Positions 1 to 64,000 are shown, counted from the first letter of the stretch. The stretch is 64,000 nt of DNA from Halosegnis longus (GCF_009663395.1 NZ_QKNW01000001.1:1922001-1986000); one strand, 5' to 3'. A program made the numbers and translations. The notes: generated by a model not told the origin, from the sequence alone.

Positions 1-1197
1 GCCGACGAGCACGGCAACGTCCGGCATCTCGGCGAGCGCGACTGCTCCCTGCAGCGAAGACACCAGAAGGTCATCGAGGAAGGCCCGTCCGCCGCCCTCT
101 CGGACGAGCTTCGCGAGCAGATCGGCGAGGCCGCGCGCCGGGGCGTCGCCGACTCCGACTACGTCAACGCCGGCACCGTCGAGTTCCTCGTCGAGGAGGA
201 CCCCGACCGCGAGGCCGGCGAGGTGCTCGGTCCCGACACCGGCTTCTACTTCCTCGAAGTGAACACCCGGATTCAGGTCGAACACACCGTCACGGAGGAG
301 CTGACGGGCATCGACATCGTGAAGTGGCAACTGCGGGTCGCCGACGGCGAGGAGATTAGCTTCTCACAGGAGTCCGTCGAACTGGAGGGCCACGCGATGG
401 AGTTCCGCATCAACGCCGAGGACGCGACCGACGACTTCGCGCCCGCACAGGGCGGCTCGCTCGACGTGTACGACCCGCCGGGTGGCATCGGCGTCCGGAT
501 GGACGACGCACTCCGGCAGGGTGACGACCTCGTCACCGACTACGACTCGATGGTCGCGAAGCTCATCGTCCACGGCGAGGACAGAACAGAGTGTATCGCC
601 CGCTCGAAGCGCGCGCTCCGCGAGTACGACCTCGAAGGCATCGTCACCATCGTCCCGTTCCACCTCGCGATGCTCGACGACGCGAAGTTCGTCGCCAGCA
701 CGCACACCACGAAGTACCTCGACGACGAAATCGACCGCTCCGTCTTCGACGAGTACCAGACGAAGTACGGCACCGAGACGAGCGCGGGCGACGACGAGGA
801 GAGCGAAACCGTCACCCGCGAGTTCACCATCGAGGTGAACGGCAAGCGCTTCGACGTCGACCTCGAAGAGGAGGGAGTTCCGACACAGACTGCCTCGCGA
901 CCGGCTCCGGCGGGCGGTGACTCGGGCGGGTCCGGTGGCTCCGACGACGGCTCCGCCCGCGAGGAGCCGAGCGTCTCCGCCGACGGCGAGGTCGTCACCG
1001 CGGAGATGCAGGGGACCGTCATCGACATCGAGGTCGAGGAGGGCGACGACGTGGCTGCCGGCGACGTGCTGCTCGTGCTCGAAGCGATGAAGATGGAAAA
1101 CGACGTGGTCGCGGAGTTCGGCGGCACCGTCACCGAGGTCGCCGTCGAGGACGGCCAGTCCGTGAATCAGGGCGACGCGCTCGTCGTGCTGGACTGA
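1..1197 (+). CDS. accC: acyl-CoA carboxylase, biotin carboxylase + BCCP fusion (5' truncated)
   Basis: The 398 visible residues are the C-terminal part of the biotin-carboxylating subunit of an acetyl/propionyl-CoA carboxylase, which carboxylates biotin with ATP and bicarbonate. Reading from base 1, the biotin-carboxylase motif [13 protein letters not shown] lies at visible residues 11-23, followed by the catalytic [13 protein letters not shown] stretch near 86-98. A Gly/Ser/Asp-rich linker (about 300-320) leads to a C-terminal biotinyl domain with the EAMKMEND motif; the lysine to be biotinylated is visible residue 364. Fusion of the two domains is usual in haloarchaea. The start lies outside the window. 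Substrate (acetyl versus propionyl-CoA) cannot be decided here because the carboxyltransferase is not visible. Confidence 0.95.
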
Positions 1198-1340
1198 TAG
1201 CGACCCCGTTTTCGCCGGACGCTCTTGAACCGGTAGCCCCGACTGTGGTGGGCACAAATCAAGCCACCCGGTCACACGATACAATTCATATTCGTGCATA
1301 CTCACTCGGAATGTAGCGGCGAGGCTACGCACAACCACGG

Positions 1341-1348
1341 TACTTTTG
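1341..1348 (+). promoter_or_regulatory. putative TATA box of purF
   Basis: TACTTTTG is centred about 28 nt before the purF ATG, the expected distance for a leaderless haloarchaeal transcript. The 175-nt gap between the carboxylase gene and purF shows nothing else I recognise. Confidence 0.4.
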
Positions 1349-1372
1349 TCCTGTCGCCGGAACACTCGGGTA

Positions 1373-2830
1373 ATGACGCGGGAGCTCTCAGGGCCGCGCG
1401 AGAAGTGTGGCGTCGTCGGCGTATCGCTCGCCGACCGCGCCGCAGCACGCCCTCTCTACTATGCACTGTACGCGCTCCAGCATCGCGGACAGGAGTCGGC
1501 CGGCATCGTCACCCACGACGGGTTCCAGCAACACGACCACGTCGAGATGGGGCTCGTCGGGGACGCCTTCGAGGAGTCGGACATCGAGGGGCTGGCGGGC
1601 AGCGTCGGCATCGGTCACGTCCGGTATCCCACGGCTGGGAGCGTCGACACCTCCTGTGCGCAACCGTTCTCCGTCTCGTTCAAATCCGGCTCGCTCGGCT
1701 TATCACACAACGGCAATCTCGTCAACGCCGGGGAGATTCGCGACGAACTCGCGGGCGAGGGCCACGCCTTCACCTCCGACGGCGACACCGAGGTCATCGC
1801 CCACGACCTCGCGCGGAACCTCCTCGAAGCCGATCTCGTGCGCGCCGTCAAGCGAACGATGGAGCGGATTCACGGCTCCTACGCGCTGACGATCACCCAC
1901 GACGACACCGTGCTCGGGGTGCGCGACCCCGAAGGGAATCGCCCGCTGTGTATCGGGAAACTCGACGACGGCTACATCCTCGCGAGCGAGTCGGCGGCCA
2001 TCGACGTGCTCGACGGCGAACTCGTGCGCGACGTGCGCCCGGGCGAACTCGTCGTCCTCGACGACGACGGGGCCGGCTTCGAGTCGTATCAGCTCGTCCA
2101 GCAGGACCAGACCGCCCACTGTTTCTTCGAACACGTCTACTTCGCGCGCCCGGATTCGCGCATCGACGGCCAGCTCGTGTACGACGTGCGCCGCGAACTC
2201 GGCCGGAAGCTCTGGGAGGAGTCGGGCGTCGACTCGGACGTGGTGATGCCGGTCCCCGACTCGGGGCGGGCGTTCGCGTCGGGCTACGCCGAGGCCGCAC
2301 AGGACGACGGCGCGGGCGTCGAGTTCGCCGAGGGGCTGATGAAGAACCGCTACGTCGGGCGCACGTTCATCATGCCGACACAGGACGCCCGCGAGCGGGC
2401 GGTTCGGCTGAAGCTGAACCCGATTCGCGACGTGGTCGAGGGGAAGACGGTCACCGTCATCGACGACTCCATCGTCCGCGGAACCACCTCCCGGCAGTTG
2501 GTCGAACTGCTGCGGGACGTTGGAGCCGAGGCGGTGAACTTCCGTGTCGGCGCGCCGGCCATCATCGCTCCCTGCTACATGGGTATCGACATGGCGACCC
2601 GCGAGGAACTCATCGCGGCGGACCGCTCCACCGAGGAGATTCGCGACGAAATCGGCGCGGACTCGCTCTCGTATCTCTCGATTGACGCCGTCGCCGCCGC
2701 GCTCGATGCCAGCGACGTGGACCTCTGTCTCGGCTGCGTCACCGGCGAGTACCCGTACGACATCGACGGCGAGCCGACGGACCGCGACGTGGAGCGGCCG
2801 AACATCGGAGCCGCGCTCGCCGACGACTGA
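1373..2830 (+). CDS. purF: amidophosphoribosyltransferase (PurF)
   Basis: First committed step of purine synthesis: glutamine + PRPP to 5-phosphoribosylamine. 485 aa. The ATG at 1373 is chosen because it gives an 11-residue propeptide before Cys12 (KCGVVGV), the N-terminal nucleophile of the class II glutaminase domain. The PRPP-binding loop VIDDSIVRGTTS is at about 362-373. Four cysteines match the positions that hold the [4Fe-4S] cluster in the Bacillus-type enzyme: Cys250 (CFFEH), Cys401 (CYMGID), Cys452 and Cys455 (CLGC). The enzyme is therefore predicted to be the iron-sulfur, oxygen-sensitive form. It is monocistronic with its own promoter. Confidence 0.97.
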   Translation: MTRELSGPREKCGVVGVSLADRAAARPLYYALYALQHRGQESAGIVTHDGFQQHDHVEMGLVGDAFEESDIEGLAGSVGIGHVRYPTAGSVDTSCAQPFSVSFKSGSLGLSHNGNLVNAGEIRDELAGEGHAFTSDGDTEVIAHDLARNLLEADLVRAVKRTMERIHGSYALTITHDDTVLGVRDPEGNRPLCIGKLDDGYILASESAAIDVLDGELVRDVRPGELVVLDDDGAGFESYQLVQQDQTAHCFFEHVYFARPDSRIDGQLVYDVRRELGRKLWEESGVDSDVVMPVPDSGRAFASGYAEAAQDDGAGVEFAEGLMKNRYVGRTFIMPTQDARERAVRLKLNPIRDVVEGKTVTVIDDSIVRGTTSRQLVELLRDVGAEAVNFRVGAPAIIAPCYMGIDMATREELIAADRSTEEIRDEIGADSLSYLSIDAVAAALDASDVDLCLGCVTGEYPYDIDGEPTDRDVERPNIGAALADD

Positions 2831-2845
2831 CCGCCGCGCAGAACG

Positions 2846-2863
2846 TTTTAGGCATGCCGAAAA
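2846..2863 (+). promoter_or_regulatory. DtxR/IdeR-like palindrome upstream of the DtxR-like gene
   Basis: TTTTAGGCATGCCGAAAA is an inverted repeat (8 of 9 positions per arm match) resembling the TTAGGC...GCCTAA core of DtxR/IdeR-type metal regulators. It lies 53 nt before the ATG of the short DtxR-like gene that follows, which suggests autoregulation. Site assignment is inference. Confidence 0.5.
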
Positions 2864-2915
2864 GAAGGGCGTGTATGTGCGCCCTTCGAGCACTCACCTT
2901 CCCACGGACCCGGCC

Positions 2916-3290
2916 ATGAGCCGGTCGCTGTATCTGGTGGCGCTCTACATCGCGGAACACGAGCAGTCGGCTCCCGTCTCGTCGGGAACCGTCGCGGAGC
3001 GAACCGACCGGACCGCCGGCACCGTGAGCGAGGCGTTTCACGACCTCGCGGAGACGGGACTCATCGAGTATGAACCCTACGAGGGTGCGGCGTTGACCGA
3101 CGCCGGACACGACCGAGCACGACAGCTCCACGAGACGTACGTCACGCTCTCGTGGTTCTTTCGGGACGTGCTCGAACTACCCGACTACGAACAGGAAGCG
3201 ATGGAGATGGCGGGTGCCGTCAGCCCCACCGTCGCACGACGACTCGCGGCGACGCTACTCGAGGAGCCGGCTCAAAACGGCGGCGAGTAG
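2916..3290 (+). CDS. short DtxR/MarR-like winged-helix regulator
   Basis: 124 aa. The N-terminal half is a winged helix: VSSGTVAERTDRTAGTVSEAFHDLAETGLIEYEPYEGAALTDAG (about residues 17-60) has the recognition-helix and wing layout of DtxR-family metal sensors. A short helical tail (RDVLELPDYEQEAMEMAGAVSP) follows, where the full-length family has its metal-binding and dimerisation region; the SH3-like domain is absent. ATG 2916 is used; a GTG at 2871 in frame would add 15 residues. Its 3' end overlaps the convergent NifU-type gene by 19 nt. The upstream DtxR-like palindrome suggests iron- or manganese-linked control, but the metal is unknown. Confidence 0.75.
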   Translation: MSRSLYLVALYIAEHEQSAPVSSGTVAERTDRTAGTVSEAFHDLAETGLIEYEPYEGAALTDAGHDRARQLHETYVTLSWFFRDVLELPDYEQEAMEMAGAVSPTVARRLAATLLEEPAQNGGE

Positions 3291-3598
3291 TCGGTGTACT
3301 CCTCCATCTCCTCCATCTCCTCGGTCTTGTCCGGCATGACCGCCGCGCGCGGCCCGCTGGTCCGGCGCACGTTCACGGTCTCGATGTCGCTGATGTGGTC
3401 CGGGAGCCGCTCGCGGATGGCCTTCATCGTCATCGGTGCGATGCCACAGCCGGAACAGGCACCGCCGATGGCGACGGTGACCTCGCCGGCCTCCTCGTCC
3501 ACGTCTTCGACTTCGAAGTGACCGCCGTGGTCCTGAATCTGTGGCACGTTGCTCTGCAGGTAGTTCCGCGTCCGTCGTTCGAGGCTTTCAGCACTCAT
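3272..3598 (-). CDS. NifU C-terminal-domain Fe-S cluster carrier (Nfu-like)
   Basis: 108 aa. Carries a NifU/Nfu domain that holds a labile [4Fe-4S] cluster for transfer to target enzymes. The diagnostic CSGCG motif (C-x2-C) is at about residues 48-52, in the context GGACSGCGIAPMTMKAIRERL typical of the family. The acidic C-terminal tail (EEMEEMEE) is halophilic. It converges with, and overlaps by 19 nt, the DtxR-like gene. The start is only about 30 nt from a TATA box, giving a leaderless message. The upstream region holds several palindromes (see separate entries), so metal-responsive expression is plausible. Confidence 0.88.
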   Translation of the reverse strand: MSAESLERRTRNYLQSNVPQIQDHGGHFEVEDVDEEAGEVTVAIGGACSGCGIAPMTMKAIRERLPDHISDIETVNVRRTSGPRAAVMPDKTEEMEEMEEYTDYSPPF

Positions 3599-3623
3599 AC
3601 AGCCACAAGTACGCCCTCAAGTG

Positions 3624-3632
3624 TAATAAATA
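3624..3632 (-). promoter_or_regulatory. TATA box of the NifU-type gene
   Basis: On the minus strand this reads TATTTATTA, centred 30 nt before the start codon at 3598. It is one of the few AT-rich stretches in the area. Confidence 0.6.
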
Positions 3633-3639
3633 TGTCTTG

Positions 3640-3654
3640 TTTGGCAAGCCTAAA
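3640..3654 (-). promoter_or_regulatory. DtxR-like half-palindrome just upstream of the TATA box
   Basis: The plus strand reads TTTGGCAAGCCTAAA. It contains the GCCTAAA half-site seen in DtxR-type operators and an imperfect partner arm. It sits immediately upstream of the TATA element of the NifU-type gene, where an activator or repressor could act. Confidence 0.35.
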
Positions 3655-3671
3655 ACTCGTGTCTACGTGCG

Positions 3672-3687
3672 TTTAGGGCGCTCTAAA
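3672..3687. repeat. 16-bp inverted repeat TTTAGGGC/GCTCTAAA
   Basis: Arms match at 7 of 8 positions. It lies 74-89 nt upstream of the NifU-type start codon and downstream of the VOC gene stop. It could be a second operator or a hairpin in the VOC 3' UTR. Confidence 0.45.
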
Positions 3688-3697
3688 GCCGCTTTTC

Positions 3698-3711
3698 TTT
3701 GGACGGCCAAA
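3698..3711. repeat. inverted repeat TTTGG-ACGG-CCAAA, copy 1
   Basis: TTTGGACGGCCAAA, followed by C. It is nearly identical to a second copy 37 nt away. On the minus-strand RNA both would form a 5-bp stem with a tetraloop. Confidence 0.45.
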
Positions 3712-3734
3712 CTTTCTCTCAGAACGCAGACTGT

Positions 3735-3748
3735 TTTGGTCGGCCAAA
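3735..3748. repeat. inverted repeat TTTGG-TCGG-CCAAA, copy 2
   Basis: TTTGGTCGGCCAAA, 10 nt after the VOC stop codon in the direction of VOC transcription. It pairs with copy 1 as a tandem. Either the VOC terminator or regulator sites for the downstream NifU-type gene. Confidence 0.45.
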
Positions 3749-3757
3749 CCCTCCGAT

Positions 3758-4108
3758 TCAGCTATCGGGCGTTTCGTGTTCGAACGTCTGAATTTCGACC
3801 GTGCGCCCGTCGGGGTCGGCGGCGAAGAACTGGTAGATGTCGTACTGGTCGTTGTAGTGTGGCTCCTCGCGGACCGTCTCGCCCAGCCGGTCGTGCATCG
3901 TCTCGACCGCCGCGCGCGTCTCGTAGACGAAGGTGAGGATACCTTCCGTCTCGGTCTCGTCGGCGTCACAGAAGCCGAACCGGAAGCCGTCGTGGCTGAG
4001 AATCGTACAGCCGGGCTGTTCGAGCCACACCGACGCGTCGACGCGATTGCGATACCACTCGACGAGCCGCTCGCGTCCGGTCGTCCGGAAGAAGACGATG
4101 CCTGCCAT
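3758..4108 (-). CDS. VOC-superfamily (glyoxalase/bleomycin-resistance fold) protein
   Basis: 116 aa, one VOC module pair: beta-alpha-beta-beta-beta repeats with IVFFRTTGRERLVEWYRNRV at the N-terminus and FFAADPDGRTVEIQTF at the C-terminus, the latter carrying the usual D-P-D/N-G and a terminal metal-type Glu. Such proteins are metal-dependent enzymes (glyoxalase, dioxygenase, epimerase) or drug-binding proteins; substrate is unknown. Located between pirin (upstream, same strand, 31-nt gap) and the NifU-type gene, so it may be co-transcribed with pirin. Confidence 0.8.
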   Translation of the reverse strand: MAGIVFFRTTGRERLVEWYRNRVDASVWLEQPGCTILSHDGFRFGFCDADETETEGILTFVYETRAAVETMHDRLGETVREEPHYNDQYDIYQFFAADPDGRTVEIQTFEHETPDS

Positions 4109-4139
4109 ACGCCGCCTTCGCCGGCGCGGCTGAAGAATC

Positions 4140-4910
4140 CTACCGACCGATGGTGCCCTGACGCGTCACTTCGGCGTCGGGGTCGATGGTGAACGCGACG
4201 ACGATACTCTCCTCGCGTGCGGTCGCCGAGAGTGGTTCACCAGCGGTGTAGAGTCCGGTCTCGGCCTCGGTGAACGTCTCGCCGCCCGCGTCGAGTTCAC
4301 CCTCGAACACGTAGAAGTAGGTGTCACGGCCCTCGGCGGTCGGAATCTCGACCGTCGCGCCCTCGCCGACGCGCACGTCGTAGAGGTCGATTTCGTTGCG
4401 GACGAACAGCGGCGCGTCGGTCCCCTCCGGTCCGAACAGGTGTCGCCACTCGTTTTCCACGGGGTCGGGAATCGGCTCGTGTTGGATGTTCGGCTCCATG
4501 TTCAGGGTGTGCGGGCGGACGAAAATCTGGAGCATCCGCAGCGGCGGGTCCTCGGGGTTGGTGCGCTCCTCGTGCCAGAACTCGCGGCCGGCGTTCATCA
4601 CCATCAGGTGGTCGCTGTCGGTGACGAGCACGTTGTCGTCACCGTCGTCGTGGCGCATCACGCCCGCCGGCACCCACGAGATGATGTCCTCGTTCCGGTG
4701 TGGATGCATTCCGATGAGCGTGTCCGGGTCCATGAACGACTCCACGACCGTCGAGAGCGGCCCGTAGCCGTGGTCCTCGTGGTCGGGGGGGTTCCGGCCG
4801 GGGAAGTTGAAGTGGGTCCGGAACTTCCCCTGATTTTGCGTCACGTTCGTCCGCGGGGCTTTGTGGAGACCGGCGACTGTTTCTTGCTCTGCTTCGGCGT
4901 CGAGACTCAT
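4140..4910 (-). CDS. pirin-family bicupin protein
   Basis: 256 aa. Pirins are two-cupin, iron-binding proteins; some have quercetin dioxygenase activity, and others act as redox-linked cofactors. The N-terminal cupin shows GMHPHRNEDIISWVPAG (about residues 67-83), with the conserved metal-binding His pair, and the partner residues HLMVMNAGREFWHEE. A second cupin domain covers about 165-256. The start ATG at 4910 gives a halophile-like acidic N-terminus. It reads on the same strand as the VOC gene. Physiological substrate not deducible. Confidence 0.88.
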   Translation of the reverse strand: MSLDAEAEQETVAGLHKAPRTNVTQNQGKFRTHFNFPGRNPPDHEDHGYGPLSTVVESFMDPDTLIGMHPHRNEDIISWVPAGVMRHDDGDDNVLVTDSDHLMVMNAGREFWHEERTNPEDPPLRMLQIFVRPHTLNMEPNIQHEPIPDPVENEWRHLFGPEGTDAPLFVRNEIDLYDVRVGEGATVEIPTAEGRDTYFYVFEGELDAGGETFTEAETGLYTAGEPLSATAREESIVVAFTIDPDAEVTRQGTIGR

Positions 4911-4964
4911 GTCACGTGGCTACGCCACAGACGGGTATACGTCCACCGTCGTCACCTGCCAACG

Positions 4965-5525
4965 TCAGTAGACGATGTACAGGAGCACGTAGACGACGTT
5001 CCCGAGGACGAAGGAGACGACCCACAGCGCGGCGGCGACGCGCGCGACCTGCTTGTGTCTGGTGTCGAACACCGCCGAAATCGGGCGCGTCGCGGCAAGC
5101 AGAAACACGTAGTACAACAGCGGCACGCAGACCACGGCGAGCAGGATATGGACCGCGAGCAGCGGGAGATACAGGTACTGTTCGACGGCGGCCGGTCCGG
5201 GGAACGAAGCCGGCCCCTGTACCGTCACCTTGTACAGATACAGGACGAGAAAGCCCGCAAACAGGAGCAACGACGCCACCATGAGCCGACGGTGGCGCTC
5301 GTAGTCGCCGCGACGGGAGGCCGCCACGCCGGCGACGATGGTCACGATAGCGAGCGTCGAGAGCACCGCGTTCACGTGTGGAATCGCGTCGAAGACGGCG
5401 TCGGGCGCGACCGGCAGCAGCGCTCGGGGAATCACGCCCAGCGCGGCCCCGAAGACGAGCGCGAGCGAGACGACGCTGAGCAGTGCAGTCCACTCTCGGA
5501 CTCGACCGCGGACGACGCTCTGCAT
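4965..5525 (-). CDS. DUF420-family membrane protein
   Basis: 186 aa with five predicted membrane segments (about residues 13-34, 50-70, 84-103, 123-147, 160-185). DUF420 proteins are found beside heme-copper oxidase assembly genes in other prokaryotes. Conserved His residues face the membrane (IPHVNAV, YERHRRLM, LAVHILLA), as in that family, where a role in cytochrome oxidase assembly has been proposed. No oxidase genes are visible nearby. Separated from pirin by 54 nt on the same strand. Confidence 0.75.
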   Translation of the reverse strand: MQSVVRGRVREWTALLSVVSLALVFGAALGVIPRALLPVAPDAVFDAIPHVNAVLSTLAIVTIVAGVAASRRGDYERHRRLMVASLLLFAGFLVLYLYKVTVQGPASFPGPAAVEQYLYLPLLAVHILLAVVCVPLLYYVFLLAATRPISAVFDTRHKQVARVAAALWVVSFVLGNVVYVLLYIVY

Positions 5526-5627
5526 ACCCGACGGTCGGAGCCGAGTGACAAAAGCCGTGGCGCTCTCGTCGGGTGGTGTCAGCCCGCCAGCACGGAAGAT
5601 TATACCGGCTGGTCTCGTCGTTCCGGT

Positions 5628-5996
5628 ATGCCAAACCGGGGGGAGCTACTGGAGAAGCTGGCGACGGAATCGGGAGCCGAACTGCGCACGTGTCTGGAGT
5701 ACCGCGAGGGAGCGATGAAGTTCCTCTACCGGCGCGATGGCATCAACGAGGACGGTGCCCGCGACCGCGCGCGCCGGCTCCAGGAGCTGTACCGCGCCGA
5801 GAGCAACCTCGCGAACAAGGGCGGACTCACCGGCCACGGGAAGCTGCGCGGCTCCGTCCACTACTTCGAGGACCTGCTCGTGTTGACGCTGCCGGCCGAC
5901 GACGACCCGACGTTCGGCTTCTCGGTCGGGCTCGACGTGGGGAGCGACCTCACTGAGTTCCTCGACGGCTGTCGGGAGACGCTGTTCGGGGAGTGA
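5628..5996 (+). CDS. conserved haloarchaeal protein of unknown function
   Basis: 122 aa, soluble, alpha/beta composition, no signal peptide or metal motif. It begins RGELLEKLATESGAELRTCLEYREG and ends with a strand-helix stretch FGFSVGLDVGSDLTEFLDGCRETLFGE. It resembles small haloarchaea-only proteins of about this size; I cannot assign a function. A TATA-like ATTATACC lies about 27 nt before the ATG, consistent with a leaderless single-gene transcript. Confidence 0.7.
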   Translation: MPNRGELLEKLATESGAELRTCLEYREGAMKFLYRRDGINEDGARDRARRLQELYRAESNLANKGGLTGHGKLRGSVHYFEDLLVLTLPADDDPTFGFSVGLDVGSDLTEFLDGCRETLFGE

Positions 5997-6077
5997 GCCG
6001 CCGCTGCGAGCTTCGAGCCGTCACGACCGCAGGACAGCACCGTCGCTCGCGGACGTTGCGTCGGTAGGATGATGCGT

Positions 6078-6130
6078 GGGTGCTGTCTCTGCGACGAGCA
6101 CCCGCACTGTGGTGGCGAGGGCCACCGGGC
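6078..6130 (-). terminator. two consecutive hairpins in the tRNA-Leu 3' trailer
   Basis: GGGTGCT (6078-6084) pairs perfectly with AGCACCC (6097-6103). GCACTG (6104-6109) pairs with CAGTGC (6130-6135), enclosing GGTGGC/GCCACC (6111-6116 with 6121-6126). The second stem runs into the last bases of the tRNA. They may be trailer structures or transcription-stop signals; no T-run follows, so terminator function is uncertain. The 5997-6077 stretch shows nothing else. Confidence 0.4.
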
Positions 6131-6132
6131 AG

Positions 6133-6217
6133 TGCGTGGGACCGGATTTGAACCGGCGGACCTCTACAGGACAGCGCCCTCAACGCTGCGCCGTTGGCCT
6201 GGCTTGGCTACCCACGC
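6133..6217 (-). tRNA. tRNA-Leu (anticodon GAG)
   Basis: 85 nt. Acceptor GCGUGGG pairs with CCCACGC, discriminator A, no encoded CCA. The T-arm reads CCGGTTCAAATCCGG. The anticodon stem CAGCG/CGCTG encloses the loop TTGAGGG, giving anticodon GAG (codon CUC). The long variable arm is of class II tRNA type, as expected for leucine. No intron. A promoter element may lie at 6249-6259 (minus strand CCTTTTGTATG). Confidence 0.95.
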
Positions 6218-6322
6218 ACGCTGTGTGCATTCCAGCGTACTGCGGTGGCATACAAAAGGAAAGCGATTCTCCCCGGCTGGGGGACGAGCGATTGAAGTAG
6301 TCGCTGTGAGTTATTGGACGGT

Positions 6323-6844
6323 ATGGCGAAGTACTCGACGGGTGGTGTCGGCTCCGACGACGCCGACAGCTGTGAACTCTGCGGGAAAGAGGGCGTCTCG
6401 CTCACGGACGAGACCGTCGCTGGCGCGCGCCTGCAGGTCTGTAGCGACTGTTCACAACACGGAGAACAGGGCGGGAAGACAGAACGCGACACGGAGGGCC
6501 GCGACGAGGCCAGCCCCGGCGACGACACGACGGACCGCCGGCGCAAGGCCGCCCAAAACGCCGCTCGCATCGCGGACGCCAACGCCGTCGACTCCTCCCG
6601 CTGGGAGCAGGGCACCGACTACGAGGACGACCCGCTCCCGTATCTGGTGAGCGACTACGGCGACGTGATGGCCGACGCCCGACAGGAGGCCGGTCTCCAG
6701 ACGGGCGAGCTCGCGGGCGAACTCGGCGTCACCGAAGCCGACGTGCTCGCGGTCGAACAGGGCCGAGCGAATCGCGCGAACATCCCCGGGTCGCTCATCG
6801 AGGCCATCGAGGAGCGGCTCAACGTCCAACTCTCCGACGAGTAG
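6323..6844 (+). CDS. archaeal multiprotein bridging factor 1 (aMBF1)
   Basis: 173 aa. The N-terminal zinc ribbon has CELCGKE (about residues 17-23) and CSDCSQHGE (40-48). A charged linker follows, then a Cro/C1-type helix-turn-helix (about 107-170: [35 protein letters not shown]). MBF1 bridges TBP and regulators in eukaryotes; in archaea it binds the small ribosomal subunit, with a proposed role in translation. The start at 6323 gives the family-typical MAKYSTGG N-terminus. Confidence 0.93.
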
Positions 6845-6894
6845 GCCGGTCGCGTCGAACGGGCAACTTTTGCGAGCACGCGACAAGCACGGGT

Positions 6895-8022
6895 ATGGAC
6901 CTCACCACGGAACAGCGCGCCGTCCGCGACACCGTCCGGGAGTTCGCCCGCGAGGAGGTGCGCCCCACCGCAGCGGAGGCCGACGAGACCGAGACCTTCC
7001 CCGAGGACGTGTGGGACGGGCTCGCCGACATCGACCTGACCGCGCTCACCGTCCCCGAGGAGTACGGCGGACTCGACGTTGACGGTCTCACCTACGCCGT
7101 CGTGAACGAGGAACTGGCCCACGGACAGTTGGCGGTCGCGACCGCCCTCTCCGTCCACTGTCTCGCCACCTCCTGTCTCGCGACGTTCGGCGACGAGACG
7201 CAGAAGGAGCGGTTTCTCCCCGAGATGGCCGACGGCCGTCCCGTCGGCTGTTTCGCCCTCTCGGAGCCACACGCCGGCTCGAACCCCGCCGACATGAGCA
7301 CGCAGGCCCGCCGTGAGGGTGACGAGTACGTCATCGACGGCGAGAAGCAGTGGATTACGAACGGGGAGCGCGGCGAGGTGGTGATTCTCTTCGCGAAGAC
7401 CGACCGCGACGACCCCCAGACCGTGACGCAGTTCGTCGTCCCCAAGTCGACCGACGGGGTCTCCGTCGGGAAGAAGGAGGAGAAGCTCGGGCTTCGCGCG
7501 TCGGACACGACGACCCTCTCCTTCGACGGTGCGCGCATCCCCGCGGAGTACCGACTCACCGAGGAGGGCCGCGGGCTGTCGGCCGCGCTCTCGATTCTGA
7601 CCGGCGGGCGCGTCGGCATCGCCGCACAGGCGGTCGGCGTTGCACAGGCGGCCCTCGACGCCGCGCAGTCGTACGCACAGGACCGCGAGCAGTTCGACGG
7701 GCCCATCGCCGACATCCAGTCGATTCGCCACAAGCTCGCGCAGATGCGCACCGACACGCAGGCCGCCCGGCTGCTCACCCGCGACGCCGCCCGGGGACTG
7801 GACGACGGCGACCCACCGGCCGAGGCCGCCTCGATGGCGAAGCTGCGCGCCAGCGAGACGGCCGTCGACGTGGCCAACGAGGCCGTCCAGATTCACGGCG
7901 GCTACGGCTACACGACCGACTTCCCGGTCGAGCGGTTCTACCGGGACGCCAAAATCACCACCATCTACGAGGGCACCTCACAGATTCAGCGCACGGTCAT
8001 CGCCCGCGAGATGCTGGAGTGA
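6895..8022 (+). CDS. acyl-CoA dehydrogenase
   Basis: 375 aa FAD enzyme of beta-oxidation or branched-chain acyl-CoA degradation: alpha,beta-dehydrogenation of an acyl-CoA with electrons passed to ETF. Family signatures are [16 protein letters not shown] (FAD/substrate site, about 118-133), a [22 protein letters not shown] region (about 333-353) and the C-terminal [18 protein letters not shown], whose Glu is the catalytic base in short- and medium-chain enzymes. The TGA overlaps the ATG of the next gene (TGATG), so the two are translationally coupled. Confidence 0.93.
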
Positions 8023-8543
8023 TGGCGGTCGTCTACGACCTCGACGGCACGGTCGTCGACCTCGCCGTCGACTGGGCTGCCGTCACGGACGACTGCGTCG
8101 CGCTGCTGGACGAGCGCGGCGTCTCGTTCGCGTACGAGACGCTGTGGGACGTGTACGAACACGCTCGCGAGACGGGCCACCTCGACGCCATCGAGGAGAT
8201 TATCGCCGGCCACGAGCGCGAGGGAGCCCGCGCGAGCGAGCGACTCGCCTGCGCGGACCTGCTCGCGCGGGACGCCCCGGTAGCGGTCTGTTCGCTCAAC
8301 AGCCAACGCGCCTGCGAAATCGCGCTCGACGCGCACGGACTCACCGAGTACGCCCCCGTCGTCGTCGGGCGCGATTCCGTCACGACGGAAAAGCCCGACC
8401 CCGAACCGCTCCGCGTGGCCATCGAGCGACTCGGCGTCGACCCGGAGACGGTCACCTTCGTCGGTGACGGGGAGCGCGACGAGGTGACCGCCGACCGGGC
8501 GGGCGTCGAGTTCGCGTACGTCGAGGAGTGGCTGGACGCGTAG
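8022..8543 (+). CDS. HAD-superfamily phosphatase
   Basis: 173 aa. HAD motif I is VYDLDGTVVD (both catalytic Asp present, about residues 4-13), motif II VCSLNS (about 91-96), the lysine is in EKPDPEP (about 124-130) and motif III/IV is VTFVGDGERDE (about 145-155). A small helical cap lies between motifs I and II. Phosphoglycolate-phosphatase-like; substrate unknown. It overlaps the acyl-CoA dehydrogenase gene by one base. Confidence 0.88.
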   Translation: MAVVYDLDGTVVDLAVDWAAVTDDCVALLDERGVSFAYETLWDVYEHARETGHLDAIEEIIAGHEREGARASERLACADLLARDAPVAVCSLNSQRACEIALDAHGLTEYAPVVVGRDSVTTEKPDPEPLRVAIERLGVDPETVTFVGDGERDEVTADRAGVEFAYVEEWLDA

Positions 8544-8544
8544 C

Positions 8545-8781
8545 CTACTCGTCCACGTGGCGGCGCGCGTACACGTAGACGCACGTCGCCGTCACGAACC
8601 AGACGAGCGCGCCGACGCGAATCGCGAACTCCGCCCACGCGCCCCACGACGAGAGCGTAAAGAACAGCGAGGCGAGCGCGACGACCGGTGCGCCGACGAC
8701 AATCGTTGTAACGAAGGTGACCTGCATCACCCACCCGAAGTCGACACCGTCGGTCTCGTACGTCTCGACGCGCTCTGGCAC
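8545..8781 (-). CDS. small membrane protein, probably DUF5822
   Basis: 78 aa with two membrane helices (about residues 18-43 and 50-70) and short charged ends. It starts MPERVETYETDGVDFGWVMQ. It is a small haloarchaeal integral membrane protein of unknown role. It converges on the HAD gene with a 1-nt gap. Confidence 0.7.
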   Translation of the reverse strand: MPERVETYETDGVDFGWVMQVTFVTTIVVGAPVVALASLFFTLSSWGAWAEFAIRVGALVWFVTATCVYVYARRHVDE

Positions 8782-8820
8782 ACCGCAAAAAAGAGCGACG
8801 ACCCGGTAAGCGGTTTCGGT

Positions 8821-9603
8821 CTACTCCCCGCTGAACGACGCGCTCTCCGAGCCGAAGAACGCCTCGTACCCCCTCTCGTAGTCGTCGGTCGCGGTCAGGC
8901 CGGCGATGCGGTCGGCCTCGCGACCCAACTGCTCGCCAAGCCCGTGGTCGAAACTCGTCCGGAGCAGCTCCTTCGTCTCGGCGTACGCCTGTGTCGGCCC
9001 GGCGGCGAGCGTCTCCGCCTCTGTTTCGAGCCGCTCGTCGAACTCGCTGTCGGGCACCGTCTCCGTGACGAGCCCGAGCTCCTCGGCTTCCTTGGCCCCG
9101 ACCGGCTCGTTCCGGAGCGCGATGCGCTGGGCGTCGCGAAGCCCGACGAGCCGCGGGAGGAAGTACGACGAGCCGCCGTCGGCCGACAGCCCGATAGCCG
9201 GATACGCGAACTGGAACCGCGCGCTCGTGGACATGATGACGATATCGCCCACGAGCGCCGTACCGATACCGCCGCCGGCGACGACGCCGTTGACGCCACA
9301 GACGACCGGCTTCGGCGCACGCGCGAGCGCATCTACGAAGTCGTGGAGCGTCGCGGCCAGCGACTTGATGGCCGGCTCGTCGCGCTCGTCACCCGCCAGC
9401 GTCGTCAGGTCCGCGCCGGTGTTGAAGACGCCGCCGACGCCCGTCACGACGAGACAGCGCACGTCGTCGTCGGTCGCAAGCTCGACTGCGCCCTCGTGAA
9501 GCGCGTCGGCGCTCGCGGCGTCCATCGCGTTGTTCGCGTCCGGCCGGTCGAAGACGAGTCGGCCGACGGCTCCGTCGCGTTCGACACGCACTGGGTCTGC
9601 CAT
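8821..9603 (-). CDS. enoyl-CoA hydratase/isomerase family, PaaG-like
   Basis: 260 aa crotonase fold. The oxyanion-hole stretch is GVNGVVAGGGIGTALVGDI (about residues 103-121). The two glutamates of classical enoyl-CoA hydratases are not present: GGGIGTA has Gly where hydratases have Glu, and FAYPAIGLSADGG has Ala in place of the second Glu. Instead the IGLSADGGSSYFLPRLVG block, including its Asp, matches PaaG-type ring-opening/double-bond isomerases. I therefore expect isomerase rather than hydratase activity. Its neighbours include an acyl-CoA dehydrogenase 0.8 kb away on the other strand. Confidence 0.88.
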   Translation of the reverse strand: MADPVRVERDGAVGRLVFDRPDANNAMDAASADALHEGAVELATDDDVRCLVVTGVGGVFNTGADLTTLAGDERDEPAIKSLAATLHDFVDALARAPKPVVCGVNGVVAGGGIGTALVGDIVIMSTSARFQFAYPAIGLSADGGSSYFLPRLVGLRDAQRIALRNEPVGAKEAEELGLVTETVPDSEFDERLETEAETLAAGPTQAYAETKELLRTSFDHGLGEQLGREADRIAGLTATDDYERGYEAFFGSESASFSGE

Positions 9604-9688
9604 ACTCGCCCCTCTCGGGCCGGCGGGATAACTGTGGTGCGAGGTGCGGATGCAGGCGATTTAAGCCGCCCTGCGACTGTCTGCGTGT

Positions 9689-11041
9689 ATGGACTACGAC
9701 GTCGTCATCGTCGGCGGTGGCCCGGCCGGCTCCGCTGCCGGCCACGCCGCCGCCAGCGAGGGCGCGAGCGCGCTCGTCGTCGAGAAAGGGGTGCCCCGCG
9801 CCGACCGCGAGCAGCTCGGTCCCGACTCGACGGACGCCGCCGGCATCCTCGACTACTGGGTCGAACTCATGGGACTGGACGAGCCGATTCCCGACCACGT
9901 CAAACACCGCGAGCTGTCGGGGGCGGACTTCATCTCGCCCAACGAATCGGTCGCGCTCAACTCGACCGGCATCGACAGCGACTACCCCAACTTCGGGTTC
10001 ACGATGCACCGCGCCCGGTTCGACGACTGGCTCCGCGAGCGCGCCGAAACCGCCGGCGCGGAGTACCGGGTCGGCAACGGCGTCCGCGAGGTGGACACCC
10101 ACCTGACGGGCACGCCCTCCCACACCGTCACCCTCCGTGACGGCTCGGAGTACACGACGCGGTATCTCGTCCTCGCGGACGGGCCACAGCGCACCATCAC
10201 CGGGCAGGTGCTCGACCCCCTGCTGCCGGGCGGCGAGTTCGACAAGATGGCGACCCAGCGCGCCAACCACATCGCCTACCAGGAGTACCGGGAGATTCCC
10301 GAGGAACTGCTCGAAACGGACCGCATCAAGTTCTGGTGGGGGCACATGCCGGGCCACACCGCCTACCCGTGGGTGTTCCCGAACGACGGCCAGGTCGCCC
10401 GCGTCGGGCTGACGATGCCCATCGGGATGGATATCGAGGACGTGCGCGAGCGCGACAGCTATCCCTTGCTTTCCTCCGAGGACGACCGCGTCCCGCAGGG
10501 CGGCACGTACATCGAGCGGCTGCTTGAGCACGTGTATCCCGACTACGAGCTCGACGACTTCCCCATCGTCGAGGACCGGGGCAAGACCAACGGCACCGAG
10601 ACGTATCCGATCTCCTCGACGCGGCCGATCGAGTCGCCGACGGCCGCCAACATCGCCGTCGCCGGCGGTGCGATGGGGACGACGAGCGCCTTCCACGAGG
10701 GCGGCGACCACGTCGCCGTCCGGACGGGGGCAATCGCCGGTCGCCTCGCGGCCCGCGGCACGCTGCGCGCGTACAACAACGAGTGGCACCACGCCGTCGG
10801 CGACGAGCTCCGGCGCAACGTCGCGATGGGCGACATCGTGGCCGACAACACGCCCGCCGACTGGGACCGCATCTTCCGGCTCGTCGACGCCGTGCTCCCC
10901 GAGGACGGCTTCTACAACAACCGGGACGTGCTCACCAACGGTCTGACGGGCGCGAAGCTGTTGGGCAGCTACAAGTGGGCGAAGTTCGGCCTGCGCGACC
11001 GCCGGTACGCCCAGATTCGGGAAGCGGAGTACGCGGTCTAA
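9689..11041 (+). CDS. geranylgeranyl-reductase-family FAD oxidoreductase
   Basis: 450 aa. N-terminal dinucleotide-binding motif VVIVGGGPAGSAAG (about residues 5-18). The family motif YPWVFPNDGQVARVGLTMPIG (about 229-249) corresponds to the Y-x-W-x-F-P lipid-site signature of geranylgeranyl reductases, and IAVAGGAMGTTSAFHEGGDH near 322-341 is the second FAD site. Homologues saturate isoprenoid chains of archaeal ether lipids, quinones or carotenoids; this is a paralogous family in haloarchaea and the substrate cannot be fixed. Confidence 0.85.
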   Translation: MDYDVVIVGGGPAGSAAGHAAASEGASALVVEKGVPRADREQLGPDSTDAAGILDYWVELMGLDEPIPDHVKHRELSGADFISPNESVALNSTGIDSDYPNFGFTMHRARFDDWLRERAETAGAEYRVGNGVREVDTHLTGTPSHTVTLRDGSEYTTRYLVLADGPQRTITGQVLDPLLPGGEFDKMATQRANHIAYQEYREIPEELLETDRIKFWWGHMPGHTAYPWVFPNDGQVARVGLTMPIGMDIEDVRERDSYPLLSSEDDRVPQGGTYIERLLEHVYPDYELDDFPIVEDRGKTNGTETYPISSTRPIESPTAANIAVAGGAMGTTSAFHEGGDHVAVRTGAIAGRLAARGTLRAYNNEWHHAVGDELRRNVAMGDIVADNTPADWDRIFRLVDAVLPEDGFYNNRDVLTNGLTGAKLLGSYKWAKFGLRDRRYAQIREAEYAV

Positions 11042-11042
11042 C

Positions 11043-11234
11043 TCTCGAAACTGGTAACTGTTTCTCGCCCCGAGGGTGAGTGCACGCCTTTAGTCCCCAC
11101 CCAGAGGCCGCACCAGCGCGCGATGACGCGGTGGAGAACCCGGGCGTGCGACAGGGACTGGCCCCACCTACAGGGGCGCGCCCCACACGAGGGTTAGCCA
11201 ATCGACGCGGCACGCCGCCACGGGATGAGATTGG
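11043..11234. ncRNA. candidate structured RNA: four to five successive hairpins
   Basis: This is the longest non-coding gap of the window. I see stems GGGTG 11074-11078 / CACCC 11098-11102; CACC-a-GCG 11111-11118 / CGCGGTG 11127-11133; AACCC 11137-11141 / GGGTT 11191-11195 enclosing GGGCGTG 11142-11148 / CGCGCCC 11177-11183 and CCCC/GGGG 11162-11165, 11173-11176; and CCAATC 11198-11203 / GATTGG 11229-11234 enclosing GCGG/CCGC. A weaker GAAAC/GTTTC pair begins at 11045. There is no ORF in either strand. I could not match it to SRP RNA, RNase P RNA, 5S rRNA or tRNA. Strand is undetermined; a 3' structure of the upstream gene is the alternative. Confidence 0.45.
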
Positions 11235-11282
11235 TCGTTAGTGTTTGGGGCGACATCACCGTCTGAGCCTCCGGTTCAGCGC

Positions 11283-11293
11283 TATTTTATATT
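11283..11293 (+). promoter_or_regulatory. TATA box of the GT2 gene
   Basis: TATTTTATATT, centred about 31 nt before ATG 11319. It shows that the glycosyltransferase message is leaderless or nearly so and does not include the hairpin region upstream. Confidence 0.65.
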
Positions 11294-11318
11294 CTCTCGT
11301 CGCCTCTGGAGCGTCGAG

Positions 11319-12839
11319 ATGCGCGTTCGCGACCAGATACCCGGGGAGATACTCGCCGTCATCTGCGTGATCGCGGCCCTGTTCGTCGTCTTCGGCGTCG
11401 TGTTGCCCCGCGGGCTGGTCGTCCTGCTCGTCGGCGTCGGTGCGATGGCGCTGATTTACTTCAGCGGCGTGGCGTATCTGCTCTCGCGGCCGGGGTGGAT
11501 TCCCCCGTCGATGGAGAAACTGCCCATCGTGCTCGGTCTGCTGTTTCCGGCGCTCGTCGTCGGCGTCCTCGTTTACTCCTACCGGTCGCTGTTGACGCCG
11601 GCAGCCGCCGTCTTCGCGCTCGGTCTGCTGTTCGTCTTCCTCTACTACTGGCTGGTCGTGCCGCTGGCGCTGTTTCAGACCTTCCGGCGGCGGAACTTTC
11701 GGGACGACCCCGAGGAGTGGCCAGCCATCGCCGTCGTCGTGCCCGCCTACAACGAGGAGGGGTACGTCGGCGACTGCATCGACTCGATTCGCGCGACGAC
11801 GTATCCGGGACCGACGTCGATTACCGTCGTCGACGACGGGAGCACCGACGACACCTACGCCGAGGCCCGCGCGCACGCTCCCGAGGACGCGACCGTCATC
11901 CGCACCGAAAACCGCGGCAAACACGCCGCGCTCAACACCGCGCTGGAACACACCACGGCCCCGTACATCGTCTCCGTCGACGCCGACTCACACGTCGACG
12001 CCGACGCCTTCAGCCAGCTCATCCGTCGGTTCTTCAGCTACGACGACGCCGGCGCGGTCGCGGGCAATATCAAGGTCGCGAACCGCGACTCGCTGGTCAC
12101 GAGCGTGCAGGCGCTGGAGTATATCATGGGTATCAACACCTTCCGGCGGGCGTTCGACCTCGTTGGCACCGTGACGGTCGTCCCCGGCTCGCTTGGGGCG
12201 TTCCGCCGCGACGTGCTCGACGACGTCGGCGGCTACAGCGGGGACACCGTCACCGAGGATTTCGACCTCACCATCGACATCCTCCGCCACGGCTACAGCA
12301 TCCGCGCCAGCACGGGTATCGTCTACACCGAAGCGCCCGACACGTGGCGCGACCTCGCGCTCCAGCGCCGGCGGTGGTTCCACGGCAACCTCCAGACGCT
12401 CCTCAAACACCGGGCCGTCTTCACCGACAGCCGGTACGGACTGCTCCACCGGGTCGCGCTCCCGTACGTCTTCCTCTCGATGTCCGTGCTCCCGCTGCTC
12501 GGCGTGGCGATTCTCGGCTTAATTCTGCTCTCGCTGTTCACAGGCGGGGTCGGTCTCCTGCTCCAGCTCGCGATATTCTTCGTCGTGTTGCAGGTCCTGC
12601 TCGCCGTGCTCGCCATCCAAATCGAGGGCGAGGACCTCCGGCTGGCGCTTTTTACCCCGTTGACGCTGTTCGGCTACAAGCAGTTCCTCGACGGCGTGTT
12701 GTTGTGGAGTCTCTGGGCGCTGGTCCGGGGAGAACGGACGTGGCTCCGGCCGGCACGCATCAGACAGCGGGACAAATCGGACGGGTCCGACGGCAACGGT
12801 CGCACCGAGCATGGGGAGTCAAGTCGGCGGGAACCGTAG
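11319..12839 (+). CDS. membrane-bound processive family 2 glycosyltransferase
   Basis: 506 aa. About three N-terminal membrane helices (residues 7-95), a cytoplasmic GT2 domain, then C-terminal helices. Catalytic motifs are VVDDGSTDDTY (UDP-sugar site), SVDADSHVD (DxD), TEDFDLTIDILRHGY (catalytic Asp) and QRRRWFHGN (QxxRW), the pattern of processive enzymes such as hyaluronan, cellulose or poly-GlcNAc synthases. Probably makes an extracellular polysaccharide. ATG 11319 is chosen by TATA spacing. It overlaps the downstream histidine kinase by 29 nt, suggesting co-expression. Confidence 0.88.
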   Translation: MRVRDQIPGEILAVICVIAALFVVFGVVLPRGLVVLLVGVGAMALIYFSGVAYLLSRPGWIPPSMEKLPIVLGLLFPALVVGVLVYSYRSLLTPAAAVFALGLLFVFLYYWLVVPLALFQTFRRRNFRDDPEEWPAIAVVVPAYNEEGYVGDCIDSIRATTYPGPTSITVVDDGSTDDTYAEARAHAPEDATVIRTENRGKHAALNTALEHTTAPYIVSVDADSHVDADAFSQLIRRFFSYDDAGAVAGNIKVANRDSLVTSVQALEYIMGINTFRRAFDLVGTVTVVPGSLGAFRRDVLDDVGGYSGDTVTEDFDLTIDILRHGYSIRASTGIVYTEAPDTWRDLALQRRRWFHGNLQTLLKHRAVFTDSRYGLLHRVALPYVFLSMSVLPLLGVAILGLILLSLFTGGVGLLLQLAIFFVVLQVLLAVLAIQIEGEDLRLALFTPLTLFGYKQFLDGVLLWSLWALVRGERTWLRPARIRQRDKSDGSDGNGRTEHGESSRREP

Positions 12840-14232
12840 AAACCCTGTGAGAGAGTCCACCGGCGGACGGGGGGAGGAGCCGACCGCACAGCAGTTGCTT
12901 CGGGCAATCACCGGTGGACCCAACGTGACGCTCGTCGCCGACGAGACGGAGACGATTCACTTCGCCGGCGGCGGCGTCGAAGCGCTGTTCGGCTACACGC
13001 CCGAGGAACTCGTCGGCGAGTCGGTCGACCTGCTCGTGCCGGCGGAGTTCACCGACCAACACCACGCGGCGATGGCCCGGTATCTCGACACGGGGACGCG
13101 CCACCTCGACTGGGACGGGGTCGGACTGGTCGCACAACACCGCGACGGCCACACCGTCCCGGTCGACGTGTCGCTGAGCGACACGGAAACGGAGTCGGGC
13201 CGGCTGCTCGCCGCGACGTTCCGCCGGCAGTCGAGCCGCGAGAGCAGCGAGCGGTTCGACACCCACCGCGCCTTCTCGGCGTCCGTCTTCGAGAACGTCA
13301 ACGACGCCGTCGTCGTCGCCACTCCCGACGGCGAAGTGCTCGACGCGAACCCGGCGACGAGTGACTTGCTCGGGCGCGACTACGCCGACCTCCTCGACGC
13401 GTCCGTCTTCGAACTGCTCGGCGACGAGGACGCGGAGTTCGGGCTGGCGGTCCCGTTCGAGGACGGCGACTCGGCCGAGGTGACCGTCGAGCGCGAGGAC
13501 GGCGACCGCGTCGTGCTCGACCTCTCTGTCGCGGATATCATGCACGAGGGCGAAACGGCGTATCTCCTCACGGGGCGCAACGTCACCGACCGCGTCGACC
13601 GCGAGGAGGAGTTGGCGAGACAAAACGAGCGGCTCGACCGCTTCACCAGCATCGTGAGCCACGACCTCCGGAACCCACTCTCGGTCGCGCACGCCAACGC
13701 CCACCTCGTCGCCGACGGGCGAACCGAGTACATCGACGACGTGCTCGACGGACTCGGCGACATGAACCAACTCATCGACGACCTGCTCACGCTCGCGCGC
13801 AACGGCGAGATACTCCGCGAGCGCGAGCCGGTCTCGCTGGCGACGGTCGCCCGGGACGCCTGGGACTCGGTCGACCGCGAGGGAGACGTGACGCTCGAAC
13901 TCGACGGCGATACGGTGCTCGAGGGCGACCCCGACCGCATCGAGCAGGCACTCGTGAATCTGTTCGTCAACGCCATCACCCACGGCCGCGGGGACGAGAC
14001 CGACGCCCTCACCGTCACCGTCGGCACGACCGAGGACGGCTTCTACGTCGCCGACGACGGCGTCGGCATCCCTCCCGAGAGCGCCGACAAGGTGTTCGAA
14101 CACGGCCACACGACGGCAGAACAGGGGACGGGCTACGGACTCTCCATCGTCAGCGAAATCGTCGGTGCCCACGGCTGGGCGATTTCGCTCGCCGACACGG
14201 AGACGGGGACGCGCTTCGAGATACGGACTTAG
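12811..14232 (+). CDS. soluble PAS-PAS histidine kinase
   Basis: 473 aa, no membrane helix. PAS 1 at about 35-130 (LFGYTPEELVGESVDLLVPAEF), PAS 2 at about 150-260 (VFENVNDAVVVATPDGEVLDAN), a HisKA segment with the phospho-acceptor in IVSHDLRNPLSVAHA (about 285-299), and a HATPase domain with N box LVNLFVNAITHG, G1 VADDGVGIP and G2 GTGYGLSIV. Such soluble kinases sense redox, light or ligands through PAS. No response regulator is adjacent. The overlap with the GT2 gene suggests the two belong to one unit. The stop overlaps the convergent DtxR gene by 4 nt. Confidence 0.9.
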   Translation: MGSQVGGNRRNPVRESTGGRGEEPTAQQLLRAITGGPNVTLVADETETIHFAGGGVEALFGYTPEELVGESVDLLVPAEFTDQHHAAMARYLDTGTRHLDWDGVGLVAQHRDGHTVPVDVSLSDTETESGRLLAATFRRQSSRESSERFDTHRAFSASVFENVNDAVVVATPDGEVLDANPATSDLLGRDYADLLDASVFELLGDEDAEFGLAVPFEDGDSAEVTVEREDGDRVVLDLSVADIMHEGETAYLLTGRNVTDRVDREEELARQNERLDRFTSIVSHDLRNPLSVAHANAHLVADGRTEYIDDVLDGLGDMNQLIDDLLTLARNGEILREREPVSLATVARDAWDSVDREGDVTLELDGDTVLEGDPDRIEQALVNLFVNAITHGRGDETDALTVTVGTTEDGFYVADDGVGIPPESADKVFEHGHTTAEQGTGYGLSIVSEIVGAHGWAISLADTETGTRFEIRT

Positions 14233-14906
14233 ACGGTCGCCTCGCTCGCCGGCACCGTCTCGATGAGCCGGGCGATCTCCTGCGGGAGCGACTGCTCGCC
14301 CGCGTCGGTCGCGACGGTCACCATCCCGAACGGCGCCACGCCGACTACCTCGAGCCGCTCGCCCGGCTCGACGCCGGCGTCGGCGAGATATCGGAGCTCC
14401 TCGTCGCCCTGGTGTCGGATGCGACGGACGATGAGCGTCTCGCCTTCGGTCGCACCGTCGAGCCGGCGTGTCGAGTCGCTCTCTGGCAGTTCGAGCTCCT
14501 GGTTGGGAATCGGGTCGCCGTGGGGGTCCGCCTCCGGATTACCGAGTGCGGCCTCGATGCGGTCCGTTAGCTCCGCGGAGACGTGGTGTTCGAGCCGGTC
14601 CGCCTCGTCGTGCACGTCGGCCCAGTCGTAATCCAGCGTCTCCGTCAGAAACGACTCCAGCAGGCGGTGGTGGCGGAGGATTTCGAGGGCGACGATTTCG
14701 CCCTCGTCGGTGAGCCGGACGCCCTTGTACTTCTCGTGGTCGGCGAGCCCGCGCTCCTCGAGCTTCTGGAGCATGCTCGACACCGTCGGCGGCGTCACGT
14801 CGAGATACTCCGCGAGCGCGGAGGTGGCGACACGCTCGTCCGGCTCTTCGAGCGTGTAAATCGCCTTGATGTAATCCTCCATGACCGCACTGAGCATACG
14901 CGACAT
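14229..14906 (-). CDS. full-length DtxR-family metal-dependent repressor (SirR/Idr-like)
   Basis: 225 aa, the usual three-domain length: winged helix (MLSAVMEDYIKAIYTLEE..VTPPTVSSMLQKLEERGLADHEKYKGVRLTDEGE, residues 4-68), helical metal-binding and dimerisation domain (HHRLLESFLTETLDYDWADVHDEADRLEHHVS, about 77-108, with the conserved His/Glu/Asp ligands), and a C-terminal FeoA/SH3-like domain (about 145-220). Haloarchaeal relatives repress iron or manganese uptake genes. It lies 28 nt downstream of a ZIP transporter on the same strand, its probable partner. The annotated start may be 4 residues too long (second Met in MSRML). Confidence 0.92.
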   Translation of the reverse strand: MSRMLSAVMEDYIKAIYTLEEPDERVATSALAEYLDVTPPTVSSMLQKLEERGLADHEKYKGVRLTDEGEIVALEILRHHRLLESFLTETLDYDWADVHDEADRLEHHVSAELTDRIEAALGNPEADPHGDPIPNQELELPESDSTRRLDGATEGETLIVRRIRHQGDEELRYLADAGVEPGERLEVVGVAPFGMVTVATDAGEQSLPQEIARLIETVPASEATV

Positions 14907-14934
14907 AGCGTGCTCCGTGTGTTAAGTCCTCCTC

Positions 14935-15774
14935 TCAGGCCAGCGCGATGTCGAGTGAAAGCATGAGCAGCAGTCCGACCATGGTGCCGAGCGTCACCGT
15001 CCGGTCGTGGCCGTGTCCGTGCGTCTGTGGCACGATGTCGTTCACGATGACGTACAACATCCCGCCCGCGGCAAAGCCCATCGCGTACGGGAGCAGCGGC
15101 TCGGCGATGGTGACGGCAGCCGCCCCGAAGACGGCGATGGGTATCTCGACGAGTCCGGCCCGCAGCCCGGTGACGCCGGCGTACCACAGCGAGCCGAGCC
15201 CGGCGTTGCGGGCCGCGACCGCGACGGCGAATCCCTCCGGGATGTTCTGGGTGCCGATGGCGATCATCAGCGGGATGGCGTCGCTGAGATTCCCGCTGCC
15301 GAAGCCCACACCGACCGCCAGCCCCTCCGGCATGTTGTGGAGCGTGATGGCGATGATGAAGACGACGACCCCGGCGAGCCGGCCGGCCGAGTAGTCGATT
15401 TCGTGTGGCGAGGTGACGCCAGATTCGGCCATCAGTGCCTCTTCGCCCGTCTTTCCGGTGATGAGCCGCTGAACGTACGGGACCCAGTAGCCGCTCACGG
15501 CGAGGAAGCCGACTCCGAGCACGAAGCCGATGCTCGTTGTCAACAGGTTGCCGTACTGTTCGATGGCCGGAATCAGGAGGCTGGTGAACGCGGCCGCGAC
15601 CATGACGCCGCCGGCGAAGCCGAGCGAGGTGTCCAACCCTCGCTGTGAGGGGTTTCGCCAGACGAGAATCAGGAGTGCGCCGACGAGATTCATCCCCGCG
15701 ATGACCAGCCCGCCGACCAGCCCCCAGACGACGCGGTTCTCGCCGAACAGCTGGACGAACTGCGACTCTAGCAT
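14935..15774 (-). CDS. ZIP-family divalent metal transporter
   Basis: 279 aa with about eight membrane helices. Helix IV/V metal motifs are LHNMPEGLAVGVGFGSG and GTQNIPEGFAVAVA, the HN-x-PEG and N-x-PEG signatures of the GufA/ZIP subgroup, which import Zn2+ and in some cases Fe2+ or Mn2+. The loop SPHEIDYS and the HGHGHD stretch near the C-terminus add histidines. ATG 15774 was chosen because it opens MLESQFVQLFGENR; a longer in-frame reading exists but runs into the hisD promoter. Upstream of the DtxR gene in a likely two-gene operon. Confidence 0.88.
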   Translation of the reverse strand: MLESQFVQLFGENRVVWGLVGGLVIAGMNLVGALLILVWRNPSQRGLDTSLGFAGGVMVAAAFTSLLIPAIEQYGNLLTTSIGFVLGVGFLAVSGYWVPYVQRLITGKTGEEALMAESGVTSPHEIDYSAGRLAGVVVFIIAITLHNMPEGLAVGVGFGSGNLSDAIPLMIAIGTQNIPEGFAVAVAARNAGLGSLWYAGVTGLRAGLVEIPIAVFGAAAVTIAEPLLPYAMGFAAGGMLYVIVNDIVPQTHGHGHDRTVTLGTMVGLLLMLSLDIALA

Positions 15775-15863
15775 CGCTTTCCCGCCGTGGTCGAACTGGT
15801 GTCCATCTACCGTCGAATCCCCGCTCCGGGCAATCAAGCTACCGGTGGCGCGCGTGCGGTCGG

Positions 15864-15872
15864 CTTTTTATC
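15864..15872 (+). promoter_or_regulatory. TATA box of hisD
   Basis: CTTTTTATC, about 25 nt before ATG 15893, in a GC-rich surrounding. Predicts a leaderless hisD transcript. Confidence 0.55.
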
Positions 15873-15892
15873 GCGCGCGCCGAGACTCGGGT

Positions 15893-17164
15893 ATGAACGT
15901 CCAAGCGGTCGCCGACTTATCGCCCGACGAGCGGGCCGCGCTGTTCGACAGAGACGCCGGGGTCGCCGCCGCCCGCGACACCGCCCGCGACATCGTCGAA
16001 CGCGTCCGCACCGAGGGCGACGTGGCCCTGCGCGAGTACGCCGAGGAGTTCGACGGCGTCTCCGTCGGCAACGTCGACATCACCGACGAAGTCGAACGCG
16101 CCGCCGACCGACTCGACGACGACCTGCTCGCCCACATCGAGACCGCAGCCGCCAACATCCGCGAGTTCCACGAGGCACAGCGCCCCGAAAACTGGACGAA
16201 GGAGTTCGAGGGACGGGAACTCGGCCGGCGCTATCGCCCCCTCGAACGCGTCGGTGCGTACGTCCCCGGCGGGACCGCCGCCTACCCGTCGTCGGCGCTG
16301 ATGGGCGTCATCCCGGCGAAGGTGGCCGGCGTCGACCACGTCGCCGTCGCCACCCCGCCAGCGGAGGACCTGAACGACGCGACGCTCGCAGCGATTCACG
16401 TCGCGGGCGCTGACGCCGTGTATCAGGCCGGCGGCGCACAGGCGATTGCCGCGCTCGCGTACGGGACGGAGTCGGTGTCGAGCGTGCAGAAAATCGTCGG
16501 GCCGGGCAACCGGTTCGTCACCGCCGCGAAAGCCGAGGTGCGCGAGGACTGTGAAATCGACTTCCTCGCCGGTCCCTCCGAGGTGTTGGTCATCGCCGAC
16601 GGGACGGCCGACCCTGGTGTCGTCGCGTCGGACCTCGTCGCGCAGGCGGAACACGACCCGAACGCGTCGGTCGTCGCCGTCACGCCCGACGAGTCGCTCG
16701 CGGCCGACATCGCCCAGCAGTGTGACCGACAGGCGGGAGAGCGCGACCGCAGCGACGTGATTCAGGAGGCGCTCGACAACGACGCCTCCGGGGTGTTCAC
16801 CGCGCGGTCGATGTCCGAGGCCGTGCTGTTTGCCGGTGAGTACGCCGCCGAACACCTCTCGATTCAAGCGGAGAACGACGAGGAGCTGCTCGACCGCATC
16901 GAGGCCGGCGGGAGCGTGTTCCTCGGGCCGTTCTCCCCGGTCGCGGCGGGGGATTACGCCGCCGGCCCGAACCACGTCCTCCCGACGGGCGGGTTAGCGA
17001 AGACGACCGGCGGACTCTCCGTCGACCACTTCCTCGTCTCACAGACGGTCCAGCGGCTCGACCGCGACGCCCTCGCCGACATCTCCGAGACGGTCACGAC
17101 GTTAGCCGAAACCGAGGGGTTGGAGGCACACGCCGAGAGCGTTCGCAAGCGGTTCGAGGAGTAG
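15893..17164 (+). CDS. hisD: histidinol dehydrogenase (HisD)
   Basis: 423 aa. Last two steps of histidine synthesis: oxidises L-histidinol to histidine with 2 NAD+. The family blocks are present: RRYRPLERVGAYVPGGTAAYPSSALMGVIPAKVAGV, GGAQAIAALAYGTESV, KIVGPGN, the zinc/substrate region LVAQAEHDPNA and VDHFLVSQTVQRL, whose His residues are the usual catalytic pair. ATG 15893 is fixed by the TATA spacing. No other his genes are near, as is common in haloarchaea, where the his genes are scattered. Confidence 0.96.
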   Translation: MNVQAVADLSPDERAALFDRDAGVAAARDTARDIVERVRTEGDVALREYAEEFDGVSVGNVDITDEVERAADRLDDDLLAHIETAAANIREFHEAQRPENWTKEFEGRELGRRYRPLERVGAYVPGGTAAYPSSALMGVIPAKVAGVDHVAVATPPAEDLNDATLAAIHVAGADAVYQAGGAQAIAALAYGTESVSSVQKIVGPGNRFVTAAKAEVREDCEIDFLAGPSEVLVIADGTADPGVVASDLVAQAEHDPNASVVAVTPDESLAADIAQQCDRQAGERDRSDVIQEALDNDASGVFTARSMSEAVLFAGEYAAEHLSIQAENDEELLDRIEAGGSVFLGPFSPVAAGDYAAGPNHVLPTGGLAKTTGGLSVDHFLVSQTVQRLDRDALADISETVTTLAETEGLEAHAESVRKRFEE

Positions 17165-17213
17165 CCGTCGCTCGCCGGTCGATAAATGAAAGAAGTCGTC
17201 TAAAGACTGTAGC

Positions 17214-17408
17214 TTAGTTGCGGACGAGGTTCGTCGCGCGCGGGCCCTTGTCTGCCTGTTCGATTTCGAACTCCACGTCCGTTCCCTCTTCGAGGTCCGG
17301 GCCGCCGACATCCTCCATGTGGAAGAACACGTCGTCGTCAGAGTCGTCAGTTGCGATGAAACCGTAGCCGCCAGTGTCGTTGAAGAAGTCAACCGTACCG
17401 TTTACCAT
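17214..17408 (-). CDS. cspA: cold-shock domain protein (CspA family)
   Basis: 64 aa single OB-fold cold-shock domain. The RNP1-like motif is GGYGFI (about residues 13-18) and the RNP2-like motif DVFFHM (about 26-31), both needed for single-stranded nucleic acid binding. Acidic replacement of the usual basic surface residues is typical of halophiles. A TATA-like CTTAACCG lies about 27 nt before the ATG (plus-strand 17432-17440). Confidence 0.94.
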   Translation of the reverse strand: MVNGTVDFFNDTGGYGFIATDDSDDDVFFHMEDVGGPDLEEGTDVEFEIEQADKGPRATNLVRN

Positions 17409-17543
17409 TACATCAATACACAGTCCCGAGTTACGGTTAAGGGTTGGCATTCGTCCGGTCGTATGCGAGCTAAGCACACGAATGACACGCAGCGCGCGGC
17501 CTAACATGGACGAATATTTCGCCACATCGGTTCTCGCCGACTT

Positions 17544-17563
17544 TCTCGACCGTACGGTCGAGA
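17544..17563. repeat. perfect 20-bp palindrome
   Basis: TCTCGACCGTACGGTCGAGA is perfectly self-complementary. It lies in the 242-nt gap between the cold-shock gene (divergent side) and the 3' end of gins51, about 135 nt upstream of the cspA start. No owner protein is evident. Confidence 0.6.
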
Positions 17564-17582
17564 CTACAGGGGTTCGTGGTGG

Positions 17583-17600
17583 ATGCACGGATTCGTGCAT
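17583..17600. terminator. perfect hairpin downstream of gins51
   Basis: ATGCACG-GATT-CGTGCAT, a 7-bp perfect stem with a tetraloop, about 50 nt after the gins51 stop on the minus strand. Possibly the transcript end of the GNAT-priS-gins51 operon; no U-run follows. The rest of 17409-17650 shows only a 33-codon ORF from ATG 17506 that I do not trust. Confidence 0.35.
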
Positions 17601-17650
17601 GCTGTGAACGCGCCGCTGTCTCATATACTGATTCGCACGACAGAACGCCA

Positions 17651-18550
17651 CTACTCCAGCGGCTCGGCGGCGTCCTGCTTCAACAGGGGTTCGACGTTCT
17701 CGGCCGGGAGGTCCACGACGTCCTCCGAGGAGAGGTCATACGAGCGCTCGTCCACGCCGAACACCTCGCCCACGTCGCGCGTGATGCGGACGGTGGTGCG
17801 GTCGACGTTCGGCGACTCGTCGGACTCGTCCGAGCCGGCGGCGGGGTCGTCCGGGCCGGCGGTGTCGGCCGTCGTGCGCGTGGCGGGCGTGCGGTCGCCC
17901 GCGACCGCCTCGGGACCATCGTCGCCGTCGCCCATCATATCGGCGGCGCTGACCTCGTCGCTCGCGTCGGCTTCGGCCGGCGTGTCCGGGGGTGCGGCCG
18001 GCGCGTCGTCGCCCTCGGCCGTCGGGTCCAGCCCGAGTTCGGCCGCGGCGCTCGGTTCGGGCGCGGGGTCGGCGGTCTCCGACGTGTCGGTCGCCTCCGG
18101 CGTCGGTTCTGACTCGCTCGTCTCCGTCGCCGGCTCGCGCGAACAGGAGATGCCTGACCCGTCGCCCTCGAGCACCCCGTCGAGGACGTGGTCTCGATTC
18201 TGTTCGATTCGTTCGACCAGCGTCGAGAACAGGTCGCGCTCCTCGTCGGTCAGCCCGTCCTCGTCGGTGGGCATGCCGGCGGCGGCGATGGAGGCCATCT
18301 TGACCACTTTGCCGACGCGCCGCTCGTAAATCGCCTCGACGGTGGATTTGGCGGTCTCGATGTCGTCCGACAGTCGCCGCACTTCGGGCGAGGAGAACGG
18401 GTCGTCCGCGCGTTCCGCGGCGCGGTCGCGCTCGCGGGTCAACTCCTGGATGAACTCCCCCACGTCCTGATAGAAGCTGGGGCGGAGATTCTGCAGGCTA
18501 CTCGCCTGTCGTTCCCGGCTCTGGATGGATTGGAGTTCGTCGAGATTCAT
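17651..18550 (-). CDS. GINS complex subunit Gins51
   Basis: 299 aa. Archaeal Gins51 forms the GINS tetramer that bridges MCM and GAN/RecJ in the replicative helicase. The A-domain is at the N-terminus (MNLDELQSIQSRERQASSLQNLRPSFYQDVGEFIQEL, then helices to about 115). The small B-domain is at the C-terminus (about 250-299: TTVRITRDVGEVFGVDERSYDLSSEDVVDLPAENVEPLLKQ). Between them is a long Ala/Asp/Glu/Ser/Thr/Pro-rich region (about 125-245), probably disordered. Its ATG overlaps the priS stop by 4 nt (ATGA), so the two are translationally coupled. Confidence 0.9.
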   Translation of the reverse strand: MNLDELQSIQSRERQASSLQNLRPSFYQDVGEFIQELTRERDRAAERADDPFSSPEVRRLSDDIETAKSTVEAIYERRVGKVVKMASIAAAGMPTDEDGLTDEERDLFSTLVERIEQNRDHVLDGVLEGDGSGISCSREPATETSESEPTPEATDTSETADPAPEPSAAAELGLDPTAEGDDAPAAPPDTPAEADASDEVSAADMMGDGDDGPEAVAGDRTPATRTTADTAGPDDPAAGSDESDESPNVDRTTVRITRDVGEVFGVDERSYDLSSEDVVDLPAENVEPLLKQDAAEPLE

Positions 18551-19734
18551 TCTGCTACCTTCTCGGCGCGGCCCCGGGCCATCAGGAACACGCCGAGTGC
18601 TTCGTCCACCGCCTGTTTTCCGCCCTCTATCATAAATCCTTGCTCCCCGCCGAAGGTCGCCGGGCCGGGGTCGACTACGTCGACCCGAATCTCGTTCCCG
18701 CGGAACTGGGCCGGAATCGCGTCCCGGAGCGGCCGGAAGTCGTCGAGGTCGCCGCGGTCGATTTCCGTCACCACCAGCCCGGAGCCGCCGTGGAGACTCC
18801 CCGGCAGCCGGATGAGCCGGTTGATGTCCGTCGTCACCGGTTCGTCGATCGGTGCGCCGTCCTCCGCGAGCGTCTGCTCGAACAGTCGCTTCGCGATGGA
18901 GACCACTGCGGCGTGCACGTCGATGTTCCCCTCGCGCAGCTGGTCGTAGTTGTCCGTCGCCGCACGCAGGGTCGCCGTCGCCTTCCCCTCGCCGACGCCG
19001 TCGAACTCCTGGAGTCGGGCGAGCGCCTCCTCTTCGGGAAGCTCGCGGAGTTCGTCTACGAGGTCGAGCAGATGGCGGTGGACGCGGGCACCCCACCCGC
19101 CCTCGGTCGGGAGCATCCGCTTTTGCGTCGGATTCTTCAGGCCGAGTCCCTCGACCGTCTCCGTCCGGAGCAGGTCCTCGAAGGCCACGTCCGGACCGCG
19201 GACGTACTCGACGATTTCGTCGCGCTGGTCGCGCCCGAGTTCCTGCACGCGGTCGGCGCGCACGTGAACGTGGTAGCCGCGCCCTCCGGAGAACACGACC
19301 GTCGGGTCGGTGAACCCGAAGTCGCCCTCGAGGAAGTCCAGCAGGGCAAAGAGTGCCTCCTTACAGGCGGCGAGCATCTCGGGGTAGCTCGTCGCCTCGG
19401 GGTCCACGCCGGGGAGGTGGTCGGCGTCGAGGTCGAAGACGAGGTCGGCCCCGCGCCATCCCTTCGCGCCCATCCGGGAGGCGTCGGGGTCGTCGTAGCG
19501 CCCGACGGAGTGGTAGACGTGGCGTGGTTGCTCGCGGGCGAGGAAGTCCGTAATCGAGCCGCTGCCGGCAACATCAAACCAGGACTGGTGGCGAATCATT
19601 GTCGTCCCGTCTCCCGGCGTGAACGGGATGTGTCCCCACTCGCGTTCGTTGGACGCCGGCGGCCCCTCGATGTCGCTCCGGCGGTAGTATTCGCCGAACC
19701 GGCCCGAGAGATACGTCCGCGTCCGCTCGTTCAT
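18547..19734 (-). CDS. priS: DNA primase small (catalytic) subunit PriS
   Basis: 395 aa. Archaeo-eukaryotic primase, which makes RNA/DNA primers together with PriL. The catalytic acidic motif is in LVFDLDADHLPGV (about residues 94-106), followed by the small zinc-knuckle region with ACKEAL. The nucleotide-binding SGGRGYHVHVR motif (about 148-158) and the RLPGSLHGGSGL block (about 313-324) are both family hallmarks. Upstream of gins51 with a 4-nt overlap, which is the classic archaeal replication pair. A GNAT gene ends 48 nt upstream on the same strand. Confidence 0.96.
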   Translation of the reverse strand: MNERTRTYLSGRFGEYYRRSDIEGPPASNEREWGHIPFTPGDGTTMIRHQSWFDVAGSGSITDFLAREQPRHVYHSVGRYDDPDASRMGAKGWRGADLVFDLDADHLPGVDPEATSYPEMLAACKEALFALLDFLEGDFGFTDPTVVFSGGRGYHVHVRADRVQELGRDQRDEIVEYVRGPDVAFEDLLRTETVEGLGLKNPTQKRMLPTEGGWGARVHRHLLDLVDELRELPEEEALARLQEFDGVGEGKATATLRAATDNYDQLREGNIDVHAAVVSIAKRLFEQTLAEDGAPIDEPVTTDINRLIRLPGSLHGGSGLVVTEIDRGDLDDFRPLRDAIPAQFRGNEIRVDVVDPGPATFGGEQGFMIEGGKQAVDEALGVFLMARGRAEKVAE

Positions 19735-19782
19735 CGGTTTCGAACTGCGTGACTCGGGAGTAAAAACATGTCCTTCGCCGCG

Positions 19783-20268
19783 TCACCGCCGGAAGAAGCG
19801 CGACAGCTTCTCGGTGAAGGAGTCCTCGCCAAGCCGGAGATAGTAGGCGTCGCCGTAATCCTCGTAGTAGTTGTCGATTTTTCGGACGATTTCGAAGCCG
19901 ATGCCCTGGTAGAACTCGAGTGCGTTCTCGTTGCTGGTGCGGGCGTGACAGGTGACCTTGCCGTACTCCTCGGCGACGGCGGCGACGAGCCGCTTGCCGT
20001 GGCCCTCGCCGCGTTCGTCGGGGTCGACGGCCAGAAAGAGGATGTAGCCGTCTCGGCGGACGGAGGCGAAACCGATTAACCGCTCGTCGTCCAGCGTGCG
20101 CTCGACCAGCACGAACGTCCGCGACCGGGCGTACGCGTCGGTGAAGAACCCCCGACGCTGGCGGAGCACACCCTCCTCGCGTCGGATTTCTTCCTTCAGT
20201 GCCCACGCGTCCTCGACGAAGGTGTCGTCACCCTGTTCGACGACGCGAAGTTCGACTGTGGCACTCAC
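19783..20268 (-). CDS. GNAT-family N-acetyltransferase
   Basis: 161 aa. Single GNAT domain with acetyl-CoA site LAVDPDERGEGHGKRLVAAVAEEYG (about residues 80-104: V-x-P-x-x-R-G-x-G-x-G pattern with His instead of the middle small residue) and NENALEFYQGIGFEI (about 113-127). It most resembles RimI-type or small-molecule acetyltransferases; target unknown. It is the first gene of a likely GNAT-priS-gins51 operon. A TATA-like GAGTTAAAGT (20300-20291) lies 25-30 nt before the ATG. Confidence 0.87.
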   Translation of the reverse strand: MSATVELRVVEQGDDTFVEDAWALKEEIRREEGVLRQRRGFFTDAYARSRTFVLVERTLDDERLIGFASVRRDGYILFLAVDPDERGEGHGKRLVAAVAEEYGKVTCHARTSNENALEFYQGIGFEIVRKIDNYYEDYGDAYYLRLGEDSFTEKLSRFFRR

Positions 20269-20322
20269 TGATACAATCTACGAGCGGGAGACTTTAACTC
20301 CAACGCCCCACCCCCCGGAACG

Positions 20323-20329
20323 TTATAAT
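20323..20329 (+). promoter_or_regulatory. TATA box of the DUF502 gene
   Basis: TTATAAT, centred 26 nt before ATG 20352. This decides between the ATG at 20328, which overlaps the box, and the ATG at 20352, which fits leaderless initiation. Confidence 0.6.
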
Positions 20330-20351
20330 GGGTGGCCACATCGGTGTCTGT

Positions 20352-21422
20352 ATGTCGTTCAGCGTTGACGACGAGTCACAGGACGAGACCGACGGAGCGG
20401 ACTCGATGAGCGAGGTCGTCCGCCGCTCGTTCCTGACCGGTATCGCGACCGTCGTCCCGCTCATCGTCACTGTGCTCATCGTCAATTTCGGAGTGGGGTA
20501 CATCGACAGCGCGCTCCAGCCGCTCGTCGACGGACTCCGAGGCAGCCCGTTCGGGCCAAACGAGTTCACCGACCGCCAGATAAAGCTGCTCGCCGTCGTC
20601 GTCTTCCTCCTGTTCATCTTCCTGTTGGGCCTCGTCGCCGAGTTCTCGAAGCGCGGCACGAAGTTCGGCGCGTACTTCGACGACTTCATGTCCCGAATTC
20701 CGGGGCTCGGCTCCGTGTACACCTCGTTCAACGAGATGTCCGAGATTATGCTCGATTCGGACACCGACAGCTTCCAGGAGGTCGTCTTCGTCGAGTACCC
20801 CGGTGAGGGGTCGTACACGGTGGCGTTCAAGACCGCCGAGACGCCGTCGGTCATCGAGCGTGACACCGGCCACGAGGACATGGTGACCCTGTTCATGCCG
20901 ATGGCACCGAACCCCGTGATGGGCGGGTTCGTCATCCACGTCTCGCGCGACCGCGTCGTCGACGTCGACATCACGGTCGAACAGGGGCTTCGCTCCATCG
21001 TCACCTCCGGCGTCGCGCTCACCGACAGCGACGACGGCCCCGACATGCGCGGGCTCAGCCCCGACGAGATGGAGACGCTCGGCAGCATCGAGCGCATCGA
21101 GCAACACACCGACCCCGGCCAGTCGCGGGCAGTCAGAGACGAAAACGAGGACACCGCCGAACGCGTCGAGGAGTACGACACCGAGGTCGCGCCGGAACAC
21201 TCCGACACGCCGGACAAGATTGCCGACCGCGAGCGCACGGACGAGCGCGAGGAGACCGACACGGTCCCCGCCGAGGCAGCCAAACGAGACAGCCACACTG
21301 AAGAGACCGAACAGACACCCGCAGAGATGGCAGACCGCGACGACACCACCCGGGAGCCGACGACCGATACGCCGGCAGAACGCGCCGGCCGCAGCGACGA
21401 CGAGGACGACCGCGAGACGTGA
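20352..21422 (+). CDS. DUF502 membrane protein with 18-residue C-terminal repeats
   Basis: 356 aa. Two membrane helices (about residues 26-50 and 75-97), separated by the DUF502 loop, then a soluble domain to about 225 (PGLGSVYTSFNEM, FVEYPGEGSYTVAFKT, TLFMPMAPNPVMGGFVIHV). The tail is hydrophilic and repetitive: cores TPDKIADR, TVPAEAAKR, TPAEMADR and TPAERAGR begin at residues 286, 304, 322 and 340, an exact 18-residue period. DUF502 proteins are of unknown function. The stop overlaps the GTG start of the archease gene, so this gene may be co-transcribed with archease and rtcB. Confidence 0.85.
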   Translation: MSFSVDDESQDETDGADSMSEVVRRSFLTGIATVVPLIVTVLIVNFGVGYIDSALQPLVDGLRGSPFGPNEFTDRQIKLLAVVVFLLFIFLLGLVAEFSKRGTKFGAYFDDFMSRIPGLGSVYTSFNEMSEIMLDSDTDSFQEVVFVEYPGEGSYTVAFKTAETPSVIERDTGHEDMVTLFMPMAPNPVMGGFVIHVSRDRVVDVDITVEQGLRSIVTSGVALTDSDDGPDMRGLSPDEMETLGSIERIEQHTDPGQSRAVRDENEDTAERVEEYDTEVAPEHSDTPDKIADRERTDEREETDTVPAEAAKRDSHTEETEQTPAEMADRDDTTREPTTDTPAERAGRSDDEDDRET

Positions 21423-21832
21423 CCGGTCGATTCGAGCTTCGCGACCACACCGCCGACGTTGCGGTCGCGGCCCGCGGCCCGACTCTCGATGCCGCCTTCG
21501 CTGCGACCGCGGACGGCCTGACAGCGGCGATGTGTGACGACGCTCTCCCAGACGGCGACCGGTTCGAACTCACCGCGCGGGAGTCCTCGCTCGAGACGCT
21601 GCTGTTCTCGTATCTGGACGAACTCATCTACCAGCGTGACGTGCGTGGCGTCCTCCCGTGTGACCACGAGGCCGTCGTGACCGAGACGGCCGACGGGTGG
21701 GCGGTCACGGCGACCGCGCGGGGAGTCCCGCTCGACGCCGTCGCCGCACGCGACCTGAAGGCCGTCACCTACTCACAGCTCTCCGTCACCCGGACCGACG
21801 ACTGGGAGACGTACGTGGTTTTCGACGTCTGA
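21419..21832 (+). CDS. archease
   Basis: 137 aa with GTG start overlapping the preceding stop (GTGA). Archease promotes guanylylation and multiple turnover of the RNA ligase RtcB. Conserved parts are FELRDHTADVAVAARG (about residues 5-20), LLFSYLDELIYQRD (about 61-74) and the C-terminal AARDLKAVTYSQLSV (about 109-123), with the acidic residues that bind metal at the ligase interface. It is directly followed by rtcB, 39 nt downstream, as in many archaea. Confidence 0.93.
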   Translation: MTGRFELRDHTADVAVAARGPTLDAAFAATADGLTAAMCDDALPDGDRFELTARESSLETLLFSYLDELIYQRDVRGVLPCDHEAVVTETADGWAVTATARGVPLDAVAARDLKAVTYSQLSVTRTDDWETYVVFDV

Positions 21833-21871
21833 GAGCGAAAGCTATTCCGCCGCGCCGCAAAGAGTCTCGCC

Positions 21872-23344
21872 ATGAGCGACGACGACGAGACGTTCGAGGC
21901 GGGCGGGTACACCCTCCATCGCCGCCGCGAGTTCGTCTGGGAACTCCCCAAGCAGGGAGACATGCGCGTCCCGGCCCGCGTGCTCGCGAGCCGCGACCTC
22001 CTGGAAGCGATTTCCGATGACCGAACCATCGAACAGCTCCGGAACACGACCCACCTGCCGGGCGTCACCGACTACGCCATCTGCATGCCCGACGGCCACC
22101 AAGGGTACGGCTTTCCCGTCGGTGGCGTCGCAGCTATCGACGCCGAAAGTGGCTGTATCTCGCCGGGAGCGGTCGGCTATGACGTGAATTGCGGCGTCAG
22201 AATGTTGACAACAAATCTCACCTACGACGACATCGAGGGTCGCGAGGAGGAGCTGACGAACGCGCTGTTCGACGCGGTGCCGACCGGGCTCGGCGGCGGC
22301 GGTGTAATCAACGGGTCCCGCGAATCTATCGACGCCGCGCTCGAATACGGCGTCGAGTGGGCGCTCGAAGAGGGGTGGGCAGTCGAGTCTGACCTGACCC
22401 ACTGTGAGGACGGCGGCCGGCGGCTCGACGCCGACCCGAGTGCCGTCTCGAAGCGCGCGAAAGACCGCGCGATGAACCAGATGGGGAGTCTCGGCTCCGG
22501 CAACCACTTCCTCGAAGTCCAGCGCGTGACGGATATCTTCGACGCCGACACCGCAGCCGCTTACGGACTCAGCGAGGAGCAGGTGGTCGTGCTCATCCAC
22601 TGTGGCTCGCGCGGGCTGGGCCACCAGACCTGCAACGACTACCTCCGGCGAATCGAGGAGGAACACGACGACCTGCTCGCCCAACTTCCGGACCGGGAAC
22701 TCGCCGCCGCGCCCGCCGGCTCCGACCTCGCGGCGGAGTACTACGGCGCGATGTGCGCCTGTATCAACTTCGCGTGGGTGAATCGCCAGCTCATCATGCA
22801 CCGGACGCGCGAGGTCTTCGCGGACGTGTTCGACCGGAGCTGGCGCGAGATGGAGATGGAACTGCTGTACGATGTGGCCCACAACATCGCGAAACGCGAG
22901 GTCCACGAGACGAGCGCCGGCGAGACGGAGCTGTTCGTCCACCGGAAGGGGGCGACCCGGGCGTTCCCCGCCGGCCACCCGGAGGTGCCGGCAGCCTACC
23001 GCGACACGGGCCAGCCGGTCATCATCCCGGGGTCGATGGGGGCCGGCTCGTACGTGCTGTCGGGCGGCGAGCAGTCCCTGTCGGAGACGTTCGGCTCGAC
23101 GGCCCACGGTGCCGGTCGGTTGATGTCGCGCACCCAAGCGAAAGACGAGTTCTGGGGCGGCGACGTGCAGGACGACCTCCGCGACCAGCAGAAGGTGTAC
23201 GTCAAAGCCTCCTCGGGCGCGACAATCGCGGAGGAGGCCCCCGGCGTCTACAAGGACATCGACGAGGTGGTCCGGATTTCGGACGCGCTCGGTATCGGCG
23301 ACAAGGTCGCCCGGACGTTCCCGGTCTGCAACATCAAGGGCTGA
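21872..23344 (+). CDS. rtcB: tRNA-splicing RNA ligase RtcB
   Basis: 490 aa, no intein. Ligates 2',3'-cyclic phosphate to 5'-OH RNA ends using GTP and Mn2+, joining tRNA exons after intron removal. The metal and catalytic signatures are present: PDGHQGYGFPVGGVAA, GYDVNCGVRML (metal-binding Asp and Cys), GSLGSGNHFLEVQ, and HCGSRGLGHQ. The histidine that carries GMP is expected in the C-terminal AHGAGRLMSRTQA region. Together with archease it forms the tRNA-splicing unit. Confidence 0.96.
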   Translation: MSDDDETFEAGGYTLHRRREFVWELPKQGDMRVPARVLASRDLLEAISDDRTIEQLRNTTHLPGVTDYAICMPDGHQGYGFPVGGVAAIDAESGCISPGAVGYDVNCGVRMLTTNLTYDDIEGREEELTNALFDAVPTGLGGGGVINGSRESIDAALEYGVEWALEEGWAVESDLTHCEDGGRRLDADPSAVSKRAKDRAMNQMGSLGSGNHFLEVQRVTDIFDADTAAAYGLSEEQVVVLIHCGSRGLGHQTCNDYLRRIEEEHDDLLAQLPDRELAAAPAGSDLAAEYYGAMCACINFAWVNRQLIMHRTREVFADVFDRSWREMEMELLYDVAHNIAKREVHETSAGETELFVHRKGATRAFPAGHPEVPAAYRDTGQPVIIPGSMGAGSYVLSGGEQSLSETFGSTAHGAGRLMSRTQAKDEFWGGDVQDDLRDQQKVYVKASSGATIAEEAPGVYKDIDEVVRISDALGIGDKVARTFPVCNIKG

Positions 23345-23484
23345 GTGCGGTCGCGGTACTGGTCACTTGTACGCCGAACGAAGGAACGTTTCACCGAGCC
23401 GACCAACGGGAGGCTCGGGACCGAGGCCCGACCACCGCGAGCGAAGCGAGCGACGGGAGGGCCGACGTGTCTTTTTAATGCAGA

Positions 23485-23528
23485 TTTTTGCCTGAGCGAG
23501 CGGCTTCGCCGCGAGCGAAGTGCAAAAA
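23485..23528. terminator. inverted repeat between convergent genes, with REP-like sequence
   Basis: TTTTTGC (23485-23491) pairs with GCAAAAA (23522-23528) around an inner hairpin GCGGC-TTC-GCCGC (23500-23512). With a T-run at each outer end it would work as a two-way terminator for rtcB and the convergent small zinc gene. The preceding 23430-23460 stretch contains GCGAGCGAAGCGAGCG, a low-complexity palindromic sequence common in haloarchaeal intergenic DNA. Nothing else is seen in 23345-23532. Confidence 0.5.
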
Positions 23529-23532
23529 GGTG

Positions 23533-23691
23533 CTATTGCTGACGTGGTGCCCGCGCCTCGCGCACGCCGTTGCCGTCGCGCATCTTGTCCTCACAGTGGG
23601 GGCAAACACGGACGCTCGACAGTTCGTCGGGGGCGAACACCTTCACGTACTGTTCGGAGACGTAAGAGTCGCAGTTGAGACAGTTAGCCAT
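23533..23691 (-). CDS. 52-aa double-CxxC zinc protein (DUF7563-like)
   Basis: Reads MANCLNCDSYVSEQ, then a VFAPDELSSVRVCPHCEDKMRDG stretch and a basic tail. Two C-x2-C knuckles (Cys4/7 and Cys30/33) should bind one zinc. Such micro-proteins are widespread in haloarchaea and their roles are unknown. Too short for usual gene-calling thresholds, but codon bias, the knuckles and the typical ending VREAR-APR support it. Confidence 0.75.
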   Translation of the reverse strand: MANCLNCDSYVSEQYVKVFAPDELSSVRVCPHCEDKMRDGNGVREARAPRQQ

Positions 23692-23774
23692 GTCCACGTT
23701 GTTCGGTCTGACACGTAAGTAGCTTCTGAGTTATCACCACCACGTGAGGCGGTTTCACGGGAAACCGTGATACT

Positions 23775-24086
23775 CTACCGCAGAAAGTCGAAGTTCGCGT
23801 CGACCGTCCCGACGCGGGGGTCGAGTTCCTCGCCGTGCTCGTATCTGATGAAGGAGAGGTAGTACGGCTCCCCGCACCCCTCGTCGGTCGATTCGCTCGC
23901 GCCACAGACGAGCTCGACGCCGTCGGCCCGCTCCTGTGGGTCGGTCTCGCCGTCGAGCTCGTACGCGGGGAGATACTCCCAGCCGTCGAGCGGCTCGGGC
24001 GTGACACACTTATCGCGCAGGGCGGCGTCGCGTTCGAGTTCGGCAAGCGTCTCACACCGCGGACAGTAGTAGCTCACCGTGACCAT
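23775..24086 (-). CDS. small haloarchaeal cysteine-motif protein
   Basis: 103 aa. Starts MVTVSYYCPRCETLAELERDA, with a C-x2-C knuckle at residues 8-11; further cysteines at about 27 (KCVTPEPL), 60 (LVCGAS) and 69 (EGCGEP) could complete a zinc site. The rest is beta-rich with aromatic residues. It is of unknown function. The ATG at 24086 is preferred over an upstream reading that would cross the divergent gene's promoter. Confidence 0.72.
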   Translation of the reverse strand: MVTVSYYCPRCETLAELERDAALRDKCVTPEPLDGWEYLPAYELDGETDPQERADGVELVCGASESTDEGCGEPYYLSFIRYEHGEELDPRVGTVDANFDFLR

Positions 24087-24161
24087 AGGTCGGGTAGGGG
24101 GGCCAACGGCTTGAGTCTCGTGTCCGAAGCTCTTTGTCCGCGCCCGCCGTCGCACTCGGGT

Positions 24162-25016
24162 ATGATAGACGAGACCGTCGCCGAAATCGAGGCGATGCAG
24201 ACCCACTCCTCGTCGGTCGTCGCGGTCAAGGCGGCGAATGCCCTCCGAGAGCTGGCCGACCGCGAGTACCCGACCGTGAGCGAGTATCTGCGCGACCTCG
24301 AGCGCAACTCCAACGCACTCCGGCGGGCGAACCCCTCACACGCCTCTCTCCACACGACCCAGCGGGATATCGTCACGACGGTCGACGAGGCGAATCCCGA
24401 TACGGTCGCCGACGCGGTGGCGGCGACGGAAGACGCCATCGACCGCGTCGTCGACGAGGTGATGACGGCAAAAGAGGGGGCCGCCGCGGCCGCGGCCGAG
24501 CGGTTCGAGGACGGCGACACCATCCTCACCCACGACTACTCCTCGACGCTGCTGGAGGCAATCGAACTCGCAGCCGGCGACGGCGTCCACCTCGACGTGT
24601 ATGTGACCGAGGCGCGCCCGCGGTACATCGGGCGCAAGACCGTCCGGACGCTCGCGGGAATCGATCGCGTGACGCCACACCTGCTGACCGACGCGGCGGC
24701 CGGCCACATCCTCGATTCCTGCGACCGGGTCGTCGTCGGAATGACCTGTATCGTCGACGGGCAACTGTACAATCGGGTCGGAACGCTGCCGATCGCGGCG
24801 ACGGCAGCCGAACTCGACGTGCCGATGACGGTCGTCGGCGCGTCGACGAAGATTATCGACGAAGGCGGGTTCGCGTTCCAAAACGAGCACCGCTCGGCGA
24901 CGGAGGTGATCCGCGAGCCGACGGAGGGGTTCGAGGTGGTGAATCCGGCCTACGACACGACGCCGCTGCATCTGGTCGACACCGTCGTCACCGACGAGGG
25001 CGTCGAACGGCCCTGA
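24162..25016 (+). CDS. eIF2B/R15P-isomerase-like protein lacking catalytic residues
   Basis: 284 aa. Helical N-terminal domain (1-105) and Rossmann-type C-terminal domain of the eIF2B-alpha / ribose-1,5-bisphosphate isomerase / MtnA superfamily. The isomerases use a Cys in THCN and an Asp in GAD. Here the first motif reads ILTHDYSSTLLEAI (Cys replaced by Asp) and the second VVVGMTCIVDGQLYNRVGTLPIA (Asp replaced by Thr). The HDYS form is closer to the non-catalytic eIF2B-alpha THGYS. A regulatory or ligand-binding role is therefore more likely than isomerisation, but a different activity is not excluded. Confidence 0.85.
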   Translation: MIDETVAEIEAMQTHSSSVVAVKAANALRELADREYPTVSEYLRDLERNSNALRRANPSHASLHTTQRDIVTTVDEANPDTVADAVAATEDAIDRVVDEVMTAKEGAAAAAAERFEDGDTILTHDYSSTLLEAIELAAGDGVHLDVYVTEARPRYIGRKTVRTLAGIDRVTPHLLTDAAAGHILDSCDRVVVGMTCIVDGQLYNRVGTLPIAATAAELDVPMTVVGASTKIIDEGGFAFQNEHRSATEVIREPTEGFEVVNPAYDTTPLHLVDTVVTDEGVERP

Positions 25017-25202
25017 CTACTCGAAGACGGGCTGTGAGACGACCGTCGTCTCGCAGTCGGGACAGACGATCCAGTAGCCGCCGTCGTCTTCTCTGAGCAG
25101 CCAGTCGCCGCCGAGCTTGCTCGTGTGGCCACACTCCTGGCAGAACAGCGCCAGCTTCGGCGCGTCTCCGGTGGAGGTGGTGGAGGGCTTTCTGTCGTGC
25201 AC
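25017..25202 (-). CDS. 61-aa zinc-ribbon protein
   Basis: GTG start at 25202. LFCQECGHTSKLGGDW and YWIVCPDCETTVVSQ give two C-x2-C knuckles about 28 residues apart, a classic zinc ribbon. TATACTT on the minus strand (about 25223-25230) is 25 nt before the GTG and supports this start and a leaderless message. It abuts the eIF2B-like gene tail to tail. Function unknown; zinc ribbons of this size are common in haloarchaea. Confidence 0.78.
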   Translation of the reverse strand: MHDRKPSTTSTGDAPKLALFCQECGHTSKLGGDWLLREDDGGYWIVCPDCETTVVSQPVFE

Positions 25203-25301
25203 ACTTCCCGTACGGGCTGGAGAAGTATAGGGCTGCTCGCAGCCGTGTGAACATACCCCACTGAGGGCAACGCTTTTTCGCGCCGCGGGCCAGCGGCGAG
25301 T

Positions 25302-26315
25302 ATGCAACCGGGGACGCCGACGGCCACGCCGGAGGGACTGCGACCGCCGACGTGGCTACCGACTGAAATCCCCGGGTGGCTGTTCCAGCTTGCGACCGCC
25401 GTCACCATCGTCGTCGTCGGCTACTACGCCTCGAAGCTGGCGCGGCGGCTGCTCGGCCGCCGCATCGCTCGCCGGTTCAAGCGGCAAAGCATCAGCCAGA
25501 CCGTCCTCCGCGCGACGCAGATGAGTATCTTCGTCGTCGCCATCTTCACCGCGCTCGCCGTCTTCGGAATCCGAATCAGCGACCTCGCAATCTCGCTGTC
25601 CGTGTTCTCTGCGGTTATCGGTATCGTGCTCGCGCCGCTCATCGGGAGCATCATCAGCGGCTTCTTCATCCTCTCCGAACAGCCCTACGAGATCGGCGAC
25701 ATGATACAGCTCGCGGACCGCGACACCTACGGCTTCGTCGAGGAGATTACGCTCCGGTACACCAAGCTGTTCACGCTCGACAACACGTTCCTCGTTTTGC
25801 CCAACGGGGCGATGCGCGACCGCGACGTGGTGAACTTCTCGGCGGAGGATTCCCGGACGCGGCTCGCGCTCGACGTGCTCGTCACCTACGAGTCCGACAT
25901 CCCGGCGGCGCGCGACCGCATCGAGCGGGCCGCCAGACAGGTGGACACCGTCATCAACGGCGGGCCGGACATCCGCATCGGCGGGGCGCGCTACCCGGCC
26001 TCGCCGACCTGTTACATCGAGACCTACGGCGACCACGGCGTGAACCTCCGGCTCCGCTACTGGGTGACGGAGCCGTACAAGCTGCTCGCCACGCGCTCGA
26101 AGGTGCAGACGAACATCCGCGAGCTATTCGCCGACGCCGACGTGGAGATGGCCTACCCGCACTCGCATCTCGTCTTCGACGACACGAGCGGCGAAGTCGC
26201 GGTCGGGATGCGCGAGCGCGCCCCCGAGGAGTACGAGCGACCCGGCGGCGACTCGTCTCCTGACCGCACCGACGAGTCGGGACCGACGGACGACGGCGGC
26301 CCGAGCGACCCCTGA
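25302..26315 (+). CDS. MscS-family mechanosensitive channel
   Basis: 337 aa. Three membrane helices (about residues 26-45, 70-90, 98-124). The third is the pore helix, in the LSVFSAVIGIVLAPLIGSIISGFFILSEQPYEIGDMI region, followed by the MscS beta domain (VEEITLRYTKLFTLDNTFLVLPNG, about 147-170) and the cytoplasmic alpha/beta domain. The last 35 residues are acidic, Pro/Ser/Gly-rich and probably disordered. Releases solutes upon osmotic down-shock. Starts 99 nt from the divergent zinc-ribbon gene. Confidence 0.92.
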   Translation: MQPGTPTATPEGLRPPTWLPTEIPGWLFQLATAVTIVVVGYYASKLARRLLGRRIARRFKRQSISQTVLRATQMSIFVVAIFTALAVFGIRISDLAISLSVFSAVIGIVLAPLIGSIISGFFILSEQPYEIGDMIQLADRDTYGFVEEITLRYTKLFTLDNTFLVLPNGAMRDRDVVNFSAEDSRTRLALDVLVTYESDIPAARDRIERAARQVDTVINGGPDIRIGGARYPASPTCYIETYGDHGVNLRLRYWVTEPYKLLATRSKVQTNIRELFADADVEMAYPHSHLVFDDTSGEVAVGMRERAPEEYERPGGDSSPDRTDESGPTDDGGPSDP

Positions 26316-26714
26316 CTACCCGGCGGTGACGACCTGTGCGTCCAGCTTCTCGCGGAGGAACGACTCCACGTCGGGGTCGTCCACGAGCGAGCGGACCATC
26401 CGTCGCCACCGGCTCGCCTGCTTGCGCCCGATGACGACGTAGTCGGCGTCCTCGCCCACGATTTCATCCAGAATCGTCTCCTCGACGAGGAAACCAGACC
26501 GGACGACGTAGCGGGCGTTGTCGAGGCTGCCGAACGACTGCTCGACAGCACGCCGAAGCTCTCTGCGGGTGACGCGGCCGTCGTTCTGGTAGAGATTCAC
26601 GTGCAGAACCGTCAGCTCGGCGTCGTGGTCGCGGGCGAGGTCGATTGCTGTTTCGAGCGTCCGTCTGGAGTGGGCAGACAGCGGATACCGGACCGGAACG
26701 ACGACACGAGTCAT
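26316..26714 (-). CDS. universal stress protein (UspA family)
   Basis: 132 aa alpha/beta fold. MTRVVVPVRYPLSAHSRRTLETAIDLARDHDAELTVLHV at the N-terminus and YVVIGRKQASRWRRM at the C-terminus. The ATP-binding G-x2-G-x9-G-S/T is only partly kept (IGRKQAS), so it may be a non-ATP-binding Usp. The stop abuts the convergent mscS stop without a gap. Confidence 0.82.
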   Translation of the reverse strand: MTRVVVPVRYPLSAHSRRTLETAIDLARDHDAELTVLHVNLYQNDGRVTRRELRRAVEQSFGSLDNARYVVRSGFLVEETILDEIVGEDADYVVIGRKQASRWRRMVRSLVDDPDVESFLREKLDAQVVTAG

Positions 26715-26752
26715 ACGACAGCCACGAATTCGACCGCCCTGTGTCTTTCTGT

Positions 26753-28102
26753 TCAGACGTGACGGACGCGTCCCTCGACCGTCGGGTCGAGCCCCTCGCT
26801 GCGGGCGTAGTCGGCGAGCACTTCGTACTGTGTGCGGGTGGTTTCGACCCGGTGGTCCATCCCGACGGCGGGGAACTCGTCGTCCGAGTGGAGCAGGTAG
26901 TCGGCCAGCGCGACCCGATAGGTGCGGTCGGGGTCGAGCGGCTCGCCGTTGACGGTCGCACTCGTGAGCGTGTCGCTCGCGCGGTCGTACTCGATGGTGG
27001 CCCCCGAGAGGTGGGCGTGCCACCAGTCCGGCTCGCCGAAGCCGAGCCGCGACCCCTCGCCCTGTCTGAACACCTCGCGAAGCTCCGCGCCCGTCAGCTC
27101 GGCGACGGCGAGCGGCTCGTCGAACGGGATGAGCGAGATGAGGTCGCCGACCGTCACCTCACCCGAGAGCGCCGGTCCCGACCGGATGCCGCCGGAGTTT
27201 TGCAGGCCAACGTCGGCGTCCGTCTCCCACCGGTAGGCGTCCGCGACGAAGTTCCCGACGCGGGACTCCCCGTGGAAACAGGCGACCTCGGTGCGCTCGA
27301 TTGGCTCCTCGACGGTCGCGACCACCTCGTCGACGCCGGCCTCGTCGAGTCGCGTCTCGACCGCCTCGGCGATGGTCTCGTCGCGCGGACCGTCGGCGAC
27401 GACGTGACGGGTCACCGCCTTCTCCGGGAGCGTCACCTCGAACAGCACCTGTCCGTTGACCCCCGGGCGCGTCAGGAGCGTGTCGTCCAGTCGTTCGACC
27501 AGTTCGGCGTGGTTGTGGCCGCCGAGCACGACGTCTACGTCGACTTCGGCAGCGAGCGTCTCGTCGCCGCGACCGAGATGGGAGAGACAGACCACGTAGT
27601 CGACCCCTTTCGCTCGGAGGTCGGCGACGGCTTCCTCGGCGGCGGCAATCGGGTCGGTGAAGACCACGTCCTCGGTGGCGGGATTGATGCTCGCGGTCTT
27701 GGGCGTGACGAGGCCGAAGACGCCGACGCGCTTCCCGTCCCGCTCGAAGATCTGCCACGGGCGCACGCCCGACTCGTGGCCGAACTGCTCGCCGTCGCGC
27801 TTGACGTTGGCACAGAGCCACGGCTGGGGGGCGCGCTCGATGATGTCGAGCGCGCGGTCGGGGCCGTAGTCGAAGTCGTGGTTGCCGAAGGTGTCGGCGT
27901 CCGGGTCGACGGCGTGGAAGAAATCGAGCGCCTGCTCGCCTTTCGTCACGAGCGGGAGAACTCCGGGAGACGTGTTGTCGCCGGTGCCGAACACGAGCGT
28001 GTCGGCGTCGCGGCGGGCGTCGATGGTGCCCGCGAGCCGCGCGAGTCGGGCGGGGTCGTCGTAGGCGTTCTCGATGTCGGAGTAGTGGAGAAGCCGAAGC
28101 AT
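26753..28102 (-). CDS. 5'-nucleotidase/2',3'-cyclic phosphodiesterase family protein, cytosolic
   Basis: 449 aa, two-domain UshA architecture: a calcineurin-like phosphoesterase domain (residues 1-230; GTGDNTSPG, GNHDFDYG, CLSHLGRG, GGHNHAEL) and a C-terminal nucleotidase domain (about 260-449; GNFVADAYRW, NSGGIRSG, and the LIPFDEPLAVAELTG region). The first metal motif, normally D-x-H, reads D-I-E (HYSDIENAYD), so one metal ligand is changed. There is no signal peptide or Tat motif, unlike secreted UshA, so it should act in the cytoplasm on nucleotides or cyclic phosphates. Confidence 0.88.
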   Translation of the reverse strand: MLRLLHYSDIENAYDDPARLARLAGTIDARRDADTLVFGTGDNTSPGVLPLVTKGEQALDFFHAVDPDADTFGNHDFDYGPDRALDIIERAPQPWLCANVKRDGEQFGHESGVRPWQIFERDGKRVGVFGLVTPKTASINPATEDVVFTDPIAAAEEAVADLRAKGVDYVVCLSHLGRGDETLAAEVDVDVVLGGHNHAELVERLDDTLLTRPGVNGQVLFEVTLPEKAVTRHVVADGPRDETIAEAVETRLDEAGVDEVVATVEEPIERTEVACFHGESRVGNFVADAYRWETDADVGLQNSGGIRSGPALSGEVTVGDLISLIPFDEPLAVAELTGAELREVFRQGEGSRLGFGEPDWWHAHLSGATIEYDRASDTLTSATVNGEPLDPDRTYRVALADYLLHSDDEFPAVGMDHRVETTRTQYEVLADYARSEGLDPTVEGRVRHV

Positions 28103-28203
28103 ACCACGTCTCCGCTACTCGCGTGAAAAACGGTGTCGTTTGAAGCGCTCTCTGGGTCCTGCCAGACCGTACTGTTTTCGCCCCGGAAGCCGTTCGGGTC
28201 GGT

Positions 28204-28455
28204 ATGAGCAACACCACGCTAGAGGAACGCGACCACGAGGGCGAGACGCTGTACGTCTCTCGTCGCGAGGCAGAGAAGGGGGCCGACGCGCCGTTCTTCG
28301 TCGTCTACGTCGACGAGGCGCGCGAGCGGCCGTGGGGGTATCTGTGTGGCAACTGCGACAGCCTCTCGACGGCGATGGACTCGATGGGTCGCGTGAAATG
28401 CAACGACTGTGGCAACTTCAAGCGCCCCGACGAGTGGGACGCGGCCCACGAGTAG
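28204..28455 (+). CDS. 83-aa zinc-knuckle protein (probably DUF5816)
   Basis: It has a beta-rich first half (GETLYVSRREAEKGADAPFFVVYVDE) and a zinc ribbon GYLCGNCDSLSTAMDSMGRVKCNDCGN (Cys at about 48, 51, 66 and 69). It ends in an acidic tail. Haloarchaea-specific, function unknown. It is divergent from the nucleotidase gene, and 49 nt separate it from the next gene on the same strand. Confidence 0.75.
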   Translation: MSNTTLEERDHEGETLYVSRREAEKGADAPFFVVYVDEARERPWGYLCGNCDSLSTAMDSMGRVKCNDCGNFKRPDEWDAAHE

Positions 28456-28504
28456 TGTCAAACCGTGCAAAACGTTAACACACATGACGACGAAGTAGGA
28501 ATGA

Positions 28505-28819
28505 ATGTCCGCAGAGCACGCGGGACTCACAGAGAAGGCCGAATCGATATTCCGAGGGCTGGGCTACGAGATCGAGCGTGGCGTCGACGGACTCCACGCG
28601 ACACGCAAGTGGCGGACCGTCCACGTCACGACCGGTGAGCCGACGAACGACGAGCCAGCGGCGGGGCTCCGCTGCTTTGTCGCCCGGGCCGACCGTGCAG
28701 ACGACCTCTGTGCTGAACTCTGTGAGGGAGAGTATCCGTACGACTGGGCGGTCATCGGCGTCCACGACGACGGCTACGACGTGCTCCACCCGTCCGCGCC
28801 GACGCTCGAAGCGCCGTAA
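28505..28819 (+). CDS. conserved haloarchaeal protein, possibly DUF7116
   Basis: 104 aa, alpha/beta, acidic, no metal motif. The sequence EKAESIFRGLGYEIERGVDGLHATRKWRTVHVT, then the CFVARADRADDLCAELCEGEYPYDWAVIGVHDDGYDVL stretch, looks like a small adaptor or binding domain. A CGTTAACAC element 27-35 nt before the ATG is a plausible TATA box. Function unknown. Confidence 0.68.
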   Translation: MSAEHAGLTEKAESIFRGLGYEIERGVDGLHATRKWRTVHVTTGEPTNDEPAAGLRCFVARADRADDLCAELCEGEYPYDWAVIGVHDDGYDVLHPSAPTLEAP

Positions 28820-28858
28820 CGACAGATAACTTATCTCTCTGCGCGCGCTACGAGGGTC

Positions 28859-29806
28859 GTGTTCATCGGCCACGGCTTCCTGGCGTTCGCGCTCGTCGCA
28901 GCCGTGGCCACGCGGGCCGGACTGTCGCGCGAGCGGACGCTGGCGGTCGGGCTTCTCGGCGGGCTGTTCGGGCTTGCTCCCGACGTAGACATGGCGTACG
29001 CCTTTCTCGGCGTGCTCGAACCGACCGGCGAGAGCGCCGTCGGTAGCTTCTGGGCCGCGAGCACCGAAATCCACCGGGTCGTCACCCACTCGCTCGTCGT
29101 CGGCTCGGTCTTCGGTCCCGCCGCGGGCGCACTCGCGAGCGACCGCCGCCCGCTCCAGCTCCTCGGCGCGGGCGCGCTCGCGGGGAGCGTCGCCGTCGCC
29201 CTCACCGTGTCCGGGGGACTCCCGGCCGTCGTCGTCGGGTTGCTCGCCGTCACGGTCGCCGTGCTCGCTCGCGGTGCACGCCGGTACGACATCGGTCCGG
29301 CCGCGGTCACCGTCGCCGGCGTCGTCGGACTCTGCTCACACCCGTTCGGCGACCTGCTCACCGGGACCCCCCCGGCCTTCCTCTACCCCTTCGACGTGAC
29401 GCTCATCGCGACGCGGCCGAATCTGCTCGGCGACCCGACGCTGAATCTGCTCGCGCCCCTCGCCGCGGAGCTCGCGACCTTCTGGCTCGCGCTCGGCGTC
29501 TATCTGTGGCTCGTGCGCGGCGACCACCCCTTGCGCCACGTGCGCCGGCGGCTCCGGACGCGTGCCGGATTGGCGACGCTGTTTGCCGCGTTCGTCGTCG
29601 TCGCGCCCGACCCGACGCTCCACACCGCCTACCTGTTCGTGTTCTCGCTGCTCGCGCTGTCGCTTGCGGTTGCGACTCCGCTGCCGGCACTCGACGTGCG
29701 GTCGCTGTCGGACCTGCGCGGTGAGCCGTTCACGACCGGCGTCACCGGACTCGCAGCCATCACCCTCGCGACGGCGACGTACACGGTCGCGTATCTCGCG
29801 GTGTAG
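28859..29806 (+). CDS. YdjM/DUF457-type membrane-bound metal-dependent hydrolase
   Basis: 315 aa with about eight membrane helices. Metal-type residues of the family are seen in MFIGHGFLAFAL, GLAPDVDMAYA, THSLVVGSVFG and CSHPFGDLLTGTPPAFLYPF. E. coli YdjM is the prototype; the reaction is not known. GTG start at 28859, with a TATA-like AACTTATC about 28 nt upstream. Followed by two further membrane proteins on the same strand. Confidence 0.82.
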   Translation: MFIGHGFLAFALVAAVATRAGLSRERTLAVGLLGGLFGLAPDVDMAYAFLGVLEPTGESAVGSFWAASTEIHRVVTHSLVVGSVFGPAAGALASDRRPLQLLGAGALAGSVAVALTVSGGLPAVVVGLLAVTVAVLARGARRYDIGPAAVTVAGVVGLCSHPFGDLLTGTPPAFLYPFDVTLIATRPNLLGDPTLNLLAPLAAELATFWLALGVYLWLVRGDHPLRHVRRRLRTRAGLATLFAAFVVVAPDPTLHTAYLFVFSLLALSLAVATPLPALDVRSLSDLRGEPFTTGVTGLAAITLATATYTVAYLAV

Positions 29807-29845
29807 TCCCCGACAACTAAGAGTACCCGACGGGAACAGCGGGCC

Positions 29846-30493
29846 ATGGAAGACTCAGGCGTCGGGCGACTACTGGGGGATGCACGCACCAACGCGTACC
29901 TCGCGTGGGCCGTTATCGTGTTCACTTTTCTCGTCGCCGTCGCAAACGCCGTGGCCGTCGCGCCGCTGTGGGCGGGCTTTGCGCTCGTCGTCGGGCTGCT
30001 CGGACTGGTGGTACCGGTGGTCTACCGCGACCCGACGGCGATGTTGCCGTGGGAGCTGCTGTTGCTCGCGGCGCTCCCACTGCTCGCCCGAGTCATCGCC
30101 TCGCTCGCGGCGTTCCGGTCTGATATCGTCACCTACGTGGCCGTGGCGGCGGTCGCACTGCTCATCGCCGTCGAGCTTCACCTGCTCACGCCCGTCGAGA
30201 TGAGCTACCGGTTCGCGGTCGGCTTCGTGGTCGTCACGACGATGGCGGCGGCGGGCATCTGGGCGCTCGTCCGTTACGGCTCCGACGCGTATCTCGGCAC
30301 CCAACTCCTGCTCCCGCCCGGCGGCCCGAACGCCCCCCGGGAGGCGCTCTCCGAGGTCGAACACAAGCTGATGGTCGAGTTCGTCGCGAGCTTCATCGCG
30401 GGCATCGGGGCCGGCGTGCTCTTCGAGGGGTACTTCCGCCGGCAACACCGCGGCGAGGACATCCTCGAGGAAGTGGAGGTGACGCTACGGTGA
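29846..30493 (+). CDS. conserved haloarchaeal multi-pass membrane protein
   Basis: 215 aa. Six hydrophobic segments (about residues 17-38, 41-60, 68-89, 93-113, 122-143, 178-196), the last preceded by a soluble loop with EALSEVEHKLMVEFVASFIAG. No recognisable catalytic motif. It overlaps the following gene by 4 nt (GTGA at 30490-30493), so the two are probably partners. Confidence 0.7.
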   Translation: MEDSGVGRLLGDARTNAYLAWAVIVFTFLVAVANAVAVAPLWAGFALVVGLLGLVVPVVYRDPTAMLPWELLLLAALPLLARVIASLAAFRSDIVTYVAVAAVALLIAVELHLLTPVEMSYRFAVGFVVVTTMAAAGIWALVRYGSDAYLGTQLLLPPGGPNAPREALSEVEHKLMVEFVASFIAGIGAGVLFEGYFRRQHRGEDILEEVEVTLR

Positions 30494-31155
30494 ACATCCG
30501 TGGTCGGCTCGGCATCTCCGCGCGCCAGCAGCGACGGCTCGTCCGGGTGATGGAGCTGAGTCTGGTGGTGATGCTCGCCATCGGGGTCCGGTACGGCCAG
30601 ACCGGCATCATCGTCAACTGCGGTATCGGGCTGGTCGTCGCCCGGATTCCGGGGCTGCTCAAACGGGATTACGACCTGCCCATGGACGCCGGACTCACCC
30701 TCTGGATTACCTCGGCGGTGTTTCTCCACGCGGTCGGGACCATCGTCGTCCCGGGCGTCGTCGAGCAGAACCTCTACCGGACGACGTGGTGGTGGGACCA
30801 CGTGACCCACGCGCTGTCGGCCAGTGTCGTCGCCGGAGCCGGCTACTCGGTCGCGCGCGCCGTCGACGTACACGACGACGAGGTCCGGCTGCCGAGCCAG
30901 TTCATGTTCGTGTTCATCCTCCTGTTGACCTTCGCTTTCGGGGTCTTCTGGGAGGTCATCGAGTTCACGCTGGGCGTCGCGGCCGAGCGGTTCGGCGCGG
31001 CGGCGGTGCTCACGCAGTACGGGCTCGGCGACACGATTGCGGACCTCGCGTTCGACGCCGTCGGCGCGACCATCGTCGCTATCTGGGGAACCGCGCGACT
31101 CAGTGGCGTCGTCGCGGCGATTGCTGACCGACTCGAAAGCGAGTCCGGCTCCTGA
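30490..31155 (+). CDS. YjdF/DUF2238-like membrane protein
   Basis: 221 aa, GTG start inside the previous gene. Six membrane helices. The family-type blocks are TTWWWDHVTHALSASVVAG (Asp-His-x2-His, about residues 98-116) and FGVFWEVIEFTLG (about 151-163). The aligned Asp/His/Glu residues in the membrane resemble those of the DUF2238/YjdF proteins, whose function is unknown. Coupled to the upstream membrane gene by the 4-nt overlap. Confidence 0.75.
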   Translation: MNIRGRLGISARQQRRLVRVMELSLVVMLAIGVRYGQTGIIVNCGIGLVVARIPGLLKRDYDLPMDAGLTLWITSAVFLHAVGTIVVPGVVEQNLYRTTWWWDHVTHALSASVVAGAGYSVARAVDVHDDEVRLPSQFMFVFILLLTFAFGVFWEVIEFTLGVAAERFGAAAVLTQYGLGDTIADLAFDAVGATIVAIWGTARLSGVVAAIADRLESESGS

Positions 31156-31168
31156 CGGGGGTACTTTC

Positions 31169-31177
31169 TTTTATATT
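31169..31177 (+). promoter_or_regulatory. TATA box of the dodecin gene
   Basis: TTTTATATT, centred 25 nt before ATG 31198, one of the strongest TATA boxes in the window. Confidence 0.65.
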
Positions 31178-31197
31178 GCCGGTGAAACGTCACCCGC

Positions 31198-31395
31198 ATG
31201 GTGTTCAAGAAGGTCACCCTCATCGGCCGGAGCTCCGAGAGCTTCGACCACGCCACGGACGACGCGATCGACCGTGCAGAGGAGACGCTCGAAAACGTCC
31301 AGTGGGTGGAGGTCGAGGAGCTCGGCGTCGAAGTCGGCTCCGTCGAGGGACGGGAGTACCAGGCAGAAGTAACGGTTGCGTTCGAGGTAGAGTAA
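31198..31395 (+). CDS. dodecin, flavin-storage protein
   Basis: 65 aa. Dodecins form hollow dodecamers; the Halobacterium protein binds riboflavin/lumichrome pairs between tryptophans. [47 protein letters not shown] matches the single helix plus sheet, with the flavin-stacking Trp36 (VQWVEV) and the hydrogen-bonding Gln in [11 protein letters not shown] (about 55). A strong own promoter suggests a monocistronic, well-expressed message. Confidence 0.95.
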
Positions 31396-31419
31396 CGGGC
31401 GACTCTTGGGAAGGAGCGA

Positions 31420-31770
31420 CTACGTCCGAAAGCTCTCCCCGCAGCCACACTCGCTTTCCGCGTTCGGATTCTCGACCGAGAAGCCCTTGCCCTGCAGACC
31501 GCCCTCGAAGTCGAGCGTCGAGCCGCCGATGTACTCCATGCTCGCCGGGTCGATGAACACGCGCAGGCCGTGGCCTTCGACGATGGTGTCGTCTTCCTCC
31601 GGCTCGGTGTCGAAGCGCATTCCGTACGACAGGCCCGCACAGCCGCCCTGTTGGACGAACAGGCGGAGGCCGGCCACGTCCGTGTCCAGTCCCTCGTCCT
31701 CGATGAGGCCGACCGCCTGGCCGGCCGCCGGTTCGGTGATTTCGACGGGTGTGGTCTCGGTGCTGCTCAT
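31420..31770 (-). CDS. A-type iron-sulfur carrier (IscA/ErpA/HesB family)
   Basis: 116 aa. The three conserved cysteines of A-type carriers are present: Cys in QQGGCAGLSYGM (about residue 43) and the C-terminal CGCG pair (ECGCGESF, about 109 and 111). The protein delivers [2Fe-2S] or [4Fe-4S] clusters to apo-enzymes. The N-terminal extension (MSSTETTPVEIT) is acidic. It follows the dodecin gene tail to tail. It is the second Fe-S trafficking gene in the window besides the NifU-type carrier. Confidence 0.93.
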   Translation of the reverse strand: MSSTETTPVEITEPAAGQAVGLIEDEGLDTDVAGLRLFVQQGGCAGLSYGMRFDTEPEEDDTIVEGHGLRVFIDPASMEYIGGSTLDFEGGLQGKGFSVENPNAESECGCGESFRT

Positions 31771-31822
31771 ACTGGCTAACGGATACGCGCGGACAAAACA
31801 GTGACGCCGGCGGAGGGGCGTC

Positions 31823-34093
31823 TTACTGGAACGTGCGAGACACGTCGCGGCCGGTGTCGTCGCCGCTCTCGAAGTCCGCCTCGATATCGTCGTACTGTTC
31901 GCGGGTCTCCGCGTCGACCGATGCCTTCACCTCGTCGAGCGCCTGCTCGAAGTGGTCCATCGTCACGCGGACGTTTCCGGCGGAGCCGGCGGCGTCCTCG
32001 GGGTCGACGGAGTTGATGTACTCGCGGGTCGCGGCCATCGACGCCTCGCGGGCGACGGCCTCGATGTCGGCACCGACGTAGTTGTCGGTCTTGCGCGCCA
32101 GCCGGTCGAGGTCAACGTCGTCGGCGAGCGGCTTGTTCCGCGTGTGCACCTCGAAGATCTTGCGGCGGCCGTCCTCGTCGGGCACCGGCACGTGGATGTG
32201 GCGGTCCAGTCGGCCCGGGCGCAACAGCGCCGAGTCGATGAGGTCCGGCCGGTTCGTCGTCGCGACGACGACCACGTCTTCGAGCTCTTCCAGCCCGTCC
32301 AGCTCGGTCAGCAGCTGGGAGACGACGCGCTCGCCGACGCCGGAATCGCCCATGTTCTTGCCGCGCTGGCCGGCGATGGCGTCGATTTCATCGAAGAAGA
32401 TGACCGTTGGCGCGTTCGAGCGTGCCTTCTCGAACACCTCACGGACACCCTTCTCCGACTCGCCGACGTACTTGTTGAGCAGCTCCGGTCCCTTCACCGA
32501 GATGAAGTTGGACTCGGCCTCGTTGGCGACGGCCTTGGCGATGAGCGTCTTCCCTGTACCGGGGGGACCGTACATCAGCACGCCCTTCGCGGCCTGTAGG
32601 TCCATCTGCTCGAACACCTCGGGGTAGTCGAGCGGCCACTGGATGGTCTCCTGCAGCCGGGTCTTGGTGTCGTCCAGGCCACCGACGTCGTTCCACTGCA
32701 CGTCGGGTACCTCGACGAAGACCTCCCGCATCGCGCTCGGGGTGATACCCTTGAGCGCGTCCTTGAGGTCCGTCTCGGTCACCTCGATGGAGTCGAGCAC
32801 CTCGGCGTCGATTTCGTCGCTTTCGAGGTCCAACTGCGGGCGGACGCGACGGAGCGCGTTCATCGCCGACTCCTTCGCCAGCGATTCGAGGTCGGCCCCG
32901 ACGAAGCCGTGGGTCGACTCGGCGTACTCTTCGAGGTCGATGCCCTCTGCAAGTGGCATCCCGCGGGTGTGGACCTGCAGGACCTCCTCGCGGCCCTCCT
33001 GGTCGGGCACGCCGACCTCGATTTCGCGGTCGAAGCGGCCGCCGCGGCGGAGCGCGGGGTCGATGGAGTCGACGCGGTTGGTGGCGGCGATGACCGTCAC
33101 CTGGCCGCGCTCGTCGAGCCCGTCCATCATCGAGAGCAGCTGGGCGACGACGCGGCGTTCCACGTCGCCGGACGTCTCGCCGCGCTTTGGCGCGATGGAG
33201 TCCAGCTCGTCGATGAAGATGATGGCCGGCTGGTTCTCTTCGGCCTCCTCGAACACCTCCCGTAGCTGTTCCTCGGACTCGCCGTAGTACTTCGACATGA
33301 TCTCCGGCCCGGAGATGTCGGTGAAGTAGGCGTCGACCTCGTTGGCGACGGCCTTGGCGATGAGGGTCTTCCCCGTCCCCGGCGGGCCGTGCAGGAGCAC
33401 GCCCTTCGGCGGGTCGATGCCGAGCTGTGAGAACAGCTCCGGGTGACGCATCGGCAGCTCGATCATCTCGCGCACCTGTTCGAGCTCGTCGTCCAGCCCG
33501 CCGATGTCTTCGTAGGTGACGTTCGGCGTGCTGCCCTCCTCGCTACCGGCGCTCGACTGCTCGCCGACGATCTGTTCGGCCGGCTGTTCGGAGATGTTGA
33601 CCTCCGTCGAGTCCGTGATGACGACCGTCCCCGAGGGGTCGGTCTCGGCGATCTTCATCGGAATCTGCTGGCCGCTCATCGAGGAGAAGGCCCCGAAGCC
33701 GAAGCTGAACGGGACCTGCTGGCCGGGCGTGACCGCCTGCCCGGAGAGCTTGTCGCGAATCGGGCCGGCGATGTTGCCGCGAATCCGGAGATTCGCCGGG
33801 AGCGCGACGGTAATCGACTTGGCCGGGTTCACGTCGGCCTTCTCGATCTCGACGCGGTCGTCGATGCCGACGCCCGCCTCGGAGCGGAGCCGTCCGTCGA
33901 TGCGGACGACGCCGGTGCCGGCGTCCTCGTAGCCGGGGAAGGTGCGGGCGATGGTCCGGTTGTCGCCGCGGCTGATGACGATGTAATCGCCGTTGTCCAA
34001 GCCGAGTTCCTCCATCGCCTCGGGGTCGACCATCGCGAGCCCGCGACCGGCCTTGCTCTGTGGCATCGGCTTCACGACGAGCGTCTGGCTCAC
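31823..34093 (-). CDS. AAA+ ATPase of the Cdc48/VCP class (CdcH)
   Basis: 756 aa, standard length. N-domain (about 1-185, with [23 protein letters not shown]), then two AAA modules. D1 has Walker [15 protein letters not shown] (about 232-245) and Walker [13 protein letters not shown] (about 285-296). D2 has [14 protein letters not shown] (about 505-518) and [13 protein letters not shown] (about 562-574), with arginine-finger RPGRLDRH. Hexameric unfoldase that feeds substrates to the proteasome. The GTG start overlaps the stop of the upstream small gene (TGA within GTGA), so translation is coupled. The acidic C-terminal region ends in DVSRTFQ. Confidence 0.96.
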
Positions 34094-34329
34094 CGAACCA
34101 CCTCCACGGTGACGACGCCGTTGTTCACGCGAGCGGTCGCGTCGCCCGCGGGCACGTCAAACTCGTACTGGTCGTCGCCGACGACGACCATCGCGGTCCC
34201 GGCGACGACGTCTGCCGTCGCCTCGGTGCCTGCGCCAACGTCGGCCACGAAACCGACGGTGTCGCCCTGCTCGTACTGCGTCACGGCGACGCCGTCCTCG
34301 CGGGCGAACTGCGTTGTAAAGTCACTCAT
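34090..34329 (-). CDS. 79-aa DUF7127/Hsp20-like protein preceding cdcH
   Basis: Beta-rich: [19 protein letters not shown], then [21 protein letters not shown] and [11 protein letters not shown]. The last strand pattern, with G-V-x-T/V-V at the end, resembles the alpha-crystallin core. No N- or C-terminal extension of true small heat-shock proteins. It overlaps cdcH by 4 nt, and the same pairing is common in haloarchaea, so it may deliver or modify CdcH substrates; that is inference. A very good TATA box lies upstream. Confidence 0.78.
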
Positions 34330-34351
34330 CCTAACTCCATGTTAGTCGCAA

Positions 34352-34363
34352 TACTATATAAAC
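34352..34363 (-). promoter_or_regulatory. TATA box of the DUF7127-cdcH operon
   Basis: Minus strand TTTATATAGTA, centred 28 nt before the start at 34329. The intergenic segment to 34471 also contains the palindrome AGAGT-CGGCCAA-ACTCT (34393-34409). Confidence 0.7.
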
Positions 34364-34392
34364 GCATCGCCAGTAGCGGCATACTGTAATAA

Positions 34393-34409
34393 AGAGTCGG
34401 CCAAACTCT
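34393..34409. repeat. inverted repeat AGAGT-N7-ACTCT with CGGCCAAAC core
   Basis: AGAGTCGGCCAAACTCT has perfect 5-bp arms. It lies between the divergent cdcH operon and an alpha/beta hydrolase gene, 64 nt upstream of the cdcH operon start. Its centre shares CGGCCAAAC with the two copies near 3.7 kb. Confidence 0.35.
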
Positions 34410-34471
34410 GTTTGCGGTTCAGCGCGCACCTCGGCCGTCGCGTTCAAGCCGCTCGGCCGCGAGCGTCGCCC

Positions 34472-35257
34472 ATGGAGACAGTTACGCACGCGGGCAGAGA
34501 AATCGCGTACAGACGCACCGGCGACGGGGAGTTGCCCGTGCTCTACGTCCACGGGGCCGGCGGCGACCACCGGCTGTGGGTCGAACAGTACGCGCCCAAC
34601 GGGGTCGGTCCGGCGGTCGCGCTCGACTTGACCGGCCACGGCGAGAGCGACGACGCCGACCTTGTTGTCGGGCCGGAGACGCTCGACGCCTACGCCGAAG
34701 ACGTGCTCGCAGTCGCCCGCGAGACGGGCGCGGAGACGCTGGTCGGCAACTCGATGGGCGGGGCCGTCGCGCTGTGGGCCGTCCTCGAACACGGTTTCGA
34801 CCCCGAGGCGCTCGTTCTCTGCGGCACGGGCGCGAAACTGGGCGTCGGCGACGAGCTACTGGCGATGTTCGACGGGGAGTTCGACGCCGCTCTCGAAACG
34901 CTTGCCGCGCCGAATCTTCTCTTTCACGACGCCGACGCCGACACCGTCGCCCGAACGACGGCCGCGTTCCACGAGACGGGCCAGGCCGTCACGGTCCGCG
35001 ACTTCCGCACCTGCGACACGTTCGACGTGCGCGACCGGCTCGAGGAAATCGAGACTCCTGCGCTCGCCATCACCGGCGAGCACGACGGCATGACGCCGCC
35101 GTCGTTCACGGAGTACCTGGGCGAAGAGCTACCGGACTGTGAGACGACACTGCTGGCGGACTGCGCGCATCTGTCGATGCTCGAACGCCCGGCCGTCTGG
35201 AACGAGCGCGTCCGTGCGTTCCTCGGGACGGAGCGCCGTCACGTCCCCGACAGCTAG
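34472..35257 (+). CDS. alpha/beta-fold hydrolase
   Basis: 261 aa. Oxyanion and HG motif YVHGAGGDHRLW (about residues 24-35), nucleophile elbow VGNSMGGAVALW (Ser about 93), acid in TGEHDGMTPPSF and base His in DCAHLSMLERP. Probably an esterase or C-C hydrolase; the substrate cannot be inferred. ATG 34472 opens METVTHAGREIAYRR, a typical start of the first strand. Its stop overlaps the convergent panB by 4 nt. Confidence 0.88.
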   Translation: METVTHAGREIAYRRTGDGELPVLYVHGAGGDHRLWVEQYAPNGVGPAVALDLTGHGESDDADLVVGPETLDAYAEDVLAVARETGAETLVGNSMGGAVALWAVLEHGFDPEALVLCGTGAKLGVGDELLAMFDGEFDAALETLAAPNLLFHDADADTVARTTAAFHETGQAVTVRDFRTCDTFDVRDRLEEIETPALAITGEHDGMTPPSFTEYLGEELPDCETTLLADCAHLSMLERPAVWNERVRAFLGTERRHVPDS

Positions 35258-36060
35258 TACACGTCCTCTAACTCGTCCTCGTAGTGTGAGTGGTCCTCGC
35301 CCGGGAACTCGCCCGACTCCACGTCCTCGCGGTAGCCTTCGACCGCTCGCTGCATCTCGCCGCGCACGTCGCCCCACGCCTTCGAGAACGGGGCCGTCCC
35401 CTCACTCAGCCCGAGCACCTCGTCGACGACGAGCACCTGTCCGTCACACTCCGGCCCCGCACCGATGCCGATGGTCGGAATCGCCAGTTCGTCGGTCACC
35501 TCGCTCGCGAGGTTCGCGGGGACGTGCTCTAGGACGAGCGAGAACGCGCCGGCGTCCTCGTGGGCGCGCGCGAGGTCGAGAATCTCCCGTGCGCCCTCGG
35601 CGTCGGTTCCCTGTCGGAACAGCCCGGTCTCGTTTTCGCGCTGCGGGGTGAGCCCCAGATGGGCCATCGTCGGGATGCCGAGGTCGGTCAGCTGTTCGGT
35701 CAACTCGACGGTGTGTGGACCACACTCCAGCTTGACGGCGTCGGCGTCGGCCTCCTTCAGCATGCGGCCGGCGTTCTCGATGCTCGCCTCGGTGCTCACG
35801 CCGAAGGAGAGAAACGGCATGTCCGCGACGACGAGCGCGTCGTCGGCTCCGCGTGCGACCGCGGCGGTGTGGCTCGCCATCTCGTCGACCGTGACGGGCA
35901 GCGTCGAGTCGTGACCCAACTGCGTGTTCCCGACGGAGTCACCGACGAGAATCACGTCGATGCCGGCCTCGTCGACGACGGCGGCGGTCGGGGCGTCGTA
36001 GGCCGTGAGCATGGTAATCGGCTCCGCGCCTGCCTTCGCTCGGATGTCCTTCGCGCGCAT
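35254..36060 (-). CDS. panB: ketopantoate hydroxymethyltransferase (PanB)
   Basis: 268 aa. Transfers the hydroxymethyl group of methylene-tetrahydrofolate to ketoisovalerate, the first step of pantothenate and CoA synthesis. Family signatures are TMLTAYDAPTAAVVDEAG, LVGDSVGNTQLGHDSTLPVTVDEM (metal-binding Asp), AVKLECG, GHLGLTPQ-type IPTMAHLGLTPQ and the catalytic Glu in FSLVLEHVP. An acidic C-terminal tail is halophile-typical. Divergent from the D-2-hydroxyacid dehydrogenase gene. Confidence 0.96.
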   Translation of the reverse strand: MRAKDIRAKAGAEPITMLTAYDAPTAAVVDEAGIDVILVGDSVGNTQLGHDSTLPVTVDEMASHTAAVARGADDALVVADMPFLSFGVSTEASIENAGRMLKEADADAVKLECGPHTVELTEQLTDLGIPTMAHLGLTPQRENETGLFRQGTDAEGAREILDLARAHEDAGAFSLVLEHVPANLASEVTDELAIPTIGIGAGPECDGQVLVVDEVLGLSEGTAPFSKAWGDVRGEMQRAVEGYREDVESGEFPGEDHSHYEDELEDVY

Positions 36061-36137
36061 ACCGGGCGTCCGACCGCGCCGGCGATAAAGCTCCCGTCGC
36101 CGGACGGATTTTTGACCCCTGACCGCGAGGCTCGCGT

Positions 36138-37091
36138 ATGAAGATTCTCGTCTTGCGCGAGGGCGTCCACGGAACGAACGCGAGCGACTACGCCGTCGAG
36201 TTGCGCGACCGCCTCCCCGACCACGAGGTCGTCCACGCGCGCACTCCCGACGAGGAACGCGCCGAAATCACCGACGCGGTCGTCGCGACCGGGACGGACA
36301 TCACCGCTGACCTGCTCGACCGCGCCGAGGCCCTGCGACTCTTCGCCGGCGCGTACGCCGGCCACGGCCACCTCCCCCTCGACGCGCTCGAGTCACACGG
36401 CGTCGGGCTGACGAACGCCACCGGCGTCCACGCGCCCAACATCGGCGAGTACGTCGTCGGCGCGCTGCTTTCTCACGTCCGCAACTTCCAGCAGGCGTAC
36501 CGCCACCAGGAACGCCGAGAGTGGCAGCCGATGCCCGTGACCGAACTCGCCGGGTCGACCGTCACCGTCGTCGGCCTCGGCAACATCGGACGAGCCGTCG
36601 TCGAGCGACTCGACCCGTTCGACGTGGAGACAATCGGCATCCGGGCCTCGCCCGACCTCGGCGGGCCCGCAGATACGGTCCTCGGTCCCGACAGCCTCCA
36701 CGACGCGCTCGCGGACTCGGACGCGGTCGTGCTCGCGTGCCCGCTCACGGACGCGACCCGCGGACTTATCGGGGACGCGGAGTTCGCGACGATGCCCACG
36801 GAGTCGATTCTCGTCAACGTCGCGCGCGGCCCGGTCGTGGACACCGACGCGCTGCTGGAGGCGATTCGCAACGGCCGCATCGGCGGGGCCACCCTCGACG
36901 TGACCGACCCCGAGCCGCTTCCCCCGGAGCATCCGCTCTGGACGCTCTCATCGGTACAGATCACGCCGCACAACGCGGGGTCGACGCCCCGTTATTATGA
37001 ACGGTTGGCCGAGATTGTCGCCACGAACGTCGACCGCGTGGAGCAGGGCGACTGGAGCGTCGACCTCGACAACGTCGTCATCGAACCCTAG
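36138..37091 (+). CDS. D-2-hydroxyacid dehydrogenase (NAD-dependent)
   Basis: 317 aa. Substrate domain with GHGHLPLDALESHGVGLTN and PNIGEYVVGALL. NAD-binding Rossmann motif VVGLGNIGRAVVERL (about residues 142-156). Catalytic Arg in LVNVARGPVVDTDAL, Glu in DVTDPEPLPPEHPLW and His in ITPHNAGSTPRYYERL, which is the full triad of the family. Reduces or oxidises a 2-hydroxyacid such as glyoxylate, hydroxypyruvate or ketopantoate. Divergent from panB (77 nt). Confidence 0.92.
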   Translation: MKILVLREGVHGTNASDYAVELRDRLPDHEVVHARTPDEERAEITDAVVATGTDITADLLDRAEALRLFAGAYAGHGHLPLDALESHGVGLTNATGVHAPNIGEYVVGALLSHVRNFQQAYRHQERREWQPMPVTELAGSTVTVVGLGNIGRAVVERLDPFDVETIGIRASPDLGGPADTVLGPDSLHDALADSDAVVLACPLTDATRGLIGDAEFATMPTESILVNVARGPVVDTDALLEAIRNGRIGGATLDVTDPEPLPPEHPLWTLSSVQITPHNAGSTPRYYERLAEIVATNVDRVEQGDWSVDLDNVVIEP

Positions 37092-37098
37092 TCGAGTC

Positions 37099-37461
37099 TC
37101 ACTCGAGCGGCTCGATGAGTTCGAGCACGTGGCCGTCCGGGTCCTCGATGAAGGCGGTGCGCGCGCCGGCGGCCGGCTGGTCGCCCGGCTCCTGCACGAC
37201 GCCGTGGTTCTCGACGCGCTCGAAGGTGGCGTCCACGTCGTCGACGCGGATGGCGAGGTGGTCCCACGCGGTCCCCTGGTCGAACTCGGTGTCTCCCTCG
37301 GTGTCCGAGAGCTGAAGCTCGACGCCGTCGTCGTCGGCGATGTAGCGGTTTTCGGTGTCGCCCGCCTCGAACGACCAGCTCTCCTCGAACCCGAACTGCT
37401 CGTAGAAGGCGATGGTCTCGTCGGCGTCCGCGACGTTCAGACAGGTGTGGAGTATCTCCAT
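37099..37461 (-). CDS. VOC-superfamily protein, glyoxalase I-like
   Basis: 120 aa. MEILHTCLNVADADETIAFYEQFGFEE begins the first module with a metal-type His (about residue 5). WDHLAIRVDDVDATFERV (His about 68) and FIEDPDGHVLELIEP (Glu about 116) complete the typical ligand set of lactoylglutathione-lyase-like proteins. Glutathione is absent in haloarchaea, so another thiol or a different reaction is likely. It converges on the dehydrogenase gene with 7 nt between. Confidence 0.82.
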   Translation of the reverse strand: MEILHTCLNVADADETIAFYEQFGFEESWSFEAGDTENRYIADDDGVELQLSDTEGDTEFDQGTAWDHLAIRVDDVDATFERVENHGVVQEPGDQPAAGARTAFIEDPDGHVLELIEPLE

Positions 37462-37539
37462 ACTCCCTTCGCGCGCGCGCCGCCGACATGAATCCGACGG
37501 CACCGCTACGTACAACTGCCTCTCGCTCCATGACTCGGT

Positions 37540-37980
37540 ATGACCAACCGTGGGGCCGTCCTCGCCGGCTGGGGTGCCGGCGTCGGCTACCTCGCCGTGC
37601 TCGCGTTCACGCCGACGCTCCACGAACTACCCGCCGCCTCGCTGCCGCTGCTGTTCGGGACGGGCGTCGTCGCGGGCGTCGTCGCGGGCACGCTCGCGGA
37701 GGACCGCACCGACCACCACGGCCTGCTCGCCGGGTCGCTCGCCGGCGGCGTTGCGGGCGCGGCTATCGTGCTCGTCTTCTTCGCGAACGAGCCGTACGGC
37801 GTCTTCAACGGGCTCAATCGGCTCGCGGCGACGGAGCTTTCTCGGTTCGATGTCGTCTTCGAGTACCCCGACGCGACGACCGGGCTTATCGCCGGGAGCT
37901 GTTGGACCATCATCGCCGGTATCGGTGCCTACGCGGGCGGCGTCGCCCCGCGGCTCCGGGGGGAACTCATCCGCGAATAG
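37540..37980 (+). CDS. small haloarchaeal membrane protein, possibly DUF5518
   Basis: 146 aa. Four hydrophobic segments (about residues 6-23, 33-49, 60-80, 115-132). Gly- and Ala-rich helices resemble small-molecule or stress-related membrane proteins of unknown function. It is divergent from the VOC gene. No catalytic motif. Confidence 0.68.
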   Translation: MTNRGAVLAGWGAGVGYLAVLAFTPTLHELPAASLPLLFGTGVVAGVVAGTLAEDRTDHHGLLAGSLAGGVAGAAIVLVFFANEPYGVFNGLNRLAATELSRFDVVFEYPDATTGLIAGSCWTIIAGIGAYAGGVAPRLRGELIRE

Positions 37981-37996
37981 GTCCGGCGAGCGTCAG

Positions 37997-38635
37997 CTAC
38001 TCGCGGGTCGACTCGATTTCCGCCCGCAGGTCATCGAGGTCGTCCTGGAGCGACTCGATTTTCCGCTCTGCCTGCGTCGGGTCGCGCGCGCCCAGCGAGA
38101 GCAGCCGATTCCGCACCGCCTGGAAGGAGGCGTCGACTTCCTCGCGGGCCGTCAGCGCGCGGTGGTTCGAGACGAAGTGGAGCAGCGTCCACCACCCCGC
38201 CGGCACGGGGCCATCGTCGGGGTAGGTGTCGACGGGCGCGAGGTCGGTGAGGTCGGCGTACTCCTCGTAGAGGGGCCGGGCCATCGCCGTCGCGAGAAAC
38301 TGGAGGTCATCGACGAGTGCGTCGCCGCGGGGACCGAACGTCTCGGTGTCGTCGTCGGGACCGACCTCTCGCCACGAGTGAGCCAACCCCTCCTCGACGA
38401 GCTCGTCCCAGCGGTCGCGCTCGGCGGCGACGAGCAGGTCGACCTCGCCCCGGAGGTGGAGCCGGACCTGTCCGCCCGGCCGGCCGGGGTCGTGGCCGTA
38501 CCGCAGGAAGCCGCAGCGCTCGCAGGCGTCAGTCGAGAGCAGGCGGTCGCGCGCCGAGAGCAGGTACTCGCGGACGAGCCGCTCGTCGGCGGCCGCGCCC
38601 GCGGTGTCGAACTCGACGACGGTGGCGTCGGCCAC
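37997..38635 (-). CDS. conserved haloarchaeal protein with possible CxxC site and coiled coil
   Basis: 212 aa. SARDRLLSTDACERCGFLRYGHD (Cys about 38 and 41) resembles half of a zinc site. A helical middle follows, and the end IESLQDDLDDLRAEIEST (about 192-210) is a probable coiled coil. GWWTLLHFVSNHRALTAREEV is a distinctive conserved-looking block. Unknown function. It overlaps the stop of asd by one base on the same strand and is probably co-transcribed. Confidence 0.68.
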   Translation of the reverse strand: MADATVVEFDTAGAAADERLVREYLLSARDRLLSTDACERCGFLRYGHDPGRPGGQVRLHLRGEVDLLVAAERDRWDELVEEGLAHSWREVGPDDDTETFGPRGDALVDDLQFLATAMARPLYEEYADLTDLAPVDTYPDDGPVPAGWWTLLHFVSNHRALTAREEVDASFQAVRNRLLSLGARDPTQAERKIESLQDDLDDLRAEIESTRE

Positions 38636-39666
38636 TACAGGTAGCCTTCCTCCAACAGCAGTTCGCCGTTGAGCACCGACGCGCCGGCCGCGCCCCGAAT
38701 CGTGTTGTGGGCGAGACAGTTGTACTGGACGCCGCCCTCGGTCCGGCGGAACCCGCCCGCGGAGACGGCCATCCCGTCGCCGCGGTTCCGGTCGAGTCGC
38801 GGCTGTGGCCGGTCCAGTTCCTCGAACGTGTGGATGAGCCGCTCGGGCGAGGAGGGGAGCGTCGCGGACGGGTACGCCGACATCGCCGCGGAGACCTCTT
38901 CCGGGGTCACGTCGTCGCTCGTGTCGGCCCAGACGTTCTCTAGGTGGCCGTCGATGGTCGGAATCCGGTTACAGGAGGCGGCCACGTCCATCGAGTGGAG
39001 GACGACCTCCGCGCCGTTGAACTCACCGAGCAGCTTGCGCGACTCCGACTCCATCTTCTGTTCCTCGCCGCCGATGTGCGGGATGGCGTTGTCGATGATC
39101 TCCATCGAGGTGACGCCGGAGTAGCCGGCCCCCGAGACCGCCTGCAGGGTGGAGACGCGCACGGAGTCGAGCCCGTACTGGTCGAGCGCGGCCAAGGTGG
39201 GCACCATCGTAATCGTCGAGCAGTTCGGATTCTTCAGGAGTGCGCCGTCCCAGCCGCGCTCGTCGCGCTGGACGTCGATGAGTCCGAGGTGGTCGGCGTT
39301 CACCTCGGGGATGATGAGAGGCACGTCGTCGGCCATCCGGGCGTTCGAGGAATTCGAAGAGATCACGTAGCCGGCTTCCGCGAGGTCGGGTTCGACCTCG
39401 GCACCGACGCCGGAGGGGAGCGAGGAGAACAGCAGCGTCACGTCGTCGTCGATTGCGTCCGGCTCGGTGGCTGCGACCTCGATATCGGTCACGGAATCGG
39501 GCATGGGGGTGTCCGCCCGCCACTTGGCGGCCTCCTTGTACGTCTTGCCCGCCGATGCCGGGGAGGCGGTGAGCGTCGCGATGTCGAACTCCGGGTGGGG
39601 TTCGAGCAGCTGAATGAGTCGCTGTCCGACCGCACCGGTTGCGCCGAGAATGCCAACGTCTACCAT
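38635..39666 (-). CDS. asd: aspartate-semialdehyde dehydrogenase
   Basis: 343 aa of the archaeal/fungal-type enzyme: reduces beta-aspartyl phosphate to aspartate semialdehyde with NADPH in lysine, threonine and methionine synthesis. N-terminal GATGAVGQRLIQLL (NADPH site), active-site Cys in LLKNPNCSTITMV (about residue 150) and substrate region IPTIDGHLENVWAD. ATG 39666 (MVDVGILGATG) is preferred over a longer reading starting 9 residues upstream, since the coding Rossmann strand begins here. Followed by the CxxC coiled-coil gene. Confidence 0.95.
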   Translation of the reverse strand: MVDVGILGATGAVGQRLIQLLEPHPEFDIATLTASPASAGKTYKEAAKWRADTPMPDSVTDIEVAATEPDAIDDDVTLLFSSLPSGVGAEVEPDLAEAGYVISSNSSNARMADDVPLIIPEVNADHLGLIDVQRDERGWDGALLKNPNCSTITMVPTLAALDQYGLDSVRVSTLQAVSGAGYSGVTSMEIIDNAIPHIGGEEQKMESESRKLLGEFNGAEVVLHSMDVAASCNRIPTIDGHLENVWADTSDDVTPEEVSAAMSAYPSATLPSSPERLIHTFEELDRPQPRLDRNRGDGMAVSAGGFRRTEGGVQYNCLAHNTIRGAAGASVLNGELLLEEGYL

Positions 39667-39726
39667 TGGCGAACCTCGGACGGGCCGACTCAAAACCGTG
39701 TCGTCACGGGAAGGCGTTGCCGACCG

Positions 39727-41226
39727 TCAGTCGTCGCTTGCGGCGGCGTCCATGTCGTCGGCGTCCGTCGGTGCCGACTCGGAGCCGCGAAGCTCCGCGT
39801 CCCGCCAGCGGCCGCGCTTGAACCACGCTAACGCGAGCAGCGCGCCCACGACGTTGGAGACAACGAAGCCCCACCAGATGCCGGCCGGTCCAATCGCCGT
39901 GACCACCTGCGGAACGGTGAGCGTCACGCCGACGAGCGGGAGCGTGTAGACCCCGCCGATACCGAGTGCCAGCCCCGCCGCGACCGGGAGCCGGATGAGA
40001 CCGAGGAAGGTGATGGTGATGACCGCCGACACGAGCGTCTGGCCCGCACCGCGGAATGCCCCCGTGTACGCGCGGACGACGCCGATGAAGCCGAAGGTCA
40101 GGGCGACGTACCGGAGGAACTGTGCGCCCGTCGCGACGACCTGTTCGGTCCCCGGATTCGACGGGTCGGTGAACACGCGGATAATCGGCTCGGGAAAGAG
40201 GAAGACGAGCACCCCGACGGCACCGAGGATGAGGAACGTGGCGACGGCGGCCACGTCGGCGGCCGTCTCCGCGCGGTCCGGCTTCCCGGCCCCGATGTTC
40301 TGGCCCGCCATCGTCTCGACGCCGCGCGCGACGGCAATCGCCGGCAGGAAGATGACCGAGAAGACGCGCACGCCGATGCCGTAGCCGGAGACGACCTCCG
40401 TGGCGAAGGTGCCGACGATGATGAGCAGGAGATTCACCGACAGCGACCGGCTCACGCCCTCGACGGAGGCGGGCACGCCGATGTTGAGAATCTCGCGCAG
40501 ATAGCCGAAGTCCGGCTTCATATCCGAGACGCGTATCCTGACGCCCCGTTTGCCGGAGAACATGATGCCGAAGCCGGCGACGGTGGCGACGACCCGCGAG
40601 AAGACGGTGGCGTAGGCGGCCCCCTCGATGCCGAGTTCGGGGAAGAAGACCCAGCCGTTGATGAGGAACGGGTCGAGGACGACGTTGAGGATGACCGTCA
40701 CCAGCATGACGAGCATCGGCGTCACGGTGTCGCCGTAGCCGCGCATCAGCGAGATGAAGATGAAGAAGCCGAACATCGCCGGCAGGCCGAGCGTGATGAC
40801 CTTCATGTACTTCGTCGCCTCGACCAGCGTCGCCGGCGCGGCCCCGAAGATGGTCAACAGGTCGTCGACGATGAAGAAGCCGATGAACCCAAGTATGGCA
40901 GAGGCGGTAAGCGCGAAGACGACCGTCTGTGCGGCGGCGTACTCGGCCTGTCGCTCGTCGCCGCGGCCGGTGTTTTGTGCGACGAGGACGCTCCCCGCCA
41001 CCGAGATACCGAGCCCGAGCGAGATGAATAGAAACACCATCGGGAACGCGAACGAAATCGCGGCCAGCGCGGTGTTGGAGTACTGGCCCAGCCAGAACGT
41101 GTCGGCCAGATTGTACGCCGTCTGGAGCAGATTCGTGATGACGATGGGGAGCGCGAGGAAGAAGAGCGGCTTCGCGACGCCGCCCTCTGTGAGTTCGAGG
41201 TCTTCCTTCCCGGGGAACAGCCCCAT
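39727..41226 (-). CDS. MATE-family multidrug/cation efflux transporter
   Basis: 499 aa with twelve predicted membrane helices in two repeats of six (MFKPL-like opening LTEGGVAKPLFFLALPIVITNLLQTAYNLADTFWLGQ). MATE proteins export drugs or metabolites in exchange for Na+ or H+; in haloarchaea Na+ coupling is likely. The C-terminus is a charged tail (SESAPTDADDMDAAASDD). Its ATG shares a base with the TetR stop (TGATG), so it forms a bicistronic unit with the regulator. Confidence 0.92.
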   Translation of the reverse strand: MGLFPGKEDLELTEGGVAKPLFFLALPIVITNLLQTAYNLADTFWLGQYSNTALAAISFAFPMVFLFISLGLGISVAGSVLVAQNTGRGDERQAEYAAAQTVVFALTASAILGFIGFFIVDDLLTIFGAAPATLVEATKYMKVITLGLPAMFGFFIFISLMRGYGDTVTPMLVMLVTVILNVVLDPFLINGWVFFPELGIEGAAYATVFSRVVATVAGFGIMFSGKRGVRIRVSDMKPDFGYLREILNIGVPASVEGVSRSLSVNLLLIIVGTFATEVVSGYGIGVRVFSVIFLPAIAVARGVETMAGQNIGAGKPDRAETAADVAAVATFLILGAVGVLVFLFPEPIIRVFTDPSNPGTEQVVATGAQFLRYVALTFGFIGVVRAYTGAFRGAGQTLVSAVITITFLGLIRLPVAAGLALGIGGVYTLPLVGVTLTVPQVVTAIGPAGIWWGFVVSNVVGALLALAWFKRGRWRDAELRGSESAPTDADDMDAAASDD

Positions 41227-41816
41227 CAGACGGGCACCTCCGGGGCCTGTTCGCGGCCGAGCGTCGCGTCGAGATACTGCTCGAACAGCCGGCGAGCCTC
41301 GGCCGGTCGCTCGTCGAGCGCGACCCGGCGGACGTGCGAGCCGTTGATGGCCGTGGCGGCGAACCGCGCGGTGTCCTCGGGATCGACCTCGCGGAACTGG
41401 CCCGCCTCGATGCCGTCACGGATGGTCTCGGCGAGCGTCTCCCGCATCCGGGCGTCCATCTCGGCGAGGCGGTCGCGGTAGGTCTCGGAGTGTGGCGCTT
41501 GGGCCTTCATCGCGAGCAGCGCGATGGCGAAGCTGCCGTCGCTTTCCTCTGCGGGCCCGAACAGCGCCTCGACGAAGGTGTCGAGCCGCTCGCGAGGGTC
41601 GGCGGCCTCACACGCGAGCCGGGAGTCGAACCGCGCGATGGTCCAGTCGAGAAACGACTCCAGCAGCTCCTCCTTCGTGTCGTAGTGGTAGTGGAGGGCC
41701 GCCTTCGATTTGTCCCACTCGTCGGCGATACGCTGCATCGTGAGGTCGGCGTAGCCGTGCTCGCACAGCGCACGCGAGGTCGCGGCCATCACCGCCGCCT
41801 CCGTCTCGTCGTCCAT
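41226..41816 (-). CDS. TetR/AcrR-family regulator of the MATE pump
   Basis: 196 aa. N-terminal HTH: VMAATSRALCEHGYADLTMQRIADEWDKSKAALHYHYDTKEELLESFLD (about residues 9-57), exactly the TetR HTH with the Y-x-Y/HY-F tail. C-terminal ligand-binding helices. It is directly followed by MATE and preceded by a perfect palindrome at its promoter, so it probably represses itself and the pump until an inducer binds. Confidence 0.92.
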   Translation of the reverse strand: MDDETEAAVMAATSRALCEHGYADLTMQRIADEWDKSKAALHYHYDTKEELLESFLDWTIARFDSRLACEAADPRERLDTFVEALFGPAEESDGSFAIALLAMKAQAPHSETYRDRLAEMDARMRETLAETIRDGIEAGQFREVDPEDTARFAATAINGSHVRRVALDERPAEARRLFEQYLDATLGREQAPEVPV

Positions 41817-41824
41817 CTACCCTA

Positions 41825-41842
41825 ACTGACTAACTAGTCAGT
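41825..41842 (-). promoter_or_regulatory. TetR operator, perfect 8-bp arms
   Basis: ACTGACTA-AC-TAGTCAGT, perfect apart from the 2-bp centre, lies 9-26 nt upstream of the tetR start, overlapping the region where RNA polymerase starts. Size and place are typical of an autoregulated TetR operator. Confidence 0.75.
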
Positions 41843-41946
41843 CAAGTAGTTTGCGGAGCCGGAACGCTCGGCGTGAGCGACGGGAGCGGTGAGAAGAGTA
41901 CGCGGCAGTGAGGCGGCGCGCGTGCGCCAGCAGAGATGTCGTGCGA

Positions 41947-42144
41947 TTACGCGGCAGCGTAGGCGGCGCTTCGCTGCTTGCGGGTGATGTAGCCGGCGAT
42001 GCGGTTGCGGACGCCCTTCGACTCGACGTTCGTGACGGCGGTGACGACCTCCTTGTTGTGCTCGAAGTCGGTGCTGAACGCCTCGTCGTATCGTTCGATG
42101 AGCGCGCGGGCGAGCTTCTTGATGTAGGCCGGTTTGATAGGCAT
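41947..42144 (-). CDS. rps17e: 30S ribosomal protein S17e
   Basis: 65 aa. [57 protein letters not shown] is the archaeal/eukaryotic S17e fold almost to the residue, with the NxxxSKxxRNxIAGY box. Located just after the DUF447-type gene (49 nt). A small TATA-like element AAGATGCC region precedes it, so it may be transcribed separately from the cofactor operon. Confidence 0.95.
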
Positions 42145-42193
42145 CTTATCAAGAAGGACTCCTTGCCCGGATAAAAAGCGTTCGACTCTCGAA

Positions 42194-42754
42194 CTACTCG
42201 GTCAGCGCCTCGAACCGTCGCCACGCCTCGCGCTCGCGGTTGCCCCCGGCGCGCTCGACCACCGACTCGCAGAAGGCGATTCGCTCGCGTAGCGTCTCGT
42301 CGTCGTAGCCAGCCACGCCGAGCCGGGAGGCCGCGACCGTCGCCTCCACCACCGCGGCGTGAGCGCGCGACACCGTCGGAACGACTCGCTCGCGCACCTC
42401 GCTCGCCTCCACCCGGAGTTCCCAATCGACCCACTTGGTGCCGTCCTCCTCGCCCGCGTCCGTCTGTGCGACGCGCACCTCGGCCCACGCGCTCGCGGAC
42501 GCGAGTATCGGCTCCTCTTCCTCGCGTATCGAGCAGGCCGCCTCCACGAAGTCGACGGGGTCGCGCGTGAACTGGACGTAGCCGCGCCCGCGCTCACGGA
42601 AGTTGCGCCACGTCCGGGTCCGACCCCACGTCCGTGCCGTCGCCGGGTCGCCCGCGTGGACGCCGAGCGCGGCCACGTTCCAGCGGTCGTTCGGCCCGCG
42701 GGTCGTCACCACGGTCTCCGTCACGCCGTCCCAGTCGGCCGGCCAGTCGCTCAC
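42194..42754 (-). CDS. DUF447-family flavin-binding-fold protein
   Basis: 186 aa. GTG start overlaps the stop of the upstream gene by 4 nt (GTGA). DUF447 has a split-barrel, flavin-reductase-like fold. The [34 protein letters not shown] opening and the [16 protein letters not shown] motif match this family. In methylotrophs, DUF447 genes sit in tetrahydromethanopterin clusters; in haloarchaea the function is open. Last member of the cofD-led unit. Confidence 0.82.
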
Positions 42755-43584
42755 ACGGACAACCCCCGTTCGAGGGCGACGTACAGCGACGCACACGTAA
42801 TGTCGGCCGTCGTCCCCGGATTGATTCCCCGCTCAACGAACTCCTCGGCCACCCGTTCGGGGTCCTCCTCCCCGTCGAGACAGGCCTGTGCCCGGCGGGT
42901 CGCCTCCCGCGCCGCCTTCGGCCCGGACTGCTGGCGCACGAACCCGTCTTCTTCCGCGGCGAGCAGTCGCAGGAATGCGCGGCTCGCGCGGTCCAGCACG
43001 GGACCGTCGCCGTCGAGGATGCGGTCGGCCTCGCGGAACGCCCGCGGGAAGCCGTTCGTCCACTCGGCGGCGTTGCCGTCACTCTCCGAGTGGACCATCA
43101 CGTCGTACAGGGTCACGCCGTTGCGTTCGAGGGCCGGAACGGCGTCGCTCCCGCGTCTGGCGTCTAACTCGTCCAGCTCGGCCGGCGGGTCGGCGAGCGC
43201 CACGTCGACGTGTTCGAAGGCGCGATAGAAGCCGGCGGCGTCGGCCACCGTGGTCGCCTCGCACACCTCGCGCACGCCGTCGCGCGTCAGCTCGCCCGCG
43301 CCCGCAGCCCGGACGAGTGGCACGAGCAGGAGCAGACAGCCGAACTGCGTGTTGCCGCCCTCCTGTTCGGCCATGCCCGCGACGGCGGTCTCGAAGGCCT
43401 CGCCGACCGGCTCACCCGCGGCGGCCGCGCGAAGCCCTTCGCCCGCCCCGACCGAACCCGCGAGGAAGTGTTCGAACCGGAGGTCCTCGTGGTCGCGGTG
43501 GCGGTCGACGTTTCCCGGCTTCGGTGTGCCGGCGACTTCGAGCAGGAGCGCGAGCTCTGCCTGCTCGGCGTGGGTTCGACTCAC
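42751..43584 (-). CDS. CitG-like triphosphoribosyl-dephospho-CoA synthase family protein
   Basis: 277 aa, all-helical CitG/MdcB fold: TPKPGNVDRHRDHEDLRFEHFLAGSV (about residues 20-45) and QEGGNTQFGCLLLLVPLVRA are the two ATP/Mg-binding regions; NGVTLYDVMVHSESDGNAAEWTNGF and the C-terminal GINPGTTADITCASLYVALE follow. In bacteria CitG makes the citrate-lyase prosthetic group. Haloarchaea have no citrate lyase here, so the archaeal subfamily must act elsewhere, possibly in a cofactor path. It overlaps both neighbours by 4 nt. Confidence 0.85.
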   Translation of the reverse strand: MSRTHAEQAELALLLEVAGTPKPGNVDRHRDHEDLRFEHFLAGSVGAGEGLRAAAAGEPVGEAFETAVAGMAEQEGGNTQFGCLLLLVPLVRAAGAGELTRDGVREVCEATTVADAAGFYRAFEHVDVALADPPAELDELDARRGSDAVPALERNGVTLYDVMVHSESDGNAAEWTNGFPRAFREADRILDGDGPVLDRASRAFLRLLAAEEDGFVRQQSGPKAAREATRRAQACLDGEEDPERVAEEFVERGINPGTTADITCASLYVALERGLSV

Positions 43585-44312
43585 GCGCGAGTCACCTCCG
43601 GCAGCGCGTCGTGGACCCGTTCGAGCACGCGCGGGCTGTCCGACGGTCGCCCGACGCTCACGGCGTCGGCCCCGTAGTCGAGATACTCGCGGACGGTCGC
43701 TCGGTCGCGCACCCCGTTGTTCGCGATGAGAAAGCAGTCGCAGGCGTCGGCGATGTCACCGACGACCGACTCGGTGTCCATGCAGTCGACGTGGAGACAG
43801 TCGGCACCCGCGGCTTCGAGGTCGCTGGCGAGGGTCGGCAGGTCGACACCGGTCTCGGCGCGCAGTTTCACCCCGACTGCCGCACCGGTCTCGCTGGCGA
43901 CGCGGACGTACTCACGGAGTCGGTCCGTGTCTCGCAGGAGCGTCTCGCCGGCCCCGACCGCACAGAGTTCCTCCTGTCGGCAGTGGGCGTTCACCTCCAG
44001 TATCGCATCGCGGTCGGCGGCGACGCGGGCCGCCTCGCGGAGCGGGTCGGTGCTCGTCGCCCGGACGTTTACACCGGGTCGGAGAGCCACGTCCGCGAGC
44101 GCCGCGAGCTGGTCGTCGATGAACGCAATCGGGTCCGCGGGGAGAAACTCCGAGCGGTCGCGGGCCACCAGTTCGCGGGCGGCCTCGCGGGTCGACGCGT
44201 CGAGCGAGACGCCACCCACGAACGCACAGCCGGCCCACTCGCTCCCGGCTTCGGCCCACGCGGCGTCGGCCTCACCGGAGAGCGACGCGAGCGCGAGCGG
44301 CGGCGTGAACAT
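43581..44312 (-). CDS. Dus-like TIM-barrel flavoprotein
   Basis: 243 aa. Related to tRNA-dihydrouridine synthase / dihydroorotate dehydrogenase barrels, but shorter than true Dus proteins (about 300-350 aa) and without the C-terminal RNA-binding helices. The sequence EVNAHCRQEELCAVGAGETLL holds the active-site-type Cys, KLRAETGVDLPTLASDLEAAG the substrate lysine, and NNGVRDRATVREYLDYGADAVSVGRP the FMN phosphate site. An RNA role is unlikely; a small-molecule reductase is possible. It shares one base with cofD and overlaps CitG by 4 nt. Confidence 0.8.
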   Translation of the reverse strand: MFTPPLALASLSGEADAAWAEAGSEWAGCAFVGGVSLDASTREAARELVARDRSEFLPADPIAFIDDQLAALADVALRPGVNVRATSTDPLREAARVAADRDAILEVNAHCRQEELCAVGAGETLLRDTDRLREYVRVASETGAAVGVKLRAETGVDLPTLASDLEAAGADCLHVDCMDTESVVGDIADACDCFLIANNGVRDRATVREYLDYGADAVSVGRPSDSPRVLERVHDALPEVTRA

Positions 44313-45304
44313 CAGGTCACCTCCCCGAGTGCGCGCTCGACGGCACGCGCGACCCGGGCGCTGTCCTCCGGCGTATCGAGTGTCGTGTCGGTGCGGACGG
44401 TCGGACGCGCGAGGTCGGTGTCGTCTTCGGCGTCGAGGACGAACGCGTCGGCGAACTCGTACACCGAGGCGACGCCGGCGGTCGACGGCTCGCGACCCGT
44501 CGCGGCCATCAGCTTCCCGGCGGGGCCGGAAAACACCTCGTCGCCGACGAACGGGGAGACGGCGACGACGGGCGTCGAACCGAGCGCCTCGCGGAACGAT
44601 TCCATCGCGAGCATCGGGCCGAGTGAGGTAACCGGATTCGACGGGCCGATGACCACCGGCTCGGCGAGCGCGTCCACCACCTCGGGCGTCGGCTCGGCCT
44701 CGTCTGCCCCCCGGAACTCCACCTCCTCGACGGCCGGTTCTCCGCCGTTCGCGACCCACCACTCCTGGAAGTGCTGTTCGCCGTCGGGCGTGTGGATGAT
44801 GGTCGCGACGGGGTCGTCGCTCATCGGGAGAATCGTGCGCTCGACGCCGAGCGCCTCGCGCAACACGGCCGTCGCCTCGGTCAGGGTGTCGCCCTCGTCC
44901 AGCCGGCCCGTCCGGGTGAGGTGGACGGCGCGGTCGCGGTCGCCGATGAGCATGAACTCACCGACGCCCGAGAACCGTCGCCAGCGGGCGAGTCGCCGAC
45001 CGCTCGTCTGTGCCTCGGCGTCGAGATACCGGGGGTCGGTTCCGAGTCCGGCGCGCTCGGCGAACTCGTGGAGCGCGTCGTGGGTTTCGGTCGTCTCGTC
45101 GGCGAGTCCCCACCACGTCTCGGTGTCGAGTTCGCCGGCGTCGGCAAACAGTTGCGTATCGAGGTCCGGACAGACGAGGTGGCCCGCGAGTTCGACGTCG
45201 TCGCCGGTGTTGGCGACCACGGGCGTGTCGGCGGGCGGAAACGTCGCTGCGGCTCCGTGGAGGAGTTTCGGCGTCCCCGTGCCGCCGGCGAGGAACGTTA
45301 CCAT
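44312..45304 (-). CDS. cofD: 2-phospho-L-lactate transferase (CofD), coenzyme F420 synthesis
   Basis: 330 aa. Joins the phosphoenolpyruvyl or lactyl-guanosine-diphosphate activated acid to Fo to form (dehydro)F420-0. The sequences [15 protein letters not shown] (about residues 4-18), [32 protein letters not shown] and [15 protein letters not shown] (about 222-236) fit the family, with the dinucleotide-binding GxGxxxL. First gene of a tightly overlapping set (Dus-like, CitG-like, DUF447). The divergent HD gene lies 89 nt away. Confidence 0.95.
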
Positions 45305-45361
45305 ACCCGTGTTCGTTCACCCGTCGGCTTGGGGGTTTCGTCGTCTCACTCGCGAATCCGA

Positions 45362-45374
45362 ACGGCCAAACCGT
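45362..45374 (+). promoter_or_regulatory. inverted repeat ACGG-CCAAA-CCGT upstream of the HD gene
   Basis: ACGGCCAAACCGT, 20-32 nt before ATG 45394, in the place where the TATA box is expected; no good TATA is visible. It contains the same GGCCAAAC octamer as elsewhere. Confidence 0.3.
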
Positions 45375-45393
45375 CCCCGCCCGACACGCCGGT

Positions 45394-46545
45394 ATGAACG
45401 CCATCAAGGACTCCGTCCACGACTGGATACCCCTCGATTCGGTCGCGACGGACCTACTCGACACGGCGGCCTTCCAGCGGCTCCGTCACATCAAGCAGCT
45501 CTCGACCGTCCGGCTCGTCTACCCGTCTGCCTCGCACACCCGCTTCGAACACTCGCTCGGCGTCTACCACCTCGCTCGCACCGCCCTCGACTCGCTGGGG
45601 ATCGACGACGACCGCGCGAAGGCCGTCCGGGCGGCCGCGCTGCTTCACGACGTCGGCCACGGCCCGTACGGCCACCAGACGGAGACGGTCATCAAACGCC
45701 ACACCGGCCGCGACCACGACGAACTCGGCGACCTGCTGTACGAGACGGAACTCGCGGGCGTGCTCGACGCCCACGACATCGACCCCGACCGCGTGGCCGC
45801 GCTCGTCCGCGGAGAGCGACCGCTCGGTCAGCTCGTCGCCGGCGAACTCGACGTGGACCGGATGGACTACCTGGTGCGGGACGCCCACCACACGGGCGTG
45901 CCGTACGGCACAATCGACCACGGCCGGCTGGTGCGTGACCTCCGACTGCGCGACGACCAACTCGTGCTCGCGGAGGGGAACGTCCAGACGGCCGAGTCGC
46001 TGCTGCTCGCCCGGACGCTGATGGACGGGACGGTGTATCGCCACCACGTCTCGCGCATCGCTGGCGCGATGCTCGAGCGCGCCTGTGAACGCCTGCTCGA
46101 CGGCGACACCGACATCGAGACGTTCGCGCGGATGGCCGACCACGACCTGCTCGTCGCCCTCCGGAAGAACGTGCCCGACCTCGGCGGGCGCATCGAACGC
46201 CGCGACCTCTACAAGCGCGCCGTGTGGGCCGGCCTCGACACCGTCCCCGACGCCCTGACCGACCTCTCGCGGGCCGACGAGCGACAGGCCGCCCGCGAAA
46301 TCGCCGACCGCGCCGGCGTCGACCGCGAACACGTCATCGTGGACGTGCCATCGCGGCCGAAGCTGAAGGAGTCCCGGACCCGGGTCGTCGTCGGGGGCGT
46401 CGTCCAGCGACTCGAACAGGCCTCCGACCTCGTCTCCGCGCTGCGGGCGACCCGGCGCTCGCAGTGGCGACTCGGCGTCTACGCGCCGGCGGCCGACCAG
46501 TCGGCCGTCCACACCGCCGCCCGGGAGGTGTTCGGCCTGCCGTGA
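45394..46545 (+). CDS. HD-superfamily phosphohydrolase
   Basis: 383 aa. HD motif ALLHDVGHGPYGHQTE (about residues 85-100), preceded by RLRHIKQLSTVRLVYPSASHTRFEHSLGV (H...HD ligands), and later ELDVDRMDYLVRDAHHTGV, whose Asp completes the metal site. This SAMHD1/dGTPase-like arrangement fits the YdhJ subgroup of dNTP or nucleotide phosphohydrolases. It is the only HD enzyme here. ATG 45394 was chosen because MNAIKDSVHDWIPLD is the family's usual first strand. Confidence 0.9.
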   Translation: MNAIKDSVHDWIPLDSVATDLLDTAAFQRLRHIKQLSTVRLVYPSASHTRFEHSLGVYHLARTALDSLGIDDDRAKAVRAAALLHDVGHGPYGHQTETVIKRHTGRDHDELGDLLYETELAGVLDAHDIDPDRVAALVRGERPLGQLVAGELDVDRMDYLVRDAHHTGVPYGTIDHGRLVRDLRLRDDQLVLAEGNVQTAESLLLARTLMDGTVYRHHVSRIAGAMLERACERLLDGDTDIETFARMADHDLLVALRKNVPDLGGRIERRDLYKRAVWAGLDTVPDALTDLSRADERQAAREIADRAGVDREHVIVDVPSRPKLKESRTRVVVGGVVQRLEQASDLVSALRATRRSQWRLGVYAPAADQSAVHTAAREVFGLP

Positions 46546-46618
46546 CAACGTTCGCGGGAAGCGACGACACTTAGCCGTCACAGACGGACCGTCGGGTAAC
46601 GACCGCTCTCGCTCTCGC

Positions 46619-47395
46619 ATGCTCACCGACCAACCCCTCGCCGCCGCCCGTCTCGACGGAATCGCTCTCAAGCCCCACGAGCACGACCTCTCGCGTGCCA
46701 CAGACCTCGACGCGGACCTGCTCAACGTCGACTACGAGGGCCGCGAGGCGTTTCCCGACGCCGACGCGCTCGCTCGCCTCGCCGACGGCCACGACCTCCG
46801 GGTGACGACGCCCGTGCGCGCCGACGGCTTCGACCCGCTGGGCGACGACTCGCGCCTCCCGCTTGCGGCCGGCGAACGCGTCCTCGTCGCCGGCAATCCG
46901 ACGTATCTCACCGACGCCGAACAGGAGCGCGCTGTCGCGCCACGACTCGGCGCTGCCCGCGAACAGGCTCCCGAGGCGTGGGTCGGAACCGAGGGGGTCG
47001 AGCGCATCGCGATGGCCGCCGGCGGGCCGCAGTACGAACTCCTCTCGCGGGGGACGCGCCGCGAGGTGCGCGCGCTCCGCGCGGCCGGCTTCGAGGCCGA
47101 AATCGCCCTCTACGCGCCGGTCGTCCTCACCGACGACGAGGACGCGCTCCTCGATGCGGTGGGAAGCTACGCCTCCCGGCGCGGCCCGGTTCGCCGCGCG
47201 CTCCCCGAGGACGGGGCCACCGACGCGACCGCAACCGGTCGCGCCCGCGAGGTGCTCACCAGCGCAGTGCCGGACTTCGCGCTCGTCGGTACGCCCGAGA
47301 CGGTCGGCGACCGCGTCTCGGAACTGAAGGACGCCGGTGTCGACACCGTCGTCGGCTATCCGGCCCGCGGTTTCGACGCGGTGCTGGACCGATAG
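46619..47395 (+). CDS. luciferase-like family protein (F420/FMN TIM barrel), haloarchaeal
   Basis: 258 aa. The C-terminal FALVGTPETVGDRVSELKDAGVDTVVGYPARGFDAVL (about residues 219-257) is the signature of bacterial-luciferase-like oxidoreductases that use F420 or FMN. The N-terminal half is divergent and shorter than in the usual 330-aa enzymes. CofD lies 2.3 kb upstream on the other strand, which agrees with F420 availability but gives no functional proof. Substrate unknown. Confidence 0.65.
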   Translation: MLTDQPLAAARLDGIALKPHEHDLSRATDLDADLLNVDYEGREAFPDADALARLADGHDLRVTTPVRADGFDPLGDDSRLPLAAGERVLVAGNPTYLTDAEQERAVAPRLGAAREQAPEAWVGTEGVERIAMAAGGPQYELLSRGTRREVRALRAAGFEAEIALYAPVVLTDDEDALLDAVGSYASRRGPVRRALPEDGATDATATGRAREVLTSAVPDFALVGTPETVGDRVSELKDAGVDTVVGYPARGFDAVLDR

Positions 47396-47425
47396 CGCGA
47401 AGTGACGGGCGACGGACTCGGGGGT

Positions 47426-48523
47426 ATGCACGTCGCCGTCGTCGGCGGCGGGGCGGTCGGGGTCACGCTCGCCCACGACCTCGCGCCCGACGCCACCGTC
47501 ACGCTCTACGAGGCCGACAGCGTCGCCAGCGGAGCGACGGGTCGCGCCGCCGGGCTCTGTTACGACGCCTTCTCCGACCGCCGCGATGCCCGCATCGCCC
47601 GGCGCGCACTCGTCCGCTTTCGCGAAGCCGACGCTCTCACCGACTGCCCGTACGTCTGGCTCGCCCGCGACACCGGCGAGGACCGGGACGCCCGCCGCGC
47701 GAGCGAGATTCGCGAGCAAGCCGCACTCATGCGCGACCGCGGTGTCGACGCGACGACTCTCGATGGGGCCGAACTCGGCGAGCGATTCCCCGCTCTCGTC
47801 ACGGACGACGTTGCCGTCGCGGCCGTCGCGGAGTCGGCCGGTCACGTCGACCCCGGACGGTACACGACGGAGACGGCCGACCGCGCCCGCGAGCGCGGCG
47901 TCGAGATTCGCGAGAACACGCCGGCGGAGGTCACCGCCGAGGGTGACATTGCGACCGACGACGGTATCGCGGGGTACGACGCGGTCGTCGTCGCTGCGGG
48001 CGCACACACCCGTGCCGTGGTGTCGGATGTCGCACCGATTCCGGTCAAGCCGTACCGGGTGCAGGCGCTCGTGACCGACCCAGTCGAGCGCGAACTGCCG
48101 ATGTTGTTCGACGCGTCGGGCGGCTACTATCTCCGCTCGCGCGAGGGTGGCATCCTCGTCGGGGACGGCACCCTCCCCGAGGAGCAGGACCCCGACGACT
48201 GGACGCGCGAGGCCGACGACTGGTTTCGGGCCGACGCGACCGGGTATCAGGAACGGGCACTCGGCGAGTCGTGGCCGGAGGCGCGGTCGTGGGCCGGCCT
48301 CTGCACCGCGACCCCGGACGGCGACCCGCTGGTGGGCGAACTCCAGTCGGGCGTGTACGTCGCGACCGGCTGGCAGGGCCACGGCTTCATGCGCGCCCCG
48401 GCCATCGCGGAGCGACTGGCGGCTCAGGTGCTCGGCGAGGAGTGGTCGGCGTTCGACCCGACGCGCTTCGGTGGCGACGAGTCGTTCGAAATCGTCGAAG
48501 GAATGGACGTGGAGCGGCGGTAG
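47426..48523 (+). CDS. DAO-family FAD-dependent oxidoreductase
   Basis: 365 aa. N-terminal MHVAVVGGGAVGVTLAHDLA (dinucleotide site) and YEADSVASGATGRAAGL. The C-terminal GTLPEEQDPDDW, GLCTATPDGDPLVGEL and YVATGWQGHGFMRAPAIAERLA are of the D-amino-acid oxidase/sarcosine oxidase/glycine oxidase type, the last being the FAD C-terminal site. Oxidises an amino acid or N-methyl amine; the exact substrate is not clear. ATG 47426 is preferred to an upstream GTG because it precedes the Rossmann strand directly. Confidence 0.87.
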   Translation: MHVAVVGGGAVGVTLAHDLAPDATVTLYEADSVASGATGRAAGLCYDAFSDRRDARIARRALVRFREADALTDCPYVWLARDTGEDRDARRASEIREQAALMRDRGVDATTLDGAELGERFPALVTDDVAVAAVAESAGHVDPGRYTTETADRARERGVEIRENTPAEVTAEGDIATDDGIAGYDAVVVAAGAHTRAVVSDVAPIPVKPYRVQALVTDPVERELPMLFDASGGYYLRSREGGILVGDGTLPEEQDPDDWTREADDWFRADATGYQERALGESWPEARSWAGLCTATPDGDPLVGELQSGVYVATGWQGHGFMRAPAIAERLAAQVLGEEWSAFDPTRFGGDESFEIVEGMDVERR

Positions 48524-48934
48524 CTACTCGTCGTCGGCCGCCGTCTCCAGCTTCGGCACCTCGACGTGGAGCGTGCCGGCGGCGGTCAGCGTCGCCTCGG
48601 CGGCCTCGGGGTCGACGCTCCCGTCCGGGAGCTCCGCACGGCCTTCGAGCGTCAGCCCGCGGCCGGGAAACACCATCTCGAACTCCTCGCTCGCGTCCCG
48701 AAAGCGGTCGAGCCGCACCTCGACGCCGCCGTCCTCGAACCGCACCTGTACGTCCTCCATCTCGACGCCGGGCGCGTCGAAGACGACGAGATACGCGTCG
48801 TCGCTCTCCAGCACGTCGGCGACGAGCGGCCGCTCCTCCTGCACGCGCGAGGAAACCTGCCCGGCCCGCGAGAGCAGTTGCTTGCCGAGCGACTCGCCCA
48901 TCTCCTGGATGTCGATGTCCGGGCGGTCGCTCAT
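48524..48934 (-). CDS. Hsp20/alpha-crystallin-family small heat-shock protein
   Basis: 136 aa. The alpha-crystallin domain covers about 35-130: RPLVADVLESDDAYLVVFDAPGVEMEDVQVRFEDGGVEVRLDR, and GRGLTLEGRAELPDGSVDPEAAEATLTAAGTLHVEVPK, which includes the A-x-x-x-n-G-x-L core. The C-terminal I-x-I/V motif for oligomerisation is not obvious (the end is KLETAADDE). Stop abuts the DAO stop. The start overlaps the following small zinc gene by 4 nt. Confidence 0.87.
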   Translation of the reverse strand: MSDRPDIDIQEMGESLGKQLLSRAGQVSSRVQEERPLVADVLESDDAYLVVFDAPGVEMEDVQVRFEDGGVEVRLDRFRDASEEFEMVFPGRGLTLEGRAELPDGSVDPEAAEATLTAAGTLHVEVPKLETAADDE

Positions 48935-49089
48935 GCGTCGAGTTCCTCCAGCCCGTCGGCGTGGCCACAGTACGGACAGGTGAACGCCTCGACACCCGTG
49001 CCGTCCGGCATGTCGTACGTGTAGTGGAGATTGAACATATCCAAATCGCAGTCGTCGCGGGTACAGACGACTTCTAGGGTTGCTGGCAT
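48931..49089 (-). CDS. 52-aa zinc-ribbon protein (DUF7559-like)
   Basis: MPATLEVVCTRDDCDLDMFNLHYTYD, then a second knuckle FTCPYCGHADGLEELDA. The first site is Cys-x4-Cys (9 and 14), the second C-x2-C (38 and 41). Four cysteines can hold one zinc. Translationally coupled by 4 nt to the Hsp20 gene downstream, so the two may function together. Haloarchaea-specific family of unknown role. Confidence 0.78.
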   Translation of the reverse strand: MPATLEVVCTRDDCDLDMFNLHYTYDMPDGTGVEAFTCPYCGHADGLEELDA

Positions 49090-49177
49090 ACGCCGGCCTA
49101 CGCTCGCTTGGCTCTTGAACGTCCCGGCCACTTCCGTTGCCAGTACGGTTTTGCCCGTGCCACGAGAACGACGAGTG

Positions 49178-49861
49178 ATGACAACCGCACTGTTCGTCGT
49201 GAGCGAAGAGGGGTACTGGGGCGAAGAATGTGCAGAGCCGCTGACGACGCTCGAAGAGGCGGGCGTCGACGTGACCGTCGCGACGCCGTCGGGCGGCAAA
49301 CCGGTCGTCGACGAGCGGTCCGTCGATCCCGACAACGTCGGCGAGGACACGGCCGCGTTCGCGATGGGCGTCCACGAGGACAACGAGGCGATGAACGACC
49401 CCGTCCCGATTGCGACGGTCGAGGCCGACGACTACGACACCGTCGTCTTCCCCGGCGGCCACGGCACCGAGTGGGACGTGAACCAGGACCGCGACGCCCG
49501 GCGACTGCTCCGCGACACGGCAAACGGCGCAGACGGCACGGCACTCGTCGTCTGTCACGCCGTCGGCATCCTCGCGTTTACTCGGACCCACGACGGGGGA
49601 TTCCTCGTCGACGGGCGCAACGTCACCGGCTTCCCCAACGAGTGGGAGGAAGGCATCGTCGACGAGCACGACCGCATGCCCGACGGGCGCAAGCTCCCCT
49701 ACTGGGTCGAAGACGAGGTGAAAGCCGCCGGCGGCAACTGGGACGCCGAACTCGACGCCGACACGTCAGTCACCGTCGACGGCGACCTGATTACGGCCCG
49801 CGGTCCCGGCTCCTCGGAGGCCGCCGGCGAGACGCTGCTGGCCGAGCTGGGGCTCGACTGA
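49178..49861 (+). CDS. DJ-1/PfpI-family protein (class I glutamine-amidotransferase fold)
   Basis: 227 aa. The nucleophile elbow VVCHAVGILAFT (Cys about residue 125) and the conserved Glu in YWGEECAEPL are those of the Hsp31/YajL/DJ-1 clan; DTVVFPGGHGTEWDV supplies the second site. In haloarchaea these are often annotated as type 1 glutamine amidotransferase-like proteins and may be glyoxalase III or deglycase type. Divergent from the Hsp20/zinc operon. It abuts the convergent UspA gene without a gap. Confidence 0.87.
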   Translation: MTTALFVVSEEGYWGEECAEPLTTLEEAGVDVTVATPSGGKPVVDERSVDPDNVGEDTAAFAMGVHEDNEAMNDPVPIATVEADDYDTVVFPGGHGTEWDVNQDRDARRLLRDTANGADGTALVVCHAVGILAFTRTHDGGFLVDGRNVTGFPNEWEEGIVDEHDRMPDGRKLPYWVEDEVKAAGGNWDAELDADTSVTVDGDLITARGPGSSEAAGETLLAELGLD

Positions 49862-50299
49862 TTACTCGCGGACGTGGCGCACGACTAACACGTCGTAGCT
49901 GTCGCCGCCGATGACGGACGAGGCGACGGAACCGACGGCGTCCATCTGATGGCCGGCGTTTTCGCTGCCGACCACGACCACCTCCGGGTCGATATCCCGG
50001 ACGAGTCGGCGGAGCCGCGAGCCGATGGCTCCTGATGGGGCGTGGTGACCGACACGGAGGGCGTCGAACTCGGCGGCCGACGCGAGCGACAGTGCTTCCT
50101 CGCGGGCGCTGCGTACGACCGCCTCCATCTCGAACGGGTCGTCCTCGGCGAGCCATCCGCGCTCGCGGGCGAACTCCTCGTCACCGTCCGGAATGGCCGT
50201 CGCGACGGTGATGTCGTCAGTGGCGTGTGCCATCGACCGCACCCGTCGGACCGCTTCCTCGCTGAGTCGCGTCCCGTCGAACGCAACGAAGTAGTGCAT
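49862..50299 (-). CDS. universal stress protein (UspA family)
   Basis: 145 aa. MHYFVAFDGTRLSEEAVRRVRSMA and the C-terminal VVVVGSENAGHQMDAVGSVASSVIGGDSYDVLVVRHVRE. The latter contains the G-x2-G-x9-G-S ATP site in modified form (GSENAGHQMDAVGSVASS). Likely a nucleotide-binding stress protein. Its stop abuts the DJ-1 stop. Confidence 0.87.
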   Translation of the reverse strand: MHYFVAFDGTRLSEEAVRRVRSMAHATDDITVATAIPDGDEEFARERGWLAEDDPFEMEAVVRSAREEALSLASAAEFDALRVGHHAPSGAIGSRLRRLVRDIDPEVVVVGSENAGHQMDAVGSVASSVIGGDSYDVLVVRHVRE

Positions 50300-50372
50300 A
50301 CCCGAAGCTACGACCGGTTGGAAAATAAATCGTCGTCCAGACGACAGCTGAACGGTGCGAACCGAGAGGAAG

Positions 50373-50447
50373 TAGCGGGAAGTAGATTTGAACTACCGAT
50401 CTCCGGGTTATGAGCCCGGCGGAATCTCCTGGCTATCCTATCCCGCT
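50373..50447 (-). tRNA. initiator tRNA-Met (CAU)
   Basis: 75 nt. Acceptor AGCGGGA pairs with TCCCGCT, with discriminator A; no CCA is encoded. The anticodon stem has three consecutive GC pairs (CCGGG/CCCGG around CTCATAA), a hallmark of initiator tRNA, and the anticodon is CAU. T-arm GTAGTTCAAATCTAC. The A1-U72 end also fits the archaeal initiator. No intron is seen. Confidence 0.92.
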
Positions 50448-50505
50448 ACCTCCTCGTATTCGAGGCGTTCGGATAAGGGTTGCCTTTCGTCACGCCGGAT
50501 GGGGA

Positions 50506-50955
50506 TTAGTGTCGTGTCACACGCCACGTGAACAGGCTCTCGGTGACGTAGTTGACGACCATCCCTGCGCCGATGCCAGACACCTTCGCGGCGACGAACC
50601 ACGCGTCCACCCCGGCGACCGTGAGCGTGATGTCGGGCACGCGATACAGCAGCCGGAACACGCCGAGCTGGACCGCGATACCGCCGACGCGGACGACGTT
50701 CGAGGTGGCGAGCCGACGGAGGGTCGCCGGCAGCCCGGCCGCACCCTCCTCCGCGAACGTGAACCGGTCGTTGAGGAGGAACATCACGACGATGGCCACC
50801 TCGATGCCGGCAAAGACCGCGAGCTCGGGGTAGACGCCCAGCTCGCGGAGCACGGTCGCGGTCGTGATATCGAAGCCGGCCCCGACGACGCCCACCGAGA
50901 GGAACTTGCCGATGCGGTCGCGCGCGACCAGCGCCCGGAGCTGTTGGCGATTCAC
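50506..50955 (-). CDS. GtrA-family membrane protein
   Basis: 149 aa. Four membrane helices (about 17-40, 46-64, 88-108, 116-137), with the GtrA-type FLSVGVVGAGFDITTATVLRELGV and FLLNDRFTFAEE motif. GtrA proteins move or hold polyprenyl-linked sugars across the membrane. GTG start overlaps the upstream glycosyltransferase stop by 3-4 nt, so the pair is coupled; the glycosyltransferase would charge the lipid and GtrA flip it. Confidence 0.87.
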   Translation of the reverse strand: MNRQQLRALVARDRIGKFLSVGVVGAGFDITTATVLRELGVYPELAVFAGIEVAIVVMFLLNDRFTFAEEGAAGLPATLRRLATSNVVRVGGIAVQLGVFRLLYRVPDITLTVAGVDAWFVAAKVSGIGAGMVVNYVTESLFTWRVTRH

Positions 50956-51713
50956 TGTTCCTCGCGCTCGATCAGCGCGACCGGCTCCTCGCGCCCGGCG
51001 GCGAGGGCGTCGTGGAGTCGGCTGTTCGTCACCCGTTTCGCTCGGTGGCGCGCCGCCACCAGCGCCCGCCCCATGTCCACGGCGGTTCGGAGCGGGTCGA
51101 CCGTCGAGCCGGGGGCGTCTTCCCACTCGATTGGAACCTCCCGCACCTCGTAGCCGAGCGCGGCCGTCATCGCGACGAGTTCGATATCCCACGCGAACCC
51201 CGGCTCGTAGAGGTGGTCGCGCACGTCGGCCCACGCGGTGGCGGTGATGGCTTTCGCGCCACACTGGTAATCGTAGAGGTCGGCCGCGAGGAGCCGGCGG
51301 GCAACCCACGCGAACCCGTCGCCGAGGAAGCGCCGGGCGACGGTCTGGTGGCCAACGACGTTCGCGTCGGGGTGGCGGCGCGAGCCGACGGCGAGTCCGT
51401 CCCCGACGCGTGCGATGATCTCCTCGGCGGCGTGGGCCGGCGTGGAGCCGTCGGCGTCTAAAAAGCAGCGCACGTCGGTGTCGAGCGACTCGAAGCCGGC
51501 CGTGATGGCCGCCCCCTTCCCGCGGCGGTAGGGGACGCTGTGTACCTCGACGGGGAGGTCCGCGACGGCAGAGCGCGTCCGCTCGTCGGGAGCGTCGAGT
51601 TCGACTCTGATGGTCTCGAGCGCGAGCGTCTCGTGGAGGGCGTCGACGTAGCGCGCGAGCCGGTCAGTGTCGGGGTCGTACGCGGGGAGTACGAGTCCCA
51701 GCGACCGGTGCAT
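50952..51713 (-). CDS. Alg5-like dolichyl-phosphate glycosyltransferase (GT2)
   Basis: 253 aa. GT2 motifs are LVLPAYDPDTDRLARYVDALHETL, GKGAAITAGFESLDTDVRCFLDADGSTP (DxD at about 88-90) and AVGSRRHPDANVVGHQ...FLGDGFAWVARRLLAADLYDYQCGAKAITA, typical of dolichyl-phosphate glucosyl/mannosyltransferases such as Alg5 and archaeal Agl enzymes. No C-terminal membrane domain, hence the need for the adjoining GtrA. Divergent from DUF2298, another surface-glycan-type gene. Confidence 0.88.
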   Translation of the reverse strand: MHRSLGLVLPAYDPDTDRLARYVDALHETLALETIRVELDAPDERTRSAVADLPVEVHSVPYRRGKGAAITAGFESLDTDVRCFLDADGSTPAHAAEEIIARVGDGLAVGSRRHPDANVVGHQTVARRFLGDGFAWVARRLLAADLYDYQCGAKAITATAWADVRDHLYEPGFAWDIELVAMTAALGYEVREVPIEWEDAPGSTVDPLRTAVDMGRALVAARHRAKRVTNSRLHDALAAGREEPVALIEREEQ

Positions 51714-51797
51714 GCCGGCCACTCGCACAGGCGAGAGCAAAAGCGGTTCGATGGTGACTCCACAAGACGTATTCCGGGCGAGTCTGAGGTGCGGGTA

Positions 51798-54059
51798 ATG
51801 GAGTACGGTCTCGTCCTCGCGTGGGGGGTCGCGTATCTCGTCCTCGGGGCAATCGCGCTCCCGCTCGCGGCCCGGCTGTTCGGTTCGACCGCCCGCGGTG
51901 CCGGCTTCGCCCTCCCGCTCGTGTTCGCCGCGCTCGGACTCGGCGGCTTCCTCCTCGGGACGGTGCCGGGGCTGTTCGGCGTCCCCGTCGCCGTCGTCGT
52001 CGTCGCCGGTCTCGCGGCCGCGAGCTACTACTTCGGAGCCGAAGTCGACATCCGAGACGCGGCCGCCCCGGGCGTCGTCTTCCTGCTCGGCTTCGCGTTC
52101 GTCGTCCTGCTTCGCGCCTTCGACCCCGGCGTCGCGCCGCTGGGCGGCGAGAAGTTCCTCGATTTCGGGCTGCTCCGCTCGCTGCTCCGCACCGACACGC
52201 TCCCGCCCGAGGATATGTGGTTCGCGAACGAGCCGATACAGTACTACTACGGCGGCCACGTCATCGCCGCCCTGCTGACGGAACTGCTCTCGACTGCACC
52301 CCGCTACGCCTACAACCTCGCGCTCGCGGGGTTTTATGCGACAGCGGTCTCGACCGTCTACGGACTCGCCGCGATGGTCGCAGACGACGCCGGCTACTCG
52401 CCCGTCGCCGCCAGCGCGCTCTCCGCGTTCTTCCTCGGTATCGCGTCGAATCTCTACACGGCCACGCAGTTCGTCGGCTGGCTGCTCCCAGACGGGTTGG
52501 CCCGCACCCTCGCGGGTGCCCTCGGACTCGGGTCACAGGCGGTATCGGAGTTCGTCGCGTGGTCGCCCGGCGACTTCTACTACTGGTCTGCCTCGCGGCT
52601 CATCGACGGCGCAATCACGGAGTTTCCGCTGTTCGCGTACCTGAACGGCGACCTCCACGCGCACATGATGGACGTGCCGCTCCTCCTGCTCGTCGCGGGG
52701 CTGTTGTACGCCTACTGGCGGACGCCGGCCGAGGAGCTACGTCGTCGCCGGCTGCTCGGTCTCGGTCTCGTTCCGCCGATAGCCGGCTACATCGGCGTCG
52801 TGAACACGTGGTCGCTCCCGACGGCGGCGCTCGGGCTGCCGTTCCTCGTGTACGCGCTCGCGCCAGCAGCCCCGCGCTCGCTCCTGACCGGCGCTGTCCC
52901 GGAACAGCCCGCAGAGACGGACGCCCGACTCCGTGCCGAGGGAGTGCGGTTCGGAGCCGCACTGCTGCTCGCGGGCGCGACGACGCTCCTGGCGCTCGCG
53001 TGGACCGCGCCCTTCTGGCTGGGGAGCGCCTCCAGCCGACCGATCGGCTTCCTGCCGGACCGCACCGGAGTCGGCGAACTCCTGCTCGTTCACGGCGGCT
53101 TCCTCGCCGCGTTCGTCGCGTACTACCTCGCGCGCGGCCGGGACCTCGACGGTCGACTCGGCCAGGTCGCCGTCGCCGGCGCGCTCGTGCTCGCCGGCGT
53201 CGGTCTCGTCGTCGGCGCGCCGGCGCTCGCGCTCGTCGCCCCGCTCGTCCTCGGCGGCTGGCTCCTCCTGCGCACGGAGTCGGCCGGCTACGAGACGCTG
53301 CTCGTCGTCGCCGGCGCGGGGATTGTCGTCCTCATCGAGTTCGTCTACATCGCCGAACCGCAGTCGCCCGACTCGCGGCTCAACACGGTGTTCAAGCTCT
53401 ACGCGCAGGTGTGGGCGCTGTGGGCTCCCGCCGCCGGTCTCGTTCTCGTCCGGCTTGCCGGTCTCGTTCGCGAACGCGCGAGCGTCCCGACGCCCGGCCG
53501 CCGGACGGCCGTCGCCGGACGCGTCCTGCTCGTCGTGCTGGTCGCCACGACGGGTCTGTACGGCGCTCTCGCGGTGCCGTCTCACATCGACGCGGCGAGT
53601 CCGACGGCCAACGAACGGGGGCCGACGCTGGACGCGACGGCGTTCGTCGAGATTCGCCACGCCGGAGAGGCTCCCGCCATCGAGTACATCAGCCAACTGG
53701 AGGGGCAACCGACCATCGTGACGGCCGCGCCCGCCGGCTACCGGTGGAACCCGTCGGACGGTAACGGCGCGAGCGCACCGGCGAGTCTCACCGGGGTCCC
53801 GACGGTCGCGGGCTGGTACCACGAGCGCCAGTACCGGTCGCCCGAGGCGTACGAACAGCGCGTCACCGACGTGCTGGAACTCTACACCGGCGAGCCGGCG
53901 ACACAGCGGCGACTCATCGAGCAGTACGACGTGCGCTACATCTACGTCGGGCCGACGGAGCGGACAAAGTACGGCGACATCACGGTCGGTGCGCTCGATT
54001 CGGTCGAGCCAATCGAACGCGGCGACGTGACGATTTACCGAGTTACGTCAGGAGAATAG
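51798..54059 (+). CDS. DUF2298 (chlor_Arch_YYY) large membrane protein
   Basis: 753 aa with about 16-18 membrane helices and one soluble C-terminal domain (about 610-753). The DUF2298 fingerprint YYYGGHVIAALLTEL (about 150-164), DFYYWSASRLIDGAITEFPLFAYLNGDLHAHMMDVPLLLL (about 257-295) and the acidic/His residues in the loops match the family, which has a GT-C-like layout. Probably a lipid-linked-sugar glycosyltransferase, an inference from fold and neighbours. It overlaps the convergent SDR gene by 12 nt. Confidence 0.87.
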   Translation: MEYGLVLAWGVAYLVLGAIALPLAARLFGSTARGAGFALPLVFAALGLGGFLLGTVPGLFGVPVAVVVVAGLAAASYYFGAEVDIRDAAAPGVVFLLGFAFVVLLRAFDPGVAPLGGEKFLDFGLLRSLLRTDTLPPEDMWFANEPIQYYYGGHVIAALLTELLSTAPRYAYNLALAGFYATAVSTVYGLAAMVADDAGYSPVAASALSAFFLGIASNLYTATQFVGWLLPDGLARTLAGALGLGSQAVSEFVAWSPGDFYYWSASRLIDGAITEFPLFAYLNGDLHAHMMDVPLLLLVAGLLYAYWRTPAEELRRRRLLGLGLVPPIAGYIGVVNTWSLPTAALGLPFLVYALAPAAPRSLLTGAVPEQPAETDARLRAEGVRFGAALLLAGATTLLALAWTAPFWLGSASSRPIGFLPDRTGVGELLLVHGGFLAAFVAYYLARGRDLDGRLGQVAVAGALVLAGVGLVVGAPALALVAPLVLGGWLLLRTESAGYETLLVVAGAGIVVLIEFVYIAEPQSPDSRLNTVFKLYAQVWALWAPAAGLVLVRLAGLVRERASVPTPGRRTAVAGRVLLVVLVATTGLYGALAVPSHIDAASPTANERGPTLDATAFVEIRHAGEAPAIEYISQLEGQPTIVTAAPAGYRWNPSDGNGASAPASLTGVPTVAGWYHERQYRSPEAYEQRVTDVLELYTGEPATQRRLIEQYDVRYIYVGPTERTKYGDITVGALDSVEPIERGDVTIYRVTSGE

Positions 54060-54776
54060 CCGGCGCTTGACGAGGTCCGGCAGGACGGCGACGAGCCACG
54101 CGACGACGCGCCAGCGCTTCGTCACGTAGGCGTGGCGTTTCCCCCTGCGTGCGGCCGCGACAATCTGGTCGGCGGCCGTCTCGGGCGAACAGAGCCACAG
54201 GTCACCGCCGGCGAGGTCGGTGTCCACGAAGCCGGGTTCGATGGTCGTGACGCCGACGTCGGCGTCGAGATGCTGGACGCGGTAGCGAAGCCCGTCACAG
54301 TAGCGCGAGACGTACGCCTTCGACGCGTGATACGAGGCGGCGTTGCCGTCTGGCATGTGCGCCGCGAGCGAGGAGATACCCACGAGCCGGCCGTCACCCT
54401 GTCGCTCGAACTGGCGAATCGCGGCGACGGCGAGCGCGGTGAACCCGACCACGTTCGTCTCGACGGTCTGTCGTTCACGCTCCCAGTCGAGCGAGCGGTT
54501 CTCGTAGCCGACGCCGGCGTTCAAGAAGACGAGGTCGACGCGACCCATCGCCTCCACGAGGTCGAAAAAGCCCTCGCGGGCGTCCTCTGTGTCGGTCACG
54601 TCGAGCTTGGCGACGTACGCCTTCGTCGGCAGGTCGTCGCCGATGTCGACGAGCCGGTCACGCCGGCGCGCACAGAGCCCGACCTCGTAGCCGTCGGCGG
54701 CGAGTCGGCGAGCGAGCGCCTCGCCGATACCACTCGACGCGCCGACGACGACGGCGCGGCGCGGCTCGTCGGCCAC
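54048..54776 (-). CDS. short-chain dehydrogenase/reductase
   Basis: 242 aa classical SDR. TGxxxGxG-type cofactor motif VVVGASSGIGEALARRLA (about residues 9-26; Val replaces Thr), FLNAGVG, catalytic Ser in GISSLAAH (about 138), and YHASKAYVSRY (Tyr 152 / Lys 156). NADP preference is suggested by the basic CARRRDRLVDI after beta-2. Substrate unknown. The C-terminal half ends in a hydrophobic stretch WRVVAWLVAVLPDLVKRRLF that may associate with the membrane. Confidence 0.9.
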   Translation of the reverse strand: MADEPRRAVVVGASSGIGEALARRLAADGYEVGLCARRRDRLVDIGDDLPTKAYVAKLDVTDTEDAREGFFDLVEAMGRVDLVFLNAGVGYENRSLDWERERQTVETNVVGFTALAVAAIRQFERQGDGRLVGISSLAAHMPDGNAASYHASKAYVSRYCDGLRYRVQHLDADVGVTTIEPGFVDTDLAGGDLWLCSPETAADQIVAAARRGKRHAYVTKRWRVVAWLVAVLPDLVKRRLFS

Positions 54777-54779
54777 GGC

Positions 54780-55046
54780 TCAGACCGCGAGCGCGCCCTT
54801 CGCTTTGATGACCTCGACGGCCTCCGCGTCGGCGGTCTCCACGTCGAGGTGCATCGGGACGAAGTCGCGACGGTCGAAGTCCTCCTGCTCGGCTTCGGTG
54901 CCGACCGTACACCACAGCTGGACCTCGTCGGGACCGTGCCAGTCGCCGTTGCGCGTCACGGAAAAGCAGTACAGCTCCTCACCGTCCAACTGGATAATCG
55001 CACCCTTCCGGATACCCGGGTCGCCGTGAATGATGAGACGTTTCAT
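54780..55046 (-). CDS. HAH_0734-family protein
   Basis: 88 aa. MKRLIIHGDPGIRKGAIIQLDGEELYCFSVTRNGDWHGPDEVQLWCTVGTEAEQED is the conserved haloarchaeal family known as HAH_0734; small beta-rich, acidic, function unknown. It lies 4 nt from the SDR gene, reading in the same direction, so it is first in a two-gene unit. The palindrome ATTGGCCAAT (55055-55064) lies 9 nt before its start codon. Confidence 0.85.
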   Translation of the reverse strand: MKRLIIHGDPGIRKGAIIQLDGEELYCFSVTRNGDWHGPDEVQLWCTVGTEAEQEDFDRRDFVPMHLDVETADAEAVEVIKAKGALAV

Positions 55047-55054
55047 AGCTACGT

Positions 55055-55064
55055 ATTGGCCAAT
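55055..55064. repeat. 10-bp perfect palindrome ATTGGCCAAT
   Basis: It sits in the 197-nt divergent region between HAH_0734 and rpl44e. Short, so chance occurrence cannot be excluded; it shares GGCCAA with the other sites. Confidence 0.25.
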
Positions 55065-55207
55065 GCCGTACTAAACACTTCGGAGCTACCCGAACGGGTC
55101 GCGTTTCGGGCGGGGCACCGACGCGACGCCACTCGGCCCGCCCGCGAGACAGCCGTCGGCCACTCACCGCGCGCCGCTCACGACCGCGCCCCCACCGAAT
55201 CACACGG

Positions 55208-55216
55208 CTTTTAACG
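55208..55216 (+). promoter_or_regulatory. TATA box of the rpl44e operon
   Basis: CTTTTAACG, about 32 nt before the ATG of rpl44e. Confidence 0.5.
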
Positions 55217-55243
55217 CGGGCTGTGTTAGGTCGGGCAACAACA

Positions 55244-55525
55244 ATGCAGATGCCACGCCGATTCAACACGTACTGTCCGCACTGTAACGCCCACCACGAG
55301 CACGAGGTGGAGAAGGTCCGCTCCGGGCGCTCCTCGGGGATGACCCACGACCAGCGGAAGACCCGACGCGGCCGCTCCGTCATCGGCAACGCCGGTCGGT
55401 TCTCGAAGGTTCCCGGCGGGGACAAACCCACCAAGAAGACGAACCTCAAGTACCGCTGTGCTGACTGCGGCAAGGCCCACCTGCGCGAGGGATGGCGCGC
55501 CGGACGACTGGAGTTTCAGGAATAA
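55244..55525 (+). CDS. rpl44e: 50S ribosomal protein L44e
   Basis: 93 aa. [33 protein letters not shown] and the final [22 protein letters not shown] contain two C-x2-C zinc knuckles. Positions and sequence are those of archaeal L44e, near the E-site tRNA. The ATG at 55244 gives the family start MQMPRR. Shares one base with rps27e (TAATG). First gene of the translation operon that continues with S27e, aIF2-alpha and Nop10. Confidence 0.97.
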
Positions 55526-55716
55526 TGGCCGGGAGCTTCCTCACCGTCGCCTGTCCGGACTGCGAGAACGAACAGATCGTCTTCGAGAAGCCCTCGAACA
55601 AAGTGTCGTGTGCCGTCTGCGGCCACACGCTCGTGACGCCGACCGGCGGCATCGGTGCCGTCGAAGGCGAGGTCGTCGACGTGGTCGAGGACCGCACGAC
55701 CGACCCGCTCGCGTAA
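55525..55716 (+). CDS. rps27e: 30S ribosomal protein S27e
   Basis: 63 aa. [37 protein letters not shown] is the S27e zinc ribbon (two C-x2-C). The acidic C-terminus is halophilic. Its start codon overlaps the L44e stop by one base, the usual archaeal pair. Confidence 0.97.
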
Positions 55717-55774
55717 CAGTAGGCGTCTGCTTCATCACGAACCGTTTATCCACTCGACCCCGCTACCCGTAGGT

Positions 55775-56575
55775 ATGCAATACTCAGGCTGGCCCGAAAC
55801 CGGCGAACTCGTCGTGGGCGAGGTGGACGAAATCGAGGACTTCGGTGTCTTCGTCGACCTCCTCGAGTACGAGGACAAGCGTGGGCTCGTCCACGTCAGC
55901 GAGGTAGCGAGCGGCTGGATCAAGAACGTCCGCGACCACGTCAACGTCGACGACGTGGTCGTCTGCAAGGTGCTCGACGTGAACACGTCGAGCCAGCAGG
56001 TCGACCTCTCCATCAAGGACGTCAACGACCACCAGCGGTCGGACAAGATTCAGGAGTGGAAAAACGAGCAGAAGGCCGACAAGTGGATGGAGCTGGCCTT
56101 CGGCGAGGACGTCTCCGACGAGCAGTTCGCCTCCGTCGCTGGCGAACTCGTCGAGGAGTTCGGCAGCATGTACGCCGGCTTCGAACAGGCGGCAATCCAC
56201 GGACCGGAGGCGCTCGATTCGACCGACCTCTCCGAGGAAGAGGTCGACGCGCTGGTCGAGACTGCCAGAAAGAACGTCTCCGTTCCGTACGTGACCGTGA
56301 CCGGCTACGTCGACCTCACGTCGCCGAACCCGGACGGTGTCGAGGACGTGCGCGCCGCGATGGAAGCCGCCGCGGGCAACGGTGAGGTGCCCGACGAGGT
56401 GGACCTCGACGTGACCTACGTCGGCGCACCGGAGTACCGCATCCGCGTGCAGGCACCGAACTACGACGACGCCGAGACGCAACTCGAAGCGAGTGCGGCC
56501 CGTGCGAGCGAGTCGATTTCGGCCGCGGGCGGCACGGCGGCGTTCCACCGCGACCGCCGCACCGACGACGAGTGA
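55775..56575 (+). CDS. translation initiation factor aIF2 alpha subunit
   Basis: 266 aa. S1/OB domain (residues 1-85; [54 protein letters not shown]), the central helical domain, and the C-terminal alpha/beta domain (about 175-266; [26 protein letters not shown]). Brings initiator tRNA-Met to the ribosome with the beta and gamma subunits. It is also of interest that an initiator tRNA-Met and an eIF2B-like gene exist in this window, though at separate loci. It is followed by nop10 after 1 nt. Confidence 0.97.
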
Positions 56576-56576
56576 G

Positions 56577-56762
56577 ATGAAAGCCGACATCCGCGTCTGT
56601 AGCGCCTGGGAGACAGCTCACGAGCGCCCGCGCTACACGCTACAGGATCGCTGTCCCGACTGCGGGGCCGACACGGAAAACAGCGCACCGGCCCCGTACA
56701 ACCCCGAGGACCGCTACGGGGAGTACCGCCGGCGCGTCAAGCGACGCGAGCGCGACGCGTAA
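56577..56762 (+). CDS. nop10: H/ACA RNP protein Nop10
   Basis: 61 aa. MKADIRVCSAWETAHERPRYTLQDRCPDCGADTENSAPAPYNPEDRYGEYRRRVKRR: zinc ribbon with Cys pairs at about 8 and 26/29, then a basic helix that binds Cbf5. Part of the guide-RNA-dependent pseudouridine synthase. Starts 1 nt after the aIF2-alpha stop. Continues the archaeal operon L44e-S27e-aIF2a-Nop10-PAC2. Confidence 0.95.
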   Translation: MKADIRVCSAWETAHERPRYTLQDRCPDCGADTENSAPAPYNPEDRYGEYRRRVKRRERDA

Positions 56763-56810
56763 CTCGGCAACGACCGAACACGACTTACGTGCGGACCTCC
56801 CGGTGTGGGT

Positions 56811-57563
56811 ATGGACGAATTCGATGTAATATGGCACACGGAGCCGTCGCTCGACGACCCCGTACTCGTGGAGGGGTTGCCGGGTGTGGGTCACGTCGGC
56901 AAGCTGGCGGCCGACCACCTCGTCGACGAGTTCGAGACGGACCACGTCGCGACCGTGTACTCCGAGCACTTCCCGCCGCAGGTCACCGTCGAGGACGGGG
57001 TCTCGAAGCTCGCGAGCGCGGAGTTTCATGCCGTCGACGCCGACGGCACCGACCTGCTCGTGTTGACGGGCGACCAGCAGGCCGGCGACGGCCCGGGCCA
57101 CTACCGGCTCACGACGACGTTTCTCGACGTCGCCGAGGAGTGTGGCTGTGAGACGGCGTACGCGCTCGGTGGCGTCCCGACGGGCGAACTCATCGAGGAG
57201 TACGGCGTCGTCGGCGCGGTCAGCGAGGCGTCGCTGGTCGGACCGCTCGAAGACGCGGGCGTGGAGTTCCGCGACGACGAACCCGCGGGCGGCGTCGTCG
57301 GCGTCTCGGGGCTCATCCTCGGGCTCGGCGGCCGGCGCGGCTTCGAGGCCGCCTGTCTGATGGGTGAAACCTCCGGCTATCTGGTCGACCCGAAGAGCGC
57401 ACGCGCCGTCCTCGACGTGTTGTGTGCGAAACTCGGCTTCGAGGTGGACTACGAGTCGTTAGACGAGCGGGCCGACGAGATGGAGGAAGTGATGGAGAAG
57501 ATGCAGGAGATGCAACAACAGAGCACGCAGACGCCGGACGACGACCTGCGGTACATCGGCTGA
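56811..57563 (+). CDS. PAC2-family proteasome assembly chaperone-like protein
   Basis: 250 aa. DPVLVEGLPGVGHVGKLAADHLVDEF and LLVLTGDQQAGDGPGHYRLTTTFLDVAEECGCETAYALGGVPTGELIEEYGVVG fit the PAC2 (COG2047) family, which is adjacent to nop10 in nearly all archaea. The carboxyl end carries a coiled-coil-like stretch DEMEEVMEKMQEMQQQ. Proposed to chaperone proteasome alpha-ring assembly. Start 48 nt after nop10; likely in the same operon. Confidence 0.9.
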   Translation: MDEFDVIWHTEPSLDDPVLVEGLPGVGHVGKLAADHLVDEFETDHVATVYSEHFPPQVTVEDGVSKLASAEFHAVDADGTDLLVLTGDQQAGDGPGHYRLTTTFLDVAEECGCETAYALGGVPTGELIEEYGVVGAVSEASLVGPLEDAGVEFRDDEPAGGVVGVSGLILGLGGRRGFEAACLMGETSGYLVDPKSARAVLDVLCAKLGFEVDYESLDERADEMEEVMEKMQEMQQQSTQTPDDDLRYIG

Positions 57564-57602
57564 CGGCGAGAGATTCTTACGTCCTGTTCACATACGGCGG
57601 GT

Positions 57603-58238
57603 GTGCTCGCAGACATCGTCGCCGCCACCCCCGAGTGGGTCCGTCTCGGTCTCGCCGCCGGCGGCGTCGCGACGGTCGCTATCGCCGGCATCTTCATCGC
57701 CGGCGTGCGACTCTTCCCGACCGAACCCCGACAGTCGGACCGGCAGTTCGACGGTGACGGCCGCCGTCGCAGCGAGATTCGCGCGTACCTCGACTCCATC
57801 GGCGAACGCTACGTCGAGGACCACGCAGTTGCGGAGGAATCTGTGGCCTTCTATCTGCCCGCTCGGGACGTGGCAATCACCTTCGACCCGCGCACGTTCT
57901 ACCGACTCGGCGAGACACAGACGCACCCGGTGCTCGTCGAGTACGAGATGCCGAGCGTGAACCTGGGGTATCGGCTCCCGTTCGTGACGCCCGAACCGGA
58001 ACGCGACCGCGACCGCCGCGAGCAGTACCAGCGCGAGATGGCCGAGTCCGCCGGCGACCACCGGCCGACGCGCGACGCCTACGAGACGCTGGGCGTTCCG
58101 GCGACGGCCTCGGAGACGGAGATTCGGACCGCCTACCGGAACCGGGTGAAGGAGGTCCACCCCGACCACGGCGGTGACGAGGAGTCGTTCCGCCGGGTGC
58201 AGGAGGCGTACGCGACGGCGACACAACAGACAGCATGA
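57603..58238 (+). CDS. membrane-anchored DnaJ-domain protein
   Basis: 211 aa. N-terminal membrane helix (about residues 12-34), then a beta-rich middle (about 55-130) and a C-terminal J-domain: [46 protein letters not shown] (about 161-206). The HPD tripeptide is intact, so it can activate DnaK. The J-domain at the C-terminus is unlike standard DnaJ. GTG start at 57603. It overlaps the next small gene by 4 nt (ATGA). Confidence 0.9.
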
Positions 58239-58459
58239 CACGAGTCGACATCACGGAGACAGTCGTAGCGCAGTTGGCCGAACTTCTCGACAGCGGCGAA
58301 CTCGACCAACCGACCAACTGGATGGGAACGCAGTTTCTCGCACAGGACTTCGGCTTCGAGGAGCTGGCGACGTTCGTCTTCGAGGCGGACGCCGCCACCT
58401 ACTACGAGGCGGTCCAGCGCGCCGAGAAACAGGCCGAGACCAACATCGAGCTTCCCTGA
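58235..58459 (+). CDS. 74-aa protein of unknown function coupled to DnaJ gene
   Basis: The ATG lies inside the DnaJ stop (ATGA). It is helical, acidic, with [40 protein letters not shown]. No motif or metal site is seen. Its stop abuts that of the convergent winged-helix regulator. Coupling suggests a function linked to the J-protein; otherwise unknown. Confidence 0.65.
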
Positions 58460-59230
58460 TCAGGCGTCGGTGACTTCGTACGCGAGCCCGCTGTCCCGGA
58501 GCGCGTCGGTCACACGCCCGGTTCGGTCGGCGCTCACGACGACGATGACATCCATCCCGCGGCCAGCGGCGTCCGCGGCGACCTCGCCAGCGGCGACGGT
58601 CACGTCCGGCTCGATGCCGGCCTCTCGGAGCGCGACGACCGCCTCCACCCCGTCGGCGGCGACGACCTCGGCGGAGCGAGCGGCCGTGAGCGTCTCGATG
58701 TCCGGCGCTGTTCCCGCCCGCACGGGCGGAACCTGATACACCGTCACCTCCCCCGGCTCCAGGTCGATGACGCCCGCGAAGTTGGTGACGCCGACGACCG
58801 TCCCCTCGCTCGCGTCGGTGGTCGCGACCCCCGTCGCGGGTCCGGTCTCGCCCGGCGTCGCGTGGAGCAGTCCCGCCTCGATGGACAAGGAGACGGTCTC
58901 GCCCTCCTCGATTTCCGCCGTCGCGACGGCGGCGTCCTCTTGGACGGAGCCGAGCACGTCGTCGGTGACGTGGTCGGCAAACCGGCGCACGTCGTTGGCC
59001 TGCTGGAACAGCCAGTCGACCCCCTCGTTCGTCACCCGATACCGCGAGCGGGCCTCCTTCTCGACGAACCCGCGGTCGGCGAGGTCGCTGATGTACTCGG
59101 AGACGGCCTGTGAGGTGACGCCGACGGCCTCGGCGATTTCCTCCTGATTCACGGCCGGCCCCCGCTCCGCGACAGCGGTCAACACGCGGAACGTCGTCGC
59201 CGCCCGCTTGGTTTCGAGAACCTCGACCAT
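58460..59230 (-). CDS. winged-helix (MarR-type) regulator with C-terminal ligand domain
   Basis: 256 aa. N-terminal wHTH: KRAATTFRVLTAVAERGPAVNQEEIAEAVGVTSQAVSEYISDLADRGFVEKEARSRYRVTNEG (about residues 8-70). The C-terminal 180 residues (VATAEIEEGETVSLSIEAGLLHATPGETGPATGVATTDASEGTVVGVTNFAGVIDLEPGEVTVY...) resemble the haloarchaeal DUF7839-type domain that follows HTHs of this kind. Targets and ligand are unknown; no operator is apparent in its 103-nt upstream gap. Confidence 0.82.
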   Translation of the reverse strand: MVEVLETKRAATTFRVLTAVAERGPAVNQEEIAEAVGVTSQAVSEYISDLADRGFVEKEARSRYRVTNEGVDWLFQQANDVRRFADHVTDDVLGSVQEDAAVATAEIEEGETVSLSIEAGLLHATPGETGPATGVATTDASEGTVVGVTNFAGVIDLEPGEVTVYQVPPVRAGTAPDIETLTAARSAEVVAADGVEAVVALREAGIEPDVTVAAGEVAADAAGRGMDVIVVVSADRTGRVTDALRDSGLAYEVTDA

Positions 59231-59333
59231 ACCGCCCTGTTCCGCTCCGGCGCGTATAAACCCCGGCGTGGCGGCCGCGTCGGGTCCGTCGGCGGCCGCG
59301 ACCCTCTTTGTCGCGCGCCACTCTACTGCGGGT

Positions 59334-60020
59334 ATGGAGCGGACGTACCGCGACCGCGCCGTCTACCTCCCCGCCGCCGGGACGCTCGTCCTCTCGGATC
59401 TGCATATCGGTCGCGACGAGTCCTCGAATCTGGAGCTTCGGGTCGGCGAGCACGGCGACCTCACGGCGCGATTCGAGCGGCTGCTCGCGCGGTTCTCGCC
59501 CGAGGAGGTCGTCGTCGCCGGCGACTTTCTCCACTCCTTCTCGACGCTTCCCCGCGGGGTGGCGGAGACGGTTCGTGAACTCAAAACCGCGTGTCGGGAG
59601 ACCGGCGCACGACTCGTCGTCACCCCCGGCAACCACGACGCGATGCTGGATGCGGTGTGGGACGGCCCGACCCACTCGGAATACCGAGTCGGCGACTGGG
59701 TCGTATGTCACGGCCACGAGGAGCCGACGGCCGACGCGGAGGGGTACATCGTCGGCCACGACCACCCGGCAATCGACATCGAGGGGCAGCGCCGCCCCTG
59801 CTATCTCGCCGGCGCAGGCGTCTACGGCGACAGCGACCTCCTGATGTTGCCCGCATTCACGCGACTCGCGGGCGGCGTCGAGGTGAACGCGATGTACGCC
59901 CGCCACTTCGACTCGCCGCTCGTGGAGACGACCGCGCCGCTTCAGCCGGTCGTGCGCGACCCCGACGCCGACGAGACGCTGACGTTTCCGCCCCTGAACG
60001 AGTTTCGCCGGCTGCTGTGA
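59334..60020 (+). CDS. metallophosphoesterase (COG1407 type)
   Basis: 228 aa. Calcineurin-like metal motifs: LVLSDLHIGRDE (D-x-H, about residues 19-30), VVAGDFLHSF (GD), VTPGNHD (GNHD), CHGHEEPT and IVGHDHPAI. The sequence is that of archaeal ICC-like phosphoesterases found next to DNA helicase Lhr in many genomes, but not here. The ATG at 59334 is preferred because MERTYRDRAVYLP is the family's start. Substrate unknown. Confidence 0.9.
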   Translation: MERTYRDRAVYLPAAGTLVLSDLHIGRDESSNLELRVGEHGDLTARFERLLARFSPEEVVVAGDFLHSFSTLPRGVAETVRELKTACRETGARLVVTPGNHDAMLDAVWDGPTHSEYRVGDWVVCHGHEEPTADAEGYIVGHDHPAIDIEGQRRPCYLAGAGVYGDSDLLMLPAFTRLAGGVEVNAMYARHFDSPLVETTAPLQPVVRDPDADETLTFPPLNEFRRLL

Positions 60021-60056
60021 GGAAACTGCTTACCGCGAGCGTCCCGACCGTCGGGT

Positions 60057-60866
60057 GTGTACCACGGTATCGACTTCAGCGGCGCGGCCCGCCCCGGCGA
60101 CGACATCTGGCTCGCGAGCGCCCGCCCGACGGGCGACGGACTCCGACTCGACGCCTGCCAGTCGGCGAGCGAGCGATTCGATACGACCGGGCGCGAGGCC
60201 GTCCTCGATGCGTTGCGTGCGTGGCTCGCCGACGTGGAGGGTGTCGCCGGGCTGGACGTGTCCTTCGGTCTCCCGCGCGTGCTCGTCCCCGCCGACGCCA
60301 GCGAGTCGTGGCGAGCGTTCCTCCGGTGGTTCGCGGCTACCTTCGCTGATGCCGACGGGAAGTCGATGCAGGCTGCCCTGAAGCAGCGTGCGCGGGCCAG
60401 CGACGCCGACGGCATCGAACTCAAGCGACTGACCGACGGCCCGACCGGCGCTTCCTCACCCTACTCGTTCATCACGCGCTACCAGACGCTTCACGGGATT
60501 CGCGACGTGCTCGCGCCGCTGGTCCTCGACGGGCAGGTGAGCGTCGAGCCGATGGCTCCGAGCGAGGGACCGACGCTGTGTGAAATCTATCCCGCGGCGA
60601 CCCTCGGAGGGCTTGGGCTCCCTGACGAACAGTACAAGGGGAACAAACACGACGGCGAACGCGCTCGCCGCGAGCAAATCGTCGCCGGCCTGCGCGAGTG
60701 GGGCGTGGCGATGGACGACGCGCTGGCCGCCCGACTCGTCGACGAGTCGGGCGGTGACGCGCTCGATGCCGTCGTCGGGACGGTGGCCGTCGCGCGGGCC
60801 GTCGAAGACGACTTTGCCGTCGAAGAGGAACGATACGATCCGCTTGAGGGTTACATCTACGCTTAG
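60057..60866 (+). CDS. DUF429-family protein (RNase H-like fold)
   Basis: 269 aa. MYHGIDFSGAARPGDDIWLASA (D-x-S/A first-strand pattern), GLDVSFGLP and EIYPAATLGGLGLPDEQYKG, which carries the conserved E-x-Y-P; the last motif DALDAVVGTVAVA ends the core. DUF429 is a predicted RNase H-like nuclease family; activity untested. GTG start 60057 reads directly into the first strand. It overlaps the convergent TspO gene by 4 nt. Confidence 0.82.
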   Translation: MYHGIDFSGAARPGDDIWLASARPTGDGLRLDACQSASERFDTTGREAVLDALRAWLADVEGVAGLDVSFGLPRVLVPADASESWRAFLRWFAATFADADGKSMQAALKQRARASDADGIELKRLTDGPTGASSPYSFITRYQTLHGIRDVLAPLVLDGQVSVEPMAPSEGPTLCEIYPAATLGGLGLPDEQYKGNKHDGERARREQIVAGLREWGVAMDDALAARLVDESGGDALDAVVGTVAVARAVEDDFAVEEERYDPLEGYIYA

Positions 60867-61354
60867 AACGCGATGGCGGCGTTCAACACCGTCGCGAAGG
60901 AGACCCACGCGAGATACGGGAGCAAGAGCGCGGCCGCCGGCCGGTCAACGCGCTCGATGGCGCGTATCGTGGCGAGAATCGCGACCCACAACACGGCGAT
61001 GATAGCGAGCCCGGCGACCGGCGTGCGGAGACCGAAGAACACCGGCGTCCACACGAGATTAACCGCGAACTGTCCGGCGAACAGCGCCAGCGCGCGCGAC
61101 CGAGCAGTACTCTCGGGGGTCCGCCACACCCGGTAGAGGGCGACGCCGAGCAGCGTGAACAGCAGCGTCCAGACGACCGGAAACGCCAGCTCGGGCGGGA
61201 AGAAGGCCGGCTTGTCAATCCATGCAGTGTCGGAGCCGACGAAGACCGCGGGCAGCGCGCCGACCGCGTTCACGCCGACGACGAAGGCGGCCGCCGTCAG
61301 GAGGTCGCGTCCGTTCGGCACCGACAGGCCGCCGCTGTCTGTCTGCTGTTGCAT
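60863..61354 (-). CDS. tspO: TspO/MBR-family tryptophan-rich sensory protein
   Basis: 163 aa with five membrane helices. TWIDKPAFFPPELAFPVVWTLLFTLLGVALYRVWR (about 45-80) and WTPVFFGLRTPVAGLAIIAVLWVAILATI are TspO family signatures; the porphyrin-site PYLAWVSFATVLN (about 145-157) is in the last helix. TspO binds porphyrins/cholesterol in other organisms and influences stress or light responses. Its convergent neighbour is DUF429. Confidence 0.9.
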   Translation of the reverse strand: MQQQTDSGGLSVPNGRDLLTAAAFVVGVNAVGALPAVFVGSDTAWIDKPAFFPPELAFPVVWTLLFTLLGVALYRVWRTPESTARSRALALFAGQFAVNLVWTPVFFGLRTPVAGLAIIAVLWVAILATIRAIERVDRPAAALLLPYLAWVSFATVLNAAIAF

Positions 61355-61440
61355 ACTTTCGCTACACCCTCCGAGACGGTAGCTGTTTGCGTCGGCTCGC
61401 GACCGGCGTCGTTTTGCGTCTCGACCCGCTTGCTCTGATA

Positions 61441-63144
61441 ATGACCGACCCGGCGACGCTCTCCGTGACGCTTGTCGACGGCTACGTGGACGAGCCGGCC
61501 CACTTCGGCGTCCCGCCGTACATCTCGACGTACCCCCGATACACGGCCGGCGCGCTCGTCGACGCCGGCGTCCCCGAATCGCAGATCACCTACCACACCA
61601 TCGACGAACTCCGCGACGAGAAGTCGAAGTGGCGGGACGTGGAGGACGCCGACCTGTTCATCTACGTCGGCGGGATGACCGTCCCCGGCAGCTACGTCGG
61701 CGGCACCCCCGCCGAGCCCGACGAGGTGCGCGAACTCGCGTGGACCGCCGACGGGACGACGCTGATGGGTGGTCCCGTCCGGTTCGGCGTCGGCGAGGAG
61801 AACGCCGGCGCACAGGACATGGAGCGTGACGACCTCGACTTCGATTATCTCGCGATGGCCGACGTGGAGGCGGCGGCCTACGACCTCGTCCACGGCGGGC
61901 TGGCGGGGTTCGAGGACCGTTACCGCTCGAACGAGGAGTTGGCGCGGTGGGCCGCGGACGGCGCGTTCGTCATCGAGCAACACCCGAACCACCCCGACTA
62001 CCTCATCTGCGAGATGGAGACCTCCCGGGGCTGTGCCTACCGGTGTTCCTTCTGCACGGAGCCGATGTACGGCGACCCGGCCTTCCGGTCGGTGGACGCC
62101 GTGACCGGCGAGGTGGCGGCGCTGTACGACCGCGGTGCGCGCCACTTCCGCCTCGGACGACAGGCCGACATCCTCGCGTACGGCGGCGACGGCGAGGCCC
62201 CGAACCCCGACGCCTTACACGACCTCTATGCCGGGATTCGCGAGGTGGCTCCCGACCTGGAGACGCTCCACCTCGACAACATGAACCCCGTCACCATCGT
62301 CGATTACCCCGAGCAGTCGCGGGAGGCGATTCGCACCATCGCGAAGTACAACACGGCGGGGGACACCGCGGCGTTTGGACTGGAGTCGGCCGACCCGCTC
62401 GTCCAGGAGCAGAACAATCTGCTCGTCACGGCCGACGAGTGTCTCGAAGCCGTTCGCATCGTCAACGAGGAGGGCGGCTGGCGACCCGGCGAGTCCCCCG
62501 AAGACGCTCCGTCCTTCGGCGAGGGGTCGGCGAACCGACTGCCGAAGCTGTTGCCGGGCATCAATCTCGTCCACGGGCTGATGGGCGAACGCCCGGAGAC
62601 GTACGAGCACAACAAGCGGTTCCTCCACCGCGTCCTCGACGAGGGGCTGATGATTCGGCGCATCAACATCCGGCAGGTGATGGCCTTCGAGGGGACGGAG
62701 ATGGCCGAGACGGGCGCGGACATCGCGAAAGCACACAAGCAGAACTTCAACGCCTACAAACAGGAGGTGCGAGAGCAAATCGACAATCCGATGTTGAAAC
62801 GGGTCGCGCCCGTCGGCACCGTCCTCCCGGACGTCCACCTCGAATACCACCAGGACGGCCGCACCTTCGGTCGCCAGCTCGGCACGTACTCGCTGCTCAT
62901 CGCCGTGCCGGGCGAACGGGAACTGGGCCAGTCGATGGACGTGGCGATTACGGGCCACGGCTACCGGTCGGTGACGGGCGTCCCCCATCCGCTCGACGTG
63001 AACGAGGCGTCGATGGACGAACTGACGGCGATTCCGGGTATCGGGGACGGCACCGCGGGCAATATCATCGTGGACCGGCCACACTCGGAACTCGACGCCG
63101 TCGCGCCGGAGGCTCCGACCGAGGACTTCTTCAGCGCCGACTGA
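61441..63144 (+). CDS. radical SAM protein with HhH C-terminus
   Basis: 567 aa. N-terminal B12-binding-like or UPF0313-like segment (1-185), radical SAM core with C-x3-C-x2-C in ETSRGCAYRCSFCTEPMYG (about residues 194-212), and then the barrel. The last 60 residues (DVNEASMDELTAIPGIGDGTAGNIIVDRP) form a helix-hairpin-helix motif, as in other archaeal COG1031 proteins. Unknown reaction, possibly on RNA or DNA because of the HhH. Divergent from tspO (86 nt). Followed by a NYN gene after 37 nt. Confidence 0.9.
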   Translation: MTDPATLSVTLVDGYVDEPAHFGVPPYISTYPRYTAGALVDAGVPESQITYHTIDELRDEKSKWRDVEDADLFIYVGGMTVPGSYVGGTPAEPDEVRELAWTADGTTLMGGPVRFGVGEENAGAQDMERDDLDFDYLAMADVEAAAYDLVHGGLAGFEDRYRSNEELARWAADGAFVIEQHPNHPDYLICEMETSRGCAYRCSFCTEPMYGDPAFRSVDAVTGEVAALYDRGARHFRLGRQADILAYGGDGEAPNPDALHDLYAGIREVAPDLETLHLDNMNPVTIVDYPEQSREAIRTIAKYNTAGDTAAFGLESADPLVQEQNNLLVTADECLEAVRIVNEEGGWRPGESPEDAPSFGEGSANRLPKLLPGINLVHGLMGERPETYEHNKRFLHRVLDEGLMIRRINIRQVMAFEGTEMAETGADIAKAHKQNFNAYKQEVREQIDNPMLKRVAPVGTVLPDVHLEYHQDGRTFGRQLGTYSLLIAVPGERELGQSMDVAITGHGYRSVTGVPHPLDVNEASMDELTAIPGIGDGTAGNIIVDRPHSELDAVAPEAPTEDFFSAD

Positions 63145-63181
63145 GCGACACGCTTTCGGCACCACCGAAAGGAGAGATGGT

Positions 63182-63679
63182 ATGCCGCCACTACATGAAG
63201 CGCAGCGCGTCGCCGTGTTGGCCGACTCACAGAACCTCTATCACTCCTCGCACAGCCTCTATTCGCGCAATATCGACTACGAGACGCTGCTGGACACCGT
63301 AGTCGCCGACCGCGAACTCGTGCGCGCCATCGCGTACGTCATCCGCGCGGACTCCCCCAACGAAGAGGAGTTCTTCGAGGCGATCGAGGAGATCGGCTTC
63401 GAGCCGAAAATCAAGGACATCAAGACGTTCGCCGACGGCTCCAAGAAGGCCGACTGGGACGTGGGTATCTCGCTCGACGCCGTCACGCTGGGCGACCACG
63501 TCGACGTGGTCGCGCTCTGTTCCGGCGACGGGGACTTCTCGCGGCTCTGCTCGCATCTCCGCCATCAGGGCGTCCGCGTCGAGGTGTTCTCGTTCGGGAA
63601 CTCCGCGGCCGACGAACTGCTCGATGCCGCGGACTCGTTTGTCGACATGAGCGAGGAGAAAGAGCGGTTTCTGCTGTAG
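63182..63679 (+). CDS. NYN-domain (LabA-like) predicted RNase
   Basis: 165 aa. NYN/PIN-like fold: RVAVLADSQNLYHS (first Asp, about 14), SKKADWDVGISLDAV (Asp residues about 92-97) and ALCSGDGDFSRLCSHLRHQGVRVEVFSF, where the metal-site Asp pair is GDGD. LabA-type NYN proteins degrade or process RNA. Located 37 nt downstream of the radical SAM gene, same strand, so they may be a unit. Confidence 0.9.
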   Translation: MPPLHEAQRVAVLADSQNLYHSSHSLYSRNIDYETLLDTVVADRELVRAIAYVIRADSPNEEEFFEAIEEIGFEPKIKDIKTFADGSKKADWDVGISLDAVTLGDHVDVVALCSGDGDFSRLCSHLRHQGVRVEVFSFGNSAADELLDAADSFVDMSEEKERFLL

Positions 63680-63713
63680 TCTCACTCGCCGAATTTCGGC
63701 TTACAGCGCCGCG

Positions 63714-64000
63714 TCACCGGTCGATGTCGTCCACGAGGTCGGCCGCGACGCCGACGTAGTTCGTCGGCGCTATCGCGTGAAGCTCCGCGCGGACCGACTC
63801 GCTCACGTCGAGGTCGTCGAACAGCGCCCGGAAGTCATCGAGCGTGACGCGCTGTCCGCGGGTCAGCTCCTTCACCCGCTCGTAGGCGTCGTCGTGGCCC
63901 TCGCGCCGCAGAATCGTCTGGACGGCCTCGCCGATGATTTCCGGCGTCGATTCGAGTTCTTCGGACATCACCTGCTCGTTGGGCGTCACCTTCGCCAGCC
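63714..64000 (-). CDS. purB: adenylosuccinate lyase, C-terminal part (5' end beyond window)
   Basis: The last 95 codons. Reading from the window edge: LAKVTPNEQVMSEELESTPEIIGEAVQTILRREG, then AYERVKELTRGQRVTLDDFRALF and APTNYVGVAADLVDDI. This is the C-terminal helical domain of PurB. The enzyme acts twice in purine synthesis (SAICAR to AICAR; adenylosuccinate to AMP). The window therefore begins near purF and ends in purB, two separate purine loci. Confidence 0.87.
   Translation of the reverse strand, partial: LAKVTPNEQVMSEELESTPEIIGEAVQTILRREGHDDAYERVKELTRGQRVTLDDFRALFDDLDVSESVRAELHAIAPTNYVGVAADLVDDIDR

Follow-up and report, generated by a model that had tools for sequence, protein, structure and literature searches.

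A CitG-like and DUF447 gene pair next to cofD in haloarchaea as a candidate source of a methanopterin-like pterin for methionine synthesis

Why cofD, a gene of F420 synthesis, heads an overlapping operon with genes for a Dus-like flavin barrel, a CitG-like protein, and a DUF447 protein, and what these enzymes make, is the question raised by a locus of Halosegnis longus (GCF_009663395.1). We analyzed a window of 64,000 nucleotides (NZ_QKNW01000001.1:1922001-1986000), from whose first letter the positions below are counted. An initial annotation of this window had described the operon at positions 42194 to 45304 and had suggested that it could make or modify a one-carbon or F420-type cofactor. 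The operon was confirmed there: CofD and the Dus-like gene overlap by 1 nt (TGATG), and the Dus-like and CitG-like genes, as well as the CitG-like and DUF447 genes, by 4 nt each (GTGA in both cases). The genes and two landmarks outside the system are as follows.

44312..45304, minus strand: CofD, 2-phospho-L-lactate transferase of F420 synthesis (330 aa; TIGR01819 equivalog)
43581..44312, minus strand: short Dus-like flavin-barrel protein (MJ0144-like) without a C-terminal RNA-binding domain (243 aa)
42751..43584, minus strand: CitG-like protein of the archaeal/H4MPT-type subfamily (277 aa; PF01874)
42194..42754, minus strand: DUF447, FMN-binding split-barrel family protein (186 aa; PF04289 and PF20766); a longer in-frame ORF from 42796 is also listed
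41953..42144, minus strand: ribosomal protein S17e, downstream landmark (PF00833, 56.5 bits)
45394..46545, plus strand: divergent HD-domain protein, upstream landmark (PF19276 and PF01966)

CofD scored 354.9 bits against the TIGR01819 equivalog (cut-off, 257.45 bits), and DUF447 scored 88.8 and 59.4 bits against DUF447_N and DUF447_C, respectively. The Dus-like protein was just over the cut-off of PF01207 (25.2 versus 20.4 bits) and under those of TIGR00736 (107.9 versus 218.7 bits) and the DusB equivalog TIGR00737 (17.5 versus 293.3 bits). It ends together with its barrel match, at profile position 226 of 311, which fits the earlier description of this 243-residue protein as short and devoid of RNA-binding helices.

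The CitG-like protein matched PF01874 with 205 bits (cut-off, 27 bits), has a PDB relative in 3h9p, and shares both the family and the conserved KPG, GGNT..G, and NPG..AD motifs with the CitG of Escherichia coli, which serves citrate lyase. On these grounds it might be taken for a true ATP:dephospho-CoA triphosphoribosyl transferase acting on behalf of the acyl carrier protein of citrate lyase or malonate decarboxylase, but we regard this as extremely improbable. The cut-offs of the citrate CitG and MdcB equivalogs were missed by more than 240 bits (TIGR03125, 24.2 versus 272.3 bits; TIGR03132, 27.6 versus 282.35 bits), and citrate-lyase genes were not seen beside the CitG-like gene. Phylogenetically, the haloarchaeal proteins form one clade (99/97) nested among those of methanogens, beside Methanocella/Methanomicrobia proteins (wider fork, 84/86); the branch of E. 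coli CitG is very long, and its placement is not trustworthy. Furthermore, the archaeal proteins and those of bacterial H4MPT clusters share N25, P89, D115, D169, and N255 (numbering of the window protein), whereas E. coli CitG, the only outgroup sequence in this comparison, has L, L, T, G, and S at these positions.

For DUF447, an AF2 model was obtained with a pLDDT of 94.7, and a single-sequence model (pLDDT, 44.9) was discarded. The model resembles all four DUF447 structures compared (2nr4, 2iml, 2ptf, and 3b5m; Z scores of 16.6 to 23.0) at 23 to 26% sequence identity; bound FMN is stated in three of their four titles, and none of the titles assigns a reaction. The FMN-bound structures 2nr4 and 2iml gave Z scores of 23.0 and 22.9, respectively, and flavin reductases gave Z scores of 10 to 14. 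The predicted fold is thus like that of FMN-bound proteins, and a common fold does not show the reaction.

The gene set is real and conserved. Among 106 genomes of Halobacteria with a completeness of at least 90%, CitG and DUF447 were both found in 103, and in each of these they adjoin on one strand. CofD lies within 3.5 kb upstream of CitG on the same strand in 87 of the 103, so that the unit of four genes is frequent without being invariant. Where CofD has moved elsewhere or to the other strand, Dus stays beside it in 11 of 12 cases examined (loci L096, L097, L099, L100, L102, L104, L107 to L110, and L112), and CitG and DUF447 remain paired in the same eleven genomes. The twelfth (G021) retains Dus-CitG-DUF447, with CofD on another contig, which is the order found in methanogens; two further genomes (G002 and G069) have CofD-CitG-DUF447 without Dus in between. 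The operon is therefore composed of two separable pairs, CofD-Dus and CitG-DUF447, and a single functional unit of four genes was rejected because Dus travels with CofD. Judging from these cases, the haloarchaeal operon looks like an older Dus-CitG-DUF447 cluster that CofD apparently joined.

The co-conservation of CitG and DUF447 extends beyond close relatives. A conserved-word search with CitG gave 80 named loci of methanogens and ANME archaea, and DUF447 follows CitG directly in 64 of them, as in haloarchaea; of the other 16, 3 have no room downstream, and in the remainder the gene may be missed or separated. A Dus-family barrel lies upstream of CitG in 43 of the 80 loci, although the barrel proteins of methanogens have at their C terminus a methanogenesis marker 9 domain (TIGR03277) that is absent from the haloarchaeal protein; the full order is kept in G021. 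CofD, which joins the CitG locus in haloarchaea, does so rarely elsewhere, being present in only 2 of the 80. Across the phylum, DUF447 was found in 188 of 197 genomes, and those lacking it, apart from three haloarchaea, are draft assemblies of 80 to 270 contigs.

Five plasmid-borne H4MPT gene clusters of bacteria combine CitG with MptG, mch, and fae, and DUF447 was found in three of the five stretches (Azospirillum oryzae, Phyllobacterium, and Azoarcus), the two others having been read over 12.8 kb only. The statement in the initial annotation that CitG-like and DUF447 genes accompany H4MPT genes was accordingly borne out. No cofD was found in the stretches read. Compared with these H4MPT/methylofuran clusters for formaldehyde oxidation, such as that of the A. 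oryzae plasmid NZ_CP054618.1, in which CitG-like, DUF447, and beta-RFAP synthase genes stand with mch, the haloarchaeal genes are dispersed: CitG-DUF447 lies with CofD, and MptG, Mer, and Mch lie elsewhere. Besides, no fae, mtdB, fhc, or methylofuran gene turned up alongside the haloarchaeal genes, whose use would be methionine synthesis rather than formaldehyde oxidation.

Sulfolobus acidocaldarius, taken as a control genome, has matches to CitG, DUF447, MptG, and PF01717 but none to CofD, Mch, or Mer. Sulfolobales are reported to possess a folate analogue with features of both folate and methanopterin (PMC3261824), whereas haloarchaea also have folate synthesis. It has also been reported that the succinyl form of beta-RFA-P is converted into beta-RFA-P by PurB in Methanocaldococcus jannaschii (PMC3261824), and part of the arylamine route is hence already known there.

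These distributions bear on the suggestion that the CitG-like, Dus-like, and DUF447 proteins tailor F420 after the CofD step. Although their genes overlap with cofD in the window and CofD precedes CitG in most haloarchaea that have the pair, CofD is present in all 106 genomes, including those that have lost CitG and DUF447, and CofD-Dus is apart from CitG-DUF447 in many genomes. Moreover, CofD is nearly absent from the methanogen CitG loci, no CofD match accompanies CitG and DUF447 in the genome of S. acidocaldarius, and no cofD was seen in the bacterial stretches read. We rejected F420 modification because CofD is universal and separable, and consider it very unlikely. The initial lead was thus partly supported: its one-carbon component is right in direction and fits the phyletic data, and its F420 alternative is not supported.

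The beta-RFAP synthase MptG catalyzes the committing step of methanopterin synthesis. A homologue is encoded in the genome of H. longus on the minus strand (C1:2089812-2090759), 125 kb from the operon, at a locus that is not itself a cofactor operon. Like the links to Mer and methionine synthase described below, it lies outside the window, and all three had been missed by the initial annotation. The haloarchaeal protein belongs to the family TIGR00144 (163.6 to 163.9 bits; cut-off, 113.5 bits) but falls short of the NF040726 equivalog (174.3 bits; cut-off, 328 bits), for which reason we term the pathway methanopterin-like and do not speak of H4MPT synthesis. The GLGSGTQ loop is kept, and so is an Arg seven residues past the position of D19; in the RFAP synthase of Methanothermobacter, R26 is needed for pABA binding (PMC6787355), a correspondence that rests on the seven-residue spacing, the aligned set containing no Methanothermobacter sequence. 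All nine aligned haloarchaeal sequences have Asn at the D19 position, and the D19N enzyme of Methanothermobacter retained some activity (PMC6787355). The mptG product of Haloferax volcanii, HVO_2628, has been judged unlikely to be an RFAP synthase (PMC8305020).

In Halobacteria, the same 103 genomes have DUF447, CitG, and MptG, and the same three (G001, G007, and G018) have none of them. A Mer orthologue (match of at least 266 bits) was found in exactly these 103 genomes; searches of G001 and G007 gave no match to Mer, and that of G018 gave a paralogue only (E value, 9.7e-39). The two genes of a split methionine synthase, MetE, are also adjacent in exactly the 103. G001 and G007 have one divergent MetE catalytic subunit, with 46 to 47% identity to that of H. 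longus (identities among the module-bearing genomes compared, 54 to 95%), and gave no match to MetE2; in G018 no catalytic subunit was found, the one gene of the pair that it keeps being MetE2-like and divergent (51% identity). Conversely, CofD, Mch, and PF00809 (as the fused FolCP) occur in all 106 genomes, the three losers included. Dus, too, is kept in the three, which rules it out as a member of the RFAP set in haloarchaea; the initial annotation, which had placed it in one set with CitG and DUF447, has to be corrected in this respect.

The four co-lost loci are unlinked in the genome of H. longus (0.197, 0.816, 1.96, and 2.09 Mb). G001 and G007 represent one genus, and in the genus of G018 the genes are still present in all other members sampled. 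The deletion contexts also differ: S17e, the conserved downstream neighbor that otherwise comes after DUF447, lies within about 65 nt after Dus in G001 and G007, and in G018 a DHS-like gene stands between Dus and S17e. Since nothing is missing from the congeners of G018 and the contexts are unlike, the four unlinked loci were apparently lost twice, independently. Incompleteness is an unlikely cause of the absences, because G007 is a single contig of 2.09 Mb. An identical set of three absences would have a chance of 1 in 193,000 if the genomes were independent, which they are not, and it is therefore fairer to speak of two events, each of which removed four unlinked loci together. The signal within the class comes from three genomes, in which the genes were lost about twice; the agreement across four loci is striking but does not amount to many independent trials.

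Coincidence would be another way to account for this pattern, with small or auxotrophic genomes dropping methionine synthesis and, separately, unrelated genes. Indeed, the three losing genomes are small (2.1 to 2.4 Mb), and G018 is without a catalytic methionine synthase. Against this, G021, G093, G010, and G066, at 1.9 to 2.5 Mb, keep every component, and the same four unlinked loci disappeared from both lineages, neither of which lost Mch, CofD, Dus, or FolCP; we therefore hold a coincident loss to be improbable. With regard to a possible replacement of Mer by MetF, E. coli MetF was searched against 1.64 Mb of G007, about four fifths of the genome, and the sole match was antisense to a CBS-domain ORF. 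A methylene-THF reductase is mentioned in the description of the anaerobic haloarchaeon Halodesulfurarchaeum (PMC5437934).

In methanogens, Mch uses H4MPT. As a user of the new product only, however, Mch was ruled out by its presence in all 106 genomes: being kept where the module was lost, it at least does not need the product there. A new carrier replacing folate was rejected because FolCP is universal. Neither does a second, stand-alone dihydropteroate synthase qualify as an RFAP-specific condensing enzyme, since module-bearing genomes such as G021 and G050 have only one PF00809 match each, and the second enzyme thus does not track the module.

The loss pattern suggests Mer and the split MetE as probable users. 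Mer of G002 scored 435.8 bits against NF002619 (cut-off, 276 bits), and the cut-off of TIGR03555 was reached by no haloarchaeon among the 106 genomes. MetE2 contains a Meth_synt_1 domain, and the split MetE includes a pterin-binding subunit. In G002, G010, G023, and G093, cofE is the immediate neighbor of mer, and the two genes are also near each other in H. longus, which links F420 to Mer; in H. volcanii, cofE and mer are HVO_1936 and HVO_1937 (PMC8305020). According to the same study, haloarchaea lack methanopterin-specific enzymes and their Mer and Mch have folate as substrate, and a passage in PMC3261824, citing earlier work, states that some Halobacteria contain tetrahydrofolates. No methionine auxotroph was reported from a transposon screen of 4,100 H. 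volcanii mutants (PMC4300041), a result that we regard as uninformative. We found no report of a modified pterin in a haloarchaeon in the literature searched.

If folate is the substrate, as argued in PMC8305020, it could be the sole C1 carrier, and the three families would make a non-pterin cofactor or modification for the methyl branch, serving Mer or the split MetE. Folate synthesis is universal in the 106 genomes, and all that follows from the co-loss is that genomes with Mer and MetE require the product. Nevertheless, all three families stand in bacterial H4MPT clusters and occur in methanogens that use H4MPT, and the split MetE has a pterin-binding subunit, so that we regard a non-pterin product as rather unlikely.

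On the basis of the family assignments, the operon, the gene adjacencies, the presence and absence of genes, and the DUF447 fold, we infer with moderate confidence that MptG acts with the CitG-like protein and DUF447 to make a methanopterin-like pterin that is based on a ribofuranosyl-arylamine and derived from RFAP. This pterin would carry methyl groups from Mer to methionine synthase beside folate. MptG would join PRPP to an aromatic acid, and the CitG-like protein, by analogy with CitG, may employ ATP to donate a (phospho)ribosyl or related nucleotide group. DUF447 may be the FMN reductase of the pathway and could perhaps convert the ribofuranosyl ring into the open ribityl chain. F420-dependent Mer would then convert the methylene-pterin into the methyl-pterin, and the pterin-binding subunit of the split MetE would pass the methyl group to homocysteine. 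CofD would supply F420 for Mer, and its place in the operon may be explained by this need of Mer; Dus accompanies CofD.

In its widest form, the proposal is that nearly every haloarchaeon has two C1 carriers in use, H4 folate for purines and thymidylate and a previously undescribed, methanopterin-like pterin, derived from RFAP, that serves only the methyl branch from Mer to the split methionine synthase, and that CitG-like and DUF447 are two missing biosynthetic enzymes common to methanogens, Sulfolobales, and methylotrophic bacteria; we give this an about even chance. It is at odds with the published view, in which haloarchaea have no methanopterin-specific enzymes and their Mer is folate dependent (PMC8305020). 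If it is true, the RFAP synthase homologue that is now judged a probable misannotation would have a function. Furthermore, the roles of CitG-like and DUF447 proteins, which haloarchaea share with methanogens and methylotrophs, would become accessible to knock-outs in an aerobic and genetically easy archaeon, and the predicted phenotype is simple, namely, methionine auxotrophy.

Methionine synthase genes persist singly in the three haloarchaeal genomes (G001, G007 and G018) that lack the CitG-DUF447 module. The catalytic gene of G001 and G007 falls short of the 406-bit cut-off of PRK04326, scoring 324.7 bits in G001, and no pterin-binding partner was found in G001 or G007, while no match to the catalytic subunit was found in G018, which holds a solitary gene for a MetE2-like (pterin-binding) partner. 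Two further MetE2 matches were each flagged with one in-frame stop.

L203:9337-10422 and L204:9619-10704 (G001/G007), divergent catalytic methionine synthase, solitary
G018:C3:37051-37968, divergent MetE2-like gene, solitary, 51% identity
G070:C1:438578-439561, MetE2 match, in-frame TGA
G066:C16:47242-48258, MetE2 match, in-frame TAG

PF00809 matched twice per genome in most haloarchaea and once in G021 and G050. In G087, a stand-alone dihydropteroate synthase (L095:7456-8382; TIGR01496, 191.6 bits, above the cut-off of 162.6) is a second copy beside the fused folate-synthesis protein FolCP.

In most named methanogen loci, the Dus barrel upstream of CitG carries the methanogenesis marker 9 domain (TIGR03277) as its C-terminal part, whereas the haloarchaeal Dus-like protein lacks it.

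L059:35-604, Dus barrel with C-terminal TIGR03277, upstream of CitG, methanogen type
L088:27-668, Dus barrel with C-terminal TIGR03277, upstream of CitG, methanogen type

In the CitG tree, the protein of locus L189 (DYFG01000074.1), labelled Candidatus Nitrosotalea, falls inside Methanophagales; this contig is probably misbinned.

Gene order also varies among haloarchaea. At loci L048 and L098, the Dus-like gene was not found between CofD and CitG (G002 and G069). The small genome G021 (1.9 Mb; L046/L103) has CofD on a separate contig, and its Dus-CitG-DUF447 order resembles that of methanogen CitG loci.
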